DNA of 64,000 nucleotides from Acidobacteriota bacterium (GTDB lineage: Bacteria; Acidobacteriota; Vicinamibacteria; Vicinamibacterales; CAVVIG01). A program made the position numbers and the translations under genes. The stretch is taken from contig QHWB01000030.1 in assembly GCA_003222395.1 (NCBI GenBank), forward strand, positions 1 through 64,000. The letters run 5' to 3'. Of the stretch, positions 1 to 64,000 are shown one piece after another. The notes under the pieces are model-generated. The model did no database searches. It was not told the origin of the DNA and was given only the letters and a program-made list of their open reading frames with translations. Every line of letters begins with the position of its first letter. The stretch's first letter is position 1.

Positions 1-249
1 CAGCGCGCCACCCTGAACGAGGAACACGTCGAGGTCGCCGTCGTTGTCGTAGTCGAAGAGCGCGACGCCGGCGCCCATCATCTCCGGCAGGTAGTAGTTG
101 CCGGTCGCGCCGTTGACATGCGTGAAGGCGAGACCGGTCGCGGCCGCAGACTCGATGAAGATCGGATCGTCGGCTGCAGGCAAATGCGGCCTCGCCACGA
201 GCGCATAGCCCGCGAACCCCACGAAAAGACAAAACACACGAAAACTCAT
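1..249 (-). CDS. CRTAC1-like (FG-GAP/VCBS, ASPIC-UnbV type) secreted protein, 3' end cut by window edge
   Basis: The 83 visible codons begin at an ATG at 249 and run off the left edge. A hydrophobic N-terminus (residues 3-20) looks like a signal peptide. Mature sequence then shows the typical start of CRTAC1/ASPIC-UnbV proteins: F-x-H-V-N-G near residue 42, and a calcium-binding FG-GAP motif FDYDNDGDLDVF at 65-76. In this family the propeller is extracellular or outer-membrane associated and its substrate is generally unknown. It lies downstream of a TPR gene and a TonB receptor gene on the same strand, an arrangement common in Acidobacteriota. The first codons (222-249) are made of a short-period tract rich in ACGAAA words on the plus strand, so the signal peptide may be repeat-derived. 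Confidence 0.8.
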   Translation of the reverse strand, partial: MSFRVFCLFVGFAGYALVARPHLPAADDPIFIESAAATGLAFTHVNGATGNYYLPEMMGAGVALFDYDNDGDLDVFLVQGGAL

Positions 250-254
250 TTCCA

Positions 255-475
255 ATGCTCGCTCGGGCCCAGGCGCTTCATTTTCCTATGCTCGCGGGGA
301 GCATTTTTTCAGTCGCGTGGGGCCCCACCCCCACGTGGGCTCAAGGCTGCCCCCGCTCGCTCTCACTCGGCGCCGCGGCTTCGCCGCGGTCCCCTCCGGC
401 GGGCCACCCCAACGCGCAAAGCCCGCGCGTTGGGGACCCCGGCGCCTCGCTCGGGCCGCAGGCGCTTCATTTCAA
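255..475 (-). repeat. GC-rich structured element, copy 1 of a 5'-UTR family
   Basis: This stretch between the TPR gene and the CRTAC1-like gene holds no gene. It shares blocks with 15444-15560 (GCGAGCATAGGAAAA on the minus strand, CACTCGGC, a CGGCTTCGCCG hairpin, CCTCGCTC, CCGCAGGCGCTT) and with 9868-10018 (TCGCGTGG, GGCTCAAGGCTG). The hairpin stems differ between copies, GCCGCGGC here and GCCCGGC at 15 kb, with pairing preserved. On the minus strand it ends just before the start codon at 249. Confidence 0.7.
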
Positions 476-1846
476 TCGCGCGAGATCGCGCTCGATGGCA
501 GCTGCGAGCTCGCTCTGCCCGTACTGCAGCGCAAGCTGCCGGGCATCGGTCGCCCACTTGATCCCCTCGTCGCGGTGGCCCGCTCTCACGTGCGCCGTCG
601 CGAGCGCGAACAGGTATCGCGGCGCCTCGGCGTCGCGCGGTTCGGTCAGCTTCGCGAGCTCGCCAATCGCTTCGTCATTGCGTTCCAGTGCGATGAGCAT
701 CCGTCCCAGGTTGAATCGGGCGAGCCGGAACGTCGGTTGACTGTCGAAGGCCTGGCGATACGCGGCAGCCGCTTCTTCGAAGCGGCGCTCGCGCTCGAGG
801 ATTTGCCCGAGGTTGTTGTGGGCCTGCGCGTGACGCGGGTTGATCGCAATCGCCTGCCGGTAAGCGTCGGCAGCGTCCGCCCATCTCTCCTGCAGGCCGA
901 GCAGCACGCCGTAGTCGTAATGCGCGTCGCCGAGATTGAAGCCGAGCGCCACGACCGCGCGATAGTGCTCTTCGGCCTTCGCCCAGTTGCCTTGCCTGCC
1001 ATAGAGCGAGATGAGGTTCGCATGCGCCTGAGCGATCGTCGGATCGATGGCCAGCGCCGCTTCGTGCGCGGCGATTGCGCCGGCGGCATCGCCAGCCTCC
1101 GCGAGCCTGAGTCCCTGCTCGAGCCGCGTCTGCGCATCGTCGCGCAGCGCGCTGACGCTGCGAAGCACCGGATCGTCGATTGCCGGCCAGCGCGATCCGT
1201 ATTGCTGATGACGCTCGAGCGCTCGCTTTGCTTCGTCCTGGTGTCCGAGCGCTCGATACGACAGCGCAAGGACGTAGTACGCGGCGCCCCATTCCGGAAA
1301 GAGCGCCACCGCGCGCTCGAGATGCCGCACCGCCGCGTCATGCTGGTTTCTCGCCGCGGCGATCCTGGCCAGACCAAATTCCGCAGCTGGCTCGGACGCC
1401 GGCTCGTGCCGCAGCGCCTCGAACAGCGGCTGTGCGCGATCGAAATCGCCGACGTCGAGGAGCGACTCGGCGAGCTTCACGCGCGCCGGGAGATAGTTTG
1501 GCGACACTCGAAGCGCCTGCTCCAGACGCCGCACCGCTTCGTCGTTTCGAGCGAGACGCTGCAGCACGACCGCATCGAGATACAGCCACTCGAACGCGCC
1601 CGGCGCGAGCGCCTGCGCGCGGATGTACGTCTCGTGGGCGGCGCCCCACTGCTCCCATGCCTGCAGCGTTTGCGCGAGCTTACTTACGGCATCGGCGTCT
1701 CCCGGTCGCGCGTTCGCGACTTCGTACACGGGCGACACCGCCTGGCGCGTGGGAGTTGGGTAGGAATCGAGGGAGAGATGGGGCAGCGGCGGCAGCGTTG
1801 TCTGCGCCGCCGCAGACAACGCCACCGCCAGGCCCACGAAGAACAC
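467..1846 (-). CDS. Secreted TPR-repeat protein
   Basis: A protein of 459 residues with a short signal peptide (roughly residues 1-15, ending in A-A-A-Q) followed by tandem tetratricopeptide repeats over most of its length. Clear TPR units end in motifs such as ALRVSPNYLPA, ALAIDPTIAQA, AIAINPRHAQA and AFDSQPTFRLA, with the usual small residues at positions 8 and 20. TPR arrays mediate protein-protein contacts; a periplasmic scaffold is the likely role. It starts one base after the stop of the TonB-receptor gene, which argues for one transcript. TPR proteins paired with CRTAC1-like proteins recur in Acidobacteriota, so a shared function in polymer uptake or surface display is plausible but unproven. 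Confidence 0.9.
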   Translation of the reverse strand: MFFVGLAVALSAAAQTTLPPLPHLSLDSYPTPTRQAVSPVYEVANARPGDADAVSKLAQTLQAWEQWGAAHETYIRAQALAPGAFEWLYLDAVVLQRLARNDEAVRRLEQALRVSPNYLPARVKLAESLLDVGDFDRAQPLFEALRHEPASEPAAEFGLARIAAARNQHDAAVRHLERAVALFPEWGAAYYVLALSYRALGHQDEAKRALERHQQYGSRWPAIDDPVLRSVSALRDDAQTRLEQGLRLAEAGDAAGAIAAHEAALAIDPTIAQAHANLISLYGRQGNWAKAEEHYRAVVALGFNLGDAHYDYGVLLGLQERWADAADAYRQAIAINPRHAQAHNNLGQILERERRFEEAAAAYRQAFDSQPTFRLARFNLGRMLIALERNDEAIGELAKLTEPRDAEAPRYLFALATAHVRAGHRDEGIKWATDARQLALQYGQSELAAAIERDLARLK

Positions 1847-1847
1847 G

Positions 1848-4800
1848 CTAGAAGCTGAAACGCAGCCCGAGGCGAACCTGACGTTCCGGATAGAAGGCTA
1901 CTCCGTTGTTGTTTCTGACGGCCGTAATCTGTCCGAACGTGCCGGAGGTCACGTCATTTTGCGGGTTCTGGAATACGCCGCTGTTGAACAGGTTCCCGAT
2001 TTCGACGCGCGCTTCCAGCCGCCGCTGGGCGCCCATCGGGAAGATGCGGAACACGGACAGATCGAGGTCGTTGCCGCCGGGCCCGTAGAACTGGTTCCGG
2101 CCGGTGTTGCCGAACCGAACGCCCGTCGGCTGGACGAACGCGCTTGTGTCGAAGAACGTTCCGTTCGGCGCGGCATCGCCGCGAACCGTGTACGAGCCGA
2201 CCAGATCGGCCGTCTGCTGATTGCTCGGCGTGTTGACCGACGCACCGTTGTTGGCCGTCATCGTAAAAGGTTCGCCACTAAATGCCGCGAACATCCCGTT
2301 GAACTGCCAGTCGCTGGCCAGCGCCCTCGCGATGCTGCCGTAGCCATTGCCTTTCCCCTGCCACGGCAGCGCGTATACGAATCCGACCTGCAGGTTGTGT
2401 CTCCGATCGAACCCCGCGGGCGCCCAATTGCGATCGAGCTGGCTCGGCGTGTTGAACGAAAGCGTGGCTCTGCCATCGTTGTCGCTTTCGTTCATGGCCT
2501 TCGCCAGCGTGTAAGCGCCTTTGAGCAGGAACCCGTGCGTGAACGGTTTGTTGACCGCGACCTGCAGCGAGTCGTAACGCGTCCGCAGACGCTGACCCCA
2601 CGAGTCGAGCCTGATGATGCGTCCCAGCGACGCGTACGGCCGGCTCGCATCGCCGCCGCCGAGGGTCAGCGGAGCATTGATGTCCAGGGCCGCGTATCCG
2701 CCGACACCTTTGGCGCCGACGTAGCCGACGTCAACGGTCGTGCTGAACGCCAGAAGCCGCTGGAACGCGATATTCCAGGTATGGACGTAACCGCGGTCGA
2801 TGTTGTTGATCTCGGGCGTGTACTCCGCGGCGGAACGATCGAGCGGCACGCGCCCCGAGCTGAGATCGGGCCCGACGATTTTCGGGATGCCCTGCTGGAG
2901 TGTCGCGTAGGACGCGAACGACTCGGCGTTCTGGAAGGTCGACGCGATCGTGATCGGGTAGTCGTTGTCGCCGCGGACGGCCCGCGCCCAGGCCTGCGCG
3001 TTGTAGGTGATGCCGTAGCCGGTGCGGAATACGGTGCTGTCGTTGATCCGGTAGGTGCCGCCCATGCGCGGCGCGAAATTATTCAGACCAGCCTTCATGC
3101 CGTTCGTCTGCGGGTTTCCTCCTCGCCCGGCGACGATGACGTCGAGCTGGCGCGCGAAGTCAGGGTTCGACAGATCGAGCCGGTCGAGCCCCCGCCCGTC
3201 TGCGCGATGCATGATCGGGTACACCTCCCACCGGAGCCCGAGGTCCAGCGTCAGCTTCGTGGTCGGCGTCCATCGGTCGCGGAAGTACAGGGCGTGCTGC
3301 CACTCGCGCGACGTCATCAGCTCGTTCTGCACGCTCTTTTGGACTCTGCCGACCTCCCCAAGGAGAAACGAGGCGTACGCGTTGTAGAAGTTGGCGGTCT
3401 GGCCGCCGCGCAGCCCGGTCGTGTTCGCGTTGAAAAGGAATTGTCCGCGGGGGTTGCCGGTTTCCGGCTGCCAGTGATCGAGATACAGGAAATTCAGGAA
3501 GTACCCGCCGCGGAAGTCGTGCTGCCCCGCAACCTTGGTGAGGTTGGTGGCAATCGAGTACGTCCGCTCGTCGCGGAAGATCGGGTTCCAGCCGTCGCGG
3601 TTGCCCAGTTGGCTGAAGAAGCCTGACGTCGTGCCGCCGAACTGGAACTCGGGATATCCCGCGTAGCGCTGGTCGCCGATGCCCTGGTCGTTGGTGCCGG
3701 GAATCCCAAGGACGTCGAGGCCGAAGTTGCCGGCATTGAAATCGGGCCCGAGCACGTCCTGCTTCTGGCGCGAGAACCCGAACGTCTGGTCCATCAACAC
3801 CGTCGGGCTCAGCGTCCACGTCTGACCGGCCGTGACCTGGTAGACCTTCGTGTTCCCGCCGCTGCCTTTCACAGTAGGAACGCCGAGATAGTTCGACAGG
3901 TCGTCGACGACGGCATGCATGTGGCTGAACTTGGCCCAGATCTGGTGCGCCGACGTCCGGTTCCAGTTCACCTTCCCGTCGTAATTCTCGCGGTCCACCG
4001 CGCGATCTTCCGGGCGTTGATAATTGTTCGTCAGTCCGCCGGCACCGATGCCTTGAATGTTTGGCAGCGGGAACAGATTCAGAATCTTCAGAGCGATCGG
4101 GTTCATCATGCCGAGCGGAATCTGATTGTTCGCGAACGCCTGTCGCCCGGTGCCGTCGGCATTGCCCGTGAGCGGGTTGTAGATCTGCTGCAGCGACCCG
4201 TTCGTGTTGAACGCTTTGCTGAAGTCTCCGGCCCGGAGCGCGGCGTCCGGCACGGTGAAGAACGTGAACAGGCTCTGCCGCCTCTTGTAGCCTTCGAACG
4301 ATCCGAAGAAGAAGACGCTATTGCGCTTGATCGGCCCGCCGAGCGTGGCGCCGTAGTTATTGGTCTTGACCGGCAGCTTGTCGGGCGCCGGGCCGACGCC
4401 GAAGAAGTAGGGCTTGGCGTTCAGTTTCTCGTTGTTGAAGTACTCGATCGCCGAGCCCTTGAAATTATTCGTGCCCGACTTGGTGATGACCGTCACCGCG
4501 GCGCCGCCCGCCATCCCCTGCTCCGCATCGAAGCTGCTGGTCGACACGTCGACCGTATCGACCGTCTCGGCCGGCGACACGTACATGAGATGGTTCGGCA
4601 GCCAGATGTTCATGTTCGTCGCGCCGTCGGTGCGCGTCGAGTTCTGCGTGTTCGGCTGCCCGTTCACGTTCGTCGCCAGCGACCGCGCGGGCGTGTCGGT
4701 TTCCGCGTTGCCGAATGCCATCGGCGTCGTGCCGGGCGCCAGATTGAGAAGCGCCTGATAGTTCCGGTACCGATTGAGCGGCATCTGAGTGATCGCGTCG

Positions 4801-5246
4801 GACTTCAGCTGTGTGTGCACGTCCGACTTGTCGGTCTGCAGAATCGGCGACTCGCCGACCACCATGACCGTCTCGGAAACGGCGCCGACCTCCATCGTGA
4901 CGTCGACGCGGGCGATCTCGTTGATCGTCACCGGCACGTTGTTCCGGGCCACGTCGCGGAACCCCGCCAGCGTCACCTTCACGTCGTACGGACCCGGCAG
5001 CACGTTGATGATGCTGTACGCGCCTTCCGAGTTGGTCGTCGTCTCGCGCGTGAGGTTGGTGTCCCTGTTGACGATCGTGACGGTGGCGCCGGGCATGACC
5101 GCTCCCGTCCCGTCGCGGACGACGCCGACGACGCTGCCGTAGAGGATTTGCGCTTCAGCGATGGTGGCCAGGCCGACGGCGAGAACCGACGCGGCGAGGA
5201 TCCGCACACACAACCTGAGCGGAGACAGTCGAATGGGAACGCTCAC
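1848..5246 (-). CDS. TonB-dependent receptor with N-terminal carboxypeptidase-regulatory-like domain (Oar type)
   Basis: An outer-membrane protein of 1132 residues. A signal peptide (about 1-32, ending A-E-A-Q) is followed by a carboxypeptidase-regulatory-like beta-sandwich (about 35-115, with VVRDGTGAVMPGATVTI), a plug domain (about 125-260) and a long beta-barrel ending in RLGLRFSF, with the terminal aromatic expected for BamA-assembled barrels. Oar-like receptors import or export large substrates with TonB energy; the ligand cannot be read from sequence. The GTG start at 5246 is chosen because AGGAGGAGGG lies 6-8 bases upstream and a sigma70-like promoter lies about 75-100 bases upstream. 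It heads an apparent three-gene operon with the TPR and CRTAC1-like genes. Confidence 0.95.
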   Translation of the reverse strand: MSVPIRLSPLRLCVRILAASVLAVGLATIAEAQILYGSVVGVVRDGTGAVMPGATVTIVNRDTNLTRETTTNSEGAYSIINVLPGPYDVKVTLAGFRDVARNNVPVTINEIARVDVTMEVGAVSETVMVVGESPILQTDKSDVHTQLKSDAITQMPLNRYRNYQALLNLAPGTTPMAFGNAETDTPARSLATNVNGQPNTQNSTRTDGATNMNIWLPNHLMYVSPAETVDTVDVSTSSFDAEQGMAGGAAVTVITKSGTNNFKGSAIEYFNNEKLNAKPYFFGVGPAPDKLPVKTNNYGATLGGPIKRNSVFFFGSFEGYKRRQSLFTFFTVPDAALRAGDFSKAFNTNGSLQQIYNPLTGNADGTGRQAFANNQIPLGMMNPIALKILNLFPLPNIQGIGAGGLTNNYQRPEDRAVDRENYDGKVNWNRTSAHQIWAKFSHMHAVVDDLSNYLGVPTVKGSGGNTKVYQVTAGQTWTLSPTVLMDQTFGFSRQKQDVLGPDFNAGNFGLDVLGIPGTNDQGIGDQRYAGYPEFQFGGTTSGFFSQLGNRDGWNPIFRDERTYSIATNLTKVAGQHDFRGGYFLNFLYLDHWQPETGNPRGQFLFNANTTGLRGGQTANFYNAYASFLLGEVGRVQKSVQNELMTSREWQHALYFRDRWTPTTKLTLDLGLRWEVYPIMHRADGRGLDRLDLSNPDFARQLDVIVAGRGGNPQTNGMKAGLNNFAPRMGGTYRINDSTVFRTGYGITYNAQAWARAVRGDNDYPITIASTFQNAESFASYATLQQGIPKIVGPDLSSGRVPLDRSAAEYTPEINNIDRGYVHTWNIAFQRLLAFSTTVDVGYVGAKGVGGYAALDINAPLTLGGGDASRPYASLGRIIRLDSWGQRLRTRYDSLQVAVNKPFTHGFLLKGAYTLAKAMNESDNDGRATLSFNTPSQLDRNWAPAGFDRRHNLQVGFVYALPWQGKGNGYGSIARALASDWQFNGMFAAFSGEPFTMTANNGASVNTPSNQQTADLVGSYTVRGDAAPNGTFFDTSAFVQPTGVRFGNTGRNQFYGPGGNDLDLSVFRIFPMGAQRRLEARVEIGNLFNSGVFQNPQNDVTSGTFGQITAVRNNNGVAFYPERQVRLGLRFSF

Positions 5247-5315
5247 AAATCCCTCCTCCTGATCTGCCTACGGTGTTGCAACAGCCGCGCGCCCGAGCGC
5301 GCACGAAGTGCGCAC

Positions 5316-5345
5316 TTTAAAACATGGTCCGCGCTCCGATGTCAA
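5316..5345 (-). promoter_or_regulatory. Sigma70-like promoter of the TonB-receptor operon
   Basis: On the minus strand TTGACA (5345-5340) is followed after 17-18 bases by TTTTAA/TTTAAA (5322-5316). A short inverted repeat, GTGCGCAC-TTC-GTGCGC (5315-5299), lies where the transcript would begin and could be an operator or 5'-UTR hairpin. Positions 5247-5508 otherwise contain no gene. Confidence 0.6.
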
Positions 5346-5508
5346 GAGATGTAACGCGCTAAGTGCGAAAGATAGCGGCATTTCCCGCCAGTGCGAGCCA
5401 GTCGATCTGAAAAACTGGATCTTGATTTAACAAAATCCTTATCGTCACGACGCGCATGGAGGCACGCTCGTGACGCACGACCTGAACAGGCTCGATCGCC
5501 CGGCGACA

Positions 5509-6177
5509 TCAGCGAATCAGGTGCTTGTCGTATCCGGCCGCGACCAGTTCTTCGTACGCCGTCCACACGTCGTCTGGAATTTCCTGATGGATCTGAAAGC
5601 CTTTGGCGGCGTACACGCGGATTCGCTGCAAGTCGCCAACCATGATGCTGATGATGTCGTCGGGTGTCAGCGCGGGGTGTGAGTAGCGCGTCAGATACTC
5701 GTTCATCGACAGCTGCGGCGACGTCACCAGAACTTCCTTCTCGGGCCAGACCTTTCTGAAGGTTGCGTAGCTGCGGCGCTCCATGTACGGCTTCTGCACG
5801 ACGAGGAACGTGTGCGGGTCGAGCCCTCGTTCGGCCAGCAGCCGCTTCGTGAACAGAACGTTCTCGCCGGTGTTCGTCGATCGATTCTCGATGAGAATCT
5901 GCTGCGGCGGCACGCCCATCCCGATGGCGATGCGCGCGAACTGATCCGCCTCGGGTTCGCGCCACAGACGATGGGTGATCGATCCGAGGCCGCCGGCAAA
6001 AATGAGAAGCGGCGCGCTCTTCTGCAGGAAGAGCTCGGCTCCGCGCCTGGCGACGATCGTGTCGTGACTGCACAGGACGAGGATGGCGTCGGCGGGCGAC
6101 AGTTCATGATTCAGATGGTGGTAGCGCCAGATCGTTTCGGCCAGCGCGTCGATTCGAGCGTTCGAAATGTGCGTCAC
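5509..6177 (-). CDS. YdcF/DUF218-family protein
   Basis: A protein of 222 residues. The DUF218 fold is recognised from the strand ADAILVLCSH near the N-terminus, the GGLG loop after LLIFAG, and the conserved acidic/asparagine region ENRSTNTGENVLFTK. The family includes YdcF and SanA/ElyC-type envelope proteins; its biochemical role is poorly defined. The GTG start at 6177 is preferred: it overlaps the TGA of the upstream cytochrome gene as GTGA, which signals translational coupling, and homology begins immediately after it. An upstream extension in this frame reads only low-complexity Arg-rich sequence antisense to codons of the cytochrome frame. There is no signal peptide in this version, so the protein is probably cytoplasmic. 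Confidence 0.85.
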   Translation of the reverse strand: MTHISNARIDALAETIWRYHHLNHELSPADAILVLCSHDTIVARRGAELFLQKSAPLLIFAGGLGSITHRLWREPEADQFARIAIGMGVPPQQILIENRSTNTGENVLFTKRLLAERGLDPHTFLVVQKPYMERRSYATFRKVWPEKEVLVTSPQLSMNEYLTRYSHPALTPDDIISIMVGDLQRIRVYAAKGFQIHQEIPDDVWTAYEELVAAGYDKHLIR

Positions 6178-6638
6178 CGCTCCGGCTTGAACGTTCTCGC
6201 GAGATACCGGAGCAGCACGGGCAAATCCTGCTCGGACAGCAGCGCGCCTTCGTTCAACATCGCGTCCAGAACCTCGAGCCATCCCTCCGCGCTTCGTCCC
6301 TGGCGCCGGACGCGCATCAGGTCGTGGCACTGCGTGCACGTGTTGAGGAGGATCTCCTTGCCCGGTCCGTCCGGTAGCGCCCCGTGCATGCGCGCCAGGT
6401 ATTCGACGAGCACCGGGACGTCGTCCTTCGCGACCTCGGCGCCCTGCTCGATCATCGATTCCACTTCGCTCGTCCACCCTTTTTCGTCGAGCGCATGAGT
6501 ATCGATCGGCCGCAGGTCGTGACACGTCCGGCAGCTCGCGTTCATGATCTGCTCGCCCTTCTCGGGCTGAGGCGAGTCCTGATAAGCGGCGGCCGCAACG
6601 ACAAAGGTCAACGCAAAGATCGCAAAGACCGAAAACAC
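6174..6638 (-). CDS. Secreted diheme c-type cytochrome
   Basis: A protein of 154 residues with a signal peptide (1-20) and two heme-attachment motifs, CRTCH near residue 36 and CTQCH near 101, each followed by a helix. The repeat of two similar cytochrome halves suggests a periplasmic electron carrier. No oxidase or dehydrogenase partner is adjacent. The start is GTG. The first 14 codons consist of TTTGCG/TTTTCG-like words and directly follow a CCCTAAT heptad tract (6641-6668), so both the ribosome-binding region and the signal peptide appear built from short-period repeats. The stop overlaps the start of the YdcF-like gene. Confidence 0.85.
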   Translation of the reverse strand: MFSVFAIFALTFVVAAAAYQDSPQPEKGEQIMNASCRTCHDLRPIDTHALDEKGWTSEVESMIEQGAEVAKDDVPVLVEYLARMHGALPDGPGKEILLNTCTQCHDLMRVRRQGRSAEGWLEVLDAMLNEGALLSEQDLPVLLRYLARTFKPER

Positions 6639-6668
6639 AATCTCTAACCCCTAATCCCTAATCCCTCC
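6597..6668. repeat. Short-period tract T2 (CCCTAAT heptads, then TTTGCG-type words)
   Basis: The plus strand reads CCCTAAT in tandem at 6648-6665 and, just left of it, AAAG-containing words (CGCAAAGATCGCAAAGACCG). The tract supplies the last codons and TAG stop of the VPS10-like gene (G-I-R-D-stop) and the leader and first codons of the cytochrome gene. Confidence 0.7.
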
Positions 6669-9600
6669 CGCAAGCGGCGTCATGCCCGAGGCCAGCGTTC
6701 GGTTGAACGCGGGCACGTCCTGCTCCATCACCCGCTTGTATTCCGACCTGACTGCGGCGAGATCCTTGTCGATACCCTCCATGACCGAGACCGACGTGTC
6801 GGTCGGCGGAAAATCGGATCCGCCGGCGACGTCGCCCGCGCCCGGACCGACTTCGCCGTTCAGCCAGATCAGATTCATGTAGATGCGGTACGCCTGCTGA
6901 AAATACTTGTCGTCGCTCGTCATCTGCGCCGGCTCGAGGATCTTCGACTCGACGTCGAACAGCTTCTTGTCCATGTCGGCGATTTGTTTCAGCACCGCCG
7001 CCTTGTCCTTGTCACCGGTGAACGCCTTTCGCATGTCCTCGAGCTGCTTGCGCATCACTTCGATCGAGTTGACCATGTCGGCCGACGCGGTGATGTTGTC
7101 GCGCAGTCGAAGCTGCAGCTTGACCGACAGATCGAGATCGGCCTGCGACGACGCAACTTTTGGGTCCTTCAGGATTTCAATCGGCTGTGTGAGCGACTGT
7201 CCGTCGACCGTCAGCTTCACCGTGTACTTTCCCGGCGCGACGATCGGCCCCACCTGCGCCGGCTCCAGACCCCAATGCGTAACCGGACGCGTGTCCTGCC
7301 CGCGGAATCGCGGCTCCTCCCAGATGTGCGGATTGTCAGCCGGCGTCGTCCTGAGTTGCACCAGTCGCGGCGCGTCCCACCTCAAGTCCCAGCTCGCGCG
7401 GTTGAAGCCGGCGCGCGACTGCGTACGCAGGTCGCGGACGACCTTGCCGTCTGCGTCGACGATCTGCAGCTGCACGGGTTCCCGCGGCGCCGACTTCAGC
7501 GTGTAGTTGATGATGCCCCGGCCGCGCTGCGACCATCGATACGCCGTCCGCGGCGCGAACAGCTTCGTCTCGTCGGTCGTCGTTCGCAGCTCCTGCTCGA
7601 GCGGCGTGATGTCGTCGAGCACGTAGAGGCCGCGTCCGTACGTCGAGACGACCACGTCGTGGAACTGTTTCTGCACGACGATCCAGCTGACCGGCGCGTG
7701 CGGCAGCCCGGCCGACAGCTCAGTCCAGTGCGCTCCTTCATCCGTCGAGTAGAAGAACCCGTGGCCTGTGCCGGCGAACAGCATCCCGCGTTTGTTCGGG
7801 TTCTCCGCGACGGCTTTCACGTATGACAGCGGATGGCCGTCCGGCAGGTCGCCGTTGATTCGCGACCAGCTCGCGCCGTAATCGGCGGTCTTGAAAATGT
7901 ACGGCTCGCGGCTGTCCATCAGATGGGCGTCGACGGCGACGTACGCGGTACCGGCCTCGAAGTGCGACGGCTCGATCTTCGACACGACGCCCCAGGCCGG
8001 CAGCGCGGCGACGTTCTTCGTCACGTCGCTCCATTTGGCGCCGCCGTCGCGCGTTATCCAGAGCTTGCCGTCGTTGGTTCCCGCCCACACGACGCCTTTC
8101 TGAACTTCGGAGAACGCGATCGCGAACACGACCTCCCCCGCGAACTGACCGAGGTTGTCGCCGACGATGCCGCCGGACGGCACGATGCGCGCGCGGTCCT
8201 GTGTGGAGAGATCGGGACTGATGATCTTCCAGCTCTGGCCCGCGTTGGTGGTCTGGAAGATCACGTTGCAGCCGTACAACACGCTGTTGTGATCGAAGGG
8301 ATCGATGGCGAGCGGCGCCGACCAGTGACAACGGTATTTCGCGTCGGGCGGCGGCGAGTCGAGCGTAATCATCGACGGCGCCACCGAGCGCGCGGTCCTG
8401 GTCCGCGCGTCGTACCGCGTGACCTTGTTGCCGTAGCACGTCGCCCAGACGATGTTGGCATCCGCGGGATCGGGAACGGTGAAGCCCGACTCGCAGCCGC
8501 CGAGGCCGTGCTCCCACGTGTTGCCGAGCCCGTTGAAGCCGGCGCCCGCGCCTTCGGCCGCCCACGCCGCGCCGCGCATCGTGCCATCGTCCTGCATGTT
8601 GCTGTACACGAAGTACGGCACCTGCGTGTCGACCGCCACGTGATACATCTGCCCGATCGGCAGCGTGACGCGCTGAATGCTGCGGCCGTGCTGCTGTGTG
8701 ATGCTGAGACCCGCATCGTGCGTGATCACGAAGCGCTCCGCGTTCTTCGGATCCCACCAGATGTCGTGGTTGTCGCCGCCCCAGTTGATCCGCTCCTCGA
8801 ACGTGCGCCCGCCGTCGGTGGATTGCCAGAACGAGCTGTTCGAGACGAGCACTTCGTCCTCGTTCACGGGCGAAACGGCAAGATGGACGTAATAGCCGGC
8901 GCGGCCGATCAGCGCGCGCTGCCAGTTGACGACGCGCCACGTGCTGCCGCCGTCGTCCGAGCGCCACAACGATCCCTGGTCCGACGTCTGGATCAACGCA
9001 TAGACGCGACTGGAATCGTTCGGCGCGACTGCGACGTCAATCTTTCCAAGCGGCGATCGCGGCAACCCTTCGACTCGCCGCTCATCCTCACCCCGCCCGC
9101 GAAGGGACTCGCTCAGGGCAGGTCCCAGTCGCACCCACGTCGTACCGCCGTCGGTGGACTTGTACACGCCGCTGCCTGGTCCTCCGCTCAGCTCGGCCCA
9201 TGGATGCATCTCCACCTGCCACGTACCCGCGAACAGCGTCCGCGGATTTTTCGTGTCCATCGACAGACCCGAGCAGCCGGTGTTCTCGTCGACGAACAGC
9301 ACGCGGTCCCAGTGCTGACCGCCGTCGGTGGTGCGGAATACGCCGCGCTCTGCCTGCCTGCCTGTCATGCGGCCGATCGCGCACGCGAAGACGATGTCGG
9401 GATTGGTGGGGTGAACGAGGATGCGGCCGATGCGGCCCGTCTCGTCGAGGCCCATGTGCGTCCAGGTGCGGCCAGCGTCGAGCGACTTATAAACACCGTC
9501 GCCGATGACGTCGCTGTCGCGGATCGCCCACGCCTCTCCAGTACCCGCCCAGACGATGCTCGAGTCGGACGGCGCGACGGCAAGCGCGCCGATGGCCGTG

Positions 9601-9857
9601 ACGGCCAAGGCGTCCGACACCGGCGTCCATCGCACGCCGCCGTCGGTCGTCTTCCATACGCCGCCGGATGCGGCGCCGGCGTAGTACGTGAATGGATCGC
9701 CCGCCACGCCGGCGATCGAGGCGACGCGGTTGCCGACGGCAGGCCCGACGAAGCGGAATGCCAGACCGTCAGGGGTCGCGCCGCCGCCGCGACGCTGGGC
9801 GAGCGATACGGTTACGCTGAGCGACGCAATCGCGAGAATGGGCAGAATTCTCTTCAT
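6651..9857 (-). CDS. VPS10/sortilin-like BNR beta-propeller secreted protein
   Basis: About 1068 residues with a signal peptide (MKRILPILAIASLSVTVSLA). The bulk is a beta-propeller with many Asp-box (BNR) motifs of the S-x-D-x-G-x-T-W type: KTTDGGVRW, KSLDAGRTW, RTTDGGQHW, KSTDGGTTW, RSDDGGSTW, QSTDGGRTF. The C-terminal third has a beta-sandwich-like part and a helical region. Such 1000-residue propellers are abundant in Acidobacteriota; some relatives are annotated as glycosyl hydrolases, but no catalytic residues can be assigned here. The ATG at 9857 is preferred over a GTG at 9878 because it gives a clean signal peptide. Residues about 245-266 are an insertion encoded by a palindromic element (9062-9124) that splits the conserved stretch leading to GKIDVAVAP. 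Confidence 0.9.
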   Translation of the reverse strand: MKRILPILAIASLSVTVSLAQRRGGGATPDGLAFRFVGPAVGNRVASIAGVAGDPFTYYAGAASGGVWKTTDGGVRWTPVSDALAVTAIGALAVAPSDSSIVWAGTGEAWAIRDSDVIGDGVYKSLDAGRTWTHMGLDETGRIGRILVHPTNPDIVFACAIGRMTGRQAERGVFRTTDGGQHWDRVLFVDENTGCSGLSMDTKNPRTLFAGTWQVEMHPWAELSGGPGSGVYKSTDGGTTWVRLGPALSESLRGRGEDERRVEGLPRSPLGKIDVAVAPNDSSRVYALIQTSDQGSLWRSDDGGSTWRVVNWQRALIGRAGYYVHLAVSPVNEDEVLVSNSSFWQSTDGGRTFEERINWGGDNHDIWWDPKNAERFVITHDAGLSITQQHGRSIQRVTLPIGQMYHVAVDTQVPYFVYSNMQDDGTMRGAAWAAEGAGAGFNGLGNTWEHGLGGCESGFTVPDPADANIVWATCYGNKVTRYDARTRTARSVAPSMITLDSPPPDAKYRCHWSAPLAIDPFDHNSVLYGCNVIFQTTNAGQSWKIISPDLSTQDRARIVPSGGIVGDNLGQFAGEVVFAIAFSEVQKGVVWAGTNDGKLWITRDGGAKWSDVTKNVAALPAWGVVSKIEPSHFEAGTAYVAVDAHLMDSREPYIFKTADYGASWSRINGDLPDGHPLSYVKAVAENPNKRGMLFAGTGHGFFYSTDEGAHWTELSAGLPHAPVSWIVVQKQFHDVVVSTYGRGLYVLDDITPLEQELRTTTDETKLFAPRTAYRWSQRGRGIINYTLKSAPREPVQLQIVDADGKVVRDLRTQSRAGFNRASWDLRWDAPRLVQLRTTPADNPHIWEEPRFRGQDTRPVTHWGLEPAQVGPIVAPGKYTVKLTVDGQSLTQPIEILKDPKVASSQADLDLSVKLQLRLRDNITASADMVNSIEVMRKQLEDMRKAFTGDKDKAAVLKQIADMDKKLFDVESKILEPAQMTSDDKYFQQAYRIYMNLIWLNGEVGPGAGDVAGGSDFPPTDTSVSVMEGIDKDLAAVRSEYKRVMEQDVPAFNRTLASGMTPLAGGIRD
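9062..9124. repeat. In-frame palindromic insertion in the VPS10-like gene
   Basis: CCCTTCG at 9066-9072 pairs with CGAAGGG at 9100-9106, followed by ACTCGCTCAGGGCAGG. The encoded residues (SESLRGRGEDERRVE) are Arg/Glu-rich and unlike the propeller sequence on either side. Confidence 0.55.
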
Positions 9858-9867
9858 GTCACAGCCA

Positions 9868-10018
9868 ACTTTTTTCACTCGCGTGGAGTCCCACCTTTAT
9901 TTATTGCGGCGGGGACCCACCCCCGCCACTGTTGCTCGGCGCATATGCGCCTCGCAACGGCTCAAGGCTGTCACGCGCAGACGCGCGCGGGCCGTAGCCC
10001 GCGCGCGTATCTAGAACA
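9868..10018 (-). repeat. GC-rich structured element, copy 2
   Basis: This intergenic region between proline dehydrogenase and the VPS10-like gene contains TTTTTTCACTCGCGTGG, a GGGACCCACCCCCG block, GGCTCAAGGCTG, and two strong hairpins (GGCGCATATGCGCC and CGCGCGGGC-CGTA-GCCCGCGCG). It shares the first and third blocks with 255-475. It ends about ten bases before the VPS10-like start codon on the minus strand. Confidence 0.6.
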
Positions 10019-10028
10019 GAACGTCGCC

Positions 10029-10958
10029 TCATCCGATTATGTTCTTCACCACAAACCAGATGTTCGCAGGACGCTCCGCGAGACGGCGCATATACCACGG
10101 GAACCAGTACTCGCCGTACGCGATCAGCACGCGCAGCGGACGTCCCGCTCGCACGAGCTGCTCCTGCAGCGGACGCTGAATGCCGTACAGCATCGCGTAC
10201 TCGTATGCCGACTTCGGCACGAGGTGTTGATCGATGAACGACGCGAGTCTGTCGACGAGCACCGGGTCGTGCGTGGCGATGTGCAGCAGCGTGCCGGCCT
10301 GCAGCGCGTCGCCGCGCAGCATCCTGCACGAGAGCTTGTAGAAATTCTCGTCCACGTCCGCCTTCTTCGGGAAGGCGATCGTCGCCGGCTCCAGATACGC
10401 CCCCTTCACGAGACGGATGGCCGATCCGAGCGGCAGCAGATCCTCGATATCCTTTTCCGTGCGGTAAAGATACGCCTGCAGCGCGATGCCGACGAAGCGC
10501 GACCCAGCGCGCGCCCGCCGGAACAGCTCGAGCGTCGCGTCGACGTATGGCGAGCTCTCCATGTCGATCCAGACGAAGTTGCTGCGTGCCGCCGCGCGAT
10601 CGACCAGCCGCTGCAGATTGCGGAAGCACAACTCCTTGTCGAGATCGAGCCCGAGCTGCGTCGGCTTCACGGAGATCTGTACGCGCAGTCCGGCGGCTTG
10701 CACCCTGTCCATGACATCGAGATAGTGGCGCGTCACTTCTTCGGCTTCGTCGAGCCGCGTCAGGTTCTCGCCGAGCTCCGTGAAGATCGTGCCGACGCCT
10801 TGCGCCTGCTGCGCCACGGCGGCGCGCATCGCGTCTTCGAGGTGCTCGCCCGGCATGAACCTCGACACCGATCGGCGGACGAACGCCGTCTTCGTCGCGC
10901 GCTCGCGCAGCCACCGGTTCGTCGACATCGCGAGCAATGCCTTGCGGGCTAGAGACAT
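10029..10958 (-). CDS. Proline dehydrogenase
   Basis: A monofunctional FAD-dependent proline dehydrogenase of 309 residues, the size of Bacillus-type enzymes. It oxidises proline to pyrroline-5-carboxylate and donates electrons to the quinone pool. The TIM-barrel landmarks are present: QISVKPTQLGLD, WIDMESSPYVD, IALQAYLYRTEKDIEDL, IRLVKGAYLEP and TLLHIATHD. The start is placed at the ATG at 10958 (MSLARKALL); an in-frame extension upstream merely translates a GATTGCAG-type repeat tract. No pyrroline-5-carboxylate dehydrogenase is adjacent. The upstream neighbour on the same strand is an SDR. Confidence 0.93.
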   Translation of the reverse strand: MSLARKALLAMSTNRWLRERATKTAFVRRSVSRFMPGEHLEDAMRAAVAQQAQGVGTIFTELGENLTRLDEAEEVTRHYLDVMDRVQAAGLRVQISVKPTQLGLDLDKELCFRNLQRLVDRAAARSNFVWIDMESSPYVDATLELFRRARAGSRFVGIALQAYLYRTEKDIEDLLPLGSAIRLVKGAYLEPATIAFPKKADVDENFYKLSCRMLRGDALQAGTLLHIATHDPVLVDRLASFIDQHLVPKSAYEYAMLYGIQRPLQEQLVRAGRPLRVLIAYGEYWFPWYMRRLAERPANIWFVVKNIIG

Positions 10959-10960
10959 GA

Positions 10961-11043
10961 AGTTGCTGATTGACTGCGATCCCATTGGAGTTCGAATCTG
11001 CAACCAATCAAGAATCTGAAATCTGCAATCAGCGATCTCAGCA
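10961..11043. repeat. Short-period tract T3 (GATTGCAG/CAATCTG class)
   Basis: Immediately upstream of the proline dehydrogenase start, the minus strand carries repeated GATTGCAGATT and GATTGGTTGCAGATT words. The same word class forms the tract at 37757-37869. Confidence 0.65.
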
Positions 11044-11835
11044 TCAGAGAACACCCTTGATCAAACCCCCATCGACCTGCACCGACGCTCCGGTGATGTA
11101 CGACGCGGCATCGGACAGCAAGAATGCCGCCGCCCGTCCGAAATCCACGGGCTGGCCGTATCGACCAATGGGAATGCTCGCGAGCGCGCGCGACTGCACC
11201 TCGCCGACGCTGATGCCGTTCTTCTTCGCGTTCACCTCGTCGAGCCACCGCACGCGATCGGTCTCGATGCGGCCGGGAATCAGCTGGTTGACGCGGATGC
11301 GGCTCGGAGCGAGCTCGAGCGACAGCGTCTTGGCGAGCGCCGACACCGAGGCCCGTAGCACGTTCGACAGCGCGAGATTCACGATCGGCTCCTTCACGGA
11401 CGACGAGGTGCCGACGAGAATCGATCCGCCGCCGCGCGTCTGCATCGACGGCACGGCGAGCCGCACGAGCCGGACGACGCTCATCAGCAGTGATTCGAAC
11501 GCCGCCTGCCACGCCGCATCGTCGAACGACACCGCGGCGCCGGCGGGCGGTCCGCCGGTGTTGCAGAACAGGAGATCGACGCCGCCGAACTCGCGCAGCG
11601 TCGTCGCGTGCCACTGGCCGATCGCGTCGCGGTTGCTGAGATCGGCCGCAACGGCGACCGCGCGCGAACCGGTCTCGCGCTGAATCGTTCCGGCCGCGCC
11701 GCGGATCGCGTCATGGTCGCGCGACGCCATCGAGACCGACGCGCCTTCCGCCGCCAGCGCGCGCGCCACCGCGTATCCGAGCCCTTTGCTCGCGCCGCCA
11801 ACCATCGCGATTTTGTTCTTGAGACCGAGATCCAT
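11044..11835 (-). CDS. Atypical short-chain dehydrogenase/reductase
   Basis: A protein of 263 residues with a complete Rossmann fold. The cofactor loop is GGASKGLG (about 14-21), the N-A-G element is replaced by CNTGG, and the C-terminal region has QVDGGL. The canonical catalytic Tyr-x-x-x-Lys is absent: after the serine-rich strand VGTSSSVKEP comes NLALSNVLRAS, with Leu/Arg where Tyr/Lys would sit. This matches a known SDR subgroup that lacks the full tetrad, so an oxidoreductase reaction should not be assumed. The ATG at 11835 is preceded by a heptad tract rather than a conventional leader. Confidence 0.88.
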   Translation of the reverse strand: MDLGLKNKIAMVGGASKGLGYAVARALAAEGASVSMASRDHDAIRGAAGTIQRETGSRAVAVAADLSNRDAIGQWHATTLREFGGVDLLFCNTGGPPAGAAVSFDDAAWQAAFESLLMSVVRLVRLAVPSMQTRGGGSILVGTSSSVKEPIVNLALSNVLRASVSALAKTLSLELAPSRIRVNQLIPGRIETDRVRWLDEVNAKKNGISVGEVQSRALASIPIGRYGQPVDFGRAAAFLLSDAASYITGASVQVDGGLIKGVL

Positions 11836-11848
11836 GGCTTCCTGTCAC

Positions 11849-11952
11849 AAGTACGAAGTGTGAAGTACGAAGTGTGAAGTACGAAGTTCGAAGGTGCGTC
11901 GTGCTGGTGTACTTCACCGCTTCGACCTTCTTACTTCGAACTTCTTACTTCC
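11849..11952. repeat. Short-period inverted tract T4 (GAAGTAC heptads)
   Basis: The left arm (11849-11894) is built from GAAGTAC/GAAGTGT heptads. The right arm (11925-11952) carries the complementary words CTTCTTACTTCGAACTTC, so the tract can fold into a long imperfect hairpin. It lies between the SDR start and the truncated aldolase-family gene, whose last codons it encodes. Confidence 0.8.
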
Positions 11953-12135
11953 TCCTGCGCGGAAGAGCGACACGACCTTCACCAGGGCCACCTCGCTCGT
12001 CACGCCGAGCGCGGTGAATCCGTCGACGCCGTCGGCGATGAAGAGATCGACGATCCGACGGAGGCTGTCGAGGTCGACGTCACCGGAAGCTGAGAAGGGC
12101 GTGGGCAGGACCGAGAAGACGCCGCCGAACGGCAT
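11914..12135 (-). pseudogene. Truncated dihydrodipicolinate synthase-family gene
   Basis: The first ~48 codons match the N-terminus of the DapA/NAL class I aldolase family: GVFSVLPTPFS, then DLDSLRRIVDLFIADGVDG and the start of the GVTSE loop that follows the first barrel strands. A normal member has about 290-300 residues with the Schiff-base lysine far downstream; here homology stops near 11995 and the remaining codons translate tract T4 (lysine- and arginine-rich tail). The gene is therefore broken, most likely by a deletion whose end coincides with the repeat tract. The remaining short ORF could still be translated but cannot be an enzyme. Confidence 0.75.
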
Positions 12136-12174
12136 GTCGCGATTAATGGTACACGAATTGAAGAGTCAGACCGT

Positions 12175-13245
12175 GTGGCCGTTCGAACGATCGCAACCGT
12201 CGTGCTCGCCGCATCGATGACCATCGTTGCCCTGCGCGAGAGCGCGCTCCTCGTGACGCCGATCCTCGTCAGCGTTCTGGCGGCGTACGCACTCGAGCCA
12301 GCCGTCGAGCTGTTCATGCGCGCGGGTCTTTCCCGGATCGCCGGCGCAGCTGTGGTGTATCTGCTGCTGGCCGTCGCCGCAGGAAGCCTCGCGCGAAGCA
12401 CGGTCGATCAAATCGACGCCTTCCTCGCCGATCTGCCCGACGCGGTTCGCGAACTGCAACGCGCGATCACGGAGGATTTGCCGGGCGGCGCAGGTCCGTC
12501 GGTGTTCGATCACGTGCGTCGCGCCGCAGGGGAGCTCGCCACGGTAGCGTCAAAGCCGCCGCCAGGCGTCACCAGCGTCGAGCCGGTGAAGCGGCGCTTC
12601 GATCTCCGCGCCTACCTGATGAACGCTCCGTACGGAATCGCCTCGATCGGGGGGCGCATCGTCGTCGTCACGCTGCTCACGTTCCTGCTGCTCGCCGGCG
12701 GCGATTCGTACAAGCGCAAGCTGATCGCGCTTGGCGGCTCGCGGGCCGACGAGCGCACGGTGACGCTCGACGTGCTCCACACGATCGATCGTCAGATCGA
12801 GCGATACCTGCTCGCCCGCCTGCTGATCAGCGTCATCGTCGCGGGCGCCACCGCGGCCGGACTTTCGTACGTCGGCGTATCGCATGCTGTCGTGTGGGGC
12901 GCGCTCGCGGGCGCATTCAACGTGCTGCCCCTCATCGGACCGACGGCGGCGATCGTCCTCATCACACTCGCGGCCCTCCTGCAGTTTCGCGAGCTGGCGC
13001 CGACGGCGGCCGCGGGCGCAATCGCGACCGCTGTGGCCGTCATCGAAGGCAACCTGGTCACGCCGTGGCTGACCGGCCGCGCAGGCGAGCTCAACACGGT
13101 CGCAATATTCGTCTCGGTCCTGTTCTGGGGATGGCTCTGGGGGATCTGGGGACTGCTGCTTGCCGTTCCGATCATGGTCTCGATCAAGGCCGCAGCCGAT
13201 CGCATCGAAGCCCTGCAGCCGCTCGGAGAATTGCTCGGACGGTAA
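12175..13245 (+). CDS. AI-2E family transporter (PerM-like permease)
   Basis: A polytopic inner-membrane protein of 356 residues. Two N-terminal membrane helices (VLAASMTIVAL, LLVTPILVSVLAAYAL), a soluble segment (about 75-150), and a C-terminal bundle with the family hallmark FNVLPLIGPTAAIVLI, EGNLVTPWLTGR and FVSVLFWGWLWGIWGLLLAVP identify the AI-2E exporter/PerM superfamily. Family members move autoinducer-2 or act as Na+/H+ antiporters; the substrate here is unknown. GTG start at 12175. It is divergent from the truncated aldolase gene across 39 bp. A second member lies at 26.5 kb. Confidence 0.9.
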   Translation: MAVRTIATVVLAASMTIVALRESALLVTPILVSVLAAYALEPAVELFMRAGLSRIAGAAVVYLLLAVAAGSLARSTVDQIDAFLADLPDAVRELQRAITEDLPGGAGPSVFDHVRRAAGELATVASKPPPGVTSVEPVKRRFDLRAYLMNAPYGIASIGGRIVVVTLLTFLLLAGGDSYKRKLIALGGSRADERTVTLDVLHTIDRQIERYLLARLLISVIVAGATAAGLSYVGVSHAVVWGALAGAFNVLPLIGPTAAIVLITLAALLQFRELAPTAAAGAIATAVAVIEGNLVTPWLTGRAGELNTVAIFVSVLFWGWLWGIWGLLLAVPIMVSIKAAADRIEALQPLGELLGR

Positions 13246-13428
13246 GACGCACCCCCCTATCACAACGACGGGCCGGAGACGCGCGGCAAGTGGCAGCGCC
13301 GTTGCACCAGTATCGCCGAATCGCTCGCCCGCTCGAACGCGAGCCTCATGCGATGAACCGTTGATCTCCGGATGAGGGGTGCATATGCGACGCAGATTCA
13401 AAGGCGTGAGCGTGCGGATGTGGTTCAA

Positions 13429-13758
13429 ATGAAGACGGCGACGATTCTCGTGTTGGCGGGCGCTCTGCTCGGAGTGGCCGTTGCGTCGCTCGTCGTTCCA
13501 CCGGCGATGGCGTGGTACACGTCGCCTGGAGGGCTTCCGCAGGGAGCGCAGGTCCAGGCCATCGTCCAAATCCCGGAGGTGATCCGCTACGCGACGTCGC
13601 ATCTGATCCGCGGTCAGATGATTGGCGGAGCGATCGGCGCTGCTCTCGGATTGATTCTGGGAATCTTCGTGAACGTCGATTCGCGACGACCGCATCGCGT
13701 GGCTGCCGCCGAATCGGCTGCGCCCGCACCGCCGCCGCGCCGGAAGGTCGGCGCGTAA
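13429..13758 (+). CDS. Small two-helix membrane protein of unknown function
   Basis: A protein of 109 residues. There is a hydrophobic N-terminal helix (about 4-26, TATILVLAGALLGVAVASLVV), a short polar stretch with GGLPQGAQVQAIVQIPEVIRY, a second helix (about 67-83, IGGAIGAALGLILGIFV), and a basic, proline-rich tail (PPPRRK). The hydrophilic middle should face the periplasm. I do not recognise the family. The ATG at 13429 is preferred over 13372 because the hydrophobic helix follows at once. It stands alone between the AI-2E permease and the convergent htrA-like gene. The 150 bases after it contain no gene. Confidence 0.6.
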   Translation: MKTATILVLAGALLGVAVASLVVPPAMAWYTSPGGLPQGAQVQAIVQIPEVIRYATSHLIRGQMIGGAIGAALGLILGIFVNVDSRRPHRVAAAESAAPAPPPRRKVGA

Positions 13759-13912
13759 GACACGTACACAGGATGACGGGCACGAGAGCATCGCGCAGCC
13801 CTGCCTCTGCGCGCCGCTCTGTGCCCTCTGTCTGTTGCGCTGTGCCCTTGGGCCTGGGCTTCGGCCTTGCCCCCCGGCCTCTAGTGTCCGCCCGCAACTT
13901 TTGACGTTTGTC

Positions 13913-15433
13913 TTATCCGTTCGCCGGCCGCACCGTCACGAAGATCTCGCTGCCTTTGCGGTTGATAAGGAGCAGCGTCGGTCGATCGGTCGTCTTGCGA
14001 ATCGCTGCGCGCAGATCGTCCACCGTCTTCACCGGCTGGCGATTCACCGATTCGATGACGTCGCCCGATTGAATCCCGGCGTCGGCGGCACGGCTATCCG
14101 GAACGACATCCTTGACGACGAGCCCGTTCGCATCTTTCGAGATGCCGAGCTCGGACGCAACGTCGGGCGTGAGTGGCGCCACGGAGACGCCGAGCGCTGC
14201 CTTGTCATCGCTGGGGCTGTCGGATTCGCTGTCGCCGTTTCGGCGCGCCAGCTTGTCGGCGCTCAGCTCTTCGAGCTTTACCGTCACGTGACGCTCGGTG
14301 CCGTCGCGAACGATCGTCAGATCCGCGTTCGTGCCGGGTCCCGCGCTCGCGATGCGGTTGCGCAACGAGTTGAAGTCGTGCACCGCCTCGCCGTTGAGCG
14401 CCGTGATGACGTCGCCCTGCTTCACGCCGGCGCGATCCGCCGCGCTGCCAGCCGAGACCGACCCGACAATCACTCCGCCGGGGTGTTTGAGTCCGAGGTT
14501 CGCGGCCATGTCCGACGTGACGTTCTGCACCGAGACGCCGAGCTGCGCGCGCGTGACCTTGCCCTTCGTCCGCAGCTGCTCCATCACGTTCTTCGCCATG
14601 TTCGCCGGAATCGCGAAGCCGATCCCGATGTTGCCGTCGGAGTTGGACAGGATCTGCGAATTGATGCCGACGAGCTCGCCCTTCGTGTTGACGAGCGCGC
14701 CGCCCGAGTTGCCATGATTGATCGGCGCGTCGGTCTGCAGGAAGTCTTCGTAGCTGCCGTCGCCGGTGTTCGTCGACCGGCTCTTCGCGCTGATGATGCC
14801 CATCGTCACCGTCTGTCCGACGCCGAGCGGATTGCCCACGGCGAGCACGACGTCGCCCACTTTGACCGCATCGGAATTGCCGAGCGCGATCGCTTTCAAG
14901 TCGCTGGCGTTGATCTTGAGCAGCGCGAGGTCGCTCGGCTTGTCGGTGCCGATCACCTTGGCGCTCAGCGTGCGGCCGTCGGTCAGATCGACTTTGATTT
15001 CATCGGCGCCGTCGACGACGTGGTAATTCGTCAGGATGTAGCCGTCGGTCGTCACGATGACGCCCGATCCGAGCGCGCGCTGTTTGAAGCTGCGCGGCGT
15101 CGTGCCGCGGCGTCCCTGTCCGAACTGCCGGCCGAAGAACTGTCCGAAGAAGTCGTCGTCGGGCAACTGGAACTGCGTGGGGGAAACCTTTGCCTTCCCC
15201 TCTGCGTGAATCGTCACCACGGCCGGCGCGACCACGTCGACGACGTCGGCGTAGGAATCGCGTCCGCCAGCAACGGCGTGCGTGATAGGAGTCGTCACGG
15301 TCGCAACGTGCGCGGTGGTCTGGCCGTCGGCGGCAATCGTTCGCCAGGCGGCGCCGCCGATCAGGAGCCCTGATGCCAGCACCGCGATCGCCGTCCGCGC
15401 GACCCGTTTGCTGATGGAGTAGTTGTCGTTCAT
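13913..15433 (-). CDS. degQ: HtrA/DegQ-type periplasmic serine protease with two PDZ domains
   Basis: 506 residues. A membrane anchor or signal sequence (about 12-32) is followed by a trypsin-like domain with the triad His (TNYHVV), Asp (SDLALLK) and Ser (GNSGGALV), then two PDZ domains, one beginning RAQLGVSVQNV and one beginning ALGVSVAPLTPDV, each with a GLxV/GVIV carboxylate loop. HtrA proteases degrade or refold damaged envelope proteins. The ATG at 15433 is preceded by AGAGGGAAAG. A sensor kinase and response regulator sit directly upstream on the same strand, suggesting an envelope-stress circuit analogous to CpxAR-degP. The 5' region is occupied by a GC-rich structured element. The gene symbol is by family only. 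Confidence 0.93.
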   Translation of the reverse strand: MNDNYSISKRVARTAIAVLASGLLIGGAAWRTIAADGQTTAHVATVTTPITHAVAGGRDSYADVVDVVAPAVVTIHAEGKAKVSPTQFQLPDDDFFGQFFGRQFGQGRRGTTPRSFKQRALGSGVIVTTDGYILTNYHVVDGADEIKVDLTDGRTLSAKVIGTDKPSDLALLKINASDLKAIALGNSDAVKVGDVVLAVGNPLGVGQTVTMGIISAKSRSTNTGDGSYEDFLQTDAPINHGNSGGALVNTKGELVGINSQILSNSDGNIGIGFAIPANMAKNVMEQLRTKGKVTRAQLGVSVQNVTSDMAANLGLKHPGGVIVGSVSAGSAADRAGVKQGDVITALNGEAVHDFNSLRNRIASAGPGTNADLTIVRDGTERHVTVKLEELSADKLARRNGDSESDSPSDDKAALGVSVAPLTPDVASELGISKDANGLVVKDVVPDSRAADAGIQSGDVIESVNRQPVKTVDDLRAAIRKTTDRPTLLLINRKGSEIFVTVRPANG

Positions 15434-15443
15434 CGCTTTCCCT

Positions 15444-15560
15444 CTTTTCCTATGCTCGCGGGGCCCCACCCCGCTCGCCTTCACTCGGCGGCCCGGCTTC
15501 GCCGGGCTTCCCTCCGGCGCCTCGCTCAAGCCGCAGGCGCTTTTGTGCTCGCGGGGCTTC
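15444..15560 (-). repeat. GC-rich structured element, copy 3
   Basis: This element occupies the leader of the htrA-like gene. On the minus strand it ends GCGAGCATAGGAAAA and then AGAGGGAAAGCG before ATG. It contains the hairpin GCCCGGCTTCGCCGGGC, covariant with GCCGCGGCTTCGCCGCGG at 255-475. The remaining intergenic bases up to 15653 hold no gene. Confidence 0.7.
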
Positions 15561-15653
15561 GCTCCGCTTTTGTTCTCTGTCTATTAGACGGGAGGCTTTC
15601 TGTCTGGCCGGTTACCGGAACATTACAAACGTGAAAGGGTGCAGGGCGATCCT

Positions 15654-17024
15654 TTATCCGAGCGGCAATAACACTGTAAACGTCGATCCCCGGCCGGGCT
15701 CGCTCGTCACGCCGACCGTTCCGCCATGGGCCTCGACAATCGCCTTGACAAGGCTCAGCCCGAGACCGAGGCCGCGTTCGGCGCGGCTCGTGTCGCCGCG
15801 AAACAGCCGGTCCCAGATGCGCGAGACCTCGTCGGGCGTAATGCCGGCGCCGGTGTCGCGGACTTCGAGCACCGCGCGATCGCCGTCGCGGCGGACGTGC
15901 ACGTCAACGCGCCCGCCGGCAGGCGTGTACTTCACCGCGTTGTCGATCAGGTTGGCGGCGACCTGTTCCAGACGCGTCCGATCGCCGTCGACGACGACAT
16001 CCTCCGGTGGAGTCCGGCTCGCGCCGGATGCCGCTGATGATGCCGGGGATGCTGCGGATGCCGGCGGTCGAGAGACGTGAAGCGAGACGCCCTTGGCTTC
16101 CGCCACCTCACGATAGAGATCGACGGCGCGATCGACGACTTCCGCGAGCCTCACAGGCTCGCGCTGCAGCTGCATTGCGCCGCTCTCGGCTTCTGAAATG
16201 TCCATCAGCGTGTTGAGCATCACCAGCACGCGATCCGCTTCTTCGACGCAGTCGGCCAGCGCCTCGCGGTACCGCTCGATGTCCGGGGGCGCCGCCAGCG
16301 CCATTTCCGCCGTACCGCGCAGCCGCGTCAGCGGAGTTCGCAGGTCGTGCGAGACGTTGTCGAGCGCGCCGCGCATCGCGGCCACCAGTCCCTCGATCTT
16401 GTCAAGCATCGCGTTGAACAAGGTCGTCAGCTCGTCGAGGGCGTCATTGCTGCCAGGTGTTCCGGCAACCGGCACGCGCTGATCGGTCCTGCCCGTACGA
16501 ATGATCCGGCGGACCGCTTGAGTGAGCCGGCGGATCGGGTACGCCGCCGACTGCGTGGCCAACCAGCCTCCGCTCAGCGCGATGACGACCATCGTCAGCG
16601 TCACGATGCCGAGCACGGCGCGGAACCGGGCGAGCAGATCGTCGCGCGCGTCGCTGCTCTTCCCCACCTGGACCAGCGTGCCGTCCGGCAGCCGCAGCTG
16701 CGCCGTCTCGAGCGTCGAGGGATTCCAGCCGTCGGTGTTACTGAGGACGAGCGCTTCGGATCGGCGCGAGACGACGCGCACGAACAGCCGCTCGGGCGCC
16801 GTGCGTTGTTCGGCGCGGACCGTGTCGGCAAGGCCGTCGATGCCGCCGCGGGCGTACGCCGCGGTGTACTCGCCGAGCTTCGAGTCGAGAATCTGGCGGT
16901 CTCGCTGCTCGAGCGACATCGCGGTCAGGTAGTAGGTGAGCAGCACGATCGCGATCGAGCCGGCGACGAAGAGCGTCGCGTACCACAGCGCGATGCGCAG
17001 GCCGAATTTAGGCGCGGAGGACAT
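15654..17024 (-). CDS. Two-component sensor histidine kinase
   Basis: 456 residues. Two membrane helices (about 8-35 and 137-160) flank a periplasmic sensor of roughly 100 residues; then come HAMP (starting near AYPIRRLTQAV), a dimerisation domain with the phospho-acceptor His in NVSHDLRTPLTRLRG, and a catalytic domain with N-box (NLIDNAVKYTPAG), D-box (DTGAGI), F-box (WDRLFRGD) and G-box (GLGLGLSLVKAIV). A low-complexity Ala/Ser insertion (ASPASSAASG) before the N-box is encoded by a GATGCCG-type short-period tract (16024-16066). The gene overlaps the response-regulator gene by 17 bases, so both are co-translated. The signal is unknown; downstream htrA suggests envelope stress. Confidence 0.95.
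   Translation of the reverse strand: MSSAPKFGLRIALWYATLFVAGSIAIVLLTYYLTAMSLEQRDRQILDSKLGEYTAAYARGGIDGLADTVRAEQRTAPERLFVRVVSRRSEALVLSNTDGWNPSTLETAQLRLPDGTLVQVGKSSDARDDLLARFRAVLGIVTLTMVVIALSGGWLATQSAAYPIRRLTQAVRRIIRTGRTDQRVPVAGTPGSNDALDELTTLFNAMLDKIEGLVAAMRGALDNVSHDLRTPLTRLRGTAEMALAAPPDIERYREALADCVEEADRVLVMLNTLMDISEAESGAMQLQREPVRLAEVVDRAVDLYREVAEAKGVSLHVSRPPASAASPASSAASGASRTPPEDVVVDGDRTRLEQVAANLIDNAVKYTPAGGRVDVHVRRDGDRAVLEVRDTGAGITPDEVSRIWDRLFRGDTSRAERGLGLGLSLVKAIVEAHGGTVGVTSEPGRGSTFTVLLPLG
16024..16066. repeat. Short-period tract inside the histidine-kinase gene
   Basis: Words of the form GGATGCC/GATGATGCC/GGATGCTGC repeat in frame and encode an Ala/Ser linker that is not part of the conserved ATPase fold. 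Confidence 0.5.
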
Positions 17025-17679
17025 AGCCGACTCCGCGCACGGTGTGCAGCAGCTTGGTCTCGAACGGCTTGTCGATCTTCTCGCGCAGCCGGCTGACGAG
17101 CACGTCGACGATGTTCGTCTGGGGATCGAAGTTGTACTCCCACACGTGCGAGAGGATCATCGTCTTCGAGACGACACGGCCGGCGTTGCGCATCAGGTAT
17201 TCGAGGAGCGCGAACTCGCGCGGGCGGACGTCGATGACCTTGCCGGCGCGCGTCACGCGCCGCGACAGCAGATCGAGGACCAGGTCGGCGACGGTCAGCG
17301 TCGTCGGCTCCGGCGCGCGGGAGGCGCGGCGCACGAGCGCCTGCACGCGCGCGAGCAGCTCGGAGAACGCGAACGGCTTGGTGAGGTAATCGTCGCCGCC
17401 GGTCTGCAGGCCGCGGACGCGATCGTCGACCGAGCGCCGCGCGCTCAGAATGAGCACAGGGGTCGCCACGCCGCGCCGCCGCAGCTCTTCGATGAGCGAC
17501 AGGCCGTCGCGCTTCGGCAGCATCAGGTCGACGATCGCGGTGTCGTACGGTTGATCGAGCGCCGCGATCAGGCCCGCTTCGCCATCCGCGAACTGGTCGA
17601 CGGCGAACCCGGCTTCGCGCAGTCCGCGCGCGACGAACTCGGCGATGGTCGCGTCGTCCTCGACGAGCAAAGCACGCAC
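17008..17679 (-). CDS. OmpR/PhoB-family response regulator
   Basis: 223 residues. The receiver domain (1-115) has the acidic pair D8-D9, phospho-acceptor D51 in IVDLMLPKRDG, conserved T/S in LILSAR and K in LTKPFAFSEL. The C-terminal winged helix (about 125-223) shows LTPREFALLEYL-like sequence (VRPREFALLEYL), the recognition-helix region and the GVGYVL ending. It is the cognate partner of the overlapping kinase gene. The GTG start at 17679 lies only seven bases downstream of TATGAT (17692-17687, minus), so the message may be leaderless. Confidence 0.95.
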   Translation of the reverse strand: MRALLVEDDATIAEFVARGLREAGFAVDQFADGEAGLIAALDQPYDTAIVDLMLPKRDGLSLIEELRRRGVATPVLILSARRSVDDRVRGLQTGGDDYLTKPFAFSELLARVQALVRRASRAPEPTTLTVADLVLDLLSRRVTRAGKVIDVRPREFALLEYLMRNAGRVVSKTMILSHVWEYNFDPQTNIVDVLVSRLREKIDKPFETKLLHTVRGVGYVLRA

Positions 17680-17696
17680 GACCGCATCATACCGAT

Positions 17697-17748
17697 GGCG
17701 CCTCTGTCCACGAAAATCTCGAAAGCACGAAAACGGTTGCTTCGTGGC
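17697..17748. repeat. Short-period tract T5 (CACGAAA class)
   Basis: CACGAAAATCTCGAAAGCACG repeats ACGAAA words and is followed by CTTCGTGG as a partial inverted arm. It sits between the OYE-family gene stop and the promoter of the response regulator. Confidence 0.55.
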
Positions 17749-17763
17749 CCCGACGGCGCGGCG

Positions 17764-18849
<1,086 letters not shown>

Positions 18850-18857
18850 TTAAATGC

Positions 18858-18953
18858 AACCACGAACCACGAAAACACGAAAGTACGAAACGCACGAACG
18901 ATCGTTTGACGTCGGTCGTGCTTTCGCGTGTTTCGCGTTCGTGGGTTTTGCGC
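18858..18953. repeat. Short-period inverted tract T6 (CACGAAA class)
   Basis: The left arm repeats CACGAAC/CACGAAA/TACGAAA words. The right arm (18918-18950) carries the complements (CGTGCTTTCGCGTGTTTCGCGTTCGTGG). The two arms can pair over about 30 bases. The tract lies immediately upstream of the OYE-family start codon. Confidence 0.75.
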
Positions 18954-19322
18954 CTAGGACCGCGCGTCGGATGTGGTCAGTACCGGCTCGCCGGCGATCG
19001 GCAGCTCGATCGTGAACGTCGTCGTGCCGCGATCGCCCTTCGTCGTGAAGAACGGCTCGAAGGTGTGCCCCTGGATCGATTCGGGCATGCCGCAGCGGTA
19101 TCGCTGACGACGAGGCACGGCATCGCATCGCCCGCGTTGAGGGCGAGACTCACGATCACCTGTTCGAGATGACGCGGGTCCACTCTGATCGGGAGCACTT
19201 CGGAATTGAACCATCGAACGTCGCCGTCGCCCTGCGCGTGTCGTCGTGGCTCGTGACCGCGCGGCCGACGTCGACGTTCGACGGATCGCAGAACGTGTCG
19301 GCACCGCGCGCCGGCAGCGCAC
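18954..19322 (-). pseudogene. Decayed histidine-kinase ATPase-domain remnant
   Basis: Two frames on the minus strand carry adjacent pieces of one HATPase_c domain. One reads VDPRHLEQVIVSLALNAGDAMP, an N-box, at about 19110-19190. A second frame reads GHTFEPFFTTKGDRGTTTFTIELPIAGE, an F-box plus the final strand, ending at a TAG near 18954. The D-box and the glycine-rich G-box expected between them are missing, and there is a frameshift. This is a dead relic, probably of a PAS-type hybrid kinase. From 19323 to 19602 I see no convincing gene. Confidence 0.65.
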
Positions 19323-19602
19323 GCGCTTGCACGGAGAGCGCAGGGAGGAGCCGGTGGCGCACGGTGCCGAGACACGTCATGGCTCGGCACCATTGCGAGC
19401 GCAGTGCCACGCGCGCCGCACGCACGCAGGTGGAACCGGTTTGCCGATGTTATCCGCCCGCGATCCGTACGAATGGAAACGCAGGTGGCTTTTCGGGCGC
19501 GCCCGTTCCACGCGACGGTCAGCGCGACGCGTTTGCCACGCCTTCGTCGTGTCGGGAAATCGGCCGGCGCCGACGACTTTTACACTGTGGATGGATTCGC
19601 GC

Positions 19603-19720
19603 GCTCGCCTGAAAGGCTCGCGCTACAGATAGCGCGGACAAGCACGGCGCAGCCGGCACGAACAACCGGGGCGTCGCCAGTACGAACAACCGGGGCGTAG
19701 CGCGAGGCTTTCAGCCGAGC
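19603..19720. repeat. REP doublet (REPIN) with widely spaced units
   Basis: The left REP (19603-19626) ends in CTAC, i.e. GTAG on the minus strand; the right REP (19697-19720) begins GTAG. The cores are GCCTTTCAGGC and GGCTTTCAGCC, which covary. Between them ACGAACAACCGGGGCGT occurs twice as a direct repeat. Confidence 0.75.
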
Positions 19721-19816
19721 GTCCTCAACCCAACAGACAAGATGTCGTCGCGTGAAACCAGCACGACGATGGCGGCCGCCGGAGCGGCGAGGTTCGCGGT
19801 TCCCCGATCTATGCCG

Positions 19817-22066
19817 TCACCGCTGGAATGCGTACGAGAGCTTGACGAAGAACTGGCGATCGAGCTTCTCGAGGCGATTCTGGTTCGACAACTGACGGTC
19901 ATCGCCGTAGCCGACGAACATCACCGACTGCCAGTTGATCTTGTACGCGAAGAGCGCGGAGCCGCCGAAGTCGCCGGACCGCGCATCGACGGCGTCCAGA
20001 AACAGCGAGGGATCGCGGACCGTCGACACGTACTGGAAGATGATGCGGACGAACATGCGCGGCGTGAACATATAGATGCCTTTCACGCGCGACACCCGTT
20101 GCGTGAACAGATGACGGCTGACGGCGGCCGCGTCGTCCACGTTCAACAGCCGCGTGTTTTCGATGAGCGAGAGCTCGAGGGCGTCACTTGGCTGCAGCGT
20201 CGCGCTCAGGTTGACGGTCGCCCCGCGGCCGGGCCGTCCGTTCGCGAAGTCGATCTCCTGTCCCAGCGCGCCGTCGGCGCCAATCCGCTTGACGGCGCGC
20301 GACGGGCTGAAGTGTACGAAGTACGCGAACTGCTTCCGCTCGATGACCGCATCGCGCGCCCTCGCCCAGTCGTCGAAGAACCGGAACTGCATGAACCCGT
20401 TCCCTTTCGTGTCCATTCCCAGCCCGGGCTGGACGAAGCGCTCGACGACCGCGCCCGATCGGTCGACGATGTAGTCCATGTCGATGAACGTGCGCTGGCG
20501 CGAGAGAAAATTCTTCGGATGGACGGTCCAGCCGGTAACGCCGAACAGTTCCCGGACGCCGACCTGCGGAACGAACCCGGCGTCGGCGCGAAACCCGTCC
20601 GCGAGATCCTTGTACAGCGTGAACCAGTCGAGGTGCGTCGTATTGTGGCTCCAGTTCGTCATCAGCGCGTGACCCGTGAGCCGCTGCCCGTTCCATTGGT
20701 CAGCCACGTCGGGCCGGTTCGGCGTGCGGCTCTCGCTGAACAACAGCTGTCCGGTGACTGCGTCGTGGCCCGATGGCCGCCACTGAAAGTCCGGCCCGGC
20801 GACGCGGTTGTGGCCGTTGCCGCCATGGGCTTCGCGATCGGTCACGAGCGCTCCGATCGATGACAGTCCGATGTCGCGCTTCGCGCGCGCCAGGAGCACC
20901 GTCGAGGCGAAGTCCTGCGTGGCGAACGACGAGTCGTTCTCACCCGGCAGAATCGCGCTCCCGCCGCCGGCGTCCTCGGCCACCAGCGCGGTGTAGCGGA
21001 CGCCCGCTTCTTTCCCGGTGAGGCGCCCGCCCCAGGTCGCCGACGCGATCGTCCGCGTGTAGACCGCCTGAATCGGCGTTTGAAAGAGGTCGACGCCTTC
21101 GAGAAAGAACGGACGCTTCTCCGGAAAGAAGAGCGCGAAGCGTTCGTTCGCCGAGATCTGCGCCGTGTCGGACTCGACCTGCGAGAAATCGGGCTTGAGG
21201 GCGAGATCGATCGCGTTGTCGGCATTCGGCGTGAACTTCAGGTCGAGGCCCACGCGCCCCTTCACCGCGCCGTTCACGAGCGGCGTGCCGAGCGCGTCGC
21301 TGGGCGCGTGTGCTCCTTCGCTCGCGCTCACGTACGGCGCCGTCACGAGGTGGCCGCCCGACGGCAAATGCTCGAGGCCGACGAGCCGGTTCTCACGGCA
21401 CACGGCGCAGTTGCCGTCGCGCGGAAACCGCGTCGAGGTGATCTGGTACCGGTATTGGCGCGGGTAGTTGCGAAACAGGATGATGCCCCACGTCTGCGGG
21501 TCGATGCTCTTGTAGCGAAGCGACGAGAACGGGATGCGAATCTCCAGCGTCCAGCCATGCTCGGTGATGCGCGTGGCGGAGTCCCAGAAGAAATCGGGCG
21601 CCGGATTTTCGCCCGATCCGTCGTCGGTGACGGCATCGTACTGAACATTGTGCGCGTTCACGAAGAACTCGGTCGCCGTATGGAAGCTGCCGAGGCTGTC
21701 GAGGAAGAGGCCGCCGAAGTCGTCGCTCTGGCCGTTGAGGCTGTCGTGATCGCCGAGCGGCGCCCGAATGGCGGAAGGATTCGGATCGTCGAATTCGAAC
21801 CCGACGTACAAGAACCGATCGTCGTAGGTCAGATAGCCGACGCTCCGGACTGGCGGGACGACGTTGTCGCCCGGATTGATCTCGTACCACTTCTCGACGC
21901 GCGTGGCGTTGCGCCATCCTTCGTCGGACAGATCGCCGTCGACGAGGATCGAGCCGGGCGCGCGTGAGATGCGAATCGTCTCGCCGGCCAGCGATGACTG
22001 CGCGTCGGCCGGCGCCGCTCCCAGGAGCGCCAGCCCCGCGATCGCCACCACGGCCGTGCTCTGCAT
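19817..22066 (-). CDS. DUF5916 outer-membrane protein with N-terminal CBM9-like domain
   Basis: 749 residues with a signal peptide ending A-D-A-Q near residue 23. Residues about 30-230 form a carbohydrate-binding-module-9-like beta-sandwich (ILVDGDLSDEGWRNA, FLYVGFEFDDPNPSAI, WTLEIRIPFSSLRY). The remainder is DUF5916: the hallmark FALFFPEKRPFFLEG and a series of amphipathic strands ending LSYAFQR, consistent with a beta-barrel. A CAVC pair near 218-221 may form a disulfide. The function of DUF5916 proteins is not known; surface binding or transport of a glycan is a guess. The start codon lies seven bases after TAGAGT on the minus strand, and the gene is divergent from the efflux operon across 23 bp. 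Confidence 0.9.
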   Translation of the reverse strand: MQSTAVVAIAGLALLGAAPADAQSSLAGETIRISRAPGSILVDGDLSDEGWRNATRVEKWYEINPGDNVVPPVRSVGYLTYDDRFLYVGFEFDDPNPSAIRAPLGDHDSLNGQSDDFGGLFLDSLGSFHTATEFFVNAHNVQYDAVTDDGSGENPAPDFFWDSATRITEHGWTLEIRIPFSSLRYKSIDPQTWGIILFRNYPRQYRYQITSTRFPRDGNCAVCRENRLVGLEHLPSGGHLVTAPYVSASEGAHAPSDALGTPLVNGAVKGRVGLDLKFTPNADNAIDLALKPDFSQVESDTAQISANERFALFFPEKRPFFLEGVDLFQTPIQAVYTRTIASATWGGRLTGKEAGVRYTALVAEDAGGGSAILPGENDSSFATQDFASTVLLARAKRDIGLSSIGALVTDREAHGGNGHNRVAGPDFQWRPSGHDAVTGQLLFSESRTPNRPDVADQWNGQRLTGHALMTNWSHNTTHLDWFTLYKDLADGFRADAGFVPQVGVRELFGVTGWTVHPKNFLSRQRTFIDMDYIVDRSGAVVERFVQPGLGMDTKGNGFMQFRFFDDWARARDAVIERKQFAYFVHFSPSRAVKRIGADGALGQEIDFANGRPGRGATVNLSATLQPSDALELSLIENTRLLNVDDAAAVSRHLFTQRVSRVKGIYMFTPRMFVRIIFQYVSTVRDPSLFLDAVDARSGDFGGSALFAYKINWQSVMFVGYGDDRQLSNQNRLEKLDRQFFVKLSYAFQR

Positions 22067-22089
22067 TCGTAGTACTCTACTGAGTTGCG
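22067..22089. promoter_or_regulatory. 23-bp divergent promoter region between the DUF5916 gene and the tolC-like operon
   Basis: TAGAGT (minus, 22079-22074) lies seven bases before the ATG at 22066. TACTCT (plus, 22073-22078) overlaps it and lies 11 bases before the ATG at 22090. Both fit a TANNNT -10 box, implying very short or absent leaders. Confidence 0.45.
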
Positions 22090-23544
22090 ATGTCGACGAA
22101 AGGGCTTTCAGTGAAAGTTCCGTTGATCCTGTTCTTCATAACGGCAAGCGCGACCCTGAAGTTCCCGGCGCCCGTCTTCGGCCAGTCGGCGACGCCCGGA
22201 ATGCTGCAGATGCCTTCGTCCGTGCAATCGTTCCTCGGCGGCGTGCCGGCGGGAGACCGGACCGCCGACGCGATCACGATTCCCGTCCTCGACGCGATCC
22301 GGCGTGCGCTGGACCACAACCTCGGCGTCCTGACGGCCGAGGACGATCTCGGCCGCGCGCAGGGGGCGCGGTGGCGCGCGCTCAGCGATCAGTTGCCGAA
22401 CGTCGGCGCCCGCGTCTCTGAGACGCGCCAGAAGCTGAACCTTGCCGCCTTCGGCTTCGGCACCTTCGAGACCCCGACCGCGAACTTTCCCAACATCGTC
22501 GGGCCGTTCAACGTGTTCGACGCGCGCGTCAATCTTTCGCAGGCGATCTTCGATCTGCACGCGATCAACAACACGCGCGCCGAGAATCACAATGTCGAAG
22601 CGGCGCGGCTGGTGCGAAAGAGCGCGCGCGATCTGGTGATCAACGTGGCCGGAACCGTCTACGTACAGGCGCTGGCCGCCGCCGCGCGCGCCGATTCCGC
22701 GCGCGCGCAACGCGACACGGCACAGGCGCTCTACAACACGTCGGTGGATCTCAAGACCAACGGCCTCGTCGCCGGCATCGACGTGCTGCGCTCACAGGTC
22801 CAGCTCAGCACGGAGACGCAGCGTCTGACGGCCGCGTCGAACGACGCGGAGAAGGTGAAGCTGCAGCTCGCGAGAATCATCGGCCTGCCGCTCGGCCAGG
22901 CCTTTCAGCTCGATCCGCGACTGCCCGAGCTGCCCGACCCCACGATGGCGCTCGAGCAGGCGGTCGAACAGGCGTATCGCCAGCGAGCCGATTATCAGGC
23001 GGCGCTCGAGCGCGTGAAGGCTGCCGAGGCGGCGCGCCAGGCGATCGTCGGCGAAGCGCTGCCGTCGGTGCGCGTCAACGCCGATTACGGCGAGATCGGC
23101 CTCACCGCCGCCTCGGCGCAGGCGACGTACAGCGTCATCGGCGCCGTCAACATCCCGATCTTCCAGGGAGGACGGCTGCAGGGGCGGCTGCTCGAAGCCG
23201 ACGCCGACATCCGCAGCCGGCGCGCGCAGGCCGAAGACATGAAAGCCTCGATTTATTACGAGGTGCGGGACGCGTTCCTCGATTTGCAGGCGACCGCCCT
23301 GCAACTGCAGACCGCGACGCAGGCGCGCGACCTCGCGGCGCAGCAGCTCACGCAGGCGCGCGACCGGTTCGCGGCCGGTGTGGCGAGCAACATCGAAGTC
23401 GTTCAGGCGCAGGAAGCGGTCGCGCTGGCCAACGAGCAGGCCATCAACGCCAGATTCGGGTACGACCTTGCGAAAGGCGCGCTAATCCGCGGCACCGGCA
23501 CCACCGAAGAAATCCTGCGGCAGCTTGTCGGAGGCATCCGCTGA
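22090..23544 (+). CDS. TolC-family outer-membrane efflux protein
   Basis: 484 residues with a signal peptide (about 8-32). Two outer-membrane-efflux-protein repeats follow, with long helices rich in Ala/Gln/Arg. Typical stretches are LDAIRRALDHNLGVLTAEDDL at the start of repeat one and VEQAYRQRADYQAALERVKAAE at the start of repeat two, plus GVASNIEVVQAQEAVALANEQ. It forms the outer-membrane channel for the HlyD/EmrA-like adaptor and EmrB-like pump encoded next. A GTG at 22111 would place the signal peptide at the very N-terminus and is an alternative start. Stop and next start overlap as TGATG. Confidence 0.93.
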   Translation: MSTKGLSVKVPLILFFITASATLKFPAPVFGQSATPGMLQMPSSVQSFLGGVPAGDRTADAITIPVLDAIRRALDHNLGVLTAEDDLGRAQGARWRALSDQLPNVGARVSETRQKLNLAAFGFGTFETPTANFPNIVGPFNVFDARVNLSQAIFDLHAINNTRAENHNVEAARLVRKSARDLVINVAGTVYVQALAAAARADSARAQRDTAQALYNTSVDLKTNGLVAGIDVLRSQVQLSTETQRLTAASNDAEKVKLQLARIIGLPLGQAFQLDPRLPELPDPTMALEQAVEQAYRQRADYQAALERVKAAEAARQAIVGEALPSVRVNADYGEIGLTAASAQATYSVIGAVNIPIFQGGRLQGRLLEADADIRSRRAQAEDMKASIYYEVRDAFLDLQATALQLQTATQARDLAAQQLTQARDRFAAGVASNIEVVQAQEAVALANEQAINARFGYDLAKGALIRGTGTTEEILRQLVGGIR

Positions 23545-24743
23545 TGGCGCGCGCTCGACTGCTCATCGCCGTCGTTATCGTCCTGTTGATTGGCGCCGGC
23601 GTCTGGTACTGGCTCACTCGCGGACGCGAATCGACCGACGACGCGCAGATCGATTCGCATGTGACGCAGGTATCCGCGCGCGTCGCGGGCACGCTCGTCA
23701 AGGTCGCGGTCGACGATAACCAGACGGTCGACGCCGGCGCGATGCTCGTCGAGCTCGATCCCCGCGACTACCAGGTGGCCGTCGACCGCGCGCGCGCGGA
23801 GCTCGCCGATGCGGAAGCGGCCGCACAGGCGGCGCAGACGAACGTGCCGATCACGTCGACGACGGCGTCGAGCAACATCTTGACGGCGCGCGGCGGCGTG
23901 GCCCAGGCGCAAAGCGGCATCGTCGCGGCCGAGCACGAAGTGGCGGCCGCGCGGGCGCGGCTGACGGCCGCACAAGCGAAGCTGCGCGAGGCTGAGGCGA
24001 ACGCGACCAAGGCGACGCGCGACGTGGAGCGCCTGCGCGGTCTGCTGGCGAAGGACGAAGTGTCGCAGCAGCAGTTCGACGCAGCGGTCGCCGCAGCCGA
24101 TGCACAGCGCGCCGCGGCGGATTCGTCAGGCTCGCAGGTCGCGGAAGCGGAGGCCGGCGTCCCGGCAGCCCAGAGCAAGCTGATGCAGGCGCGCGCGGCC
24201 GAGCAGCAGGCGCACGCCGAGCTGCAGTCGGCGCAGACGGCGCCGCAGCAGGTGCTGGCGACGAAGGCGCGCGCGTCGGCCGCCGAGGCGCACGTGCAGC
24301 AGGCGCGCGCGAACCTCGCGCAGGCGGAGCTGAACCTGCAGTACGCCACGGTAAAAGCGCCCATTCGCGGCGTCGTGTCGAGAAAAGGGATCAATGCGGG
24401 CCAGGTCGTGCAGGCCGGTCAGCCGCTGCTCGCGATTGTCGACGTCGATCACGTGTGGGTGACGGCGAACTTCAAGGAAACACAGCTGCGGAACATGCGC
24501 GCCGGTCAGAACGCGACTGTCGACGTCGACGCGTACGGCGGCCGCGAGTACAAGGGCAGGGTCGACAGCATCGCCGGCGCCACCGGCGCGCGCTTCAGCC
24601 TGCTGCCGCCGGAAAATGCGACCGGCAACTTCGTGAAGGTCGTCCAGCGTGTCCCGGTGAAAATCGCGTTAGATCCGGGTCAGGATCCTGAGCATCTGCT
24701 AAGGCCGGGGATGTCTGTGACACCGACGGTGTTCACAAGATGA
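23544..24743 (+). CDS. HlyD/EmrA-family membrane fusion protein
   Basis: 399 residues. One membrane anchor (about 5-23), then STDDAQIDSHVTQVSARVAGTL, the first lipoyl half-motif that is diagnostic of EmrA-type adaptors. A long alpha-helical hairpin rich in Ala/Gln/Glu (about 90-240) is followed by the second lipoyl half (YATVKAPIRGVVSRKGINAGQ) and a beta-barrel domain (VWVTANFKETQLRNMR). It bridges the inner-membrane EmrB-like pump and the TolC-like channel. Start and stop overlap both neighbours (TGATG and ATGA), so the three genes are one translationally coupled operon. Confidence 0.95.
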   Translation: MARARLLIAVVIVLLIGAGVWYWLTRGRESTDDAQIDSHVTQVSARVAGTLVKVAVDDNQTVDAGAMLVELDPRDYQVAVDRARAELADAEAAAQAAQTNVPITSTTASSNILTARGGVAQAQSGIVAAEHEVAAARARLTAAQAKLREAEANATKATRDVERLRGLLAKDEVSQQQFDAAVAAADAQRAAADSSGSQVAEAEAGVPAAQSKLMQARAAEQQAHAELQSAQTAPQQVLATKARASAAEAHVQQARANLAQAELNLQYATVKAPIRGVVSRKGINAGQVVQAGQPLLAIVDVDHVWVTANFKETQLRNMRAGQNATVDVDAYGGREYKGRVDSIAGATGARFSLLPPENATGNFVKVVQRVPVKIALDPGQDPEHLLRPGMSVTPTVFTR

Positions 24744-26359
24744 GTCAGGCAGGAAGGGCGGGAGAGGCAGGAGTGGCGGCCGTTCCCGCCCTTCCCGCCT
24801 CTCCTGCCCCGCATCACCCCCACGTCAACCCCTGGATCATCGCTATATCCGTGATGTTCGCCACATTCATGGAGGTGCTCGACACCACGGTGGTCAACGT
24901 GTCGCTGCCGCACATCGCCGGCAGCCTTTCAGCGAGCATCGACGAGGCGACGTGGGTGCTGACGTCGTATCTGGTTGCGAACGCGATCATCCTGCCGATG
25001 ACCGGATGGCTGGCGAGTGTCTTCGGGCGAAAGCGGCTGCTGATGGCGTCGGTGGTGGGCTTCACGGCGTCGTCCTTTCTCTGCGGGCTCGCGCCGAACC
25101 TCGGTTCGTTGATTGTTTTCAGGATCCTGCAGGGCGCAACCGGCGGCGCGCTCCAGCCGCTGTCTCAGGCCGTGCTGCTCGAAGCGTTCCCGCCGCACGA
25201 ACGCGGCAAGGCGATGGGCTTCTGGGGGCAGGGCATCGTCGTCGCGCCGATTCTCGGACCGGTCCTCGGCGGCTGGCTCACGGACAACTACAGCTGGCGG
25301 TGGGTCTTCTACATCAACATTCCAGTCGGCATCGCCTCGATTGTGATGACGAAGCTCTTTGTATTCGATCCGCCGTACCTCCGCCGGGAGACGGGAAGAA
25401 TCGATTATTGGGGCCTTGGGATGCTGGCAGTCGGCATTGGCGCGCTGCAATTCGTGCTCGACAAGGGACAAGAAGAAGATTGGTTTGCGTCGAACACCAT
25501 TACCACGCTCGCGATTATCGCGGTCGTCACGCTCATTGCCCTCGTCTACCACGAGCTGACAACCGAGCATCCGGTCGTGGATCTGCGCGTGTTCAAAGAG
25601 CGCAGCTACGCGGTTGGCGTCTTCCTGATGACGGTGCTCGGCTTTGTGCTGTATGGCAGCCTCGTGCTGCTGCCAATCATGCTGCAGACGCTCCTCGGCT
25701 ACCCCTCGCTTCAGGCCGGCATCGCCATGGCGCCGCGCGGCCTCGGCGCGTTACTGATGATGCAGGTCACCGGTCAGCTGACGGGCCGCATGGACGCGCG
25801 CAAGCTGCTCACAGCCGGTCTGCTGATCGGCGGGATGACGCTGCTCTGGCTAGCGCAGCTCAATCTGCAGGCTGGCTACTGGGACATCTTCTGGCCGCAG
25901 ATCATTCAGGGCGCGGGGATGTCGCTCCTGTTCGTCCCGCTGACGACCGTGACGATGGATCCGATTCCGCGCGAGCGGATGGGCAACGCGACGAGCCTCT
26001 TCAATCTGATGCGCAACATCGGCGGCAGCATCGGCATCGCGACGACGGGCACGATGCTGTCGCGCCACGCGCAGTCGACGACCGCGCTCCTCGGCCGCAA
26101 CGTCACGTCGTACGATCCGGCGGCGCAGACGATGCTCGCGCAGCTGAAAGGCGCGTTCATGGCCGCGGGCGCCGACGCGATGACGGCAACGCAGCGCGCG
26201 TACGCCGCGATGTTCGGGATGGTGCAGCGTCAGGCCACGATGGTGTCGTTCGTGGGGATTTTCCAACTGCTCGGCGTGCTGTTCATCGCGCTCGTGCCGC
26301 TGGTGCTGTTGATGAAGCGTCCGCGGCGCGCGCCGTCGCCGGAGGCCGCAGGCCACTGA
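24740..26359 (+). CDS. EmrB/QacA-type DHA2 drug:H+ antiporter (MFS)
   Basis: 539 residues with 14 predicted membrane helices. Family landmarks: EVLDTTVVNVSLPHIAGSL in helix 1, WVLTSYLVANAIILPMTGWL, FGRKRLL (motif A) and GPVLGGWLTDNYSWRWVFYIN (motif C region). It should export amphipathic drugs or fatty-acid-like compounds with the preceding adaptor and channel. The first ~30 residues (AGRAGEAGVAAVPALPASPAP) are low complexity and are encoded by an inverted GGGCAGG-type tract; homology begins only at residue ~32 (WIIAISVMFATFMEV). No dedicated regulator is adjacent. Confidence 0.95.
   Translation: MSQAGRAGEAGVAAVPALPASPAPHHPHVNPWIIAISVMFATFMEVLDTTVVNVSLPHIAGSLSASIDEATWVLTSYLVANAIILPMTGWLASVFGRKRLLMASVVGFTASSFLCGLAPNLGSLIVFRILQGATGGALQPLSQAVLLEAFPPHERGKAMGFWGQGIVVAPILGPVLGGWLTDNYSWRWVFYINIPVGIASIVMTKLFVFDPPYLRRETGRIDYWGLGMLAVGIGALQFVLDKGQEEDWFASNTITTLAIIAVVTLIALVYHELTTEHPVVDLRVFKERSYAVGVFLMTVLGFVLYGSLVLLPIMLQTLLGYPSLQAGIAMAPRGLGALLMMQVTGQLTGRMDARKLLTAGLLIGGMTLLWLAQLNLQAGYWDIFWPQIIQGAGMSLLFVPLTTVTMDPIPRERMGNATSLFNLMRNIGGSIGIATTGTMLSRHAQSTTALLGRNVTSYDPAAQTMLAQLKGAFMAAGADAMTATQRAYAAMFGMVQRQATMVSFVGIFQLLGVLFIALVPLVLLMKRPRRAPSPEAAGH
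24746..24816. repeat. Short-period inverted tract T7 (GGCAGGA/CCTGCC class) encoding the pump N-terminus
   Basis: GGCAGGAAGGGCGGGAGAGG (24747-24766) faces its complement CCTCTCCTGCC/CCCGCCCTTCCCGCC (24784-24810). The hairpin lies within the first 30 codons of the EmrB-like gene. Confidence 0.7.
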
Positions 26360-26373
26360 ACCTCCAGAATCGT

Positions 26374-26439
26374 GTAGCGCGAGACTTTAGCCGAGCGTCG
26401 GCCGCGGCGGCCCGCGCTCGCCTGAAAGGCTCGCGCTAC
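26374..26439. repeat. REPIN between convergent genes
   Basis: A REP beginning GTAG (26374-26396, core GACTTTAGCC) faces a second REP ending CTAC (26416-26439, core GCCTGAAAGGC). It lies just after the efflux operon and just before the stop of the AI-2E permease gene, where it could also act as a bidirectional terminator hairpin. Confidence 0.8.
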
Positions 26440-26453
26440 ACGTGCGAATCGCG

Positions 26454-27509
26454 CTAGCCCGCTTTCCGATGCTCGATTGCGCGATGCGCGCGGACGGTAT
26501 CCTCGGCGAGCTTGTCCTTCAGCCAGATGCGTTCGACCGCCGGATACGCGGCGGCGAGCGGCAGCGCGATGAGCGCGCCGATGACGCCGGCGATCTCGGC
26601 GCCGACGGCGAACGCGAGGATGACGGCGAGATTCGACAGCTTCAATCGATCGCCGTACACGTACGGGCTGATCAAGTAATTCTCGACGGCGTGATACGCG
26701 ACGTACAAAACTGCGACGAGGAACGCCGTCGAGCCCGAGACCGTCATCGCGAGCAGCACCGCCGGCACCGAAGAGCAGATGAAGCCGAGCACCGGAATGA
26801 AGTCGAACACGCCGGCAAGGAGCGCGAGCAGCAGCGCGGCCGGCACTTTCAGAACCGACAGCACGATCAGCGTGAACAGGGTCGCGAAGAGCGACGTCGC
26901 GACGTTGCCGGCGACGTAGCCGAAAATCACGCGCTCGCATTCATCGAGCGTCTCGCCGACCTTCTCGCGCTTCGCCACGGGCACGAACGCCACGAGCCAG
27001 TCGCGCGTGCGGCGCCCTTCGATGAGGAAATACACCGTCAGGATGAACCCGAGCGCGGCGACGATCACCGCCGACGCCGCCGAGCGGGCGACCCGCAGCG
27101 CGTACGGCGCGATCCGTGACTGAATCTCGCCGCCGCTCTTCGCGCCGGCCGACGCGCGCGACCACGACGGCAGCTTGTCGATGGTCTGCCGCTCGAAATC
27201 GGTGAGGTGCTGCCCCGCGTACTGCGCCTGATCGCTCAGCGACGACCACGTCATCCACAGAAAACCGCCGACGAGGCTGAGCAGGATGAGGCTGACTATC
27301 GCGGTCGCTCCCCACCGCGGCAGGCGGCGGCGCTCGAACCAGCGCACGATGGGGTTCAGCGTAACCGCGAGCAGAATCGCGACGAGGACGACGAGCACGA
27401 TTTGATAGAGCTGGATCCACAGCCAGACCAGCGCAACCGCCGCGATCAACTTGATTAGCGTCTTCCAGCTGACCTCGACGATCGTGCGGCGACGGAGAGA
27501 ATCTGGCAT
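26454..27509 (-). CDS. AI-2E family transporter (second paralogue)
   Basis: 351 residues. N-terminal helices (LIAAVALVWLWIQL, IVLVVLVAILLAVTLNPIV) are followed by a soluble domain (about 80-145) and C-terminal helices with FDFIPVLGFICSSVPAVLLAM, ENYLISPYVYGDRLKLSNLAVI and IAGVIGALIALPLAAAYPAVERIW, all typical of the AI-2E/PerM family. Substrate unknown. It is only distantly similar to the permease at 12.2 kb. The ATG at 27509 (MPDSLRRRT) is preferred over 27530, which would overlap the divergent ligD-like gene. Confidence 0.9.
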   Translation of the reverse strand: MPDSLRRRTIVEVSWKTLIKLIAAVALVWLWIQLYQIVLVVLVAILLAVTLNPIVRWFERRRLPRWGATAIVSLILLSLVGGFLWMTWSSLSDQAQYAGQHLTDFERQTIDKLPSWSRASAGAKSGGEIQSRIAPYALRVARSAASAVIVAALGFILTVYFLIEGRRTRDWLVAFVPVAKREKVGETLDECERVIFGYVAGNVATSLFATLFTLIVLSVLKVPAALLLALLAGVFDFIPVLGFICSSVPAVLLAMTVSGSTAFLVAVLYVAYHAVENYLISPYVYGDRLKLSNLAVILAFAVGAEIAGVIGALIALPLAAAYPAVERIWLKDKLAEDTVRAHRAIEHRKAG

Positions 27510-27535
27510 CTCGACTGCATTTGCGAGCATGGAGT

Positions 27536-28480
27536 ATGCCGTCAGCCAGCGTCGACGCGGGTAGTCGACCGGTCGTCGCCGGCGTCGGCATCTCGCATCC
27601 CGACCGCGTGCTCTTTCCGGACCCGAAGACGACCAAGCTCGACCTTGCGCACTATTACGAATCGGTCGCCGACTGGATCCTCCCTCACGTGGTCGACCGT
27701 CCGCTGACGCTCGTCCGCTGTCCGACCGGCGTCGGCGCCGCCAGCGGCAAGCGCGGCGACGAGTGCTTCTTCATGAAGCACTCGAAGGTGTGGGCGCCGC
27801 CGGCGCTGCGCCGCGTCCGCATCCGCGAGAAAACGAAAGTCGGCGAATACCTCATCGCCGACTCGCTGGCCGCGCTGGTGGGCCTCGTGCAGATGGACGT
27901 CCTCGAAATTCATACGTGGAACTCGTGCTTCGCGCGCATCGAGCAGCCGGACCGCATCGTCATCGACCTCGATCCCGGCGAAGACGTGGAATGGCCTTCC
28001 GTCGTCGCCGCCGCGCGGCTCGTCCGTCAGCTGCTATCGGTCGTCGACCTCGAGAGCTTCGTGAAGACCACCGGCGGACGCGGGCTGCACGTCGTGGTGC
28101 CACTGACGCCATCAGCCGACTGGTCGCAGTGCCTCGACTTCGCGCGCGCGTTCGCGCAGTGGCTCGTGCGCCGTCAGCCCGAGATGTTCACCGAGCGATT
28201 CGGCAAGGCCGGACGTCAGGACAAGATTCTCGTCGACTACCTGCGTAACAACCGCACGAACACGTCGATTGCCGCGTACTCGACGCGCGCGCGCCCTCCG
28301 GCGCCGGTATCGGTGCCGCTCGCCTGGAGCGAGCTCTCCCCGACGCGTCTGCCGGCTCGCTTCACCATCCACACGGTGCCCGCACGACTTGAACGGCTGC
28401 GCACCGATCCGTGGAAGGCCTATCGGCGAACAAAGCAGCGCATTCGCGCATCCGCCATTCCGGCGATGGAAGGCATGTAG
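27536..28480 (+). CDS. Stand-alone LigD-type polymerase/primase domain
   Basis: 314 residues corresponding to the polymerase (PolDom) domain of bacterial LigD, the archaeo-eukaryotic primase-like enzyme of non-homologous end joining. Seen motifs: LTLVRCPTGV, CFFMKHS, the metal-binding VIDLDPGEDVEW with paired acids, TTGGRGLHVVVPL (phosphate/metal site), and RTNTSIAAYSTRARP with the LAW ending. Full LigD proteins also have ligase and phosphoesterase domains; neither is fused here and neither ligase nor Ku is in the window. It probably fills gaps with ribonucleotides at breaks, with a partner encoded elsewhere. The start is the ATG at 27536; 27521 is an alternative. Confidence 0.9.
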   Translation: MPSASVDAGSRPVVAGVGISHPDRVLFPDPKTTKLDLAHYYESVADWILPHVVDRPLTLVRCPTGVGAASGKRGDECFFMKHSKVWAPPALRRVRIREKTKVGEYLIADSLAALVGLVQMDVLEIHTWNSCFARIEQPDRIVIDLDPGEDVEWPSVVAAARLVRQLLSVVDLESFVKTTGGRGLHVVVPLTPSADWSQCLDFARAFAQWLVRRQPEMFTERFGKAGRQDKILVDYLRNNRTNTSIAAYSTRARPPAPVSVPLAWSELSPTRLPARFTIHTVPARLERLRTDPWKAYRRTKQRIRASAIPAMEGM

Positions 28481-28489
28481 ACTGATCGC

Positions 28490-29548
28490 GTGCGGTCCCC
28501 GCTGGTGGCGCGGCCCTCTCAGGGCCGCGATCGCGGGCCTAAAAGGCGCGCGCTACATCTGATTACCATCGTCGCGTTCGCGGCCGGCGTAGCCGCGCAA
28601 ACCGACACACGGCCGTCGTTTTCCGAGTGGCTTGCCGGCGTCCGGACCGAAGCGTTGTCGCGCGGCATCCGGCAGGAGATCGTCGACGAGGCGCTGTCGA
28701 ACATCGAGGAGCCGTTGCCGGTGGTCATCGAGCGCGATCGAACGCAGGCCGAGCGGATCCTGCCGCTCGAGACCTACGTCGCCCGCCGGCTCAAGCCGAA
28801 ATTCATCCGGACTGCGCGTGAGAGATTCGAGAAGCATCGCGCCCTGCTGACCGAGGTCGGCGAGGCCTACGGCGTCTCGCCACGCATCATCGTCGCCATC
28901 TGGGGGCTGGAGACCAACTTCGGCGGCTTCAGCGGCGTCCGGCCGACGATTGTGGCGCTGGCGACGCTCGCGTGGGATCCGCGGCGGTCGACGTTCTTCC
29001 GGGGCGAGCTGTTCAACGCGCTCGAGATCGTCAACCGCGGCGACGTCGATCTCGCGCACCTTCGCGGATCGTGGGCCGGCGCGATGGGACAGGTGCAGTT
29101 CATGCCGTCGAGTTACCTGCAGTACGCGGAGGATTACGACGGCGACGGCCGGCGCGACATCTGGTCGACGCCCCCCGACATCTTCGCGTCGATCGCGAAC
29201 TACCTGTCGGGCCACGGCTGGACGGCGGACGAACCCTGGGGTCGAGAGGTAAAGGTGACGCGCGAGGTTGCACGGAAGGTGGCAAACGACGTCGCGCGGC
29301 GCAACGGTTCGTGTCAGGCGACGCGCGACATGACCGTTGCGCTTCCGCTCGCGAAGTGGCAGGCGCTCGGCGTTCGCCTGCCGGGCGGCAACGCGCTGCC
29401 GAAAGGCGACCGAACCGCGTCGATGGTCCGCGGCGGCAAGCGCTCGTTCCTCGTGTACCGCAACTACGATGCGCTGCTCGACTACAATTGCGCGCATTCA
29501 TACGCCATCAGTGTCGGGCTGCTGGCCGACAGCATCGGACGTCGGTGA
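28490..29548 (+). CDS. MltB-type lytic murein transglycosylase
   Basis: 352 residues. A slt70/MltB-like catalytic domain has the catalytic Glu141 in IWGLETNFGG, followed by the family motifs SWAGAMGQVQFMPSSYLQYA and DYDGDGRRDIWSTPPDIFASIANYL. It cleaves peptidoglycan glycan strands with 1,6-anhydro formation in the periplasm. The signal peptide (about 22-36) is preceded by an unusual ~20-residue Arg/Pro-rich extension encoded by a REPIN (28505-28556). The GTG at 28490 lies six bases after TAGACT, suggesting a leaderless message. No ATG or GTG occurs between the repeat and the hydrophobic core. Confidence 0.9.
   Translation: MRSPLVARPSQGRDRGPKRRALHLITIVAFAAGVAAQTDTRPSFSEWLAGVRTEALSRGIRQEIVDEALSNIEEPLPVVIERDRTQAERILPLETYVARRLKPKFIRTARERFEKHRALLTEVGEAYGVSPRIIVAIWGLETNFGGFSGVRPTIVALATLAWDPRRSTFFRGELFNALEIVNRGDVDLAHLRGSWAGAMGQVQFMPSSYLQYAEDYDGDGRRDIWSTPPDIFASIANYLSGHGWTADEPWGREVKVTREVARKVANDVARRNGSCQATRDMTVALPLAKWQALGVRLPGGNALPKGDRTASMVRGGKRSFLVYRNYDALLDYNCAHSYAISVGLLADSIGRR
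28505..28556. repeat. REPIN variant encoding the N-terminus of the lytic transglycosylase
   Basis: GTGG with core GGCCCTCTCAGGGCC (28505-28528) faces GCGGGCCTAAAAGGCGCGCG-CTAC (28532-28556, GTAG on the minus strand). Stem sequence differs from other REPs but the arrangement is the same. Confidence 0.65.
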
Positions 29549-29552
29549 ATTG

Positions 29553-29683
29553 TCAAAGTACGAAGTACGAAGTACGAAGTACGAAGTGCGAAGTACGAAG
29601 TCTGAAGTACGAAGTAGTAATGATGTCGAGTCGCACGGCTTCGGACTTGGTACTTCGGACCTCGTACTTCAAACTTCGCACTG
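29553..29683. repeat. Short-period inverted tract T8 (GAAGTAC heptads)
   Basis: Perfect and near-perfect GAAGTAC heptads run from 29555 to 29615 (nine copies), facing GTACTTC-type words at 29649-29680. It is the same word class as tract T4. It ends 14-17 bases before the start codon at 29697, where AGGGGAGC is the ribosome-binding site. Confidence 0.85.
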
Positions 29684-29696
29684 AGGGGAGCGCACC

Positions 29697-30389
29697 ATGA
29701 GTTCCGAGATCGACGTGACCTCTGCTCAAATCGTGAATGCGCCCGACGTCCGCCAGTGGCGTGAAACGGCGAAAATCACGCGCGTGTCGTTCGACGGCGC
29801 GACGACGCGCATCGCCTTCGACAAGCAGGACGGTCCGAACCGCTGGCCTGACGTGCGTCCGGCCGGATGGGACGGAGATCTGCAATACACGATGTGGTTG
29901 TTCCTGCAGATCCACGACAAATGGGTTGGGTCGGGCTTCATCCAGATGTGGCATGGACGCGACGGTAGCGGCTCGGCCGCCGATCCCGACGTGCCGAGCA
30001 CATATCACGACCACTGGTACTACGGAACGCGTTGGGCGCCGATGCATGAGCACGGAGCGATTAAGCCCGGCGAACTGATCGGGTTCATGGTGACGTCGGG
30101 CAACGCTCGTGACAGCGTCGGTCCGTTCGGTCCGAAAGAGCGCTCGAATATTGTCGTCGTGAAGGCCGCCGACAACGCCACGTACACGTTCGATCGGGAG
30201 CCGGCGCCGCAACCCGTTTCCGTTGCGCAACCGAATACCGGCGGCGTGTCGCCCGTGGTAACGGTCGACCTGCAGGCGGTGATGACCAAGCTCGCAACGA
30301 TGGACGCCAAGCTCGACGAAATCGTGGCCGCGTCGGCGCGGCTGAGCGCGATCTTCAAGGACATCCAGCAGCATGGCCTACCGAGGTGA
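29697..30389 (+). CDS. Conserved-looking protein of unknown function
   Basis: 230 residues, no signal peptide or membrane helix. The N-terminal ~155 residues are rich in Trp, Tyr, His and Gly (DGPNRWPDVRPAGWDGDLQY, GFIQMWHGRDG, TYHDHWYYGTRW), suggesting a beta-rich domain that might bind a ligand. A Pro/Val-rich linker (about 165-190) leads to a C-terminal helix with heptad character (LQAVMTKLATMDAKLDEIV), probably a short coiled coil for oligomerisation. I do not recognise the family and assign no function. A clear AGGGGAGC precedes the ATG. Codon use matches its neighbours. Confidence 0.6.
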   Translation: MSSEIDVTSAQIVNAPDVRQWRETAKITRVSFDGATTRIAFDKQDGPNRWPDVRPAGWDGDLQYTMWLFLQIHDKWVGSGFIQMWHGRDGSGSAADPDVPSTYHDHWYYGTRWAPMHEHGAIKPGELIGFMVTSGNARDSVGPFGPKERSNIVVVKAADNATYTFDREPAPQPVSVAQPNTGGVSPVVTVDLQAVMTKLATMDAKLDEIVAASARLSAIFKDIQQHGLPR

Positions 30390-30406
30390 GGCGCGCGTGG
30401 GAAATG

Positions 30407-30412
30407 TACAAT
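30407..30412 (+). promoter_or_regulatory. -10 box (TACAAT) of a probable leaderless trxC message
   Basis: TACAAT ends seven bases before the ATG at 30420 and no ribosome-binding site is present, so transcription should start at or next to the start codon. Confidence 0.4.
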
Positions 30413-30419
30413 CAGATCC

Positions 30420-30923
30420 ATGGCTACCGTGGATTTCGACGATCGCGGCATCGTCGTCGCCTGCCATAGCTGCGGGCAGAAGAATCGTCTGGTTTATGAG
30501 CGCATCGGCGAGACGGTGCGCTGTGCGAAATGCAAGGACGCGCTCGAGTCACCTCGTGAACCGATCGAGGTTCGTTCCACCGCCGATTTCGATCGTCTCG
30601 TCTCGCGCTCGTCGCTGCCGGTCGTCGTCGATTACTGGGCGCCGTGGTGCGGGCCGTGCCGGATGGTCGCTCCGGAGGTGCAGAAGGTCGCCGCGCGTCA
30701 GGCCAGACGCGTCGTGGTCGTGAAAGTGAACACAGACGAAGTGCCGGATCTCGGCGAGCGCTTCGGCATCCGCTCGATTCCAACGATCGCGGTGTTTGCC
30801 GGCGGGCGCGAGGTCACGCGGTCGGCAGGCGCGCGACCGGCGGAGCACATCGAAGCGATGATCGAAAAGGCCGTCGGCCATCATCCTTTCGCGGTCTTTG
30901 GCGATTTCGGCTTGGGCCAGTAG
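30420..30923 (+). CDS. trxC: Thioredoxin 2 with N-terminal zinc finger
   Basis: 167 residues. An N-terminal zinc ribbon has paired cysteines C15-x2-C18 and C35-x2-C38. The thioredoxin fold follows with active site WCGPC (C77/C80), the cis-proline segment RSIPTIAVFAGG, and the conserved VDYWAPWC strand. This architecture is that of TrxC, a cytoplasmic disulfide reductase often linked to oxidative stress. The last ~14 residues are unrelated to the family and their codons overlap the 3' end of the convergent FRG gene by 43 bases. Confidence 0.93.
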   Translation: MATVDFDDRGIVVACHSCGQKNRLVYERIGETVRCAKCKDALESPREPIEVRSTADFDRLVSRSSLPVVVDYWAPWCGPCRMVAPEVQKVAARQARRVVVVKVNTDEVPDLGERFGIRSIPTIAVFAGGREVTRSAGARPAEHIEAMIEKAVGHHPFAVFGDFGLGQ

Positions 30924-31699
30924 TACCGCGTGAGCCATCGGCTCAGTCCATCCAGCCCGGGAAACAGCACTCGCTCGTTGATGTTCGCCTGATCGAGCTT
31001 GTCGCGAATCTCCCATTTGAGCGCTGCGGGAATCAGGATCCGCTTCGCAAGCGCGGGATGGCGCGCCAGCCAGTCGTCGAGGCTCGCCTGCGGGCTCGAC
31101 ATCAGCGAGAACAGCGCGAATTGATTCACGATCCGCGGGTCGAGTGACGGCGGTTCGAGAAACACGACGAAGGGCGTGCGGGCGAGGCGATCGAAATCGC
31201 GCAGCTGCTGAAAGCGGCCCAGCATGTCAGTGGTCGCGGTGTCGGATCCTTCGGCGTCGAGGATGCGCTTCAGTCTCTGCGGCAGAAAGCGGTTCGCCGC
31301 GACGAAATCAATCGCCCACACCGACGCGTCGCGCTCCATGAGCGTGAGATTCGCCGTCGCGAAGTGCAGCGCGACCAACGGCGAGTAGGTCCAGTCGAGG
31401 AGCCGCGTCGGCAGACCGCGGTGCTGGCCGAGCGCCAGCCAGTGCCAGATCGTGTCGGCGCCCGTCTGTCCGTACGCGTATTTGCGAAAGTTGCGGAGCA
31501 GATGCAGCTCGAGCCGCGCGACGTTCGGCCGTCCGGCGGCGAGCCGCACGAGGCTGCTCGAGAGATCCTCGTCGACGCGCGGATGTCCTCGGAATGCGTA
31601 TGGCAGCCGGTAACGTCCCAGCGACTCGTTCCACGCCGATGCGTACAGCGCCTCGATCAGCTCGCCCCACGTCGTCGGACGTACAGTAGCGATAGGCAT
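30881..31699 (-). CDS. FRG-domain protein
   Basis: 272 residues, cytoplasmic. The FRG domain is recognised by its name motif in YAFRGHPRVDEDLSSSLVR and by the second signature LALGQHRGLPTRLLDWTYSPLVALHFA, spaced as in the family. The C-terminal region has the usual VVFLEPPSLDPRIVNQFALFS and KWEIRDKLDQANINERVLFPGL. FRG domains occur widely, sometimes in mobile or defence-related islands, but no biochemical activity can be claimed here. There is no toxin-antitoxin partner or defence gene beside it. It is divergent from pncB, with a heptad tract between the two starts. Confidence 0.85.
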   Translation of the reverse strand: MPIATVRPTTWGELIEALYASAWNESLGRYRLPYAFRGHPRVDEDLSSSLVRLAAGRPNVARLELHLLRNFRKYAYGQTGADTIWHWLALGQHRGLPTRLLDWTYSPLVALHFATANLTLMERDASVWAIDFVAANRFLPQRLKRILDAEGSDTATTDMLGRFQQLRDFDRLARTPFVVFLEPPSLDPRIVNQFALFSLMSSPQASLDDWLARHPALAKRILIPAALKWEIRDKLDQANINERVLFPGLDGLSRWLTRYYWPKPKSPKTAKG

Positions 31700-31711
31700 T
31701 CAGCACTTAAG

Positions 31712-31742
31712 ATCGACCAGCAAGCAGCAACCAGCAACCAGA
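31712..31742. repeat. Short-period tract T9 (AGCAACC heptads)
   Basis: AGCAAGC-AGCAACC-AGCAACC-AG runs directly into the start codon of pncB at 31743, replacing any normal ribosome-binding site. Confidence 0.65.
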
Positions 31743-33089
31743 ATGATAAGCGCCCTGACGACCGACCTGTATCAGCTGACGATGGCCGCCGGTTATTGGC
31801 GTGCGGACCACGTCTGCCCTGCCACGTTCGAGCTGTTCGTCCGGCGTCTGCCGTCTCGGCGATCGTTCTTGGTGACCGCCGGCCTCGACCAGGCCCTCGA
31901 CTATCTCGAGCATCTCAGGTTCACGGACGAGGAGCGCACGTGGCTGCGCGAACGGCCGCAGTTTGCGAAGGTGCCGGGCGAGTTCTTCGACGACTACCTG
32001 CAATCGTTCCGCTTTACCGGCGATGTGTGGGCGATGGCGGAAGGAACGCCGGTATTCGCGAACGAGCCGCTGCTGCGCGTGACGGCGTCGCTGCCCGAGG
32101 CGCAGCTGGTGGAGACCGCGCTCCTCGCGATCGTCAGCTTTCAGACGAGCGTGGCGAGCAAGGCCGCCCGGATCGTGCGCGCGGCACAGGGCCGCGCGGT
32201 CGTCGAATTCGGCGCGCGGCGCGCACACGGCGTCGATTCGGCGCTCGCGGCGGCGCGCGCGTCGTTCATCGGTGGCTGCCAGGGGACGTCGCTGGTCGAA
32301 GCCGCGCGTCGCTTTGGCGTGCCGGCGTCCGGCACGATGGCGCATTCGTGGGTGCAGGCGTTTCCGACGGAGCGCGACGCATTCATCGAGTTCAGTCGCA
32401 GCTTCTCCGAATCGGCGGTCTACCTGCTGGACACCTACGACACGCTGGCGGCAGCGCGATCGCTCGTGGCGTCCGGGCTGCGGCCGCCGATGGTGCGTCT
32501 GGACAGCGGCGATCTCGACGCGCTCAGCCGGGAGGTGCGGCGCATCCTCGATCAGAGCGGCCTCCGGTCGACGAAAATCTTCGCGACCGGCGACCTCGAC
32601 GAGCATCGCATCGCGGCACTCGTCGCCGCCGGCGCGCCCATCGATGGCTTCGGCGTCGGCACGGCGCTGTCGACGGTAAGCGACGCGCCGGCGCTCTCGG
32701 CGGTCTACAAGCTCGTGGAGGTTCGCGGCCGCGGCGATCGCGACGCGACCGGCGTCGTGAAGCTCAGTCCCGGCAAGGAGACGTGGCCGGGCCAGAAGCA
32801 GGTTTGGCGATTCATGCGGAGCGGCCGCGCGGCGGGAGATGTCATCGGCGCCGCCGACGAACCCGCGCCAGAGGGAGGCGTCGCCCTGCTGAAGCCCGCG
32901 ATGCGCGCGGGCAAGCGATTGATCCCGTCCGTGCCGCTGCCGGAGCTGTGCGCCGATTGCCGCAGATCGATCGACACGTTGCCCGAAGACGTGCGCGCGT
33001 TGGACGCTAGCAGCGACATCTATCCGGTTCGAATGAGCGATCGATTGCAAGACGCTCGGCTGAAAGCCTCGCGCCACAGGGATGCGTAG
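31743..33089 (+). CDS. pncB: Nicotinate phosphoribosyltransferase
   Basis: 448 residues. It converts nicotinate and PRPP to nicotinate mononucleotide in NAD salvage. Family motifs: TDLYQLTMAAGYW at the N-terminus, VEFGARRAHGVDSALAAARASFIGG, GTMAHSWVQAF with the catalytic-loop histidine, VRLDSGDL and FGVGTALSTVSDAPALSAVYKLVE. The C-terminus carries a Cys-containing segment (LCADC) like other bacterial members. The last ~12 residues (ARLKASRHRDA) and the TAG stop are supplied by a REP cluster (33054-33145), so the native end was probably a little earlier. The leader is a heptad tract. Confidence 0.95.
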   Translation: MISALTTDLYQLTMAAGYWRADHVCPATFELFVRRLPSRRSFLVTAGLDQALDYLEHLRFTDEERTWLRERPQFAKVPGEFFDDYLQSFRFTGDVWAMAEGTPVFANEPLLRVTASLPEAQLVETALLAIVSFQTSVASKAARIVRAAQGRAVVEFGARRAHGVDSALAAARASFIGGCQGTSLVEAARRFGVPASGTMAHSWVQAFPTERDAFIEFSRSFSESAVYLLDTYDTLAAARSLVASGLRPPMVRLDSGDLDALSREVRRILDQSGLRSTKIFATGDLDEHRIAALVAAGAPIDGFGVGTALSTVSDAPALSAVYKLVEVRGRGDRDATGVVKLSPGKETWPGQKQVWRFMRSGRAAGDVIGAADEPAPEGGVALLKPAMRAGKRLIPSVPLPELCADCRRSIDTLPEDVRALDASSDIYPVRMSDRLQDARLKASRHRDA

Positions 33090-33145
33090 CGCACGCCTCA
33101 GGGGAGCGCGCGCAGGGATCCGTAGCGCGAGCCTTTCAGGCGAGC
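33054..33145. repeat. REP cluster of three units overlapping the pncB and MBL-gene 3' ends
   Basis: Units lie at 33054-33077 (ending CCAC), 33086-33108 (GTAG, degenerate core) and 33122-33145 (GTAG, core GCCTTTCAGGC). The second unit provides the pncB stop codon; the third encodes ARLKGSRY at the C-terminus of the opposite-strand gene. Confidence 0.75.
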
Positions 33146-34039
33146 GCGCGCGTACCATGCCAGACCGATTCCCGCCGCGCCGATCGCAGTCGCGATGCCA
33201 ATCTGCGCCGGCGAGACGCCGACGCGCGGCGGCACATGGACGACGCCGCGGTGGTCGGTGACGGCGGGAAATGGAATGTAGCGGCCCGACATCGGCATGA
33301 CGTAATCGAAATCGTCGACGAGGTTCCGCAGCTCGAGGCGCATCAGCGCGCCGCGCATGGGATGGCCGTGTCCCGTCGCCAGGACCTCGGGATCGAGTGC
33401 GGCGATCGTTTCGACCGATCGCCGCGCCGCGGCCCAGTCGCACGTGTAGTACGCCGGCGGACGCCACACGATCTCGTGCTGCAGCATCACGTTGATCAGC
33501 GATTCCTGTCTCGTCGTAACGACCGCGTCGCCGGCGATCAGCGTGCGGTCGCGGTCGCGGAAGAACGAGACGTGTCCCGGCGCATGACCCGCGGTGAGCA
33601 GCCACTGCCACTCCGGCAGTCCGGGCACGACGCCGTCTTCGGGCAGTATGTGGACCGAATCGTCGAGCTCGATCGGGCCGCGCGGGAACAGCGGCGAGAT
33701 CCACGACTGCGAGCCGCCGCCGACGGTCGGATCCGGCGGCGGATACGACGAACGGCCGGTCAGATACGGCAGCTCGAGCGGATGCGCGTAGACCGGGACG
33801 CCCCATCGGTTCGCCAGCCCGGGCAGTCCGCCGGTGTGATCGAAATGACCATGCGTCAACAGAATCGCGAGCGGAGGCGAATCGAAGAGCCGTTCGGCCT
33901 CGCGCCGAATCGCGCCGGAGTATCCGCGCATCCCGGTATCGACGAGTGCCCACGATCGCGACGCGGCTTCGACGAAATACACGTTCACCATGAGCGTGCA
34001 CAGCCGGTACACACCGTCTGCAACTTGTTCAGCGCGCAT
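33098..34039 (-). CDS. Metallo-beta-lactamase-fold hydrolase with C-terminal membrane helix
   Basis: 313 residues. Metal-binding motif LTHGHFDHTGG (HxHxDH), followed by His in GHAPGHVSF, Asp in LIAGDAVV, and His in ATGHGHPM, the full set for a dinuclear zinc site. Glyoxalase II-like or lactonase-like hydrolysis is plausible; the substrate is unknown. A hydrophobic segment near the C-terminus (IGIATAIGAAGIGLAWYA) could anchor it to the membrane, and the final RARLKGSRY tail is REP-encoded. The ATG at 34039 (MRAEQVADGVYRL) is preferred because homology starts there; upstream codons lie in the promoter of the divergent amidase gene. Confidence 0.88.
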   Translation of the reverse strand: MRAEQVADGVYRLCTLMVNVYFVEAASRSWALVDTGMRGYSGAIRREAERLFDSPPLAILLTHGHFDHTGGLPGLANRWGVPVYAHPLELPYLTGRSSYPPPDPTVGGGSQSWISPLFPRGPIELDDSVHILPEDGVVPGLPEWQWLLTAGHAPGHVSFFRDRDRTLIAGDAVVTTRQESLINVMLQHEIVWRPPAYYTCDWAAARRSVETIAALDPEVLATGHGHPMRGALMRLELRNLVDDFDYVMPMSGRYIPFPAVTDHRGVVHVPPRVGVSPAQIGIATAIGAAGIGLAWYARARLKGSRYGSLRALP

Positions 34040-34070
34040 GAACTTCGATCGAGCAAGTATCATTCCGCGC

Positions 34071-35708
34071 ATGACCCGACCGATCCGAGTGCTCATCCTT
34101 GTCGCGTGCATCACCGGAACCGGCGCCGCTCTGCCGGCTCAGGCGCCGGCGCGCTTCGACCTCGAGGAAGCCACGATCGCCGATTTGCAGCAGCGCATGC
34201 AGTCGGGACGCGACACGGCGCGATCGCTCGTCGAGAAATACCTCGCGCGCATCGAGCAGATCGATCGAAACGGTCCGTCGCTGCACAGCGTGCTCGAGAC
34301 GAATCCCGACGCGCTGACGATTGCCGACGCCCTCGACGCGGAGCGGCGGAGCCACGGACCGCGCGGTCCGCTGCACGGGATCCCCATCCTGATCAAGGAC
34401 AACATCGCGACCGCCGATCGCATGATGACGACCGCCGGATCGCTCGCGCTCGCCGGATCGAAGCCGCCGAAGGATGCCTTCATCGTGCGGCGTCTCCGCG
34501 AGGCGGGCGCGATCATCCTCGGCAAGACGAACCTCAGCGAGTGGGCGAATTTCCGATCGACGCACTCGACGAGCGGCTGGAGCGGCCGCGGCGGGCTGAC
34601 GAAGAATCCGTACGCGCTCGACCGCAATCCGTCCGGTTCGAGCTCCGGATCCGGCGCTGCGGCCGCCGCGAATCTCTGCGCCGCCGCGGTCGGCACCGAG
34701 ACCGACGGATCGATCGTCTCGCCGTCGAACAACAATTCGCTCGTCGGCATCAAGCCGACGCTCGGACTCGTCAGCCGCAGCGGCATCGTGCCGATCGCGC
34801 ACAGCCAGGACACGGCGGGGCCGATGGCGCGGACCGTCACCGATGCGATGGTGCTGCTCGCGGCTCTGATCGGGTCAGATCCGGACGATGCCGCAACGAC
34901 CCGAGGCGGGGGCATCGGTGTGGGTCCTGCTGGAGCCGGTGGTTCGGGGCCGACGCGTTGGTCGGCGCCGACACTCGACCGGGATGCGCTGCGCGGCGCC
35001 CGCATCGGCGTCGTACGCAATCGTCTCTTCGGTTATAGCGCCGCGGCCGATGCGATCGCCGAAGCGGCCATCGCCGACATGAAGGCGCGCGGCGCGGTCA
35101 TCGTCGATCCGGCGAACATCCCCACGCTCGGCAAGTTCGACGAATCGGAGTTCGACGTGCTCGTGTACGAGTTCAAGGCCGACGTGAACAAGTACCTCGC
35201 ATGGCTCGGCGCCGCCTCGCCGGTGCATTCGCTGAAAGACGTGATCGCGTTCAACGACGCGCACAAGGATCAGGAGCTGCCGTACTTCGGTCAGGAGATC
35301 ATGCTCCAGGCGGAGAAGAAAGGTCCGTTGACGGAGGCGAAGTACCGCACCGAGCTGGCGAGCAACCACCGGATGTCGCGCGCGCTCGGCATCGACGCGG
35401 TGATGACGAAGTACTCGCTTGACGCGCTGGTCGCGCCGACGGGCGGACCTGCGTGGCTGTCGGATCTCGTGAACGGCGACGGCGGCACCGCCACGGCGCC
35501 GGGTCCGTCGACCGTCACGTCGGTCGCCGGCTACCCGCACATCACGGTGCCGGCGGGCTACGCGCGCGCGCTGCCGGTCGGCATCTCATTTTTCGGCCGC
35601 GCGCGGAGCGAGCCGACGCTGATCAGGCTGGCGTACGCGTACGAACAGGCGACGAAGCACCGGAAGCCGCCGACGTTTGCGGCGACCGCCGATGTGAGGC
35701 AGCCCTGA
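34071..35708 (+). CDS. Secreted amidase (amidase-signature family)
   Basis: 545 residues with a signal peptide (about 1-24, ending L-P-A-Q-A). The amidase-signature core has the catalytic Lys in IPILIKDNIAT, the Ser-cisSer-rich signature NPSGSSSGSGAAAAANLCAA with nucleophile in GTETDGSIVSP, and the DTAGPMARTV segment. It hydrolyses an amide bond outside the cytoplasm; the substrate is unknown, though related long amidases act on peptide amides. Residues around 280-310 include a Gly-rich stretch (TTRGGGIGVGPAGAGG) that looks inserted. The ATG lies seven bases after TATCAT (34058-34063), so the transcript may be leaderless. The TGA stop lies in the loop of a hairpin (35699-35716). Confidence 0.9.
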   Translation: MTRPIRVLILVACITGTGAALPAQAPARFDLEEATIADLQQRMQSGRDTARSLVEKYLARIEQIDRNGPSLHSVLETNPDALTIADALDAERRSHGPRGPLHGIPILIKDNIATADRMMTTAGSLALAGSKPPKDAFIVRRLREAGAIILGKTNLSEWANFRSTHSTSGWSGRGGLTKNPYALDRNPSGSSSGSGAAAAANLCAAAVGTETDGSIVSPSNNNSLVGIKPTLGLVSRSGIVPIAHSQDTAGPMARTVTDAMVLLAALIGSDPDDAATTRGGGIGVGPAGAGGSGPTRWSAPTLDRDALRGARIGVVRNRLFGYSAAADAIAEAAIADMKARGAVIVDPANIPTLGKFDESEFDVLVYEFKADVNKYLAWLGAASPVHSLKDVIAFNDAHKDQELPYFGQEIMLQAEKKGPLTEAKYRTELASNHRMSRALGIDAVMTKYSLDALVAPTGGPAWLSDLVNGDGGTATAPGPSTVTSVAGYPHITVPAGYARALPVGISFFGRARSEPTLIRLAYAYEQATKHRKPPTFAATADVRQP

Positions 35709-35716
35709 AGGGCTGC
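35699..35716 (+). terminator. Stop-codon hairpin after the amidase gene
   Basis: GCAGCCCTGAAGGGCTGC is a near-perfect inverted repeat whose loop holds the TGA stop. It may terminate transcription or be a diverged REP; no strong T-run follows. Confidence 0.4.
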
Positions 35717-35734
35717 GTTTCCGTCAATGATTGC

Positions 35735-36484
35735 CTACGGCGTACTTTGCCACAGTGCTCGACCGACGAAGAACGGACCGAGCCGCTCGAGATACAACGA
35801 CGTCTGCTGCGTTTTCCTCATCATCTGGACGATCGCGGAGAGCGGATAGAGATCCTTTCCGATCAGCCCGACGACGAAGTCGTTGTCGTCCTTGTCGAGG
35901 CCGTGGCACGCGAGCCGGATATCGTGCGCGTAGTCGGCCACGCCGAACGACATCCCGATGGCGCCGTGTTCCGCGAGAATGACGCGCTGCTCTTCCGTCG
36001 GCAGCTGCGCGAACTTGCCCGCACGCCGCAGCGGGTACCAGACCGCCCACCTCCACTCCGGATTCAGAACCGTCCGCCGGGGACGATGGAGCAGGATGTC
36101 GATGAGGTCCGGCTCGTAGCCGAGCGAATATGTGCGTCCCAGCATCGTGTATTCGGGCTTCTGCACCAGGGGACGAAACGCCGGCCCGTTGAGGATCGGC
36201 CGGACGCGATCCAGAAAGAAGTTCGGATCCTCGCTGAGCGTCAGCAGCGCGACGCCGCGCGGATCGTTCACGTCTTCGTAGAGCACGCCGCTGATGCCGG
36301 CGTCGCCGACGGCGTCGACGAGCCGCTGGCTGTTTTCGCAGCCGCCGAACGCGAGGAACTGCATGAAGAGCCGCGCGTCGCTGCGCTGCGGCTGCCCGTC
36401 CTTCATCCCGCCCTTCTCGCTCAGGTCGGGAGGCTCGGGACCGCGGCGGGGCGTGTGCGTCGGGGTGTGCGCAGGTGATGACAT
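35735..36484 (-). CDS. Chlorite dismutase/HemQ-superfamily heme protein
   Basis: 249 residues. The C-terminal half matches the chlorite-dismutase fold: RRAGKFAQLPTEEQRVILAEHGAIG, where the EHG histidine is the expected proximal heme ligand, then DIRLACHGLDKDDNDFVVGL and LERLGPFFVGRALWQ. Members either degrade chlorite or act as coproheme decarboxylase (HemQ) in heme synthesis. No other heme-biosynthesis gene is adjacent, so the specific role is open. The first ~25 residues are Pro/Thr-rich and nonconserved. The ATG lies seven bases after TATACT within the 24-bp divergent region shared with the GNAT gene. Confidence 0.85.
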   Translation of the reverse strand: MSSPAHTPTHTPRRGPEPPDLSEKGGMKDGQPQRSDARLFMQFLAFGGCENSQRLVDAVGDAGISGVLYEDVNDPRGVALLTLSEDPNFFLDRVRPILNGPAFRPLVQKPEYTMLGRTYSLGYEPDLIDILLHRPRRTVLNPEWRWAVWYPLRRAGKFAQLPTEEQRVILAEHGAIGMSFGVADYAHDIRLACHGLDKDDNDFVVGLIGKDLYPLSAIVQMMRKTQQTSLYLERLGPFFVGRALWQSTP

Positions 36485-36508
36485 GGATGCCAGTATAATC
36501 GCCGGCCC
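36485..36508. promoter_or_regulatory. 24-bp bidirectional promoter with overlapping -10 boxes
   Basis: Plus-strand TATAAT (36494-36499) lies nine bases before the GNAT start. Minus-strand TATACT (36497-36492) lies seven bases before the heme-protein start. The two boxes overlap by four bases, so polymerase binding in the two directions should be mutually exclusive and both messages nearly leaderless. Confidence 0.6.
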
Positions 36509-36991
36509 ATGTCTGAAGAATACCGGGTGCGGCTGGCGACGCTGGCGGACGCCGACGCGCTCGTCGGCCAGCGAATCGCCATGTTCACCGACATGGGTGT
36601 TGCCCTCGACGCGTCCGCGCTCGACACCGCATTTCGCGTCTGGCTCGCCGAAACGATGACGTCAGGAGCCTACAAGGCATGGCTGATCGAGACGGGTGGC
36701 GGCGACATCGTCGGCGGCGGCGGGATGTCGATTCTGCCCTGGCCGCCCGGTCCGCGATACATGGGCAGCAAGCTCGCGTTCGTCTACAACGTCTACGTCG
36801 AGGCCGGCTATCGGCGGCGGGGGCTGGCGCGGCGGATCATGGACGCGATCCACGACTACTGCCGCGAGCACGGCATCGCGTCGATCGCGCTCAACGCGAG
36901 CCGCGACGGTCGGGAGTTGTACGACGCGCTCGGGTACATCGTCGCACCGAACCCGATGATGTTCTACGCAGTCACTCCCGCGACAGAATGA
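36509..36991 (+). CDS. GNAT-family N-acetyltransferase
   Basis: 160 residues covering one GNAT domain. The acetyl-CoA pyrophosphate loop is RRRGLAR (motif A: VYVEAGYRRRGLARRIMDAI), preceded by the core strand and followed by GIASIALNASRDGRELYDALGY (motif B). It transfers an acetyl group to an amine of an unidentified substrate. It is transcribed divergently from the heme protein by overlapping -10 boxes and lacks a ribosome-binding site. Its 3' end overlaps a degraded minus-strand sequence. Confidence 0.9.
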   Translation: MSEEYRVRLATLADADALVGQRIAMFTDMGVALDASALDTAFRVWLAETMTSGAYKAWLIETGGGDIVGGGGMSILPWPPGPRYMGSKLAFVYNVYVEAGYRRRGLARRIMDAIHDYCREHGIASIALNASRDGRELYDALGYIVAPNPMMFYAVTPATE

Positions 36992-37198
36992 GCTGCGCGA
37001 CCTGCTTCAGCTGCGCCTCGGTGAGCAGCCATCGAGCGGCGGCGTTTCGGTCGTCGCATCGGCGAGCGCCGTTGAAATCGGCGGGTCGCGGCGCAGCAGC
37101 CGCTCGGCGGCAAGATCTTCGACGCCGCGCGTTCCGGCGGGAAGCTCGAGTTTCTGAGGCCTGGGAAACTGACCGGCCGTCCCGCTGACGGCCGCCAA
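36972..37198 (-). pseudogene. Possible decayed small gene
   Basis: Two frames look protein-like when joined: KLELPAGTRGVEDLAAERLL with RRDPPISTALADAT, then in another frame AARWLLTEAQLKQVAQLIL ending at 36972. A single frameshift near 37060 would connect them. I do not recognise the family. The whole could be chance coding in GC-rich DNA. Confidence 0.25.
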
Positions 37199-37280
37199 CG
37201 TCGCCGGCCACCGCGAGGAAGCCTTGAACCCAACGACGAAATGGAATTATGCGATCGGGACGACCCTGGGAATCGATAGA

Positions 37281-37286
37281 GTATAA
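37281..37286 (+). promoter_or_regulatory. -10 box (TATAAT) upstream of the ferredoxin gene
   Basis: A consensus TATAAT lies about 95 bases before the ferredoxin start, giving a leader of roughly 90 bases. No good -35 is evident. Confidence 0.4.
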
Positions 37287-37381
37287 TCCGCCGGTTTGGT
37301 TCAGGTAGGTCCGGCTGCTCGCCGAAGCGTCGCGAAGGCGGGATGCCAGACACGATATCATCGAGACGGAGACGCCTCAGC

Positions 37382-37756
37382 ATGCCGTTCATCATCACCG
37401 ACCCTTGCATTGAAACGAAAGACTCCGCCTGCGTGGACGTGTGTCCGGTCGACTGCATCCACCCGCGGAAGGACGAAGCGGAGTTCGCGCAGGCGACGAT
37501 GCTCTATATCCATCCGGAAGAGTGCATCGACTGCGGCGCGTGCGTGCCGGCGTGCCCGGTGGCGGCGATTTACGAAAGCGTGGACGCGACGCCATCGCAT
37601 CAGAAGGATCTCGTTGAAGCCAACGCGATCTACCGCCTCGGCGACGCCGACGCCATGGCGAAGGCTGAGGAAATCGTCCAAGCGCACATCGCGTCGCACC
37701 CCGACATCATGGCGGTCCCTGCCGCCGAGCGTCAGGCGGCCCACGCTCGCTTCTGA
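37382..37756 (+). CDS. fdxA: 7Fe ferredoxin (FdxA type)
   Basis: 124 residues. The N-terminal pattern C-x6-C-x3-C-P (CIETKDSACVDVCPVDCIHP) and the second motif CIDCGACVPACPVAAI predict one [3Fe-4S] and one [4Fe-4S] cluster, as in FdxA-type ferredoxins. The ~50-residue helical C-terminal tail is also usual. It is a soluble low-potential electron carrier. The start MPFIITDP is at the ATG at 37382. The gene is followed immediately by a CAATCTG heptad tract and then exonuclease III. Confidence 0.9.
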   Translation: MPFIITDPCIETKDSACVDVCPVDCIHPRKDEAEFAQATMLYIHPEECIDCGACVPACPVAAIYESVDATPSHQKDLVEANAIYRLGDADAMAKAEEIVQAHIASHPDIMAVPAAERQAAHARF

Positions 37757-37869
37757 CGATCGCGATTGCAGATTGCCGATTGCTGATTGATCGCTGACTG
37801 GTTGCAGAAGGAAGCCCTACCATCTGCAATCTGCAATGACAATCTGCAATCTGCAATCTGCAATCTGCA
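37757..37869. repeat. Short-period inverted tract T10 (CAATCTG heptads)
   Basis: CAATCTG repeats perfectly four times at 37841-37868 and again at 37823-37834, facing GATTGCAGATTGCCGATTG at 37763-37790. The last heptad ends at the start codon of the exonuclease III gene, so the tract forms its entire leader. Confidence 0.85.
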
Positions 37870-38628
37870 ATGAAACTGGCCACCTGGAACGTCAACGGCA
37901 TCCGGGCGCGTCAGGCTCAAGTCCAGGAATGGATCGAGCATGAGCGTCCGGACGTCGTCTGCCTCCAGGAGATCAAAGCCACTTCCGATCAGATCCCCAT
38001 GTTCCTGTGTGAACTGGAGGGATATTGGTGCTATTGGCACGGCGGCAAGGGCTACTCAGGCGTCGCGCTGCACGTCAGCAAAGCCTTCGCGCCCGAACGT
38101 CCTCCGTTCGTTCATCCTGACTTCGACTACGAGCAGCGCATCGTCACCGTCGACGTCAGCTCGGCGCTCGGCCCGCTGACCGTCGCATCGGTGTACGTAC
38201 CGAACGGCGGCAAGGATTTTCCGGCCAAGATGAACTTCCTCGAGGCGATGGACGCGTTCGCGGTGTCGCACGGGGCGGCCGGGAAGACGATCGTCATGAT
38301 GGGCGACATGAACGTCGCGCGCACCGAGCGCGACGTGCACCCGAAAGAGCGGAAGCCGCGCGCGATCGGCCAGCTCCCCGAAGAACGCGCGATCGTCGAG
38401 CGAATCCTCAGCCGCGGTCTCGTCGACGTCGGCCGCGCGCTCGATCCCGACAACGATGGGCTCTTCACATGGTGGGCGCCGTGGCGCAACATGCGCCAGC
38501 GCAACATCGGGTGGCGGCTCGATTACGTGTTCGCGACCGAATCGCTCGCCAGACGCGCGACGGCGTGTCCGGTGCAGAAGGATGTGGGGACGAGCGACCA
38601 TGCGCCGGTGATCGCGGTATTCTCCTAG
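37870..38628 (+). CDS. xth: Exodeoxyribonuclease III
   Basis: 252 residues, typical for ExoIII/AP endonucleases of the EEP superfamily. Motifs: [13 protein letters not shown], the catalytic Glu in [31 protein letters not shown] with Asp/Asn, [11 protein letters not shown] and the final TSDHAPVIA with the catalytic Asp-His. It repairs abasic sites and degrades 3' ends of duplex DNA. No ribosome-binding site is visible because a CAATCTG heptad tract runs up to the ATG. A CACGAAA tract separates it from lysC. Confidence 0.95.
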
Positions 38629-38630
38629 TC

Positions 38631-38741
38631 ACGAAACATACGAAATCACGAAACACACGAAATCAATTAGCCTTAGGCTTGGGCTACAAAAGAATTCTGT
38701 TTCGTGAGTGTCGTGCCTTCGTGTTCTTCGTGGTGGCTGTG
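38631..38741. repeat. Short-period inverted tract T11 (CACGAAA class)
   Basis: ACGAAAC/ACGAAATC words at 38631-38668 face TTCGTGAGTGTCGTG and TTCGTGTTCTTCGTGG at 38699-38734. It fills the interval between xth and lysC and abuts the lysC start. Confidence 0.75.
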
Positions 38742-40004
38742 ATGTCAGTAACAGTGCAGAAATACGGCGGCTCGAGCGTCGCTGACGTCACCCGCATCAA
38801 GCGCGTCGCCGAGCGGGTGATGGAGACCAAGCGGCGGGGACACGATGTCGTCGTCGTCGTCTCGGCCATGGGCGACACCACCGACGATCTGCTGGCGCTC
38901 GCCAGGCAGGTTTCGGCCAATCCGGAGCGCCGAGAGCTCGACATGCTGCTCACGGCCGGCGAGCGGATCGCGATGGCGGTGCTGTCGATGGCGATTCGCG
39001 AGCTCGGCGGCGATGCCATCAGCTTCACCGGGAGCCAGTCGGGCATCATCACCAACGATCGTCACGTGGACGCGCGCATCATCGAGGTGCGTCCGTTCCG
39101 CGTGCAGGACGAGCTGGCGCGCGGCAAAATCGTCGTCATCGCCGGATATCAGGGCGTCTCGTACCGGCGGGAAGTGACGACGCTCGGGCGCGGCGGCAGC
39201 GACACGACGGCGGTCGCGATGGCGGCGGCGCTCGGAGCCGAGTACTGCGAGATTTGCTCGGACGTCGACGGCGTCTACACCGCCGACCCGCGCGTGGTGA
39301 CGTCGGCGCGCCGGATCGGGACACTGTCGTACGAAGAAACGCAGGAGCTGGCGGAAGCCGGCGCGAGAGTGCTGAACGCGCAGGCGGTGGAATTCGCAAA
39401 GGAAAAAGGGATTGCGATCTACGCGCGCGCGACGGCATCGCCGCTTCCGGGTGCAGATCCGTCTGCTGACGGCACCGTGGTACGCCGCTTCCCGCCGCGG
39501 ATGCCCGGCGTGGTCGTCGGCATCGCGAGCGAGAAGGACGTACTGGTGCTCACGGCCCGGGTGCCGCAGGTGGCGCGGGGCTTTGAGCCGAGCGATCTCC
39601 GCTCGCCTGAAAGGCTCGCGCTCCAGGTGATGGCCGTGCTCGACGAGCATCGCGTCGCCGGGAAGCAGCTCCACCTCGCCGACGGCCAGCTGACCGTCGT
39701 GGTGTCGCGCGAGAACCTGCACGAGGAAGCGCGTGTGCGCGCAGCACTTCACGCGCAGTTCGGCGACGCCGTCCGGATCACCGACGCGCTCGGCGCCGTG
39801 AGCGCGATCGGCGCCGGCATCAACGCGTCGTTCCACAACCTGCGGCGCGGATCGGACGCGCTCGCGTCGGCCGGCATTGCCGCGACCGGCATCGCGACGT
39901 CGTCGTTCCGCATCACGTGGACAATCGATCGCGGCAGACTGGACGACGCCGTGCGCCTGTTCCATCGTACGTTCATCGAAGAACGACAAACGCCCGTGCC
40001 GTGA
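38742..40004 (+). CDS. lysC: Aspartate kinase with an in-frame REPIN insertion
   Basis: 420 residues. The kinase domain has the signature [11 protein letters not shown] at the N-terminus, the Thr/Ser-rich [21 protein letters not shown], and [13 protein letters not shown]. Two ACT domains follow for feedback control by lysine and/or threonine. It phosphorylates aspartate, the first step to lysine, threonine, methionine and diaminopimelate. Residues about 277-295 ([17 protein letters not shown]) are encoded by a REPIN placed between the kinase and regulatory regions; aspartokinases lack this stretch. Whether it alters inhibition is unknown. The ATG at 38742 is chosen because homology starts there. 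Confidence 0.95.
39570..39624. repeat. In-frame REPIN inside lysC
   Basis: Left unit GTGG with core GGCTTTGAGCC (39570-39593); right unit with core GCCTGAAAGGC ending CTCC (39601-39624, GGAG on the minus strand). Spacer seven bases. Confidence 0.8.
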
Positions 40005-40007
40005 TCC

Positions 40008-40080
40008 GCTCGCCTGAAAGGCTCGCGCTACGGGAAAGCTCGCGCGACGATACGATGTAGGGCGAGGGTTTCAGCCGAGC
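40008..40080. repeat. REPIN between lysC and pepT
   Basis: The left unit ends CTAC (40008-40031); the right unit begins GTAG (40057-40080, core GGTTTCAGCC). It begins three bases after the lysC stop and ends nine bases before the pepT start. Confidence 0.8.
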
Positions 40081-40089
40081 CGCACGACA

Positions 40090-41325
40090 ATGTCGAACGT
40101 TCTCGAACGTTTTCTTCGCTACGTCCGCTACGACACGCAATCGAACGAACAGTCGAAGACGTATCCCAGCACCGACAAACAGCTCGTGCTGCTGCGCGAT
40201 CTGGCGGCGGAGCTGCGCGACGTCGGCCTGCACGACGCCGCAATCGACGACTATGGGTACGTGATGGCGACGGTGCCCGCGACGACCAGCCGCGACGTGG
40301 CCACGATTGGATTCATCGCCCACGTCGACACGTCGCCCGAAATGAGCGGCGCCGACGTCCGACCGATCGTGCACTCCGCCTACGACGGGCGCGATCTCGT
40401 CCTGCCCGACGACCCGACCGCCGTGCTGCGGCTCGCGAACGATCCGGCGCTCGGCGAGCAGATGGGACACGACATCGTCACCGCGTCCGGCGCGACGCTG
40501 CTCGGCGCCGACGACAAGGCAGGCGTCGCCGAAATCGTGACGGCGGCTGCGTACCTCGCGGCGCATCCGGAGATCGAGCACGGACCGATCCGCGTCGCCT
40601 TCACGCCGGACGAGGAAGTGGGACGCGGCACGCAGCATTTCGACGTGGCGCGATTCGGCGCCGTGTGCGCCTACACGATGGACGGAGGGGAGCGCGGCGA
40701 AATCGAGATGGAAAGCTTCTCGGCCGACGCGATGACGGTGACGTTCCACGGCTTCAACACGCATCCCGGCTACGCGAAGGGCCGGATGGTGAACGCCATC
40801 AAAGCCGCCGCTGCGTTCATCGATCGGCTGCCGCGCGACACCATGAACCCGGAGGCGACCGACGGCTACGACGGCTTCGTGCATCCGTACGTCGTCAACG
40901 CGAGCGTCGACAGGACGTCGGTGCGACTGATCGTCCGCGATTTCGTGACGAGCGGGCTGAGGGAAAAGGCAGCGCTCCTCGCGGAGCTCGCGCGCGAGGC
41001 CGCGCTGGTGTATCCAGGCACACGCGTCGAGCTCGCCATCGAGGAACAGTATCGGAACATGAAAGAGGTGCTCGAAAGGCATCCGGCGATCGTCGAGCAC
41101 GCGCGCAGCGCCATCCGCGACGCCGGTCTCGAACCCCGCTCCCGTCCCATCCGCGGCGGCACCGACGGATCGCGTCTCTCGTTCATGGGTCTGCCGACGC
41201 CGAACCTGTTCGCCGGCGAGCACAACTTTCACTCGCGGCTCGAATGGGTCTCCGCGCAGGACATGGAGAAGGCGGTCGAGGTCATCGTGCACCTGTGTCG
41301 CAGGTGGGCGCGCCCCGGCGCTTGA
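40090..41325 (+). CDS. pepT: Peptidase T (tripeptide aminopeptidase)
   Basis: 411 residues, M20B metallopeptidase. Zinc ligands and catalytic residues are seen in GFIAHVDTSPEMSG (His/Asp), LLGADDKAGVAEI (bridging Asp), FTPDEEVGRG (Glu-Glu), YTMDGGERGEIE (Asp) and NLFAGEHNFHSRLEW (His). It removes the N-terminal residue of tripeptides in the cytoplasm. The leader is a REPIN. Its 3' end overlaps the convergent membrane-protein gene by 44 bases. Confidence 0.95.
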   Translation: MSNVLERFLRYVRYDTQSNEQSKTYPSTDKQLVLLRDLAAELRDVGLHDAAIDDYGYVMATVPATTSRDVATIGFIAHVDTSPEMSGADVRPIVHSAYDGRDLVLPDDPTAVLRLANDPALGEQMGHDIVTASGATLLGADDKAGVAEIVTAAAYLAAHPEIEHGPIRVAFTPDEEVGRGTQHFDVARFGAVCAYTMDGGERGEIEMESFSADAMTVTFHGFNTHPGYAKGRMVNAIKAAAAFIDRLPRDTMNPEATDGYDGFVHPYVVNASVDRTSVRLIVRDFVTSGLREKAALLAELAREAALVYPGTRVELAIEEQYRNMKEVLERHPAIVEHARSAIRDAGLEPRSRPIRGGTDGSRLSFMGLPTPNLFAGEHNFHSRLEWVSAQDMEKAVEVIVHLCRRWARPGA

Positions 41326-43030
41326 CGACCGCGGCGCGTCCGAAGCGCGCGACGACGTCGACGCTCGTGCGGATGTCGCGGGGCAATCGGTCGAAATCGT
41401 CGGCGATGGCGTAAGGCAGCCCGCTCGGATAGATCCACCGGATCAGCGCTTTCTGCGGGTCGAACGTGTCCGGATCTTCCATCCGCGCGGTCGGCCGCGG
41501 ATTTCGCAGTACCGCGAGATGCAGCCAGTACGCCGTGTAGCCATTCGAAACGAGATAGTCGACGCACGCAGCCGGCGCGTGCTCGCGCGTCCAGATGCCC
41601 GCCCGCAGGATGGGCTTCGTGATGACCGGCGCCGCGCGCGGCGGATGCGTCGCGGCGAAAACCGAGAAGACGGCGATCAGTAATCCGGCGGAGGCCGGAC
41701 GCCACCGGAAGCCCAGTTGACGTCCGGCCTGAATGAGAGCAGCAATCGCGACCGCGCCGCAAACGGCCAGCGGATAGATCGCGAGGTACATCATTTTCAG
41801 CGCAATGTACGGCGTGTCGGCGCCGCGACGCTTCGCGACGACGAACAGCGCGAACGCCTGGACGGCGATGGCGGCGAGGCACGCCACGAGCGCGCGATCG
41901 ATCGTGCGCGCCGCGATGAGCGCAACGCCAGCGGCGCTCAGCAATAGAAACGTCCATCCGATTGCCGCTACCGACGGGCGCAGCACATATCCGCTCGTCG
42001 CCGCGTATCCGAGCCATTGCACGCGGCCGACGATGTGCACGGCCGCAACGAAGGCGATCGGCACGACGCCGATGACGAAGTGCCGAACGAGCTCGGGCAA
42101 TGGCTGCGGACGCCGCCACAGCATCACCGCCGCGAGGGCGATCAGCGGCGGACCGATCCAGATCGGCCACGCCAGAAACGTCGCCATTCCGGCGAACGCG
42201 AACAGCACCAACGCGCCGATCCAGTGATCGTGTTCCCACACGACGAGCGCCCACAGCATCACGACGGCGAACAGCTCCGCGACGACCTGCGCGATGAACG
42301 AGTGCTCGGTGAACGATCCGAGAAAATACGCGCGCGGGAGGAGGAGGAGCAGCACCGCGCCGACGGCGATGGGCGTTCGAGGCAAGCCGGCCGGCAACAG
42401 CCGCAACGCGATCAGAAAGACGAAGCCCGCCTTCAGCGCAACGGTGAACGCCACGACCGGATACAGCGCGTGCAAACCATCCGTTCGCGTCCACGCGCCG
42501 GCGAGCGCGATCAGCAGATGACTTCCGGGCGTGTAATAGACCATGTCGCCGAGATACGGATCCGACACGACGTCGCGCGACAGCTGCCACTGGCGCTCGA
42601 TGTAGTCGATGAGCACGAGATGATGCGTGATGTCGGGTCCGCCGCCGACCCACAGCAGCGTCGGCCACGCCAGCCACAGGAGCCACACGAATATCGCGCC
42701 CACGATTGCCGCGAACGCAATGAGTTCCTGCTGCCGATGGCTCGCCTGAAAAGCTCGCCCTACCGGACCGTTATCGTGTGACGCGACAAGATTGTTGTAG
42801 CGCGAGGCTCTCAGCCGAGCGCCCGAGGCGTGCCACAGCCAGCGGAACACCATGGCAGCGACGACGATTGCCAACAGCAGGATGACGAACGGCAGAACCG
42901 TGTAGCCGGATCGATAGACGAGATATGCGCTGACGATCGCGGCCGCCGGCAACGACATTGCCGACGCCGCGGCCGCTTCGGCGGGCGTCAGCCGGGAGCG
43001 AACATGCTGGTCTGCCCCTAGGGGCGACAT
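41282..43030 (-). CDS. Polytopic membrane protein (possible GT-C type glycosyltransferase) with REPIN insertion
   Basis: 582 residues with about 12-13 hydrophobic helices and a C-terminal soluble domain (about 480-582). A periplasmic-loop segment GGGPDITHHLVLIDYIERQW after helix 3 and the multi-helix layout resemble GT-C glycosyltransferases, but no definite family motif is seen, so the function is open. The ATG at 43030 overlaps the stop of the upstream DUF1028 gene by 13 bases. Residues about 71-97 (ARLRASRYNNLVASHDNG and PVGRAFQAS) are encoded by a REPIN in a cytoplasmic or periplasmic loop between helices 2 and 3. Confidence 0.75.
   Translation of the reverse strand: MSPLGADQHVRSRLTPAEAAAASAMSLPAAAIVSAYLVYRSGYTVLPFVILLLAIVVAAMVFRWLWHASGARLRASRYNNLVASHDNGPVGRAFQASHRQQELIAFAAIVGAIFVWLLWLAWPTLLWVGGGPDITHHLVLIDYIERQWQLSRDVVSDPYLGDMVYYTPGSHLLIALAGAWTRTDGLHALYPVVAFTVALKAGFVFLIALRLLPAGLPRTPIAVGAVLLLLLPRAYFLGSFTEHSFIAQVVAELFAVVMLWALVVWEHDHWIGALVLFAFAGMATFLAWPIWIGPPLIALAAVMLWRRPQPLPELVRHFVIGVVPIAFVAAVHIVGRVQWLGYAATSGYVLRPSVAAIGWTFLLLSAAGVALIAARTIDRALVACLAAIAVQAFALFVVAKRRGADTPYIALKMMYLAIYPLAVCGAVAIAALIQAGRQLGFRWRPASAGLLIAVFSVFAATHPPRAAPVITKPILRAGIWTREHAPAACVDYLVSNGYTAYWLHLAVLRNPRPTARMEDPDTFDPQKALIRWIYPSGLPYAIADDFDRLPRDIRTSVDVVARFGRAAVVKRRGAPTCDTGAR
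42740..42820. repeat. In-frame REPIN inside the membrane-protein gene
   Basis: Left unit with core GCCTGAAAAGC ending CTAC (42740-42763); right unit beginning GTAG with core GGCTCTCAGCC (42797-42820). Confidence 0.8.
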
Positions 43031-43740
43031 TCCGGGCTGACGGAGCGCGGCTTCCGCTCGTTCCACTTCTCGACGACGCGCTTCAGCTCTGCGATCGGCT
43101 CGGGACTGTCGTCGACCTGCAGCCGCAGGATCGTGTCGTTGTGCAGCCACACGCCGCAGTTCTTCTTCACGATGACGAGCGCCGCCGACTGCTGACCGCG
43201 TTTGTCGCCGCCGCCGGCCTGCCCGCCTTCGAGCGCCGCGACGAGGCGCCGCGAAAGATGTCCTTTCGTGTTCTCGAACGCGTCGATCATGTTGGCGACG
43301 ACCTGCGGTCCGGCGAGGATGTTTCCCTGCGCCGTGCAGAACTTTCCGCTCTTGTGGCCGGCCCACTCCGTCGCTTTCGGGCCGGTGAACGCGCCGCATA
43401 CTCGCCTTTCGCATTCATCACGGCGAACTGGCGTCCCTGCTTCGTCCAGTTCTCCGGCAGCGGATCCGGATCGTCGTCCCACACCTGCCGGACGATCGCG
43501 GCCGGCGCAAGATTCTTTCGCAGCAGCTCCAGCGCCTTCGGGCCGTAGCCGACGTCGACGATCGCCTGCGTCGCGACGACGCCGACGTTCGCTTCGGCCC
43601 ACAACACGCCGTTGCCGACCGAGAAGACGCGCGACTGCACCGCGCCGCCGACTTCGCCCGTGTCCGGATCGTAGCCGAGGATGGAGAAAGTCCCCGTCTC
43701 CCACAGCCCCCCGACGTCGCTCGCCGCCGAGGCCTTCGGC

Positions 43741-43763
43741 GAAGGCGGAAAGGCTCGCGCTAC
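43741..43763. repeat. Single REP unit in the DUF1028 gene
   Basis: GGCGGAAAGGCTCGCG-CTAC reads GTAG with core GCCTTTCCGCC on the coding strand and lies at the end of the signal-peptide codons. Confidence 0.6.
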
Positions 43764-43787
43764 CGGCACGAGGCCGAGGACGATGAC

Positions 43788-43864
43788 CGCAGCGACCAAC
43801 GACCAACGACGAGTGGCCGACGACCAACGGCCAACGACCGACGACCAACGACCGACGACTAACA
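43788..43864. repeat. Short-period tract T12 (CCAACGA heptads)
   Basis: CCAACGA, CCGACGA and CCAACGG heptads repeat about ten times without a facing arm. On the minus strand they encode the VVGRWSS repeats at the start of the DUF1028 protein. Confidence 0.8.
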
Positions 43865-44770
43865 TCCACCCCCCCATGCGTTGACCACAGCCTCGACCTG
43901 CTTAGGCTTGATCTCGACGACGACGAAGCGCTCGTGATCCCAGCCGGAATACTGCGCCAGCCAGTACACCTTGCCGTTCAGGCGCATGACGCCGAACGGC
44001 AGCATGTAGGTGGCGCCGTACTTGTCGCACGGCAGCACGTCCACTGTCATCTCGAGCGCCTTGAACGTCGCGCCGTCGCGGAGGAACCATCCCGTGCCGA
44101 ACGCAATGGTGCAGTCGTTTCCGCCGATTTCCCGGTACGCGCGGATGCTCTCGACGTAGTAGACGCGCGGCTCGCTGCCGAACGCGTACGCCGCTTCGAT
44201 TTCCGGTTCTCGCTGCTCGCGTACTTTTTCCCGAATGGGATGGCGGAAACGGCTCGCCGTCTCGCGCTCGGCGCGGTTGAACGTCTCGGTCAGAATCGCC
44301 TGCATCGGCGCCAGCTCCGCGCTCAGCGGCCCAACGATCTGGACGCGTTCGACATTCTGCGGCGGCGAAACCGCCAGACCGTCCTTGGGATACGGCTGCT
44401 CGAGCGGGGGCGGCGGCACTTCGGCCGGACGATAGTCGGTGCGCAGACCGATCTGCCGCGTGCAGTGGACGTCGACGACGTCCGGCTGCACGACCTTGAG
44501 CGGCGGCACCTGGCGCGGCTCGCCGACGATCCACGCCTGCCAGCTCTCGCGCGCGCCGGCAGGACCCCACCAGCGTCCGGGCACGCTGTTCAAGTTGATC
44601 GGCACGCTCTCATCGCGCGACGGCGGCGGCCAGCGGCTCACCCAGCGCTTGCCGTCGTACGCGGCGAACGGGATGACGACGCCGTCGCGCCGCAGCGCGC
44701 CGACGGTGAATGACGGCGCATCGGCCGCGAGCGAAACGGTCAGCAGCAGGATCGACGCGGCGATGCGCAT
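43859..44770 (-). CDS. Secreted protein of unknown function
   Basis: 303 residues with a signal peptide (about 1-16). The mature part has a Pro-rich middle (PAEVPPPPLEQPYPK), a charged helix (ETFNRAERETASRFRHPIREK), and a beta-rich C-terminal half (YYVESIRAYREIGGNDCTIAFGTGWF, DKYGATYMLPFGVMRLNGKVYWLAQYSGWDHE). Three or four cysteines are present. I do not recognise the family. It overlaps the start of the DUF1028 gene by 19 bases and so shares its transcript. The start codon is about 40 bases from the palindromic box GAGTATACTC. Confidence 0.65.
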   Translation of the reverse strand: MRIAASILLLTVSLAADAPSFTVGALRRDGVVIPFAAYDGKRWVSRWPPPSRDESVPINLNSVPGRWWGPAGARESWQAWIVGEPRQVPPLKVVQPDVVDVHCTRQIGLRTDYRPAEVPPPPLEQPYPKDGLAVSPPQNVERVQIVGPLSAELAPMQAILTETFNRAERETASRFRHPIREKVREQREPEIEAAYAFGSEPRVYYVESIRAYREIGGNDCTIAFGTGWFLRDGATFKALEMTVDVLPCDKYGATYMLPFGVMRLNGKVYWLAQYSGWDHERFVVVEIKPKQVEAVVNAWGGGC

Positions 44771-44808
44771 TTGACGGCGGTTGTTGCGGGGCGCGGCCCC
44801 GCTCGGCG

Positions 44809-44818
44809 GAGTATACTC
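44809..44818. promoter_or_regulatory. Palindromic GAGTATACTC: two overlapping -10 boxes
   Basis: TATACT can be read in either direction from this perfect palindrome between divergent genes. The leaders would be about 25-30 bases toward the SnoaL-like gene and about 35 bases toward the secreted-protein gene. Confidence 0.45.
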
Positions 44819-44848
44819 GCGTCCTCATTGATCAGGGCGAGGGACGCC

Positions 44849-45280
44849 ATGACGCGAGCCGAGCTCCAGGCGGTCACCGATCGGTTGATCGAAGCGACGA
44901 ACCGGCACGACCCGAAAGCCTTGACCGCGCTCTATGCCGCCGATGCGACAGTCGACAGTCCGATGTTCGCCACGCTGCACGGCCGCGCCGCGATCGAGGA
45001 TTCGTTCCGCAACTTCTTCAAGATTTTCCCCGACGTCGTCATCACGATCGAAGACGTCCTGATCGATCCACCCGGCATGGCGGTGACGACGCGCAACACC
45101 GCGACGCAGCAGGGCGAGCTGTTCGGGCTGCCGCCGACGCAGCGGCACGTGGAGTTCGTCGTGACGCGCATCGTCACGTGTGCGGATGGGTTGATCGCGA
45201 GCGAGCGGAGGATTTACGACTTCACCGGCCTGCTCGTGCAGCTCGGCGTGCTGCGCGCGAGGCCGGCGAAGCCGGCGTAG
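44849..45280 (+). CDS. SnoaL-like/ester-cyclase-type protein
   Basis: 143 residues forming one NTF2-like alpha+beta barrel. Features: the N-terminal helix LQAVTDRLIEATNRHDPKAL, YAADATVDSPMFATLHGRAAI, FRNFFKIFPDVVITIEDVLI and VEFVVTRIVTCADGLIASERRIYDF. These are typical of SnoaL-like polyketide cyclase or ester-cyclase relatives, many of which have unknown substrates. The ATG at 44849 is preferred because GAGGGA precedes it and homology starts there. It is convergent with the PHM-like gene (five-base gap). Confidence 0.8.
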   Translation: MTRAELQAVTDRLIEATNRHDPKALTALYAADATVDSPMFATLHGRAAIEDSFRNFFKIFPDVVITIEDVLIDPPGMAVTTRNTATQQGELFGLPPTQRHVEFVVTRIVTCADGLIASERRIYDFTGLLVQLGVLRARPAKPA

Positions 45281-45285
45281 AGAAA

Positions 45286-46584
45286 TTATTGCTTTCCTTT
45301 GTCGCTCGTCGTCGTCTGCGTGTCGTTCACGGTGAACGTGAACGCCGTGAACTGCATCTCTTCCCACGTCTGATCGCCCCAGGTGACGTCGCTGGTCGGA
45401 TCGGGATTCGACTTGTTCGCCGCCGAGTTGTCGTACCACGCCGACGTCCGGAGCTTCGTTCCCTTCGCGAGCCGCAGCGGCTCCCTGAAGACGTAGTCGG
45501 TCTGCCAGTTGAAGTCGTACTTCGGCACGCCGAGGATCGTCTTCGCCTCGCCGTCAGGCGATACGGTCGCGATCTCCCACCGCTTGCCCCGCACGTGCGT
45601 GTGCGGCAGCGCGCTCCACAGCGTGACGTCCTGCTGCAGCGTCATCTCGGCGTCGACGCGCGTATCCGCCACACCGGCCTTCAGCGTGAAGTTCTCGTTC
45701 TGCAGCGGGACGACCACCACCTCGCGCCTGGGCGGCTCTTTGGCGAAGACCAGCCCGACGCTCGTCCGATCCGTCGTCTCTTTGCCGTTAGCCGTGTAGT
45801 GCATCGACATGATCAGCACCGATCCCGCCGGCACGCGCAGCGCCGTTCCCGGCTGGTAGACGCGAACCCCCTGACCCGGAGCGAAGCCGCCGAGCCAGCC
45901 ACCGAGCGCTCGCGGCGCCGGCCGATCGTTGAGATCGCGCTTTGCCTTGATTTGCTCCGGTGTCGGTGATTTGTTCATCCCCGGCCCGAACGAGAACGCG
46001 GTCAGGCGCGGCTGCGGCCGCGGCGATCGCATGTAGACGATGACGTGATGCACGACGGCGCGAGTGCCCGGCCGAACCTCGACGCCCTGGATGAATTTGT
46101 CCTCGGTGAAGTTCGTCGGCACCTCGAAGAACTTGTATTCGAGCGTCCCCGCCGCGGGAACGGGATAGTCCTCCTGCATCGCGAGAACAACGTCGGGCTG
46201 GCCGATCATCCAGCCTTCGGCATACTTCGGCTGCGGCGGCAGGTCCTTCGGATCGCCTTCGGGCGCGCCGTCGCTGACCCATTGGAGGATCGTCTCTTTG
46301 TCGCTCGCGGACAGCCGGCGATCGTTGAGGTACTCGCCGTGCGCCGGATCGGCGTGCCACGGCGGCATCGTGCCGTTGCTGACGCGTGTGGCGATGGACC
46401 TGGCCCACGGCCGCGCGTCCGCGTACGTCAGCAGCGACATCGGGCCGATCTCGCCCGTCCTGTGACAGTTCGTGCAGTTGTTATAAAGGATCGGGGCGAC
46501 GTCTTTGCTGAACGTCGGACCGGCTTCGGCGCCGCTCGCGACGAGCGCGTACACGACAGCCGCGGCAGCAATCGTTCTGATCAT
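45286..46584 (-). CDS. Copper type II ascorbate-dependent monooxygenase-like protein with N-terminal cytochrome c motif
   Basis: 432 residues with a signal peptide (about 1-21). Residues 25-115 form a cytochrome-c-like domain with CTNCH and a distal Met (GEIGPMSLLTY). The rest resembles the PHM/DBM fold: paired histidines in RAVVHHVIVYM, His/Met in LIMSMHYTANGKETTDRT, and LPHTHVRGKRWEI, which together could bind the two copper sites. Such fusion proteins are frequent in Acidobacteriota and Planctomycetes; a periplasmic oxidation is likely, but the substrate is unknown. The start has AGAGGAGC and TATAAT (46613-46608) upstream. Confidence 0.85.
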   Translation of the reverse strand: MIRTIAAAAVVYALVASGAEAGPTFSKDVAPILYNNCTNCHRTGEIGPMSLLTYADARPWARSIATRVSNGTMPPWHADPAHGEYLNDRRLSASDKETILQWVSDGAPEGDPKDLPPQPKYAEGWMIGQPDVVLAMQEDYPVPAAGTLEYKFFEVPTNFTEDKFIQGVEVRPGTRAVVHHVIVYMRSPRPQPRLTAFSFGPGMNKSPTPEQIKAKRDLNDRPAPRALGGWLGGFAPGQGVRVYQPGTALRVPAGSVLIMSMHYTANGKETTDRTSVGLVFAKEPPRREVVVVPLQNENFTLKAGVADTRVDAEMTLQQDVTLWSALPHTHVRGKRWEIATVSPDGEAKTILGVPKYDFNWQTDYVFREPLRLAKGTKLRTSAWYDNSAANKSNPDPTSDVTWGDQTWEEMQFTAFTFTVNDTQTTTSDKGKQ

Positions 46585-46607
46585 GTTGCTCCTCTGGTTG
46601 ACCCGTC

Positions 46608-46613
46608 ATTATA
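46608..46613 (-). promoter_or_regulatory. -10 box (TATAAT) of the PHM-like gene
   Basis: A consensus TATAAT on the minus strand lies 23 bases before the ATG at 46584, with AGAGGAGC between. This is an ordinary leadered promoter, in contrast to the TANNNT boxes next to start codons elsewhere. Confidence 0.5.
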
Positions 46614-46672
46614 GCCGAGGTCCGGACGCAATTCGGATAAGACGACGATCGAACCAGAGGAGTTGCAGGGAG

Positions 46673-46900
46673 TTACGACGATTTGCGCGAGCGCTTCCTG
46701 CCGCCCTTGCGCTTGCGCGATCCGCCGCGCTTGCGCGGCACTTTCCCGCCGGCGCGGCGCGCTTCGCTGAGACCGATCGCGATCGCCTGCTTGCGGCTCG
46801 TGACTCTCTTGCCCGAACGGCCCGAACGCAGCTTGCCGCGTTTGCGCTCGTGCATCGCCCGCTTCACCTTCTGCTGCGCCTTCTTGCCGTACTTCGCCAT
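46673..46900 (-). CDS. Small basic DUF6496-like protein
   Basis: 75 residues, about 40 percent Lys/Arg. The conserved core VKRAMHERKRGKLRSGRSGK and KVTSRKQAIAIGLSEARRAG (here RVTSRKQ) matches the DUF6496 family found in many soil bacteria, followed by a KRGGSRKRKGGRKRSRK tail that should bind nucleic acid. The role is unknown; histone-like DNA coating is a guess. It stands alone upstream of the PHM-like gene. A clear GAGGAG precedes the ATG. Confidence 0.85.
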   Translation of the reverse strand: MAKYGKKAQQKVKRAMHERKRGKLRSGRSGKRVTSRKQAIAIGLSEARRAGGKVPRKRGGSRKRKGGRKRSRKSS

Positions 46901-46991
46901 GCAGCTCCTCCGCGGAGGCTTCGCCTAGCAAGCGATGTGCCCTCAGCTGCGCGGACTGGCGCGCCGTGTTCCTCCGTCGACAGGATGATTG

Positions 46992-47144
46992 ATGCCGGGC
47001 ACCGTCTCCCATCCGATCTTCTACAACGCGGTCGCGTCGAAGCACGAAGAACGATCGAGAGAAGTCGACGAGGACGTTCGAGCGCTGCACGACCAGATCA
47101 TGATCGACCGGACGCTCGAGCCGCTCGTGAAGGACGGCAAGTAA
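46992..47144 (+). CDS. Small hypothetical protein of 50 residues
   Basis: An ATG at 46992, preceded by AGGATGATTG, opens a frame of 50 codons ending in TAA at 47144. The product is hydrophilic and probably helical (ASKHEERSREVDEDVRALHD, then QIMIDRTLEPLVKDGK). Codon positions show the strong third-position GC bias of neighbouring genes. I do not recognise a family. It is divergent from the basic DUF6496 gene, separated by 91 bases. Confidence 0.5.
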   Translation: MPGTVSHPIFYNAVASKHEERSREVDEDVRALHDQIMIDRTLEPLVKDGK

Positions 47145-47261
47145 GCTCACGCCGGAAGGGCGAGAAAGGGCTTAGGGCGAAGACCCTTTGATTTCGTACG
47201 CTCAAGACGGCTAGTATTGGCGTACCAACCCGGCGCTTCGCGACAACAACAGGAACAGTCC

Positions 47262-48014
47262 ATGGATCCGCGTCCCGCGCCGCTGACCTCTTCCGACCTC
47301 GGACGGTCGCCGCTCGCGCTGCTCGTCGATCGCGACGTCGACACGCGGAAGATGTACGCGGAGTACCTGCGCCTTTCCGTATGCGACATCGACGAGGCTG
47401 ATGACGGCCGTGAAGCGCTGGCGATGGCCATCGCGCATCATCCGGATGTCATCATCACCGAGACGCGGCTACCCGGCATCAACGGCTTCGACCTCTGTCG
47501 ACTGCTGCGAGAAGATGAGTCGACGCGCGGAATCCCGATTGTGTTCGTCACTGGCGATGCGTTCGCCACCGACGTCAAGCGCGCCGAAACGGCCGGTGCC
47601 GATTCCGTGCTCGTCAAACCGTGTTTGCCGGAGCGCCTCGCAAACGAAATCCGCCGGCTGCTGCACGACTCACGGCATCTGCGCGAGCAGGCACGCGCGG
47701 TTCGCGACAAGATCTCCGATCAAATGAGTCGATCCGAGGGAGTGCTCAATCACTCCCGGGGGAGATTTCGGCGGACCCTGCTCAACCGCGCGCACAACCG
47801 GCGCGACACGCTCGATCCTCCCGCGGCGCCGCCGGCGCTCACGTGTCCGGCGTGCGATCATCCGCTGACGTACGTTCGAAGCCACATCGGTGGCGTCAAC
47901 GAACATCACGCCGAGCAATGGGATTATTACGACTGCGGCGCCGGGTGCGGCACCTTCCAGTACCGGCAGCGGACGCGCAAGCTGCGCCGAATCGCTGACC
48001 GCCCCGTCGACTAG
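47262..48014 (+). CDS. Receiver-domain protein with C-terminal zinc-ribbon-like domain and Glu at the phospho-acceptor site
   Basis: 250 residues. The receiver fold spans about 18-140, with D23-x-D25 in LVDRDVDTR, conserved Thr in VFVTGDA and Lys in LVKPCLPERL. The phospho-acceptor position is Glu67 in IITETRLPG instead of Asp, which should prevent phosphorylation and may mimic the phosphorylated state. The C-terminal part has CPACDHPLTYV, then EHHAEQWDYYDCGAGCGTF, a Cys/His cluster likely to bind zinc. The output is probably protein or nucleic-acid binding. A degenerate copy of the last ~25 codons lies just downstream. Confidence 0.8.
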   Translation: MDPRPAPLTSSDLGRSPLALLVDRDVDTRKMYAEYLRLSVCDIDEADDGREALAMAIAHHPDVIITETRLPGINGFDLCRLLREDESTRGIPIVFVTGDAFATDVKRAETAGADSVLVKPCLPERLANEIRRLLHDSRHLREQARAVRDKISDQMSRSEGVLNHSRGRFRRTLLNRAHNRRDTLDPPAAPPALTCPACDHPLTYVRSHIGGVNEHHAEQWDYYDCGAGCGTFQYRQRTRKLRRIADRPVD

Positions 48015-48074
48015 CCGGACGCGCTCGAGATTGTGGATGATTGCCCCGCGTTCGGGTCTGTTCTAATGCCCTCG

Positions 48075-48165
48075 GCGAAGGGGATGCCGAGCAGTGGGAC
48101 TAGCTTCGAATGCGGAGTGCGGCAGGTTTCACTATCGCGGGCGCACGCGCAAGTTACGGCGCGTG
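48075..48165 (+). pseudogene. Degenerate copy of the zinc-ribbon end of the preceding gene
   Basis: The stretch GATGCCGAGCAGTGGGAC, a broken middle, then CGCACGCGCAAGTTACGGCG parallels the final codons of the receiver gene (GCCGAGCAATGGGAT and CGGACGCGCAAGCTGCGCCG). A TAG and a frameshift interrupt it. It is a remnant of a second, similar gene. Confidence 0.6.
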
Positions 48166-49110
48166 ATGTAGCACGTCTACGAACGCGTCGACGAGCGCGC
48201 GGTCGCGCCACCCTTTTACCGCCTCATCGCTGAGAATCTGGACCGCTTCGTCCTCCGGCCGTGCTGTCCGGTACGGCCGCTGCGTCGTCAGCGCATCGAA
48301 CACGTCGACAATGCTGACGATTTGGGCGAGCAACGGAACTTCGGTGTTCCTCAGGCCGTCGGGATAGCCGGTGCCGTCGAGGCGCTCGTGATGCGATCGG
48401 ATGATCGGACGGACGTGCTGGAGCGAGCGCAGCCCCGCGCAGAGCGCGTCGCCGACGACCGGATGTTCCTGCATCACGCGCGATTCCGACGCGTCGAGCT
48501 TGCCGTCCTTCAGCAGTACGTGATCGGGAACGCGAATCTTGCCGATGTCGTGCAGGAAGCCGCCGCGCTCGAGCGCGCCGAGATCATCTTGCCCGAGACC
48601 CAGCGACTGGCCGAGCCGCGTCGCGTAGTTGGCGAGCCGCTGACAGTGGCCGCGCGTGTACGGATCGCGCGCCTCGATCGTTGCCCCGAGACCGAGAATG
48701 ACGGCTTCGGCCGATTCGAGTTCGTCGGTCTGCCGCTTCAGGCGCACGAGCGATCGAATGCGCGCGTGGAGCTCGGCGTTGTCGAAGGGTTTGGCGAGGA
48801 AATCGTCGGCGCCGGCCTCGATGCCGTGCAGGCGCTGTTCGCGATCGGAATGCGACGTGACGATGACAATCGGCACGAAGCGCGTGTTCGGCTGCTGCTT
48901 CAGCCTCCGGCAGACGTCGAAGGCGCGTCCGCTCGGCGCCACGAGATCGAGGACGACGAGATCCGGCGGGTACGCGGCACAACTCCTCAGCGTCTCGTCG
49001 GGGCTGCGGGCGAGAGTTACTCGGTGACCCTCTCGTGTCAGCAGTCGTTTCAGAAGCAGCGCGCTCGTTTCGTCGTCATCAGCAACAAGAATGCTGGCTC
49101 CGAGAGTCAC
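48154..49110 (-). CDS. Response regulator with HD-GYP phosphodiesterase domain
   Basis: 318 residues. The receiver (1-120) has acidic DDD (11-13), phospho-acceptor D55 in VVLDLVAPSGR, and K in LAKPFDN. The HD-GYP domain follows, with RDPYTRGHCQRLANYA, HDIGKIRVPDHVL and HHERLDGTGYPDGL, carrying all metal ligands. It should hydrolyse cyclic di-GMP, as in RpfG. A GTG start at 49110 (VTLGASILVADDD) is preferred because the fold begins there; an in-frame GTG at 49209 adds 33 nonconserved residues. No cognate kinase is adjacent. Confidence 0.9.
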   Translation of the reverse strand: MTLGASILVADDDETSALLLKRLLTREGHRVTLARSPDETLRSCAAYPPDLVVLDLVAPSGRAFDVCRRLKQQPNTRFVPIVIVTSHSDREQRLHGIEAGADDFLAKPFDNAELHARIRSLVRLKRQTDELESAEAVILGLGATIEARDPYTRGHCQRLANYATRLGQSLGLGQDDLGALERGGFLHDIGKIRVPDHVLLKDGKLDASESRVMQEHPVVGDALCAGLRSLQHVRPIIRSHHERLDGTGYPDGLRNTEVPLLAQIVSIVDVFDALTTQRPYRTARPEDEAVQILSDEAVKGWRDRALVDAFVDVLHHAP

Positions 49111-49284
49111 GCAGTATCCCCCGTGCAAAAGGAAGACCGCCAAGTCAGCTGTAACGTCTTTAGAAGAGATTGCCGTGGCATCCCCGTTCAGCGACAAATC
49201 CGCCGTCACGCAGATAGCGTGTAATCCCGAAATGTTAACGTCTTAGACTACCGTGAAGCGCCGCTCAACGCGGAGGTTGTCCGC

Positions 49285-49935
49285 ATGTTCGCACTGATCG
49301 TTGCATTTGCCGTCCTGTCCTCTGATCTCTCAACGAGAGAAGCAAATCGCCTTCGTGAAGCGGCGACCGTTCTCGAGGAGATCCAGTCCGGTCCCGATAA
49401 GGATATCCCACAAGAGCTCTGGGATCGCGCCGAATGCGTCATCGTGGTTCCGGGGCTGAAGAAAGCCGCATTTGTCATTGGCGGCGAGTACGGCAAGGGC
49501 CTGATGAGCTGCAAACACGAAGCCGTCTGGTCGGCCCCGATTTTCATGCAGATCGGCAAAGGAAGCTGGGGACTCCAAATCGGCGCGCAATCGATTGATC
49601 TGGTCCTGCTGGTGATGAACAAGACGGGATTGGAGAAGATGCTGCGCAACAAGACATCGCTCGGCGCCGAAGCGTCGATTGCGGGCGGACCCGTCGGTCG
49701 CGACGCACGCGCCGCGACCGACGCGCAGCTGAAGGCCGAGATTCTCTCCTACTCGAGGACCCAGGGGTTGTTCGCCGGCGTGAATCTCTCCGGGGGCGTG
49801 GTGAGACCCGATCCGGAAGACAACACGGATCTGTACGGAAAGTCGATCGACGTCCGTGATGTGGTGATGAAAGGAACGGTTCCGCCGCCGGCCGTGGTGG
49901 AACCGTTCATGGAGGCGCTCAGGCGCCGGAAATAA
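49285..49935 (+). CDS. SYLF/Ysc84-domain lipid-binding-like protein
   Basis: 216 residues with a weak signal sequence (1-14). The SYLF domain spans most of the protein: AECVIVVPGLKKAAFVIGGEYGKGLMSC, WSAPIFMQIGKGSWGLQIGAQSIDLVLLVMN, ASIAGGPVGRDARAATD and ILSYSRTQGLFAGVNLSGGV. Eukaryotic relatives bind phosphoinositides; bacterial ones are periplasmic and uncharacterised. It ends one base before the convergent YciE-like gene. Confidence 0.9.
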   Translation: MFALIVAFAVLSSDLSTREANRLREAATVLEEIQSGPDKDIPQELWDRAECVIVVPGLKKAAFVIGGEYGKGLMSCKHEAVWSAPIFMQIGKGSWGLQIGAQSIDLVLLVMNKTGLEKMLRNKTSLGAEASIAGGPVGRDARAATDAQLKAEILSYSRTQGLFAGVNLSGGVVRPDPEDNTDLYGKSIDVRDVVMKGTVPPPAVVEPFMEALRRRK

Positions 49936-50523
49936 TCAGCGTCGGCCGGTCCGGTTGCGATCGGCGGCCGCGGGCCGGCGGGAGGCGCGCGCTCCGACGG
50001 TCCGTTTGCGCGGCTCTTCTTCCTCTTCGTCTTCAGCGGCCGCCTGATTGACGAAGCCTTCGGCGATTCCCGTCAACTTCTGATCCGTTTCCTTCTCTTC
50101 TTCGAGCGTGTCCTCGAGCATCGACGCGATCTCGCGGTGACCGAGCACGTTCGCCCACGTCCGCAGCGTGCCGTACGCCGCGATCTCGTAGTGCTCGACT
50201 TTCTGCGCCGCCGCGATCATGATCGCGTCGCGCGTCGCATCGTCGTCGGCATCGGCGATCATGTCGTTGCCTTCGGCAATCAGGTTCTTCATCCCCTTGC
50301 ACGTCTTGCCCTTCACCGGCATGCCGAGCTGATCGAACACCTGCTCCAGACGTTCCATGTGCTGCTCGGTCTGCCGCAGATGCTCCTCGAAGGCGTCCTG
50401 GAGATCCGGCGTCGTCGCCTTCTTCGCGAGCTTGGGCAGCGCCTTGGTCAACTGTTTCTCGGCGTCGTACATGTCCTTGAGCTCTTCCTGCAGCAGTTCT
50501 TCGAGCGATTCCATATTTGCCAT
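49936..50523 (-). CDS. YciE-like ferritin-superfamily protein (DUF892)
   Basis: 195 residues. The four-helix DUF892 bundle has LEELLQEELKDMYDAEKQLTKALPKLAKKA, LQDAFEEHLRQTEQHMERLEQVFDQLG, AAAQKVEHYEIAAYGTLRTWA and TLEEEKETDQKLT, with the Glu/His residues of a di-iron site. The family is stress-induced. A disordered tail of ~30 residues rich in Arg, Glu and Ala follows. The ATG at 50523 is preceded by AGGAGGCAG. Positions 50524-50745 hold divergent leaders but no gene. Confidence 0.9.
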   Translation of the reverse strand: MANMESLEELLQEELKDMYDAEKQLTKALPKLAKKATTPDLQDAFEEHLRQTEQHMERLEQVFDQLGMPVKGKTCKGMKNLIAEGNDMIADADDDATRDAIMIAAAQKVEHYEIAAYGTLRTWANVLGHREIASMLEDTLEEEKETDQKLTGIAEGFVNQAAAEDEEEEEPRKRTVGARASRRPAAADRNRTGRR

Positions 50524-50745
50524 GAGTGTCTGCCTCCTGAAAGCGGCGAGTGTGTCGTGCAGCTGGTGTGAACCGTAATGACGAAGCAAGACTTGTGCGC
50601 AGCGATCTCGGCGCGCCAAATCTCGTTTCGCGCGTCCGGCGCTGTCGTGCTCGACTACAGATCGCGCTAACGGCTGCGGTGGATCGGTACACGACGTGCA
50701 CCAGAACAGGTGCGTATAGAAGAAGAGAAAAGAGGAGGAAAGCTC

Positions 50746-51720
50746 ATGCGTCTGGTGAAAGTCTTATGCGGTGCCGCGCTCATCGCGGCGTGTCTCGTGC
50801 CCGCGGCGCGAGCTGACGAGTGGAACAAGAAGACGTTTTTGACGTTTAGCAGTCCCGTGCAGATCCCTGGAGCCACACTTCAGGCCGGCACGTATATGTT
50901 TCAGCTCGCCGACCCCGACAACGCGCGGCACGTGGTGATGGTGTCGTCGAAGGAAGGCGACAAGACCTATGGAATGTTCATGACGATTCCCAACGAGCGC
51001 CTAAAGACGCCCGATGAGAACGTGATCATGTTCGCGGAATCGCCGGCCGGCACGCCGCAGGCGGTGCAGGCCTGGTTCTATCCTGGCGATCGGATCGGCG
51101 AAGAGTTCGTCTATCCGAAGGACCAGGCTTCGATGATCGCCAAGGCCAATCATCGCGAAGTGCTCGCGACGTCCGAGAACGTGAACTCGAAGGGTTCGGA
51201 GAGCGAGCGGATGGCGGCGATTCGCGGATCGAAGTACGGTCGCGTCGACGAGAGCGGCGCGATGAAGGGCGAGACGGCAAACACGAACGCGCAGTCGACG
51301 ACGGCGCAGTCGCCAGCCCCGCAACCGACAACGGCACAGGCAAGCAGGCCGGCGGCCGAAGCGAACAAGCCGGCGACGACGACCACCGCCAACAGTGGCG
51401 CGGCGACGACGACGGCGCCAAGTGCCACGACGACGGCGCCGAGCGCGTCGACGACCGCGGGCAATCGTCCGGCTGCGACAACGGCACCGGCGAACACGGT
51501 CAACGGACGCGACAGTAACGCGTCGGCCCACTCGAACGCGGTCGGAACCACTGGTCAGGTGCCCGACACGGCGAACACCGATCGACCCGCGCGGCAAAAC
51601 CGCGACAACCTGCCAGGCACGGCGAGCAGTCTCTCGCTCGTCGAATTGTTGAGCGGGCTGTCGATCGCCGGAGGTTTGACTCTGCGTGGCTTGAGGAGAC
51701 GGACGGCCGAAGCCCGGTAG
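50746..51720 (+). CDS. Secreted Thr/Ala-rich protein with LPGTAS sorting-signal-like C-terminus
   Basis: 324 residues with a signal peptide (about 1-23, ending A-R-A). An N-terminal domain (about 25-140, with KKTFLTFSSPVQIPGATLQAG and GEEFVYPKDQ) is of a kind common in Acidobacteriota but of unknown role. Residues about 180-285 are a low-complexity Thr/Ala/Pro linker. The C-terminus is LPGTAS (289-294), a hydrophobic segment of ~20 residues (VELLSGLSIAGGLTLRGL), and a basic tail RRRTAEAR: the layout of a sortase substrate, with Ala in place of Gly of LPxTG. A sortase gene lies 1 kb downstream. AGGAGGAAAG precedes the ATG. Confidence 0.8.
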   Translation: MRLVKVLCGAALIAACLVPAARADEWNKKTFLTFSSPVQIPGATLQAGTYMFQLADPDNARHVVMVSSKEGDKTYGMFMTIPNERLKTPDENVIMFAESPAGTPQAVQAWFYPGDRIGEEFVYPKDQASMIAKANHREVLATSENVNSKGSESERMAAIRGSKYGRVDESGAMKGETANTNAQSTTAQSPAPQPTTAQASRPAAEANKPATTTTANSGAATTTAPSATTTAPSASTTAGNRPAATTAPANTVNGRDSNASAHSNAVGTTGQVPDTANTDRPARQNRDNLPGTASSLSLVELLSGLSIAGGLTLRGLRRRTAEAR

Positions 51721-51732
51721 ATCCCGGTAGAT

Positions 51733-51900
51733 AATCTCTGCAGGGCAGGAAGCGTGGGATAGGCAGGAAAGGACAGCGAGCGATGGCGAAGATCGCTTTA
51801 GCACTTCTCACGCTCGTTTTCTTCTCCGCGCATCCTGCCCCTCCGGTCTATCCTGCCCTTCTTCATCCCGCACTGCCCGCCGGTCCTGCCCAGCAAGAAC
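51733..51900. repeat. Short-period inverted tract T13 (GGGCAGG/CCTGCCC class)
   Basis: GGGCAGGAAGCGTGGGATAGG and GCAGGAAAGG (51741-51775) precede the VWA start codon. Complementary CCTGCCC, TATCCTGCCCTTC and CCTGCCC words follow at 51833-51898 inside the coding region, where they encode the Pro/Ala-rich end of the signal region. Confidence 0.7.
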
Positions 51901-52742
51901 CAAGCTTCCGCAGCGCCTCGACGGAGCTCGTCGTCCTTCCAGTCGTCGTCTCAGAAAAGCACGGGTCGTACGTCTCGGACCTGCCGCGCGATCGCTTCGC
52001 CGTCTATGACAACGGACGGCGGATGTCGATCGAGTTCTTCAGCAACGAGGACAGTCCCGTCACGATCGGGTTGATCATCGACGCCAGCAGCAGCATGCGG
52101 ACGAAGATCGGCGAAGTCGCCGCGGCCGCGATTGCCTTTGCGAGGTCGAGCAATCCCGACGACGAGCTGTTCGCGCTCCGGTTCAACGACGACGTGCGCA
52201 ATGCGGTCGGGAAGGATGGGTTTCTGCGCGCAGGCGATCACGACGCGCTGAGCGGAGCGCTGTTGTCGATTCGACCCGAAGGGCGGACCGCGCTCTACGA
52301 TGCGCTCCTCGCGGGGCTCGATCGGCTCGACGAAAGCGCGCGCGCGCGCAAGGCGCTCGTACTCATCAGCGACGGCGGCGACAACGCGAGCGCGGCGAAG
52401 CTCGACGTCGTGCTGCAGCGCGCGCGAAAGTCGAACGCCGCCATCTACACGATCGGATTGTTCGACGCCGACGATCCGGACCGCAATCCCGGCGCGCTGA
52501 AATCGCTGGCGCGCGACACGGGCGGCGAGCGCTTCCTGCCGCGCTCGGCCGGTCCGCTGATGACCGCGTGCCAGCACATCGCGCGCGACATTCGCGCCGG
52601 CTACACCATCGGCTACGCGCCGCCGGATCGCGACGGCCACTTCCATCGAGTGCGCGTGCAAATCGAGCCCGCGGATCCGCGTCACCTCGACATCCGGACG
52701 CGGCCCGGCTACTTCGCCGCGGGTCCATCGGCCTCGCGATGA
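51783..52742 (+). CDS. VWA-domain protein of the acidobacterial type
   Basis: 319 residues with a signal peptide (1-18). A leading strand region (TELVVLPVVVSEKHGSYVSDLPRDRFAVYDNGRR) is typical of the acidobacterial VWFA-related family (TIGR03436). The VWA fold follows with the metal-ion-dependent adhesion site DASSSM, Thr in GRTALYDALLAGL, and Asp in LISDGGDN. It binds protein or polymer partners outside the cell. It sits between the LPGTAS protein and the sortase; its stop overlaps the sortase start (ATGA), so the two are coupled. The signal region is partly repeat-encoded (PALLHPALPAGPA). Confidence 0.9.
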   Translation: MAKIALALLTLVFFSAHPAPPVYPALLHPALPAGPAQQEPSFRSASTELVVLPVVVSEKHGSYVSDLPRDRFAVYDNGRRMSIEFFSNEDSPVTIGLIIDASSSMRTKIGEVAAAAIAFARSSNPDDELFALRFNDDVRNAVGKDGFLRAGDHDALSGALLSIRPEGRTALYDALLAGLDRLDESARARKALVLISDGGDNASAAKLDVVLQRARKSNAAIYTIGLFDADDPDRNPGALKSLARDTGGERFLPRSAGPLMTACQHIARDIRAGYTIGYAPPDRDGHFHRVRVQIEPADPRHLDIRTRPGYFAAGPSASR

Positions 52743-53410
52743 CACGAGACGCGCTGCTTGGTTGGATCGAACGCGGGCTGCTCGCGATCGGCCTCGTGCT
52801 CGGCGTCTGGTGCGCCTTCGTGTTGATCGAGGCGCGCCGCACGCAGTCGCAGCCGCTGCCCGCCGCGAGAGCCGCACACACGCTGCCGGGTGAAGACGAA
52901 CGTGCGTCGCCCGCGCCGGCGGCCGGGACGCTGCTCGCGCGCCTCGAATCGCCCACGCTCGATTTGTCCACTGTCGTGCTCGAAGGCAGCGACGACCGGA
53001 CGCTTCGCCGCGGCGCGGGACACATCGAAGATACGCCGCTCCCTGGTCAGCGCGGCAACGTCGGCATCGCCGGTCACCGGGACACGGTGTTCCGCGCCCT
53101 GCGCGGCGCAAAAGCCGGCGACGCGCTGAGCCTGACCATGCCGGATCGCGTTTATCAGTACCGCGTCACGAGAACGTTGATCGTGAAGCCCGAAGACGTG
53201 TACGTGCTCGACCCGACCGCCCGCCCGACGCTGACGCTCGTGACGTGCTATCCGTTCGAATTCATCGGCCACGCGCCGAAGCGATTCATCGTGCAGGCAG
53301 AGTTGGTGAACGAACGGTCGCGCGAGTCGAGTGCGTCGGGTGAGTCGGGTGAGTCTAGTGGGTCGGGTGATTCTGGTGCGTCGCGTGGGCCTGGTGGGTC
53401 GCGTAGGTAA
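52739..53410 (+). CDS. Class D/E-like sortase
   Basis: 223 residues. An N-terminal membrane anchor (about 10-30) is followed by a Pro/Ala linker and the sortase barrel. The catalytic residues are His113 (GIAGHRDTVF), Cys170 (TLVTCYPF) and Arg182 (APKRFIV). It should cut LPxTA/LPxTG-like signals and join them to an acceptor; the acceptor in this Gram-negative-type envelope is unknown. The likely substrate is encoded two genes upstream. The last ~28 residues (SGESGESSGSGDSGASRG) are low complexity and encoded by a nine-base-period tract. Start overlaps the VWA stop. Confidence 0.9.
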   Translation: MTRDALLGWIERGLLAIGLVLGVWCAFVLIEARRTQSQPLPAARAAHTLPGEDERASPAPAAGTLLARLESPTLDLSTVVLEGSDDRTLRRGAGHIEDTPLPGQRGNVGIAGHRDTVFRALRGAKAGDALSLTMPDRVYQYRVTRTLIVKPEDVYVLDPTARPTLTLVTCYPFEFIGHAPKRFIVQAELVNERSRESSASGESGESSGSGDSGASRGPGGSRR

Positions 53411-53452
53411 TGCATTCGACCTACCCGACCCATCAGACCTACCTGACCTGTC
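53328..53452. repeat. Nine-base-period inverted tract T14 at convergent gene ends
   Basis: GTCGGGTGA/GTCTAGTGG/GTCGCGTGG nonamers run from 53331 to 53409. The other arm (CGACCTACC-CGACCCATC-AGACCTACC-TGACC) runs from 53418 to 53452. It encodes the sortase C-terminal tail and stop and could form a long terminator-like hairpin between two convergent genes. Confidence 0.8.
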
Positions 53453-53453
53453 C

Positions 53454-54311
53454 TTATCGCTGCTTGTTGACGGCCACGGTGAAGTAACCGCTGTTGTCGC
53501 CCAGCTCGTTGTCGTTGACGCCGAGCATCAGACGGCCGTCGGCCGGCATCACGATCGGCTGTGTGTTCGAACCGATCGGAAATGGCGCCATGTTGCCGAC
53601 CTTGGCGATCAATCCACCGACCGGCATCACCGGCACCGGATAGCTCGGTTGCTTCAGCTCACCGTTTCCGTCGGGACCCGCGGTCATCCCCGGCGACTGG
53701 CCGTACGAGATCTGACCGCTGGCGCGGAACGCCACGCGATCGCCCTTCTTCACCGTGACGCCCGTGTCGGTCCACGCCTGATTCGCGTCGACGCGGATTT
53801 CGCCGGGATTGAGCGGCACTCCCGCGGTTCCGGACGTGCCGACGGCGGTCGAGGCCGGCGCGTTGAACGCCACGCGCGCGCTCTGCGGATTCAGATACAC
53901 ACGCGCCACGTCGGTCACCGCGTACTGCTGCTGCTCACCGGATGCGTTCTTCCACAGCAGCGTGTTGCCGTGCGCGATGTTGACGAACTGACCGTTCTGC
54001 GACTGGCCGTTGCGCAGCACGAGGAAGTGGCCGCTCGCCGGAATGGTCTGCAGCTCGTTCGCGCTCGGCTGTCCGCCGGCGAAGTCGATCACCGCGACCT
54101 GGCTTTCCGGATACGACTGCTCTTTGCCGTCATCGGTCCCGAGATTGAAATTCGCGTCGATGAGGTTCGTATCGTTGCCGCCGTGGTGGACCAGCGTGCC
54201 GGTCTTCCGGTCGCCGTTGCTGAGAATGAAGGTCGCGCGTTCGTTGGCGGCCAGTGCGTAAATCCCCGCGCAACCGACGAGCGCGACAGTAGCGATGAGT
54301 CGCCGAACCAT
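53454..54311 (-). CDS. Secreted protein with PA-IL (LecA)-like C-terminal domain
   Basis: 285 residues with a signal peptide (about 1-22). The N-terminal part (25-140) contains a small beta domain (ATFILSNGDRKTGTLVHHGG) of the type found in acidobacterial secreted proteins. The C-terminal ~120 residues resemble the LecA/PA-IL galactose-binding fold: WTDTGVTVKKGDRVAFRASG, YPVPVMPVGGLIAKVGN and MLGVNDNELGDNSGYFTVAV, the last carrying the calcium-binding Asp/Asn residues. It may bind galactosides at the cell surface. The ATG at 54311 is used because the signal peptide starts there. Confidence 0.8.
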   Translation of the reverse strand: MVRRLIATVALVGCAGIYALAANERATFILSNGDRKTGTLVHHGGNDTNLIDANFNLGTDDGKEQSYPESQVAVIDFAGGQPSANELQTIPASGHFLVLRNGQSQNGQFVNIAHGNTLLWKNASGEQQQYAVTDVARVYLNPQSARVAFNAPASTAVGTSGTAGVPLNPGEIRVDANQAWTDTGVTVKKGDRVAFRASGQISYGQSPGMTAGPDGNGELKQPSYPVPVMPVGGLIAKVGNMAPFPIGSNTQPIVMPADGRLMLGVNDNELGDNSGYFTVAVNKQR

Positions 54312-54370
54312 CGTGTGCCTCCTCTCTGATGTATTCGCGTCTACGAACACAGAGCAAGAGGCTGGCCAAT

Positions 54371-54994
54371 CTAGAACTTGATGCCGATACCGACTTGCGC
54401 CCGCTGAGTTTTGTTCACGCTGGAGGCATCACCCGTCGCAAGCACGGCGCCGAAGCGGTAGCTGAGGTCGAGGAAGTAGCGCTTGGCGAAGCCGACCGTC
54501 GCGCCGCCGCCGATCATGATGATCGGCCGGTTCTGAGTGCCGTTGAGGTCGCTGCCGAACTGGACGAGGTCGCTGTTCGCACTCAGTGTCGTTTCGTTTT
54601 TCACGTGAGCCAGACCCACACCAAGCGCGACGTACGGATCGACGTTGACCGACGCAGGCCAGTGGTAGCGAAGTCCCGCGTCGACAAACGTGATCCTGGA
54701 GATTGACGTCGCCGTCGCGCCGACGTTCGCCGCGATTAGAGCGGCATCGTCGTCCATCTGCGACGTCGCCGCGTTGCCAATGTGCCCGCCTTCGACGAAC
54801 ACGTCGAAGTCCGGCGAGAGATGGAATCCGTATTCGCCGCCGATCGAGGTGTCGGACTTATGGCCGAGCGTCGCGGCGAAATCGAATTCAGCGTAGCTTG
54901 TGGTCGCGCCCGTCGCGGTCTGCGCCGTGGCGACCGCAGACGCGCAAAGCGTCAGCGCGAGCAATATTGGTACAACACGAGCGAATCGCATCAT
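54371..54994 (-). CDS. Outer-membrane beta-barrel protein
   Basis: 207 residues with a signal peptide (about 1-24, ending A-T-A-Q). Alternating strands (YAEFDFAATLGHKSDTSIGGEYGF, VEGGHIGN, YVALGVGLAHVKNE, YFLDLSYRFGAVLATGD) and the terminal QVGIGIKF, with C-terminal Phe, are those of an eight-stranded OmpA/OmpW-type barrel. No ligand can be inferred. It is followed by the PA-IL-like gene on the same strand after about 60 bases. Confidence 0.85.
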   Translation of the reverse strand: MMRFARVVPILLALTLCASAVATAQTATGATTSYAEFDFAATLGHKSDTSIGGEYGFHLSPDFDVFVEGGHIGNAATSQMDDDAALIAANVGATATSISRITFVDAGLRYHWPASVNVDPYVALGVGLAHVKNETTLSANSDLVQFGSDLNGTQNRPIIMIGGGATVGFAKRYFLDLSYRFGAVLATGDASSVNKTQRAQVGIGIKF

Positions 54995-55123
54995 CTATAC
55001 GTCCTCCGTCACGGGGGAATCTCCGGCTTCCTGGGTCGCGGAAAGGGCTGGGACCTACCGCTTTTTACGAGGAGAGGGCCGGAAGTATAGCACGCCGTGG
55101 TATTCTGGATGCGCATCAGCAAC

Positions 55124-55789
55124 ATGAGCGAAGACGTTACGCCACTGACGGTTCCAGAGTTTGCTGCGCCTCTCGACGTGGCGGTCGAGGTCCAGGCGCC
55201 GGCGGTCGTTCCGGCCGAGGCGGCGGCAGTGGCCGTGACCGAACCGCCCACCATCGACGCCATCGCGCCGTGGAAGAAAATGGGCAGCGAAATCCTCGCA
55301 GGGGTGCAGACGCTCGTGTCGGCCGCGGTGTACGCCACGCTCATCGTCACCTTCGGGTTTCAGGTGGCGCGCGTCGACGGCCTGAGCATGGCGCCGACGC
55401 TCGAGGATCACGATCGCCTCATCGTGAACAAGCTCGTGTACGAACTCGGCGAGCCGCGGCCTGGCGACATCGTGATGCTCTACTACCCGCTCAACCCCGA
55501 GAAGATGTTCGTCAAGCGGGTGATTGCGAAGGAAGGCGATACCGTCCGCATCGTCGACGGTCGCGTCTACGTGAACGACATCCCGCTCCACGACGACTAC
55601 GTCCCCGCAGAGTTCCGCAGCCACGACGACTGGGGCCCGCAGGTCATCCAGCAGGGCTACTACTTCGTCATGGGCGATCACCGCAACAACAGCTCCGACA
55701 GCCGTCACTGGGGGCCCGTGCCGAAGAAGTACATCGTCGGCAAGGTGAAGGTCCGCTGGTGGCCGATCCAGGACGCGAAAATCTTCTAG
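55124..55789 (+). CDS. lepB: Signal peptidase I
   Basis: 221 residues. An N-terminal Ala/Val/Pro-rich cytoplasmic extension of ~50 residues precedes one membrane helix (about 66-84). The catalytic Ser is in VDGLSMAPTL and the general-base Lys in FVKRVIAKEGD; box E reads YYFVMGDHRNNSSDSRHWG. It removes signal peptides from exported proteins. The ATG at 55124 is one of three possible starts (55097, 55109, 55124). A TATAGC box and a TATTCT box occur upstream. It stands beside the sortase and surface-protein cluster but is not clearly in that operon. Confidence 0.93.
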   Translation: MSEDVTPLTVPEFAAPLDVAVEVQAPAVVPAEAAAVAVTEPPTIDAIAPWKKMGSEILAGVQTLVSAAVYATLIVTFGFQVARVDGLSMAPTLEDHDRLIVNKLVYELGEPRPGDIVMLYYPLNPEKMFVKRVIAKEGDTVRIVDGRVYVNDIPLHDDYVPAEFRSHDDWGPQVIQQGYYFVMGDHRNNSSDSRHWGPVPKKYIVGKVKVRWWPIQDAKIF

Positions 55790-55798
55790 CCGCGCCTA

Positions 55799-55852
55799 GT
55801 TACTACGGTAATCGACTATTCGAAACCGGACATCGCCTTACCACGATTTCGT
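55799..55852. repeat. 54-bp dispersed repeat, copy A
   Basis: Matches 63179-63230 at roughly 45 of 54 positions. Shared blocks are GACTATTCGAAA, CGGACAT, CCTTA and CACGATTTCG. CGAAA..CGATTTCG forms an inverted pair. It lies between the convergent lepB and acyl-CoA-ligase genes. Confidence 0.75.
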
Positions 55853-55877
55853 CGATCGCTCGCCCGCCCCCACGCGA

Positions 55878-57485
55878 TTAAGAATTCAGAAGCTGTTCAT
55901 GCTCCTGTCGCAGCTTGTACTTCTGAATCTTCCCTGAGGCGGTCATCGGGAACTCGGTCACGAAGCGGACGTACTTGGGCACTTTGAACTTCGCGAGCAT
56001 GTCGGCACAGAACGCGATCAGCTCCTCGGCGCTCACCTGTTTGTTCGCGCGCACGGCCGCCGCGACCGTTTCGCCGAAGAACGCGTCGGGCACGCCGTAG
56101 ACGTACGCGTCGGCCACCGCGTGATGCTCGCGGAGCCGGTCTTCAATTTCCTTCGGCGCGATGTTCTCGCCGCCGCGGATGATCAGATCCTTGATGCGTC
56201 CCGTGATGCGGACGTAGCCCTCGGCGTCGATGCTCGCTTCGTCGCCGGTGTGCAGCCAGCCGTCCGCGTCGATCGCGGCGCGCGTCGCATCCGCGTCGTT
56301 GTAGTACCCCTTCATCACGTTGTAGCCGCGGCAGCACAGCTCGCCGCGCTCGCCCGCCGTGCGCTCGGCGCCGCTGGCCGGATCGACGATCTTCACTTCG
56401 AGCTCCGGCAGCACGACGCCGACGGTCTGCGACCGCCGGCCGATCGCGCAGTCGCGCGGCGTCATCGTGATGCCGGGCGACGACTCCGTCATCCCGTACG
56501 CGATGGTGATCTCCGGCATGTGCATCTCGGTCATCACGCGCCGCATCAGCGGCTCGGGACAGAGCGCGCCCGCCATCACGCCGGTGCGCAGCGACGTGAG
56601 GTCGTAGCGCGCGAAGTCCGGATGTTCGAGCTCGGCGATGAACATCGTCGGTACGCCGTAGAGCGCCGTGCACCGCTCGCGATCGATCGTCTCAAGCACG
56701 CGCCTGGGATCGAACGCCTCGACGGCGCAGAGACATGCGCCGTGCGTGTAGGCGCCGAGGACGCCGATCACGCAGCCGAAGCAATGGAACAGGGGGACGC
56801 AAAGGCACAAACGATCGGCCGGCGTGAAGGCGAGCTGTCGTCCGAGCGCCTCGCCGTTGTTGACGATGTTGCGGCTCGAGAGCATGACGCCTTTGGGGAA
56901 GCCGGTCGTCCCCGACGTGTACTGCATGTTGATGACATCGTCGACGCCGACCGACCGGCTCCGCGCATCGAGCCCGGCCTCGCTCACCTGCTCTGCGCGC
57001 GCGCAAACGTCGGAGAACGGAATCAGACCCGGCGGAGTGCTTTCCGCGCCTATATAGATGATGCGCTCGAGCGTCCCAATGCGGCCGGCGAAGGCGCCGG
57101 CTTTCTCGAGCTCCGCGATGTAGTCGATGTCGCGGAAGCCGCCAATCGTCACGAGCGTCGCCGCCTCGCTCTGCCGCAGCAGATAGTCGATTTCTTTCGA
57201 TCGCAGCGACGTGTTGGCGGTGACGAGGATCGCGCCGATCTTCGCGAGCGCGAATTGCAGCACGATCCATTCGGGCACGTTCGTTGCCCACAGGACGACG
57301 CGCTCGCCCGAAGACACGCCAAGCGCCATCAATCCGCGCGCGGCGCGCCGCGATTCGTCTTCGAGCTCCGCAAATGTGTAACGCGGACCGTCGACGTACA
57401 CCAGCGCATCGTTGCGCGGAAGTGCACGCGCCAAAAATGTAAGCAGATCACCGACTGTGACATCGCGATACGAGCCGGAAATCAT
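55878..57485 (-). CDS. AMP-forming acyl-CoA synthetase
   Basis: 535 residues of the ANL superfamily. The P-loop-like motif is [17 protein letters not shown], followed by [79 protein letters not shown], and the catalytic Lys near the end ([12 protein letters not shown]). This resembles medium- or long-chain fatty-acyl-CoA ligases. It activates a carboxylic acid as acyl-AMP and then thioester. The ATG at 57485 is chosen because homology starts there; longer extensions run antisense to the PilZ gene. Confidence 0.93.
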
Positions 57486-57513
57486 GGCGCGGGGGATTGT
57501 ATACTGGAGTCCT
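57486..57513. promoter_or_regulatory. 28-bp divergent promoter with overlapping -10 boxes
   Basis: Plus-strand TATACT (57500-57505) lies eight bases before a GTG at 57514. Minus-strand TACAAT (57501-57496) lies ten bases before the ATG at 57485. The two boxes share two bases. Confidence 0.5.
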
Positions 57514-58167
57514 GTGACACGAACAGACACGATGACGCAGACGTGCACCGTGCTCGTGGGTGCGGCAGACCGGCTGCCGCATCTGAAGGCGCGCGTGAAC
57601 CAACCCGACGGCGAACTGCTCGACTTCCTCGACGTCGACCCCTTACGCGCGCTCGAAGCCATCGTCAAGCGGCGGCCCAGGGTCATCGCGCTAGAGCGGC
57701 TGTTCGCGGCATCGCCGCGCGGAGCGGCCCTCATCAATCGGGTCAAGGGCGACAGGAATCTCGTCGACACCGAGATCCGCGTCCTGGCCCACGACAGCGA
57801 GTACATGCGCGTCGTGCCGCGCCCCTCGTCGTCGGCCGCGCAGGCCGTCGATCAGCGCGGGACGCGCCGCGCGCCGCGGTTCAAGATGGCGCCGAAGGTC
57901 ATGGCGCTCGTCGACGGCAAGCACGCGACGCTCGTCGACCTGTCGACGATCGGCGCGCAGATCGTGTCGCCGGCCGCACTCAAGCCCAATCAGATGATCC
58001 CGATGACGCTCAGCGACGAGGTCGGCGTCGTGAAGTTCAGCGCCGAGGTTGCGTGGACGTCGTTCGAGATCCCACCCAACAGCGGCCCGCGCTACCGCGC
58101 CGGCGTCGAGTTCGTTGAAGCCGACGCGATGGCGGTCGAGGCGTACTGCACGAGACACAGGGCCTGA
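57514..58167 (+). CDS. PilZ-domain protein
   Basis: 217 residues. The N-terminal ~110 residues have a receiver-like alpha/beta pattern ([37 protein letters not shown]) without phosphorylation residues. The C-terminal ~95 residues form a PilZ domain: RRAPRFKM (in place of the usual RxxxR), [13 protein letters not shown] (in place of D/NxSxxG), and [10 protein letters not shown]. It probably binds cyclic di-GMP or signals by protein contact. GTG at 57514 is favoured by the TATACT box; ATG at 57532 (MTQTCTVLV) is an alternative. The gene precedes hutH by 29 bases. Confidence 0.8.
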
Positions 58168-58196
58168 CCGGACGCTCGGAGTAAGATCGCTCGTCG

Positions 58197-59762
58197 ATGA
58201 TTTTGCTCGACGGCTCCTCGCTCTCGCTCGAACAACTCCTGAACATCGCGGATGGCGCCGAACGGGTAGGTCTGACGCCCGAGGCGCGCACGCGCGTTCG
58301 GGCATCACGCGACGTCGTCGAGCGGCGCGCGCGCGGCGACGAGCCGGCCTACGGCATCAACACCGGATTTGGATCGTTCGCCGACGTCAAGATCGCGCTC
58401 GGCGCGCTCGAAACGCTGCAGCTGAACCTTCTTCGGAGCCACGCCGCAGGCGTCGGCGATCCGCTGCCGGTCCGCGCGGTGCGCGCGACGATGGCGCTTC
58501 GCGCCAACGTGCTGGCCAAGGGCTTCTCGGGAATCAGCATCGAGACGCTCGACGCGCTGATCGCGCTTGTTAATAATGATGTGCATCCGCGCGTGCCATC
58601 GCGGGGATCGGTCGGCGCCAGCGGCGATCTCGCGCCGCTCGCGCACCTGGCGCTGGTGCTGATTGGGGAAGGTGAGGCGGTTTTTGGTCGCTCGGCTGAA
58701 AGCCTCGCGCTCCACGATGTAGGGCGAGCCTTTCAGGCGAGCCAGACGATGCCGGGAGCAGATGCCCTACAGCGCGCCGGCCTGAAGCCGATCGTCCTCG
58801 GTGCCAAGGAGGGCCTCGCGCTGATCAACGGGACGCAGCCGTCGACCGCCGTTCTCGCGCTGGCGCTTGCGGCGGCCGAACAGCTCGCGCGAGCGGCCGA
58901 CATCGCGGCGGCTCTTTCGATTGACGCCTTGCGCGGCTCCATTCACCCGTTCGAAGGCCGCGTCCACGCGGCCCGCCCCTTCCGCGGACAGCAGATCTCG
59001 GCGGCCAACATCGAGCGCCTGATGCACGGCAGCGGCATCAACGAGTCGCACGAGTTCTGCGGCAAGATCCAGGACGCCTACTCGATGCGGTGCGCGCCGC
59101 AGGTGCACGGCGCGGCCCGCGAAGCGCTCCGGTTCGTCCGAGAAACCGTCGCCATCGAGGCTAACAGCGCCACCGACAACCCGATGGTTTTCGCGGAAAC
59201 CGGCGATATCGTGTCGTGCGGCAACTTTCATGGCGCGCCGATTGCCATCGCGGCCGATCTGCTGGCCGCCGCCATCGTCCCGATCGCCACCATCAGCGAG
59301 CGGCGGACCGATCGCCTCGTCAATCCGGCGCTGAGCGAGCTGCCGGCGTTCCTGACGCGCGAGGGCGGCGTCAATTCCGGCTTCATGCTGGCGCAGGTCA
59401 CGGCCGCCGCCGTCGCGTCGGAGCTCAAGACGCTCGCGCATCCGGCCGGCGTCGACACGATCCCGACGTCGGCGAACAAGGAGGACCACGTCAGCATGAG
59501 CATGACGGCCGCATTGAAAGCCGACGCCGCGGTCGCGCGTGCGCGCGAGGTGGTGGCCATCGAAATTTTATGTGCATGTCAGGCGATCGACCTGCTCGCG
59601 CCGCTCGCAACGTCGCCGCTGTTGAAAAATGTTCACTCGCTCGTCCGATCGCGCGTGCCGACGCTCGCATCCGATCGCCAGCCGTCGCCCGACATCGTCG
59701 CGATCGCAGATCTGATTGCATCGAGCGCGCTAGAAAACGCATGCGACGGTGTAGTCAAGTGA
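58197..59762 (+). CDS. hutH: Histidine ammonia-lyase with in-frame REPIN insertion
   Basis: 521 residues. The MIO cofactor forms from Ala141-Ser142-Gly143 in GSVGASGDLAPLAHLAL. Other motifs: YGINTGFGSFADVKI, LLRSHAAGVGDPL, EGLALINGTQPSTAVLALAL, QDAYSMRCAPQVHG and NSATDNPMVF. It deaminates histidine to urocanate. Residues about 165-183 (SAESLALHDVGRAFQAS) are encoded by a REPIN inserted in the surface loop between GEGEA and MPGADALQRAGL; the family has only a few residues there. TAAGAT lies nine bases before the ATG. hutU follows after a gap with its own promoter. Confidence 0.97.
   Translation: MILLDGSSLSLEQLLNIADGAERVGLTPEARTRVRASRDVVERRARGDEPAYGINTGFGSFADVKIALGALETLQLNLLRSHAAGVGDPLPVRAVRATMALRANVLAKGFSGISIETLDALIALVNNDVHPRVPSRGSVGASGDLAPLAHLALVLIGEGEAVFGRSAESLALHDVGRAFQASQTMPGADALQRAGLKPIVLGAKEGLALINGTQPSTAVLALALAAAEQLARAADIAAALSIDALRGSIHPFEGRVHAARPFRGQQISAANIERLMHGSGINESHEFCGKIQDAYSMRCAPQVHGAAREALRFVRETVAIEANSATDNPMVFAETGDIVSCGNFHGAPIAIAADLLAAAIVPIATISERRTDRLVNPALSELPAFLTREGGVNSGFMLAQVTAAAVASELKTLAHPAGVDTIPTSANKEDHVSMSMTAALKADAAVARAREVVAIEILCACQAIDLLAPLATSPLLKNVHSLVRSRVPTLASDRQPSPDIVAIADLIASSALENACDGVVK
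58690..58742. repeat. In-frame REPIN inside hutH
   Basis: Left unit with core GGCTGAAAGCC ending CTCC (58690-58713, GGAG on the minus strand); right unit beginning GTAG with core GCCTTTCAGGC (58719-58742). The two cores covary. Spacer five bases. Confidence 0.85.
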
Positions 59763-59781
59763 AAAATATTTTCTTTTTGAA

Positions 59782-59810
59782 TTGACAACCTCGGCTTCGC
59801 TTCTTAAGGT
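59782..59810 (+). promoter_or_regulatory. Sigma70-like promoter of hutU
   Basis: TTGACA (59782-59787), a 17-base spacer and TAAGGT (59805-59810) lie 24 bases before the hutU start, in an AT-rich gap after hutH. Confidence 0.55.
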
Positions 59811-59834
59811 CTACTCTTCCGACCGCGTCATTCC

Positions 59835-61505
59835 ATGAGCATCGCCACGCGCATCATTCGAGCGCCTCGCGGCACGTCGATCAGCTGCAAAGGGTGGCCG
59901 CAGGAAGCGGCGATGCGGATGCTGATGAACAATCTGGATCCGGACGTCGCCGAACGGCCCGACGAACTCATCGTGTACGGCGGGTCGGGCAAAGCGGCAC
60001 GGAATTGGGAAGCGTTCGATGCGATCGTCCGTTCGCTGCGGTCGCTCGAGCACGACGAAACGCTGCTCGTCCAGTCCGGAAAGCCCGTCGGCGTCTTTCA
60101 GACGCATCCGGGCGCGCCGCGCGTGCTCATCGCCAACGCGATGATCGTGCCGGCGTGGGCGACGTGGGAGAATTTTCGCGACCTCGAGCATCGCGGCCTC
60201 ACGATGTACGGCCAGATGACCGCGGGAAGCTGGATCTATATCGGCAGCCAGGGGATCGTGCAGGGAACGTACGAGACGCTCGCGGCGGTCGCGCGGCGAA
60301 ATTTCGGCGGATCGCTCAGCGGTCGGCTCTTGGTCACCGCCGGACTCGGCGGCATGGGCGGCGCGCAGCCGCTCGCGGCCACGATGAACGGCGCGGCGGC
60401 CCTCGTCGTCGAGGTCGATCCGCGGCGCATCGAGCGAAGGCTGACTACTAAGTATCTAGATGAGGCGACCGACAGCCTCGACGACGCGATCGCGCGGGTC
60501 AGCCGATGGACACGCGACGGCACGGCGCGGTCGATCGCCGTGCGCGCAAACGCCGCCGATGTGTTGCCCGCGCTCGTCTCTCGAGGCGTGACGCCGGACG
60601 TGCTCACGGATCAGACGTCGGCGCATGATGCGCTGAACGGATACGTGCCCAACGGGATGAGCCTCGACGAAGCCGAGCGGCTCCGTGACCGAAATCCCTC
60701 CGACTATGTAAAAAGGTCAATGCACGCAATGGCCGATCAGGTGCGCGCGATGCTGACCCTTCAGCAGCGCGGTGCCGTGACGTTCGACTACGGCAACAAC
60801 ATTCGGGCGCAAGCTGCGCAGGCCGGCGTCGCGAACGCGTTCGACATCCGCGGCTTCGTGCCGGAGTACATACGGCCGCTGTTTTGCGAAGGGAGAGGTC
60901 CATTCCGATGGGCAGCGCTGTCGGGGGACCCCGAGGACATCCGCGTGAGCGACGACGCCGCACTGGAAATGTTTGGACACAACGATTCGCTCGCGCGCTG
61001 GATTCGGCTCGCGCGCGAGCGCGTCGCGTTCCAGGGGCTGCCCGCGCGCATCCTGTGGCTCGGGTACGGCGAGCGCGCGCGCTTCGGATTGCGACTGAAC
61101 GAGCTCGTCCGCGAACGACGCATCAAGGCGCCGATCGTGATCGGCCGTGATCATCTCGACACCGGTTCGGTCGCATCACCGAACCGCGAAACGGAAGGCA
61201 TGCGCGACGGCAGCGACGCCATCGCCGATTGGCCGATTCTGAACGCACTGTTGAACGCGTCGAGCGGCGCCACGTGGGTCTCGGTGCACCACGGCGGCGG
61301 CGTCGGCATCGGCTACTCGCTCCACGCCGGCATGGTGATCGTCGCCGACGGCACCAGCGACGCGGACGAGAAGCTCGAACGAGTCCTGACCTGCGACCCG
61401 GGAATCGGCGTCATCCGCCACGCGGATGCCGGTTATCCCGAAGCGATCGCCACTGCGGAGCGACAAGGTTTGCGGATCCCGTTGCGTGAGGACGGCGAAT
61501 GTTGA
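59835..61505 (+). CDS. hutU: Urocanate hydratase
   Basis: 556 residues, the family's standard length. Recognised segments: [22 protein letters not shown] at the N-terminus, [31 protein letters not shown], the NAD-binding [31 protein letters not shown], and the C-terminal [24 protein letters not shown]. It converts urocanate to imidazolonepropionate with tightly bound NAD+. hutI and the downstream hut genes are not in the window. The TGA overlaps the start of the following ATPase gene by seven bases. Confidence 0.97.
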
Positions 61506-62662
61506 CCCCTCGTACTTCTCTGGCCCGGCGCGTCACCGCGGCGCTCGACGCGTCTCCATCCCGCGTCCCGGTTCTCCTCGGCGGGTGCGGCAGCGGACGA
61601 AGCACGCTGCTGCAGCAGCTGCGCGAGCGGACCGGCCGGATGTCGGCGCAGTGCATCGACATCGAGCGCACGGCGACGACGCCGGAGCGCTTCTACCGTG
61701 CGGCGATCGACCGGTCGCCCTTCCCGGTCACCGACGCGTCCGCGTCGGGCGCGCGCGCCGCGTTCGACGTGACGCTCGACTTCTTCTCGAACAGCCGGAC
61801 CGGCGCCGGCGAGCCGGCGATGTTCCTGCTCGACGAGTTCCTGGAGCTGCGCACGTTCGAGAGCTTTCCCGGATTGCGGCGCGTCCTGTACGACTTCGTC
61901 GAGCGCATCGCCGCCAGCGGCAACCGGTTCGTGTTGACGAGCCGCTACGTCGCGCGTGCGCTGCGGCTGCTGCGCGACCACTCGGCGCGCTTCGAAGTCA
62001 TCCAGATGCCGCCGCTGACGATCGAGGACACGCTTGACATCCTCGGCCCGACCGGCGGCAACCCCAAGGACGCGGAGTATCTGGCGCGAACGGTGCTCGC
62101 GCTCGCCGACGGGCGTCCGTCGTACGTCCGCGCGATCGCCGAAGAGCTGCAGACGCTGCGCGAGCACGGCGGCCCGGGCAGCGCCGACGCGATGAGCGCG
62201 CTCGCGGCGCTCCTCTCCATCGACGGCCGCATCGCGAAGCAGTGCTTCTTCTGCTACGAGCTGCGGCTGCATCGCGCGCGCGGCTACGGGGCGCTGAAGG
62301 CGATTCTCGAAATCCTCGGCGAAGACGAAGGGCTGACGCTCACCGAGATCTCGCACCGGCTGCAGCGAACCCCCGGGTCGACGAAAGACTATCTCTCGTG
62401 GCTGGAGGACGTCGATCTCGTCACGGCACGGCAGAAGCGCTACAGCTTCACCGATCCGCTGCTGCGCGTGTGGGTCCGCCTCCACTGCCGCGCGTCGGCG
62501 CCGAGCGAAGACGATCTCGCGCGCGAGGTGCATCGGTACGCGGTGCCGCGGCTGCCGCAGACGACCGAACCCGGCACGCCGCCGCCGACGCCGGCGCCGC
62601 AAAGCGAGCCCGCGTTCGCGATGGCCGGCTCTCCCTCGTCGGGGATCATCGAGATCGATTGA
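61499..62662 (+). CDS. P-loop ATPase of the archaeal-type/STAND-like group
   Basis: 387 residues. Walker A is [11 protein letters not shown] near residue 28 and Walker B is [11 protein letters not shown] near 100. A sensor-like [12 protein letters not shown] follows, then a winged-helix region (about 265-330: [31 protein letters not shown]) with [14 protein letters not shown], the layout of AAA/STAND ATPases that couple nucleotide binding to DNA or protein contact. The tail is Pro-rich. It is translationally coupled to hutU (seven-base overlap), an odd partner for a histidine-degradation gene, so it may regulate or be a passenger. Confidence 0.75.
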
Positions 62663-62666
62663 CCGT

Positions 62667-62716
62667 GTGGCGCGGGCCGTTCAGGCCCGCGTAGGTCTGT
62701 GGCGCGGGCCTTCCGC
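62667..62716. repeat. Two direct REP-like units (GTGG variants)
   Basis: GTGGCGCGGGCC-GTTCA-GGCCCGCG (62667-62690) and GTGGCGCGGGCCTTCCGCC (62699-62716) follow the ATPase gene in the same orientation. Stem content is G/C-shuffled relative to other REPs. Confidence 0.6.
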
Positions 62717-62765
62717 CTTACGCGCGCAGCGCTTCGGCGGACCGCCGTAGCCCTGGCGGAGCCGG

Positions 62766-62951
62766 TCAGGCCGGCGTTTTTCGCGGACGCCCCGCCTTCA
62801 CCGTAATGGCGCTTTCATCGTGTCGCGATTCGCGGATCAGACGGCACCGCTCGATTTCATCCGCCGTCTGCTTCGGCGTGATCATCACCGGCACAGCGGC
62901 CGGCATCAGCGGATCGGTTCGCTCCAGGCGGGCACGACGCTTCGATGTCAT
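62766..62951 (-). CDS. Small basic hypothetical protein
   Basis: 61 residues from an ATG at 62951. It is rich in Arg/Lys with one predicted helix (TADEIERCRLIRESRHDES) and ends KAGRPRKTPA, where GRPRK resembles an AT-hook. I do not recognise a family. The TGA stop is at 62766-62768. Short length makes it uncertain. Positions 62958-63178 upstream contain no further gene that I can support. Confidence 0.4.
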   Translation of the reverse strand: MTSKRRARLERTDPLMPAAVPVMITPKQTADEIERCRLIRESRHDESAITVKAGRPRKTPA

Positions 62952-63178
62952 GACCACACCAGCGTAGCGCCGGGCTCTGCGACAAATCTGCGAAACGATT
63001 CGATTTGGCGATCTTTTTACGATTCGCGTGGGGCCGACCGCCCACGATGCGGGAGGCGTTGGGTAGTGGTGCGACGGCCCGTCAGCGCTGAGGCGTAGTC
63101 GCGGCCTTGGTGACGTTCTGTTCTGGCTACGCGCGAGCGGTTTACGCCGCGAGCGCGTCTACGCGTGGGGACCAGGTC

Positions 63179-63230
63179 GTTATTACGGTTCCTGACTATT
63201 CGAAATCGGACATAACCTTACACGATTTCG
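63179..63230. repeat. 54-bp dispersed repeat, copy B
   Basis: The homologue of 55799-55852: GTTATTACGGTT, GACTATTCGAAATCGGACAT, CCTTACACGATTTCG. CGAAATCG and CGATTTCG pair perfectly as an 8-bp stem. It lies about 40 bases beyond the rnc stop. Confidence 0.75.
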
Positions 63231-63250
63231 CGTCGCGCCTCCGCGTCGCG

Positions 63251-63273
63251 GTCGGCTGAAAGCCTCGCGCTAC
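63251..63273. repeat. Single REP unit overlapping the rnc stop codon
   Basis: The unit ends CTAC on the plus strand (GTAG on the minus strand, core GGCTTTCAGCC). Its TAG is the stop codon of rnc at 63272-63270. Confidence 0.75.
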
Positions 63274-64000
63274 GGCGATTTCAGCTTTTCGAGCGCGGCG
63301 CGGGCCGCTTCCTGCTCCGCGTCCTTCTTGCTCGACCCGGTCGCGCGCGAGAGCGGCTCGCCGCGTACGACGACTTCCACCTCGAACAGCTTGCTGTGAT
63401 CGGGCCCCAGCGTGTTGACGAGGCGGTACTCCGGCAGCGGCTGATCGCGCGACTGCAGCAGCTCCTGCAGCGCCGACTTGTAGTCCTCGCCGCCGACGCC
63501 GTGCCGCCGCACGTCGGCGATGAGATCGCGGAACTCGCGGGCGATGAACCCGCGCGCCGGCTCGATGCCGCCGTCGAGATAGATTGCCGCGAGCAGCGCC
63601 TCGTAGCCGTCGGCCAGCAGCGCCTGTTTCCGCCGCCCGCCGGTCTTCTCCTCGCCTTTGCCGAGCAGCAGATGCTCGCCGATGCGCAGACGCTCGGCCT
63701 GCCGCGCCAGCGACGCCGTCGACACCAGCGACGCCTTCGTCTTCGACTTCTCGCCTTCGTCGAACTCGGGGAACTCGTGAAAGAGCAGATCGGCGACGAC
63801 GAATCCGAGCAGCGCGTCGCCCAGGAACTCCATCGACTCGTTGTCGACGACTCCGCCGCTGACGTCCTCGTTGGCGCGCGACGTGTGCGTCATCGCGTGC
63901 TCGAGCAGCCCGCGGTCCTTGAAGCGGTAGCCGATCGCCTGCTGCAGCGTCTCGAACTCGTCGCGGAGACGAATGACCTCGCCGTTCTTCAGCTCGGTCC
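63270..64000 (-). CDS. rnc: Ribonuclease III, 5' end cut by window edge
   Basis: About 242 codons are visible; the start lies beyond 64000. The RNase III domain has LQQAIGYRFKDRGLLEHAMTHTS and the signature NESMEFLGDALLGFVV, with the catalytic Glu/Asp, and a second acidic cluster in LADGYEALLAAIYLDGG. A double-stranded-RNA-binding domain forms the end (DYKSALQELLQSRDQPLPEYR, FEVEVVVRGEPLSRATGSSKKDAEQEAARAAL). It processes rRNA precursors and structured RNAs. The stop codon is supplied by a REP unit. This enzyme could itself cleave the long hairpins described in this window, although that is only inference. Confidence 0.95.
   Translation of the reverse strand, partial: TELKNGEVIRLRDEFETLQQAIGYRFKDRGLLEHAMTHTSRANEDVSGGVVDNESMEFLGDALLGFVVADLLFHEFPEFDEGEKSKTKASLVSTASLARQAERLRIGEHLLLGKGEEKTGGRRKQALLADGYEALLAAIYLDGGIEPARGFIAREFRDLIADVRRHGVGGEDYKSALQELLQSRDQPLPEYRLVNTLGPDHSKLFEVEVVVRGEPLSRATGSSKKDAEQEAARAALEKLKSP

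Follow-up and report, generated by a model that had tools for sequence, protein, structure and literature searches.

REP sequences of the GTAG and CGTC types have already been found inside genes. According to the passages of that work that deal with intragenic copies, they lie mostly at different sites in genes of the same function, the recB genes of two Xanthomonas species carry a REP at about the same site, and loops and linkers have been proposed as neutral sites for REPs (PMC3733652). Here we describe a window of 64,000 nucleotides, meaning the whole stretch of DNA that was analysed, in which the histidine ammonia-lyase gene hutH carries, in frame, a doublet of the genome's own REP family, within a loop that holds unrelated repeats in related species. 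The HutH loop bears on the question of whether in-frame REPs reflect random survival or particular sites.

The doublet inserted in hutH

The gene and the inserted element comprise the following features.

58197–59762, plus strand: hutH, histidine ammonia-lyase, 521 codons, an intact open frame (Pfam Lyase_aromatic, 617.8 bits; the best PDB matches are HutH)
58617–58625, plus strand: codons 141–143, Ala-Ser-Gly, intact, 22 codons before the insert and invariant in the alignments
58689–58742, plus strand: inserted stretch of 54 nt, codons 165–182, RSAESLALHDVGRAFQAS (from the translation, the comparison with 1gkm and the HutH alignment)
58690–58742, no strand assigned: REPIN-type doublet of 53 nt made of two inverted REPs (from the inverted repeat, the REP profile and the comparison with the consensus)
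58690–58713, minus strand: left REP half of the doublet, 23/24 identical to the consensus GTAGCGCGAGGCTTTCAGCCGAGC
58719–58742, plus strand: right REP half of the doublet, 23/24 identical to the consensus GTAGCGCGAGCCTTTCAGGCGAGC

The hutH product has a full-length match to the Lyase_aromatic family in a Pfam search (residues 9–484, E 1.5e-185) and retains the Ala-Ser-Gly motif of the MIO cofactor. All three residues are invariant in one HutH alignment, and Ala141 and Gly143 also in a second one. When aligned with the solved HutH of Pseudomonas putida (1gkm), the window's protein shows a sole gap of more than one residue; it is 17 residues long and is located at the position of the insert. The HutH alignment likewise gives a net gain of 17 residues over the short form of the loop, and the about 18 extra residues of the initial annotation agree with the 54 nt of codons 165–182. 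The doublet forms an inverted repeat with two 25-nt arms, 84% complementary, and a spacer of 3 nt; its right half carries GTAG, with which the family consensus starts, and its left half GGAG. No target duplication was seen at the insert on a non-systematic look, and the window's genome is the only one of its genus (g1) among the genomes compared.

An AlphaFold2 model of the window's HutH, built from 41 rows (the window and named loci), has a mean pLDDT of 91.8 and adopts the HutH fold, as it aligns to seven HutH entries with Z of 45.4–46.9. The insert is located between strands 160–163 and 184–186 of this model, where the pLDDT averages 69 for residues 161–170 and 51 for residues 171–180. The gene had been annotated as tolerating the insertion in a surface loop, which the model supports in part: it places the insert between two strands at lowered confidence, and the loop would be exposed in the tetramer and the enzyme active. 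With the loop left out, dN/dS is 0.13–0.18 relative to five relatives and 41–48% of the synonymous sites differ. Together with the open frame, the full Pfam match and the gap relative to the solved HutH, these ratios bear out an in-frame insertion in an intact hutH. Given this synonymous divergence, and given that each REP half of the doublet is off the consensus at 1 of 24 bases, the insertion is probably younger than the splits from those five relatives.

The REP family and a Y1 transposase in the host genome

A chance palindrome at hutH was considered and is ruled out by two counts. Allowing up to 3 mismatches, the core GGGCGAGCCTTTCAGGC is matched 17 times in the window, where shuffled sequences would give 0.24. 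For the core GCGCGAGCCTTTCAGGC, searched in the 7.74-Mb genome with up to 2 mismatches allowed, there are 556 matches, whereas reading the pattern backwards gives 10. Further elements of the hutH REP family in the window are listed below.

19600–19720, no strand assigned: REP doublet (19600–19627 and 19697–19720)
26413–26440, no strand assigned: single REP
33051–33145, no strand assigned: REP doublet (33051–33078 and 33122–33145)
39601–39623, minus strand: REP inside a predicted AA_kinase gene (38469–40004, plus strand)
40005–40080, no strand assigned: REP doublet (40005–40032 and 40057–40080)
42740–42820, no strand assigned: REP doublet in frame in a predicted gene (41282–43150, minus strand) whose protein has no Pfam family
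63247–63274, no strand assigned: single REP

The in-frame REPIN at 42740–42820 reads ARLRASRYNNLVASHDNGPVGRAFQAS. The window also contains two arrays (11835–11907 and 29535–29635) of one tandem repeat with a period of 14 nt (AAGTACGAAGT...), which is unrelated to REP.

A REP profile search of 2.05 Mb of the host genome, the window included, returned 247 REP halves against 1 in the reversed sequence. They group into 95 elements, 30 single, 42 double and the remainder in clusters of up to 18, and 39 of the 42 two-unit elements are inverted. The two consensus forms of the REP differ by a swapped stem pair. Among 185 halves fitting the pattern, the middle stem pair is C-G in 109, G-C in 66, T-A in 1 and another combination in 9, and this pair is unpaired or wobble in 9 of the 10 halves outside C-G and G-C, as expected of an imperfect palindrome kept by compensatory changes. 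Head-to-tail arrays of the hutH-type REP are present at G000:C1:153414-153970, C1:163973-164125 and L066:864-1400, with spacings of 36 nt (16 copies among the matches listed), 34 nt (5 copies) and about 37 nt (15 copies, adjoining the transposase gene).

A single Y1_Tnp match (E 3.5e-10) was obtained in the host genome. It falls in an open frame of 166 codons on C106, bordered on one side by 15 REPs of the plus strand and on the other by 4 of the minus strand, which is the RAYT-type arrangement of a transposase gene flanked by the same REP. The genome copy number, the inverted doublet, the GTAG tag and this open frame between REP arrays support the identification of 58690–58742 as a REPIN. Another Y1 transposase gene flanked by the hutH-REP type, by the 2-mismatch pattern, is found in a relative (L384, G023:C114:62551-62877), and the hutH loop of that genome has a different repeat.

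Genes were called with a purpose-written script, at a coding fraction of 0.895, and an element was scored as inside a gene when it lay at least 90 nt within a predicted gene. The family is mostly extragenic, with 74 of the 95 elements outside predicted genes (34 at gene edges and 40 intergenic). The hutH copy is intragenic, one of 21 such elements, a number that may exceed the true count by at least one, as the element at C14:161663, in a FolK/HPPK gene, looks like a native sequence resembling a REP half. The 21 elements are spread over 19 genes, hutH among them, and 16 of these match a Pfam family at E 1e-4. The proteins concerned include a MurF-type ligase, a PurL-like protein, an M20 peptidase, an amidohydrolase, a MoCo-binding oxidase, a ComEC-type protein, an FAD oxidase and an Lhr-type helicase. 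Four of the six frames of the REP unit are stop-free, and peptides from all four are found among the intragenic copies; that of the Lhr-type helicase, RSAKSLALHD...AGRAFQA, closely resembles the hutH peptide. The REPIN of the M20 peptidase (L270:3238-4809) contains a tandem RPNQTPA repeat, and a second extra stretch of this protein, at about residues 116–146 (RGVGTPGVSVRGAGAPG...), is partly shared with G017 alone of 9 relatives. In the amidohydrolase (L296:18344-19825), two REP halves enclose a tandem VALHDTA repeat, a stretch of about 70 residues read in frame.

Unrelated repeats in the HutH loop of relatives

The HutH search matched 13 of the 27 genomes of the family and 89 of the 162 of the order, those 27 included; by record titles, the relatives' group is Acidobacteriota, Vicinamibacteria, Vicinamibacterales. 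The loop-covering loci among the matches listed, with a few partial ones, gave 72 rows that were aligned to a short form, L056. Insertions of at least 7 residues are present in 14 of the 72 rows, all 14 of them at reference position 165, and the longest insertion elsewhere in the alignment, its ends left out, has 6 residues. A second set consisted of the best 80 of 185 named loci, about 20 of which overlap with the first. In this set all 60 HutHs less than 60% identical to L056 have 30–31 residues from GEG to the lysine of KEGL; among the 20 that are at least 60% identical, 9 have 30–31 residues and 11 have 32–62, and insertions of at least 7 residues lie at positions 164 (eight), 315 (three) and 318 (one). 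The counts were taken from the HutH alignments, as a regular expression written for the loop passed over 29 loci. Relatives lacking the repeat yet having the same residues at this position, as would be expected of a shared ancestral loop, were not found among the loops listed, one listing having been made with that expression.

Nine of the 14 long-loop inserts belong to a repeat amplified in their own genome. The repeats, the REP of the window among them, make up six unrelated families, and their hosts belong to three taxonomic families; the own-genome counts cover 10 of the 14 loops (L004, L049, L054 and L072 were left out). KCTYTGCGGGYTYMGCG has 258, 229 and 126 matches in G017, G018 and G019 (hutH loci L002, L009 and L007) against 4, 5 and 9 when read backwards. 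AGCCACCAGCCACCAG, a tandem repeat without a palindrome, has 176 matches against 0 backwards in G021 (L006), and 79 against 0 in its congener G023 (L003), the loop of which is 3 residues above the short form. GTCGATCTGTRGAAAACTCC has 22 and 14 matches in G068 and G072 (L083 and L079) against 0 backwards, and 5 in their congener G073, which has a short loop. In G006 (L005), GGGGTCAGATCTTGATTC has 16 matches against 0 backwards. Two termini of this hutH repeat flank a Y1_Tnp gene on contig C369 of the genome, which suggests that the palindrome in hutH is a shortened form of the Y1_Tnp-bearing element. G081 (L046) has six palindromes GGCACCCCC-N6-GGGGGTGCC genome-wide, one of them in hutH, and none was found in five genomes of its genus. 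The G006 repeat (GGGGTCAGATC) also has 13 matches in G013, a genome without a Y1_Tnp match. The L008 insert, of the CTYTGCGGG type, was tried as a repeat amplified in G009 and rejected (10 matches against 11 in the control); read backwards, this pattern gives 4 to 11 matches in the four genomes concerned, and small counts of it are therefore uninformative.

Such recurrence could reflect a preference of insertion rather than survival, the DNA of the loop attracting single-strand (HUH) transposases. Several inserts are palindromic, Y1_Tnp genes are present in 13 of the 14 genomes searched, and low-copy families still reach the loop, as with the six palindromes of G081. We nevertheless regard this as unlikely. 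By eye, the palindromes begin about 4 to 16 nt from the GEG codons, an offset that differs between relatives; the families are unrelated and that of L006 lacks a palindrome; and loops of two other proteins, the MurF-type ligase and the M20 peptidase, are also recurrent. A single fixed nucleotide target was considered too, and the joins, by eye, give it no support.

These two proteins were hand-picked as REP carriers and compared with 16 and 9 relatives, respectively. G023 has an exact REP core at the MurF site; in its congener G021 two other small palindromes are seen by eye, and the majority of the other relatives are short or unlike in sequence there. Among the relatives compared at the M20 site, G005 shows a stretch resembling the REP (2 mismatches of 17); the loops of G017 and G020 are longer but only weakly REP-like, at 3 and 4 mismatches, and those of the remaining six are short or nearly short. 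Going by these two hand-picked cases, loop recurrence is not confined to hutH.

A quick tree was built, with the loop columns removed, from the 54 rows that reached 57% identity and were longer than 380 residues (18 of the 72 being left out). The 12 loop labels require 13 changes on it, the minimum possible being 11, and L100 sits on a very long branch. The window's hutH is placed among carriers of other inserts with a branch support of 84–86, so that a gain into a short loop and the replacement of an older insert are indistinguishable; the residues flanking the REPIN (AVFG and QTM) fit the short loop. All nine of the tree-clustered HutH rows of the window's family have a changed loop and none is short, two being longer by just 3 and 7 residues. 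This would be expected if a longer loop were useful, whether by stabilizing the enzyme, by binding a partner or by slowing translation at a hairpin, with repeats as the raw material. However, the peptides encoded by the relatives' inserts are mutually unlike, no common sequence, length or charge pattern is apparent among the inserted residues, and the model gives those of the window low confidence, which makes a benefit of this kind improbable. That the copy lies outside a working protein, the gene decaying or the insert being removed at the RNA or protein level, is very improbable: hut genes are dispensable in many bacteria and we found no evidence in support of this idea, whereas hutH has no stop or frameshift, its dN/dS is low as given above and 19 predicted genes, 16 with a Pfam family, carry such elements in open frames.

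A probable tolerant loop and its place among known systems

We favor, with a probability of roughly three in four, the reading that the genome's own GTAG-type REPIN inserted into hutH and survived as an in-frame, stop-free copy in a tolerant loop, the same loop that takes unrelated repeats in relatives. The element was probably moved as single-stranded DNA by the Y1 (RAYT-type) transposase, whose gene lies at a separate locus of the genome. Its survival in hutH would be due to a length that keeps the frame, to the absence of stops in the frame read and to the tip of a β-hairpin that tolerates extra residues; the insertion would be nearly neutral and the enzyme presumably active. Palindromes may insert widely, with in-frame, stop-free copies in tolerant loops as the survivors, and this survival bias would be the cause of the recurrence, the loop retaining whatever repeat is active in the lineage. 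As the repeats that fill the HutH loop of other Vicinamibacterales are unrelated, what recurs would be the site and not the element. The persistence of in-frame copies where extra residues are tolerated accounts for the observations.

More tentatively, the loops of HutH, MurF and the M20 peptidase could be repeated entry points in Vicinamibacterales, through which the palindrome or tandem repeat that happens to be active becomes protein. In that case, loop evolution in these bacteria might proceed to a large extent by repeat capture, and the HutH loop might be hit more often than tolerance leads one to expect, through target bias or the benefit of a longer loop. In any case, six families in one loop amount to a natural replicate experiment, in which the element varies, the site is constant and the protein is an ordinary, assayable enzyme, and insertions in acidobacterial proteins that resemble lineage-specific extensions may be translated mobile repeats.

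Among the open-licence papers searched, none was listed that reports repeats in the loop of HutH or a protein loop occupied by several unrelated repeat families. Intragenic REPs are already known; what is new is that one and the same loop was entered repeatedly by unrelated repeats. The coding palindromes of Nematomorpha, in the passages describing them (PMC6649704), are likewise located inside protein genes, those genes being mitochondrial and animal. The Rickettsia palindromic elements (RPE), as described in part of PMC3733652, are alike in palindrome size and in their in-frame insertion in many genes, and the host genome, too, has in-frame copies within genes encoding known proteins; the hutH element comes from another phylum and, being likened to RPE by description, is not classed as one. 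Closer are the REPINs and RAYTs of Pseudomonas, which are reported to have the same unit of two inverted REPs and a RAYT-type gene flanked by REPs (PMC3116915); the hutH copy differs from them in being coding, with the host transposase as its putative mover. The intragenic GTAG-type REPs, as the corresponding passages of PMC3733652 present them, share with the hutH element the GTAG tag, the inverted dimers, the association with a transposase gene and in-frame copies in genes of known proteins, whereas the HutH loop differs in having received six unrelated repeat families at one site across related species.
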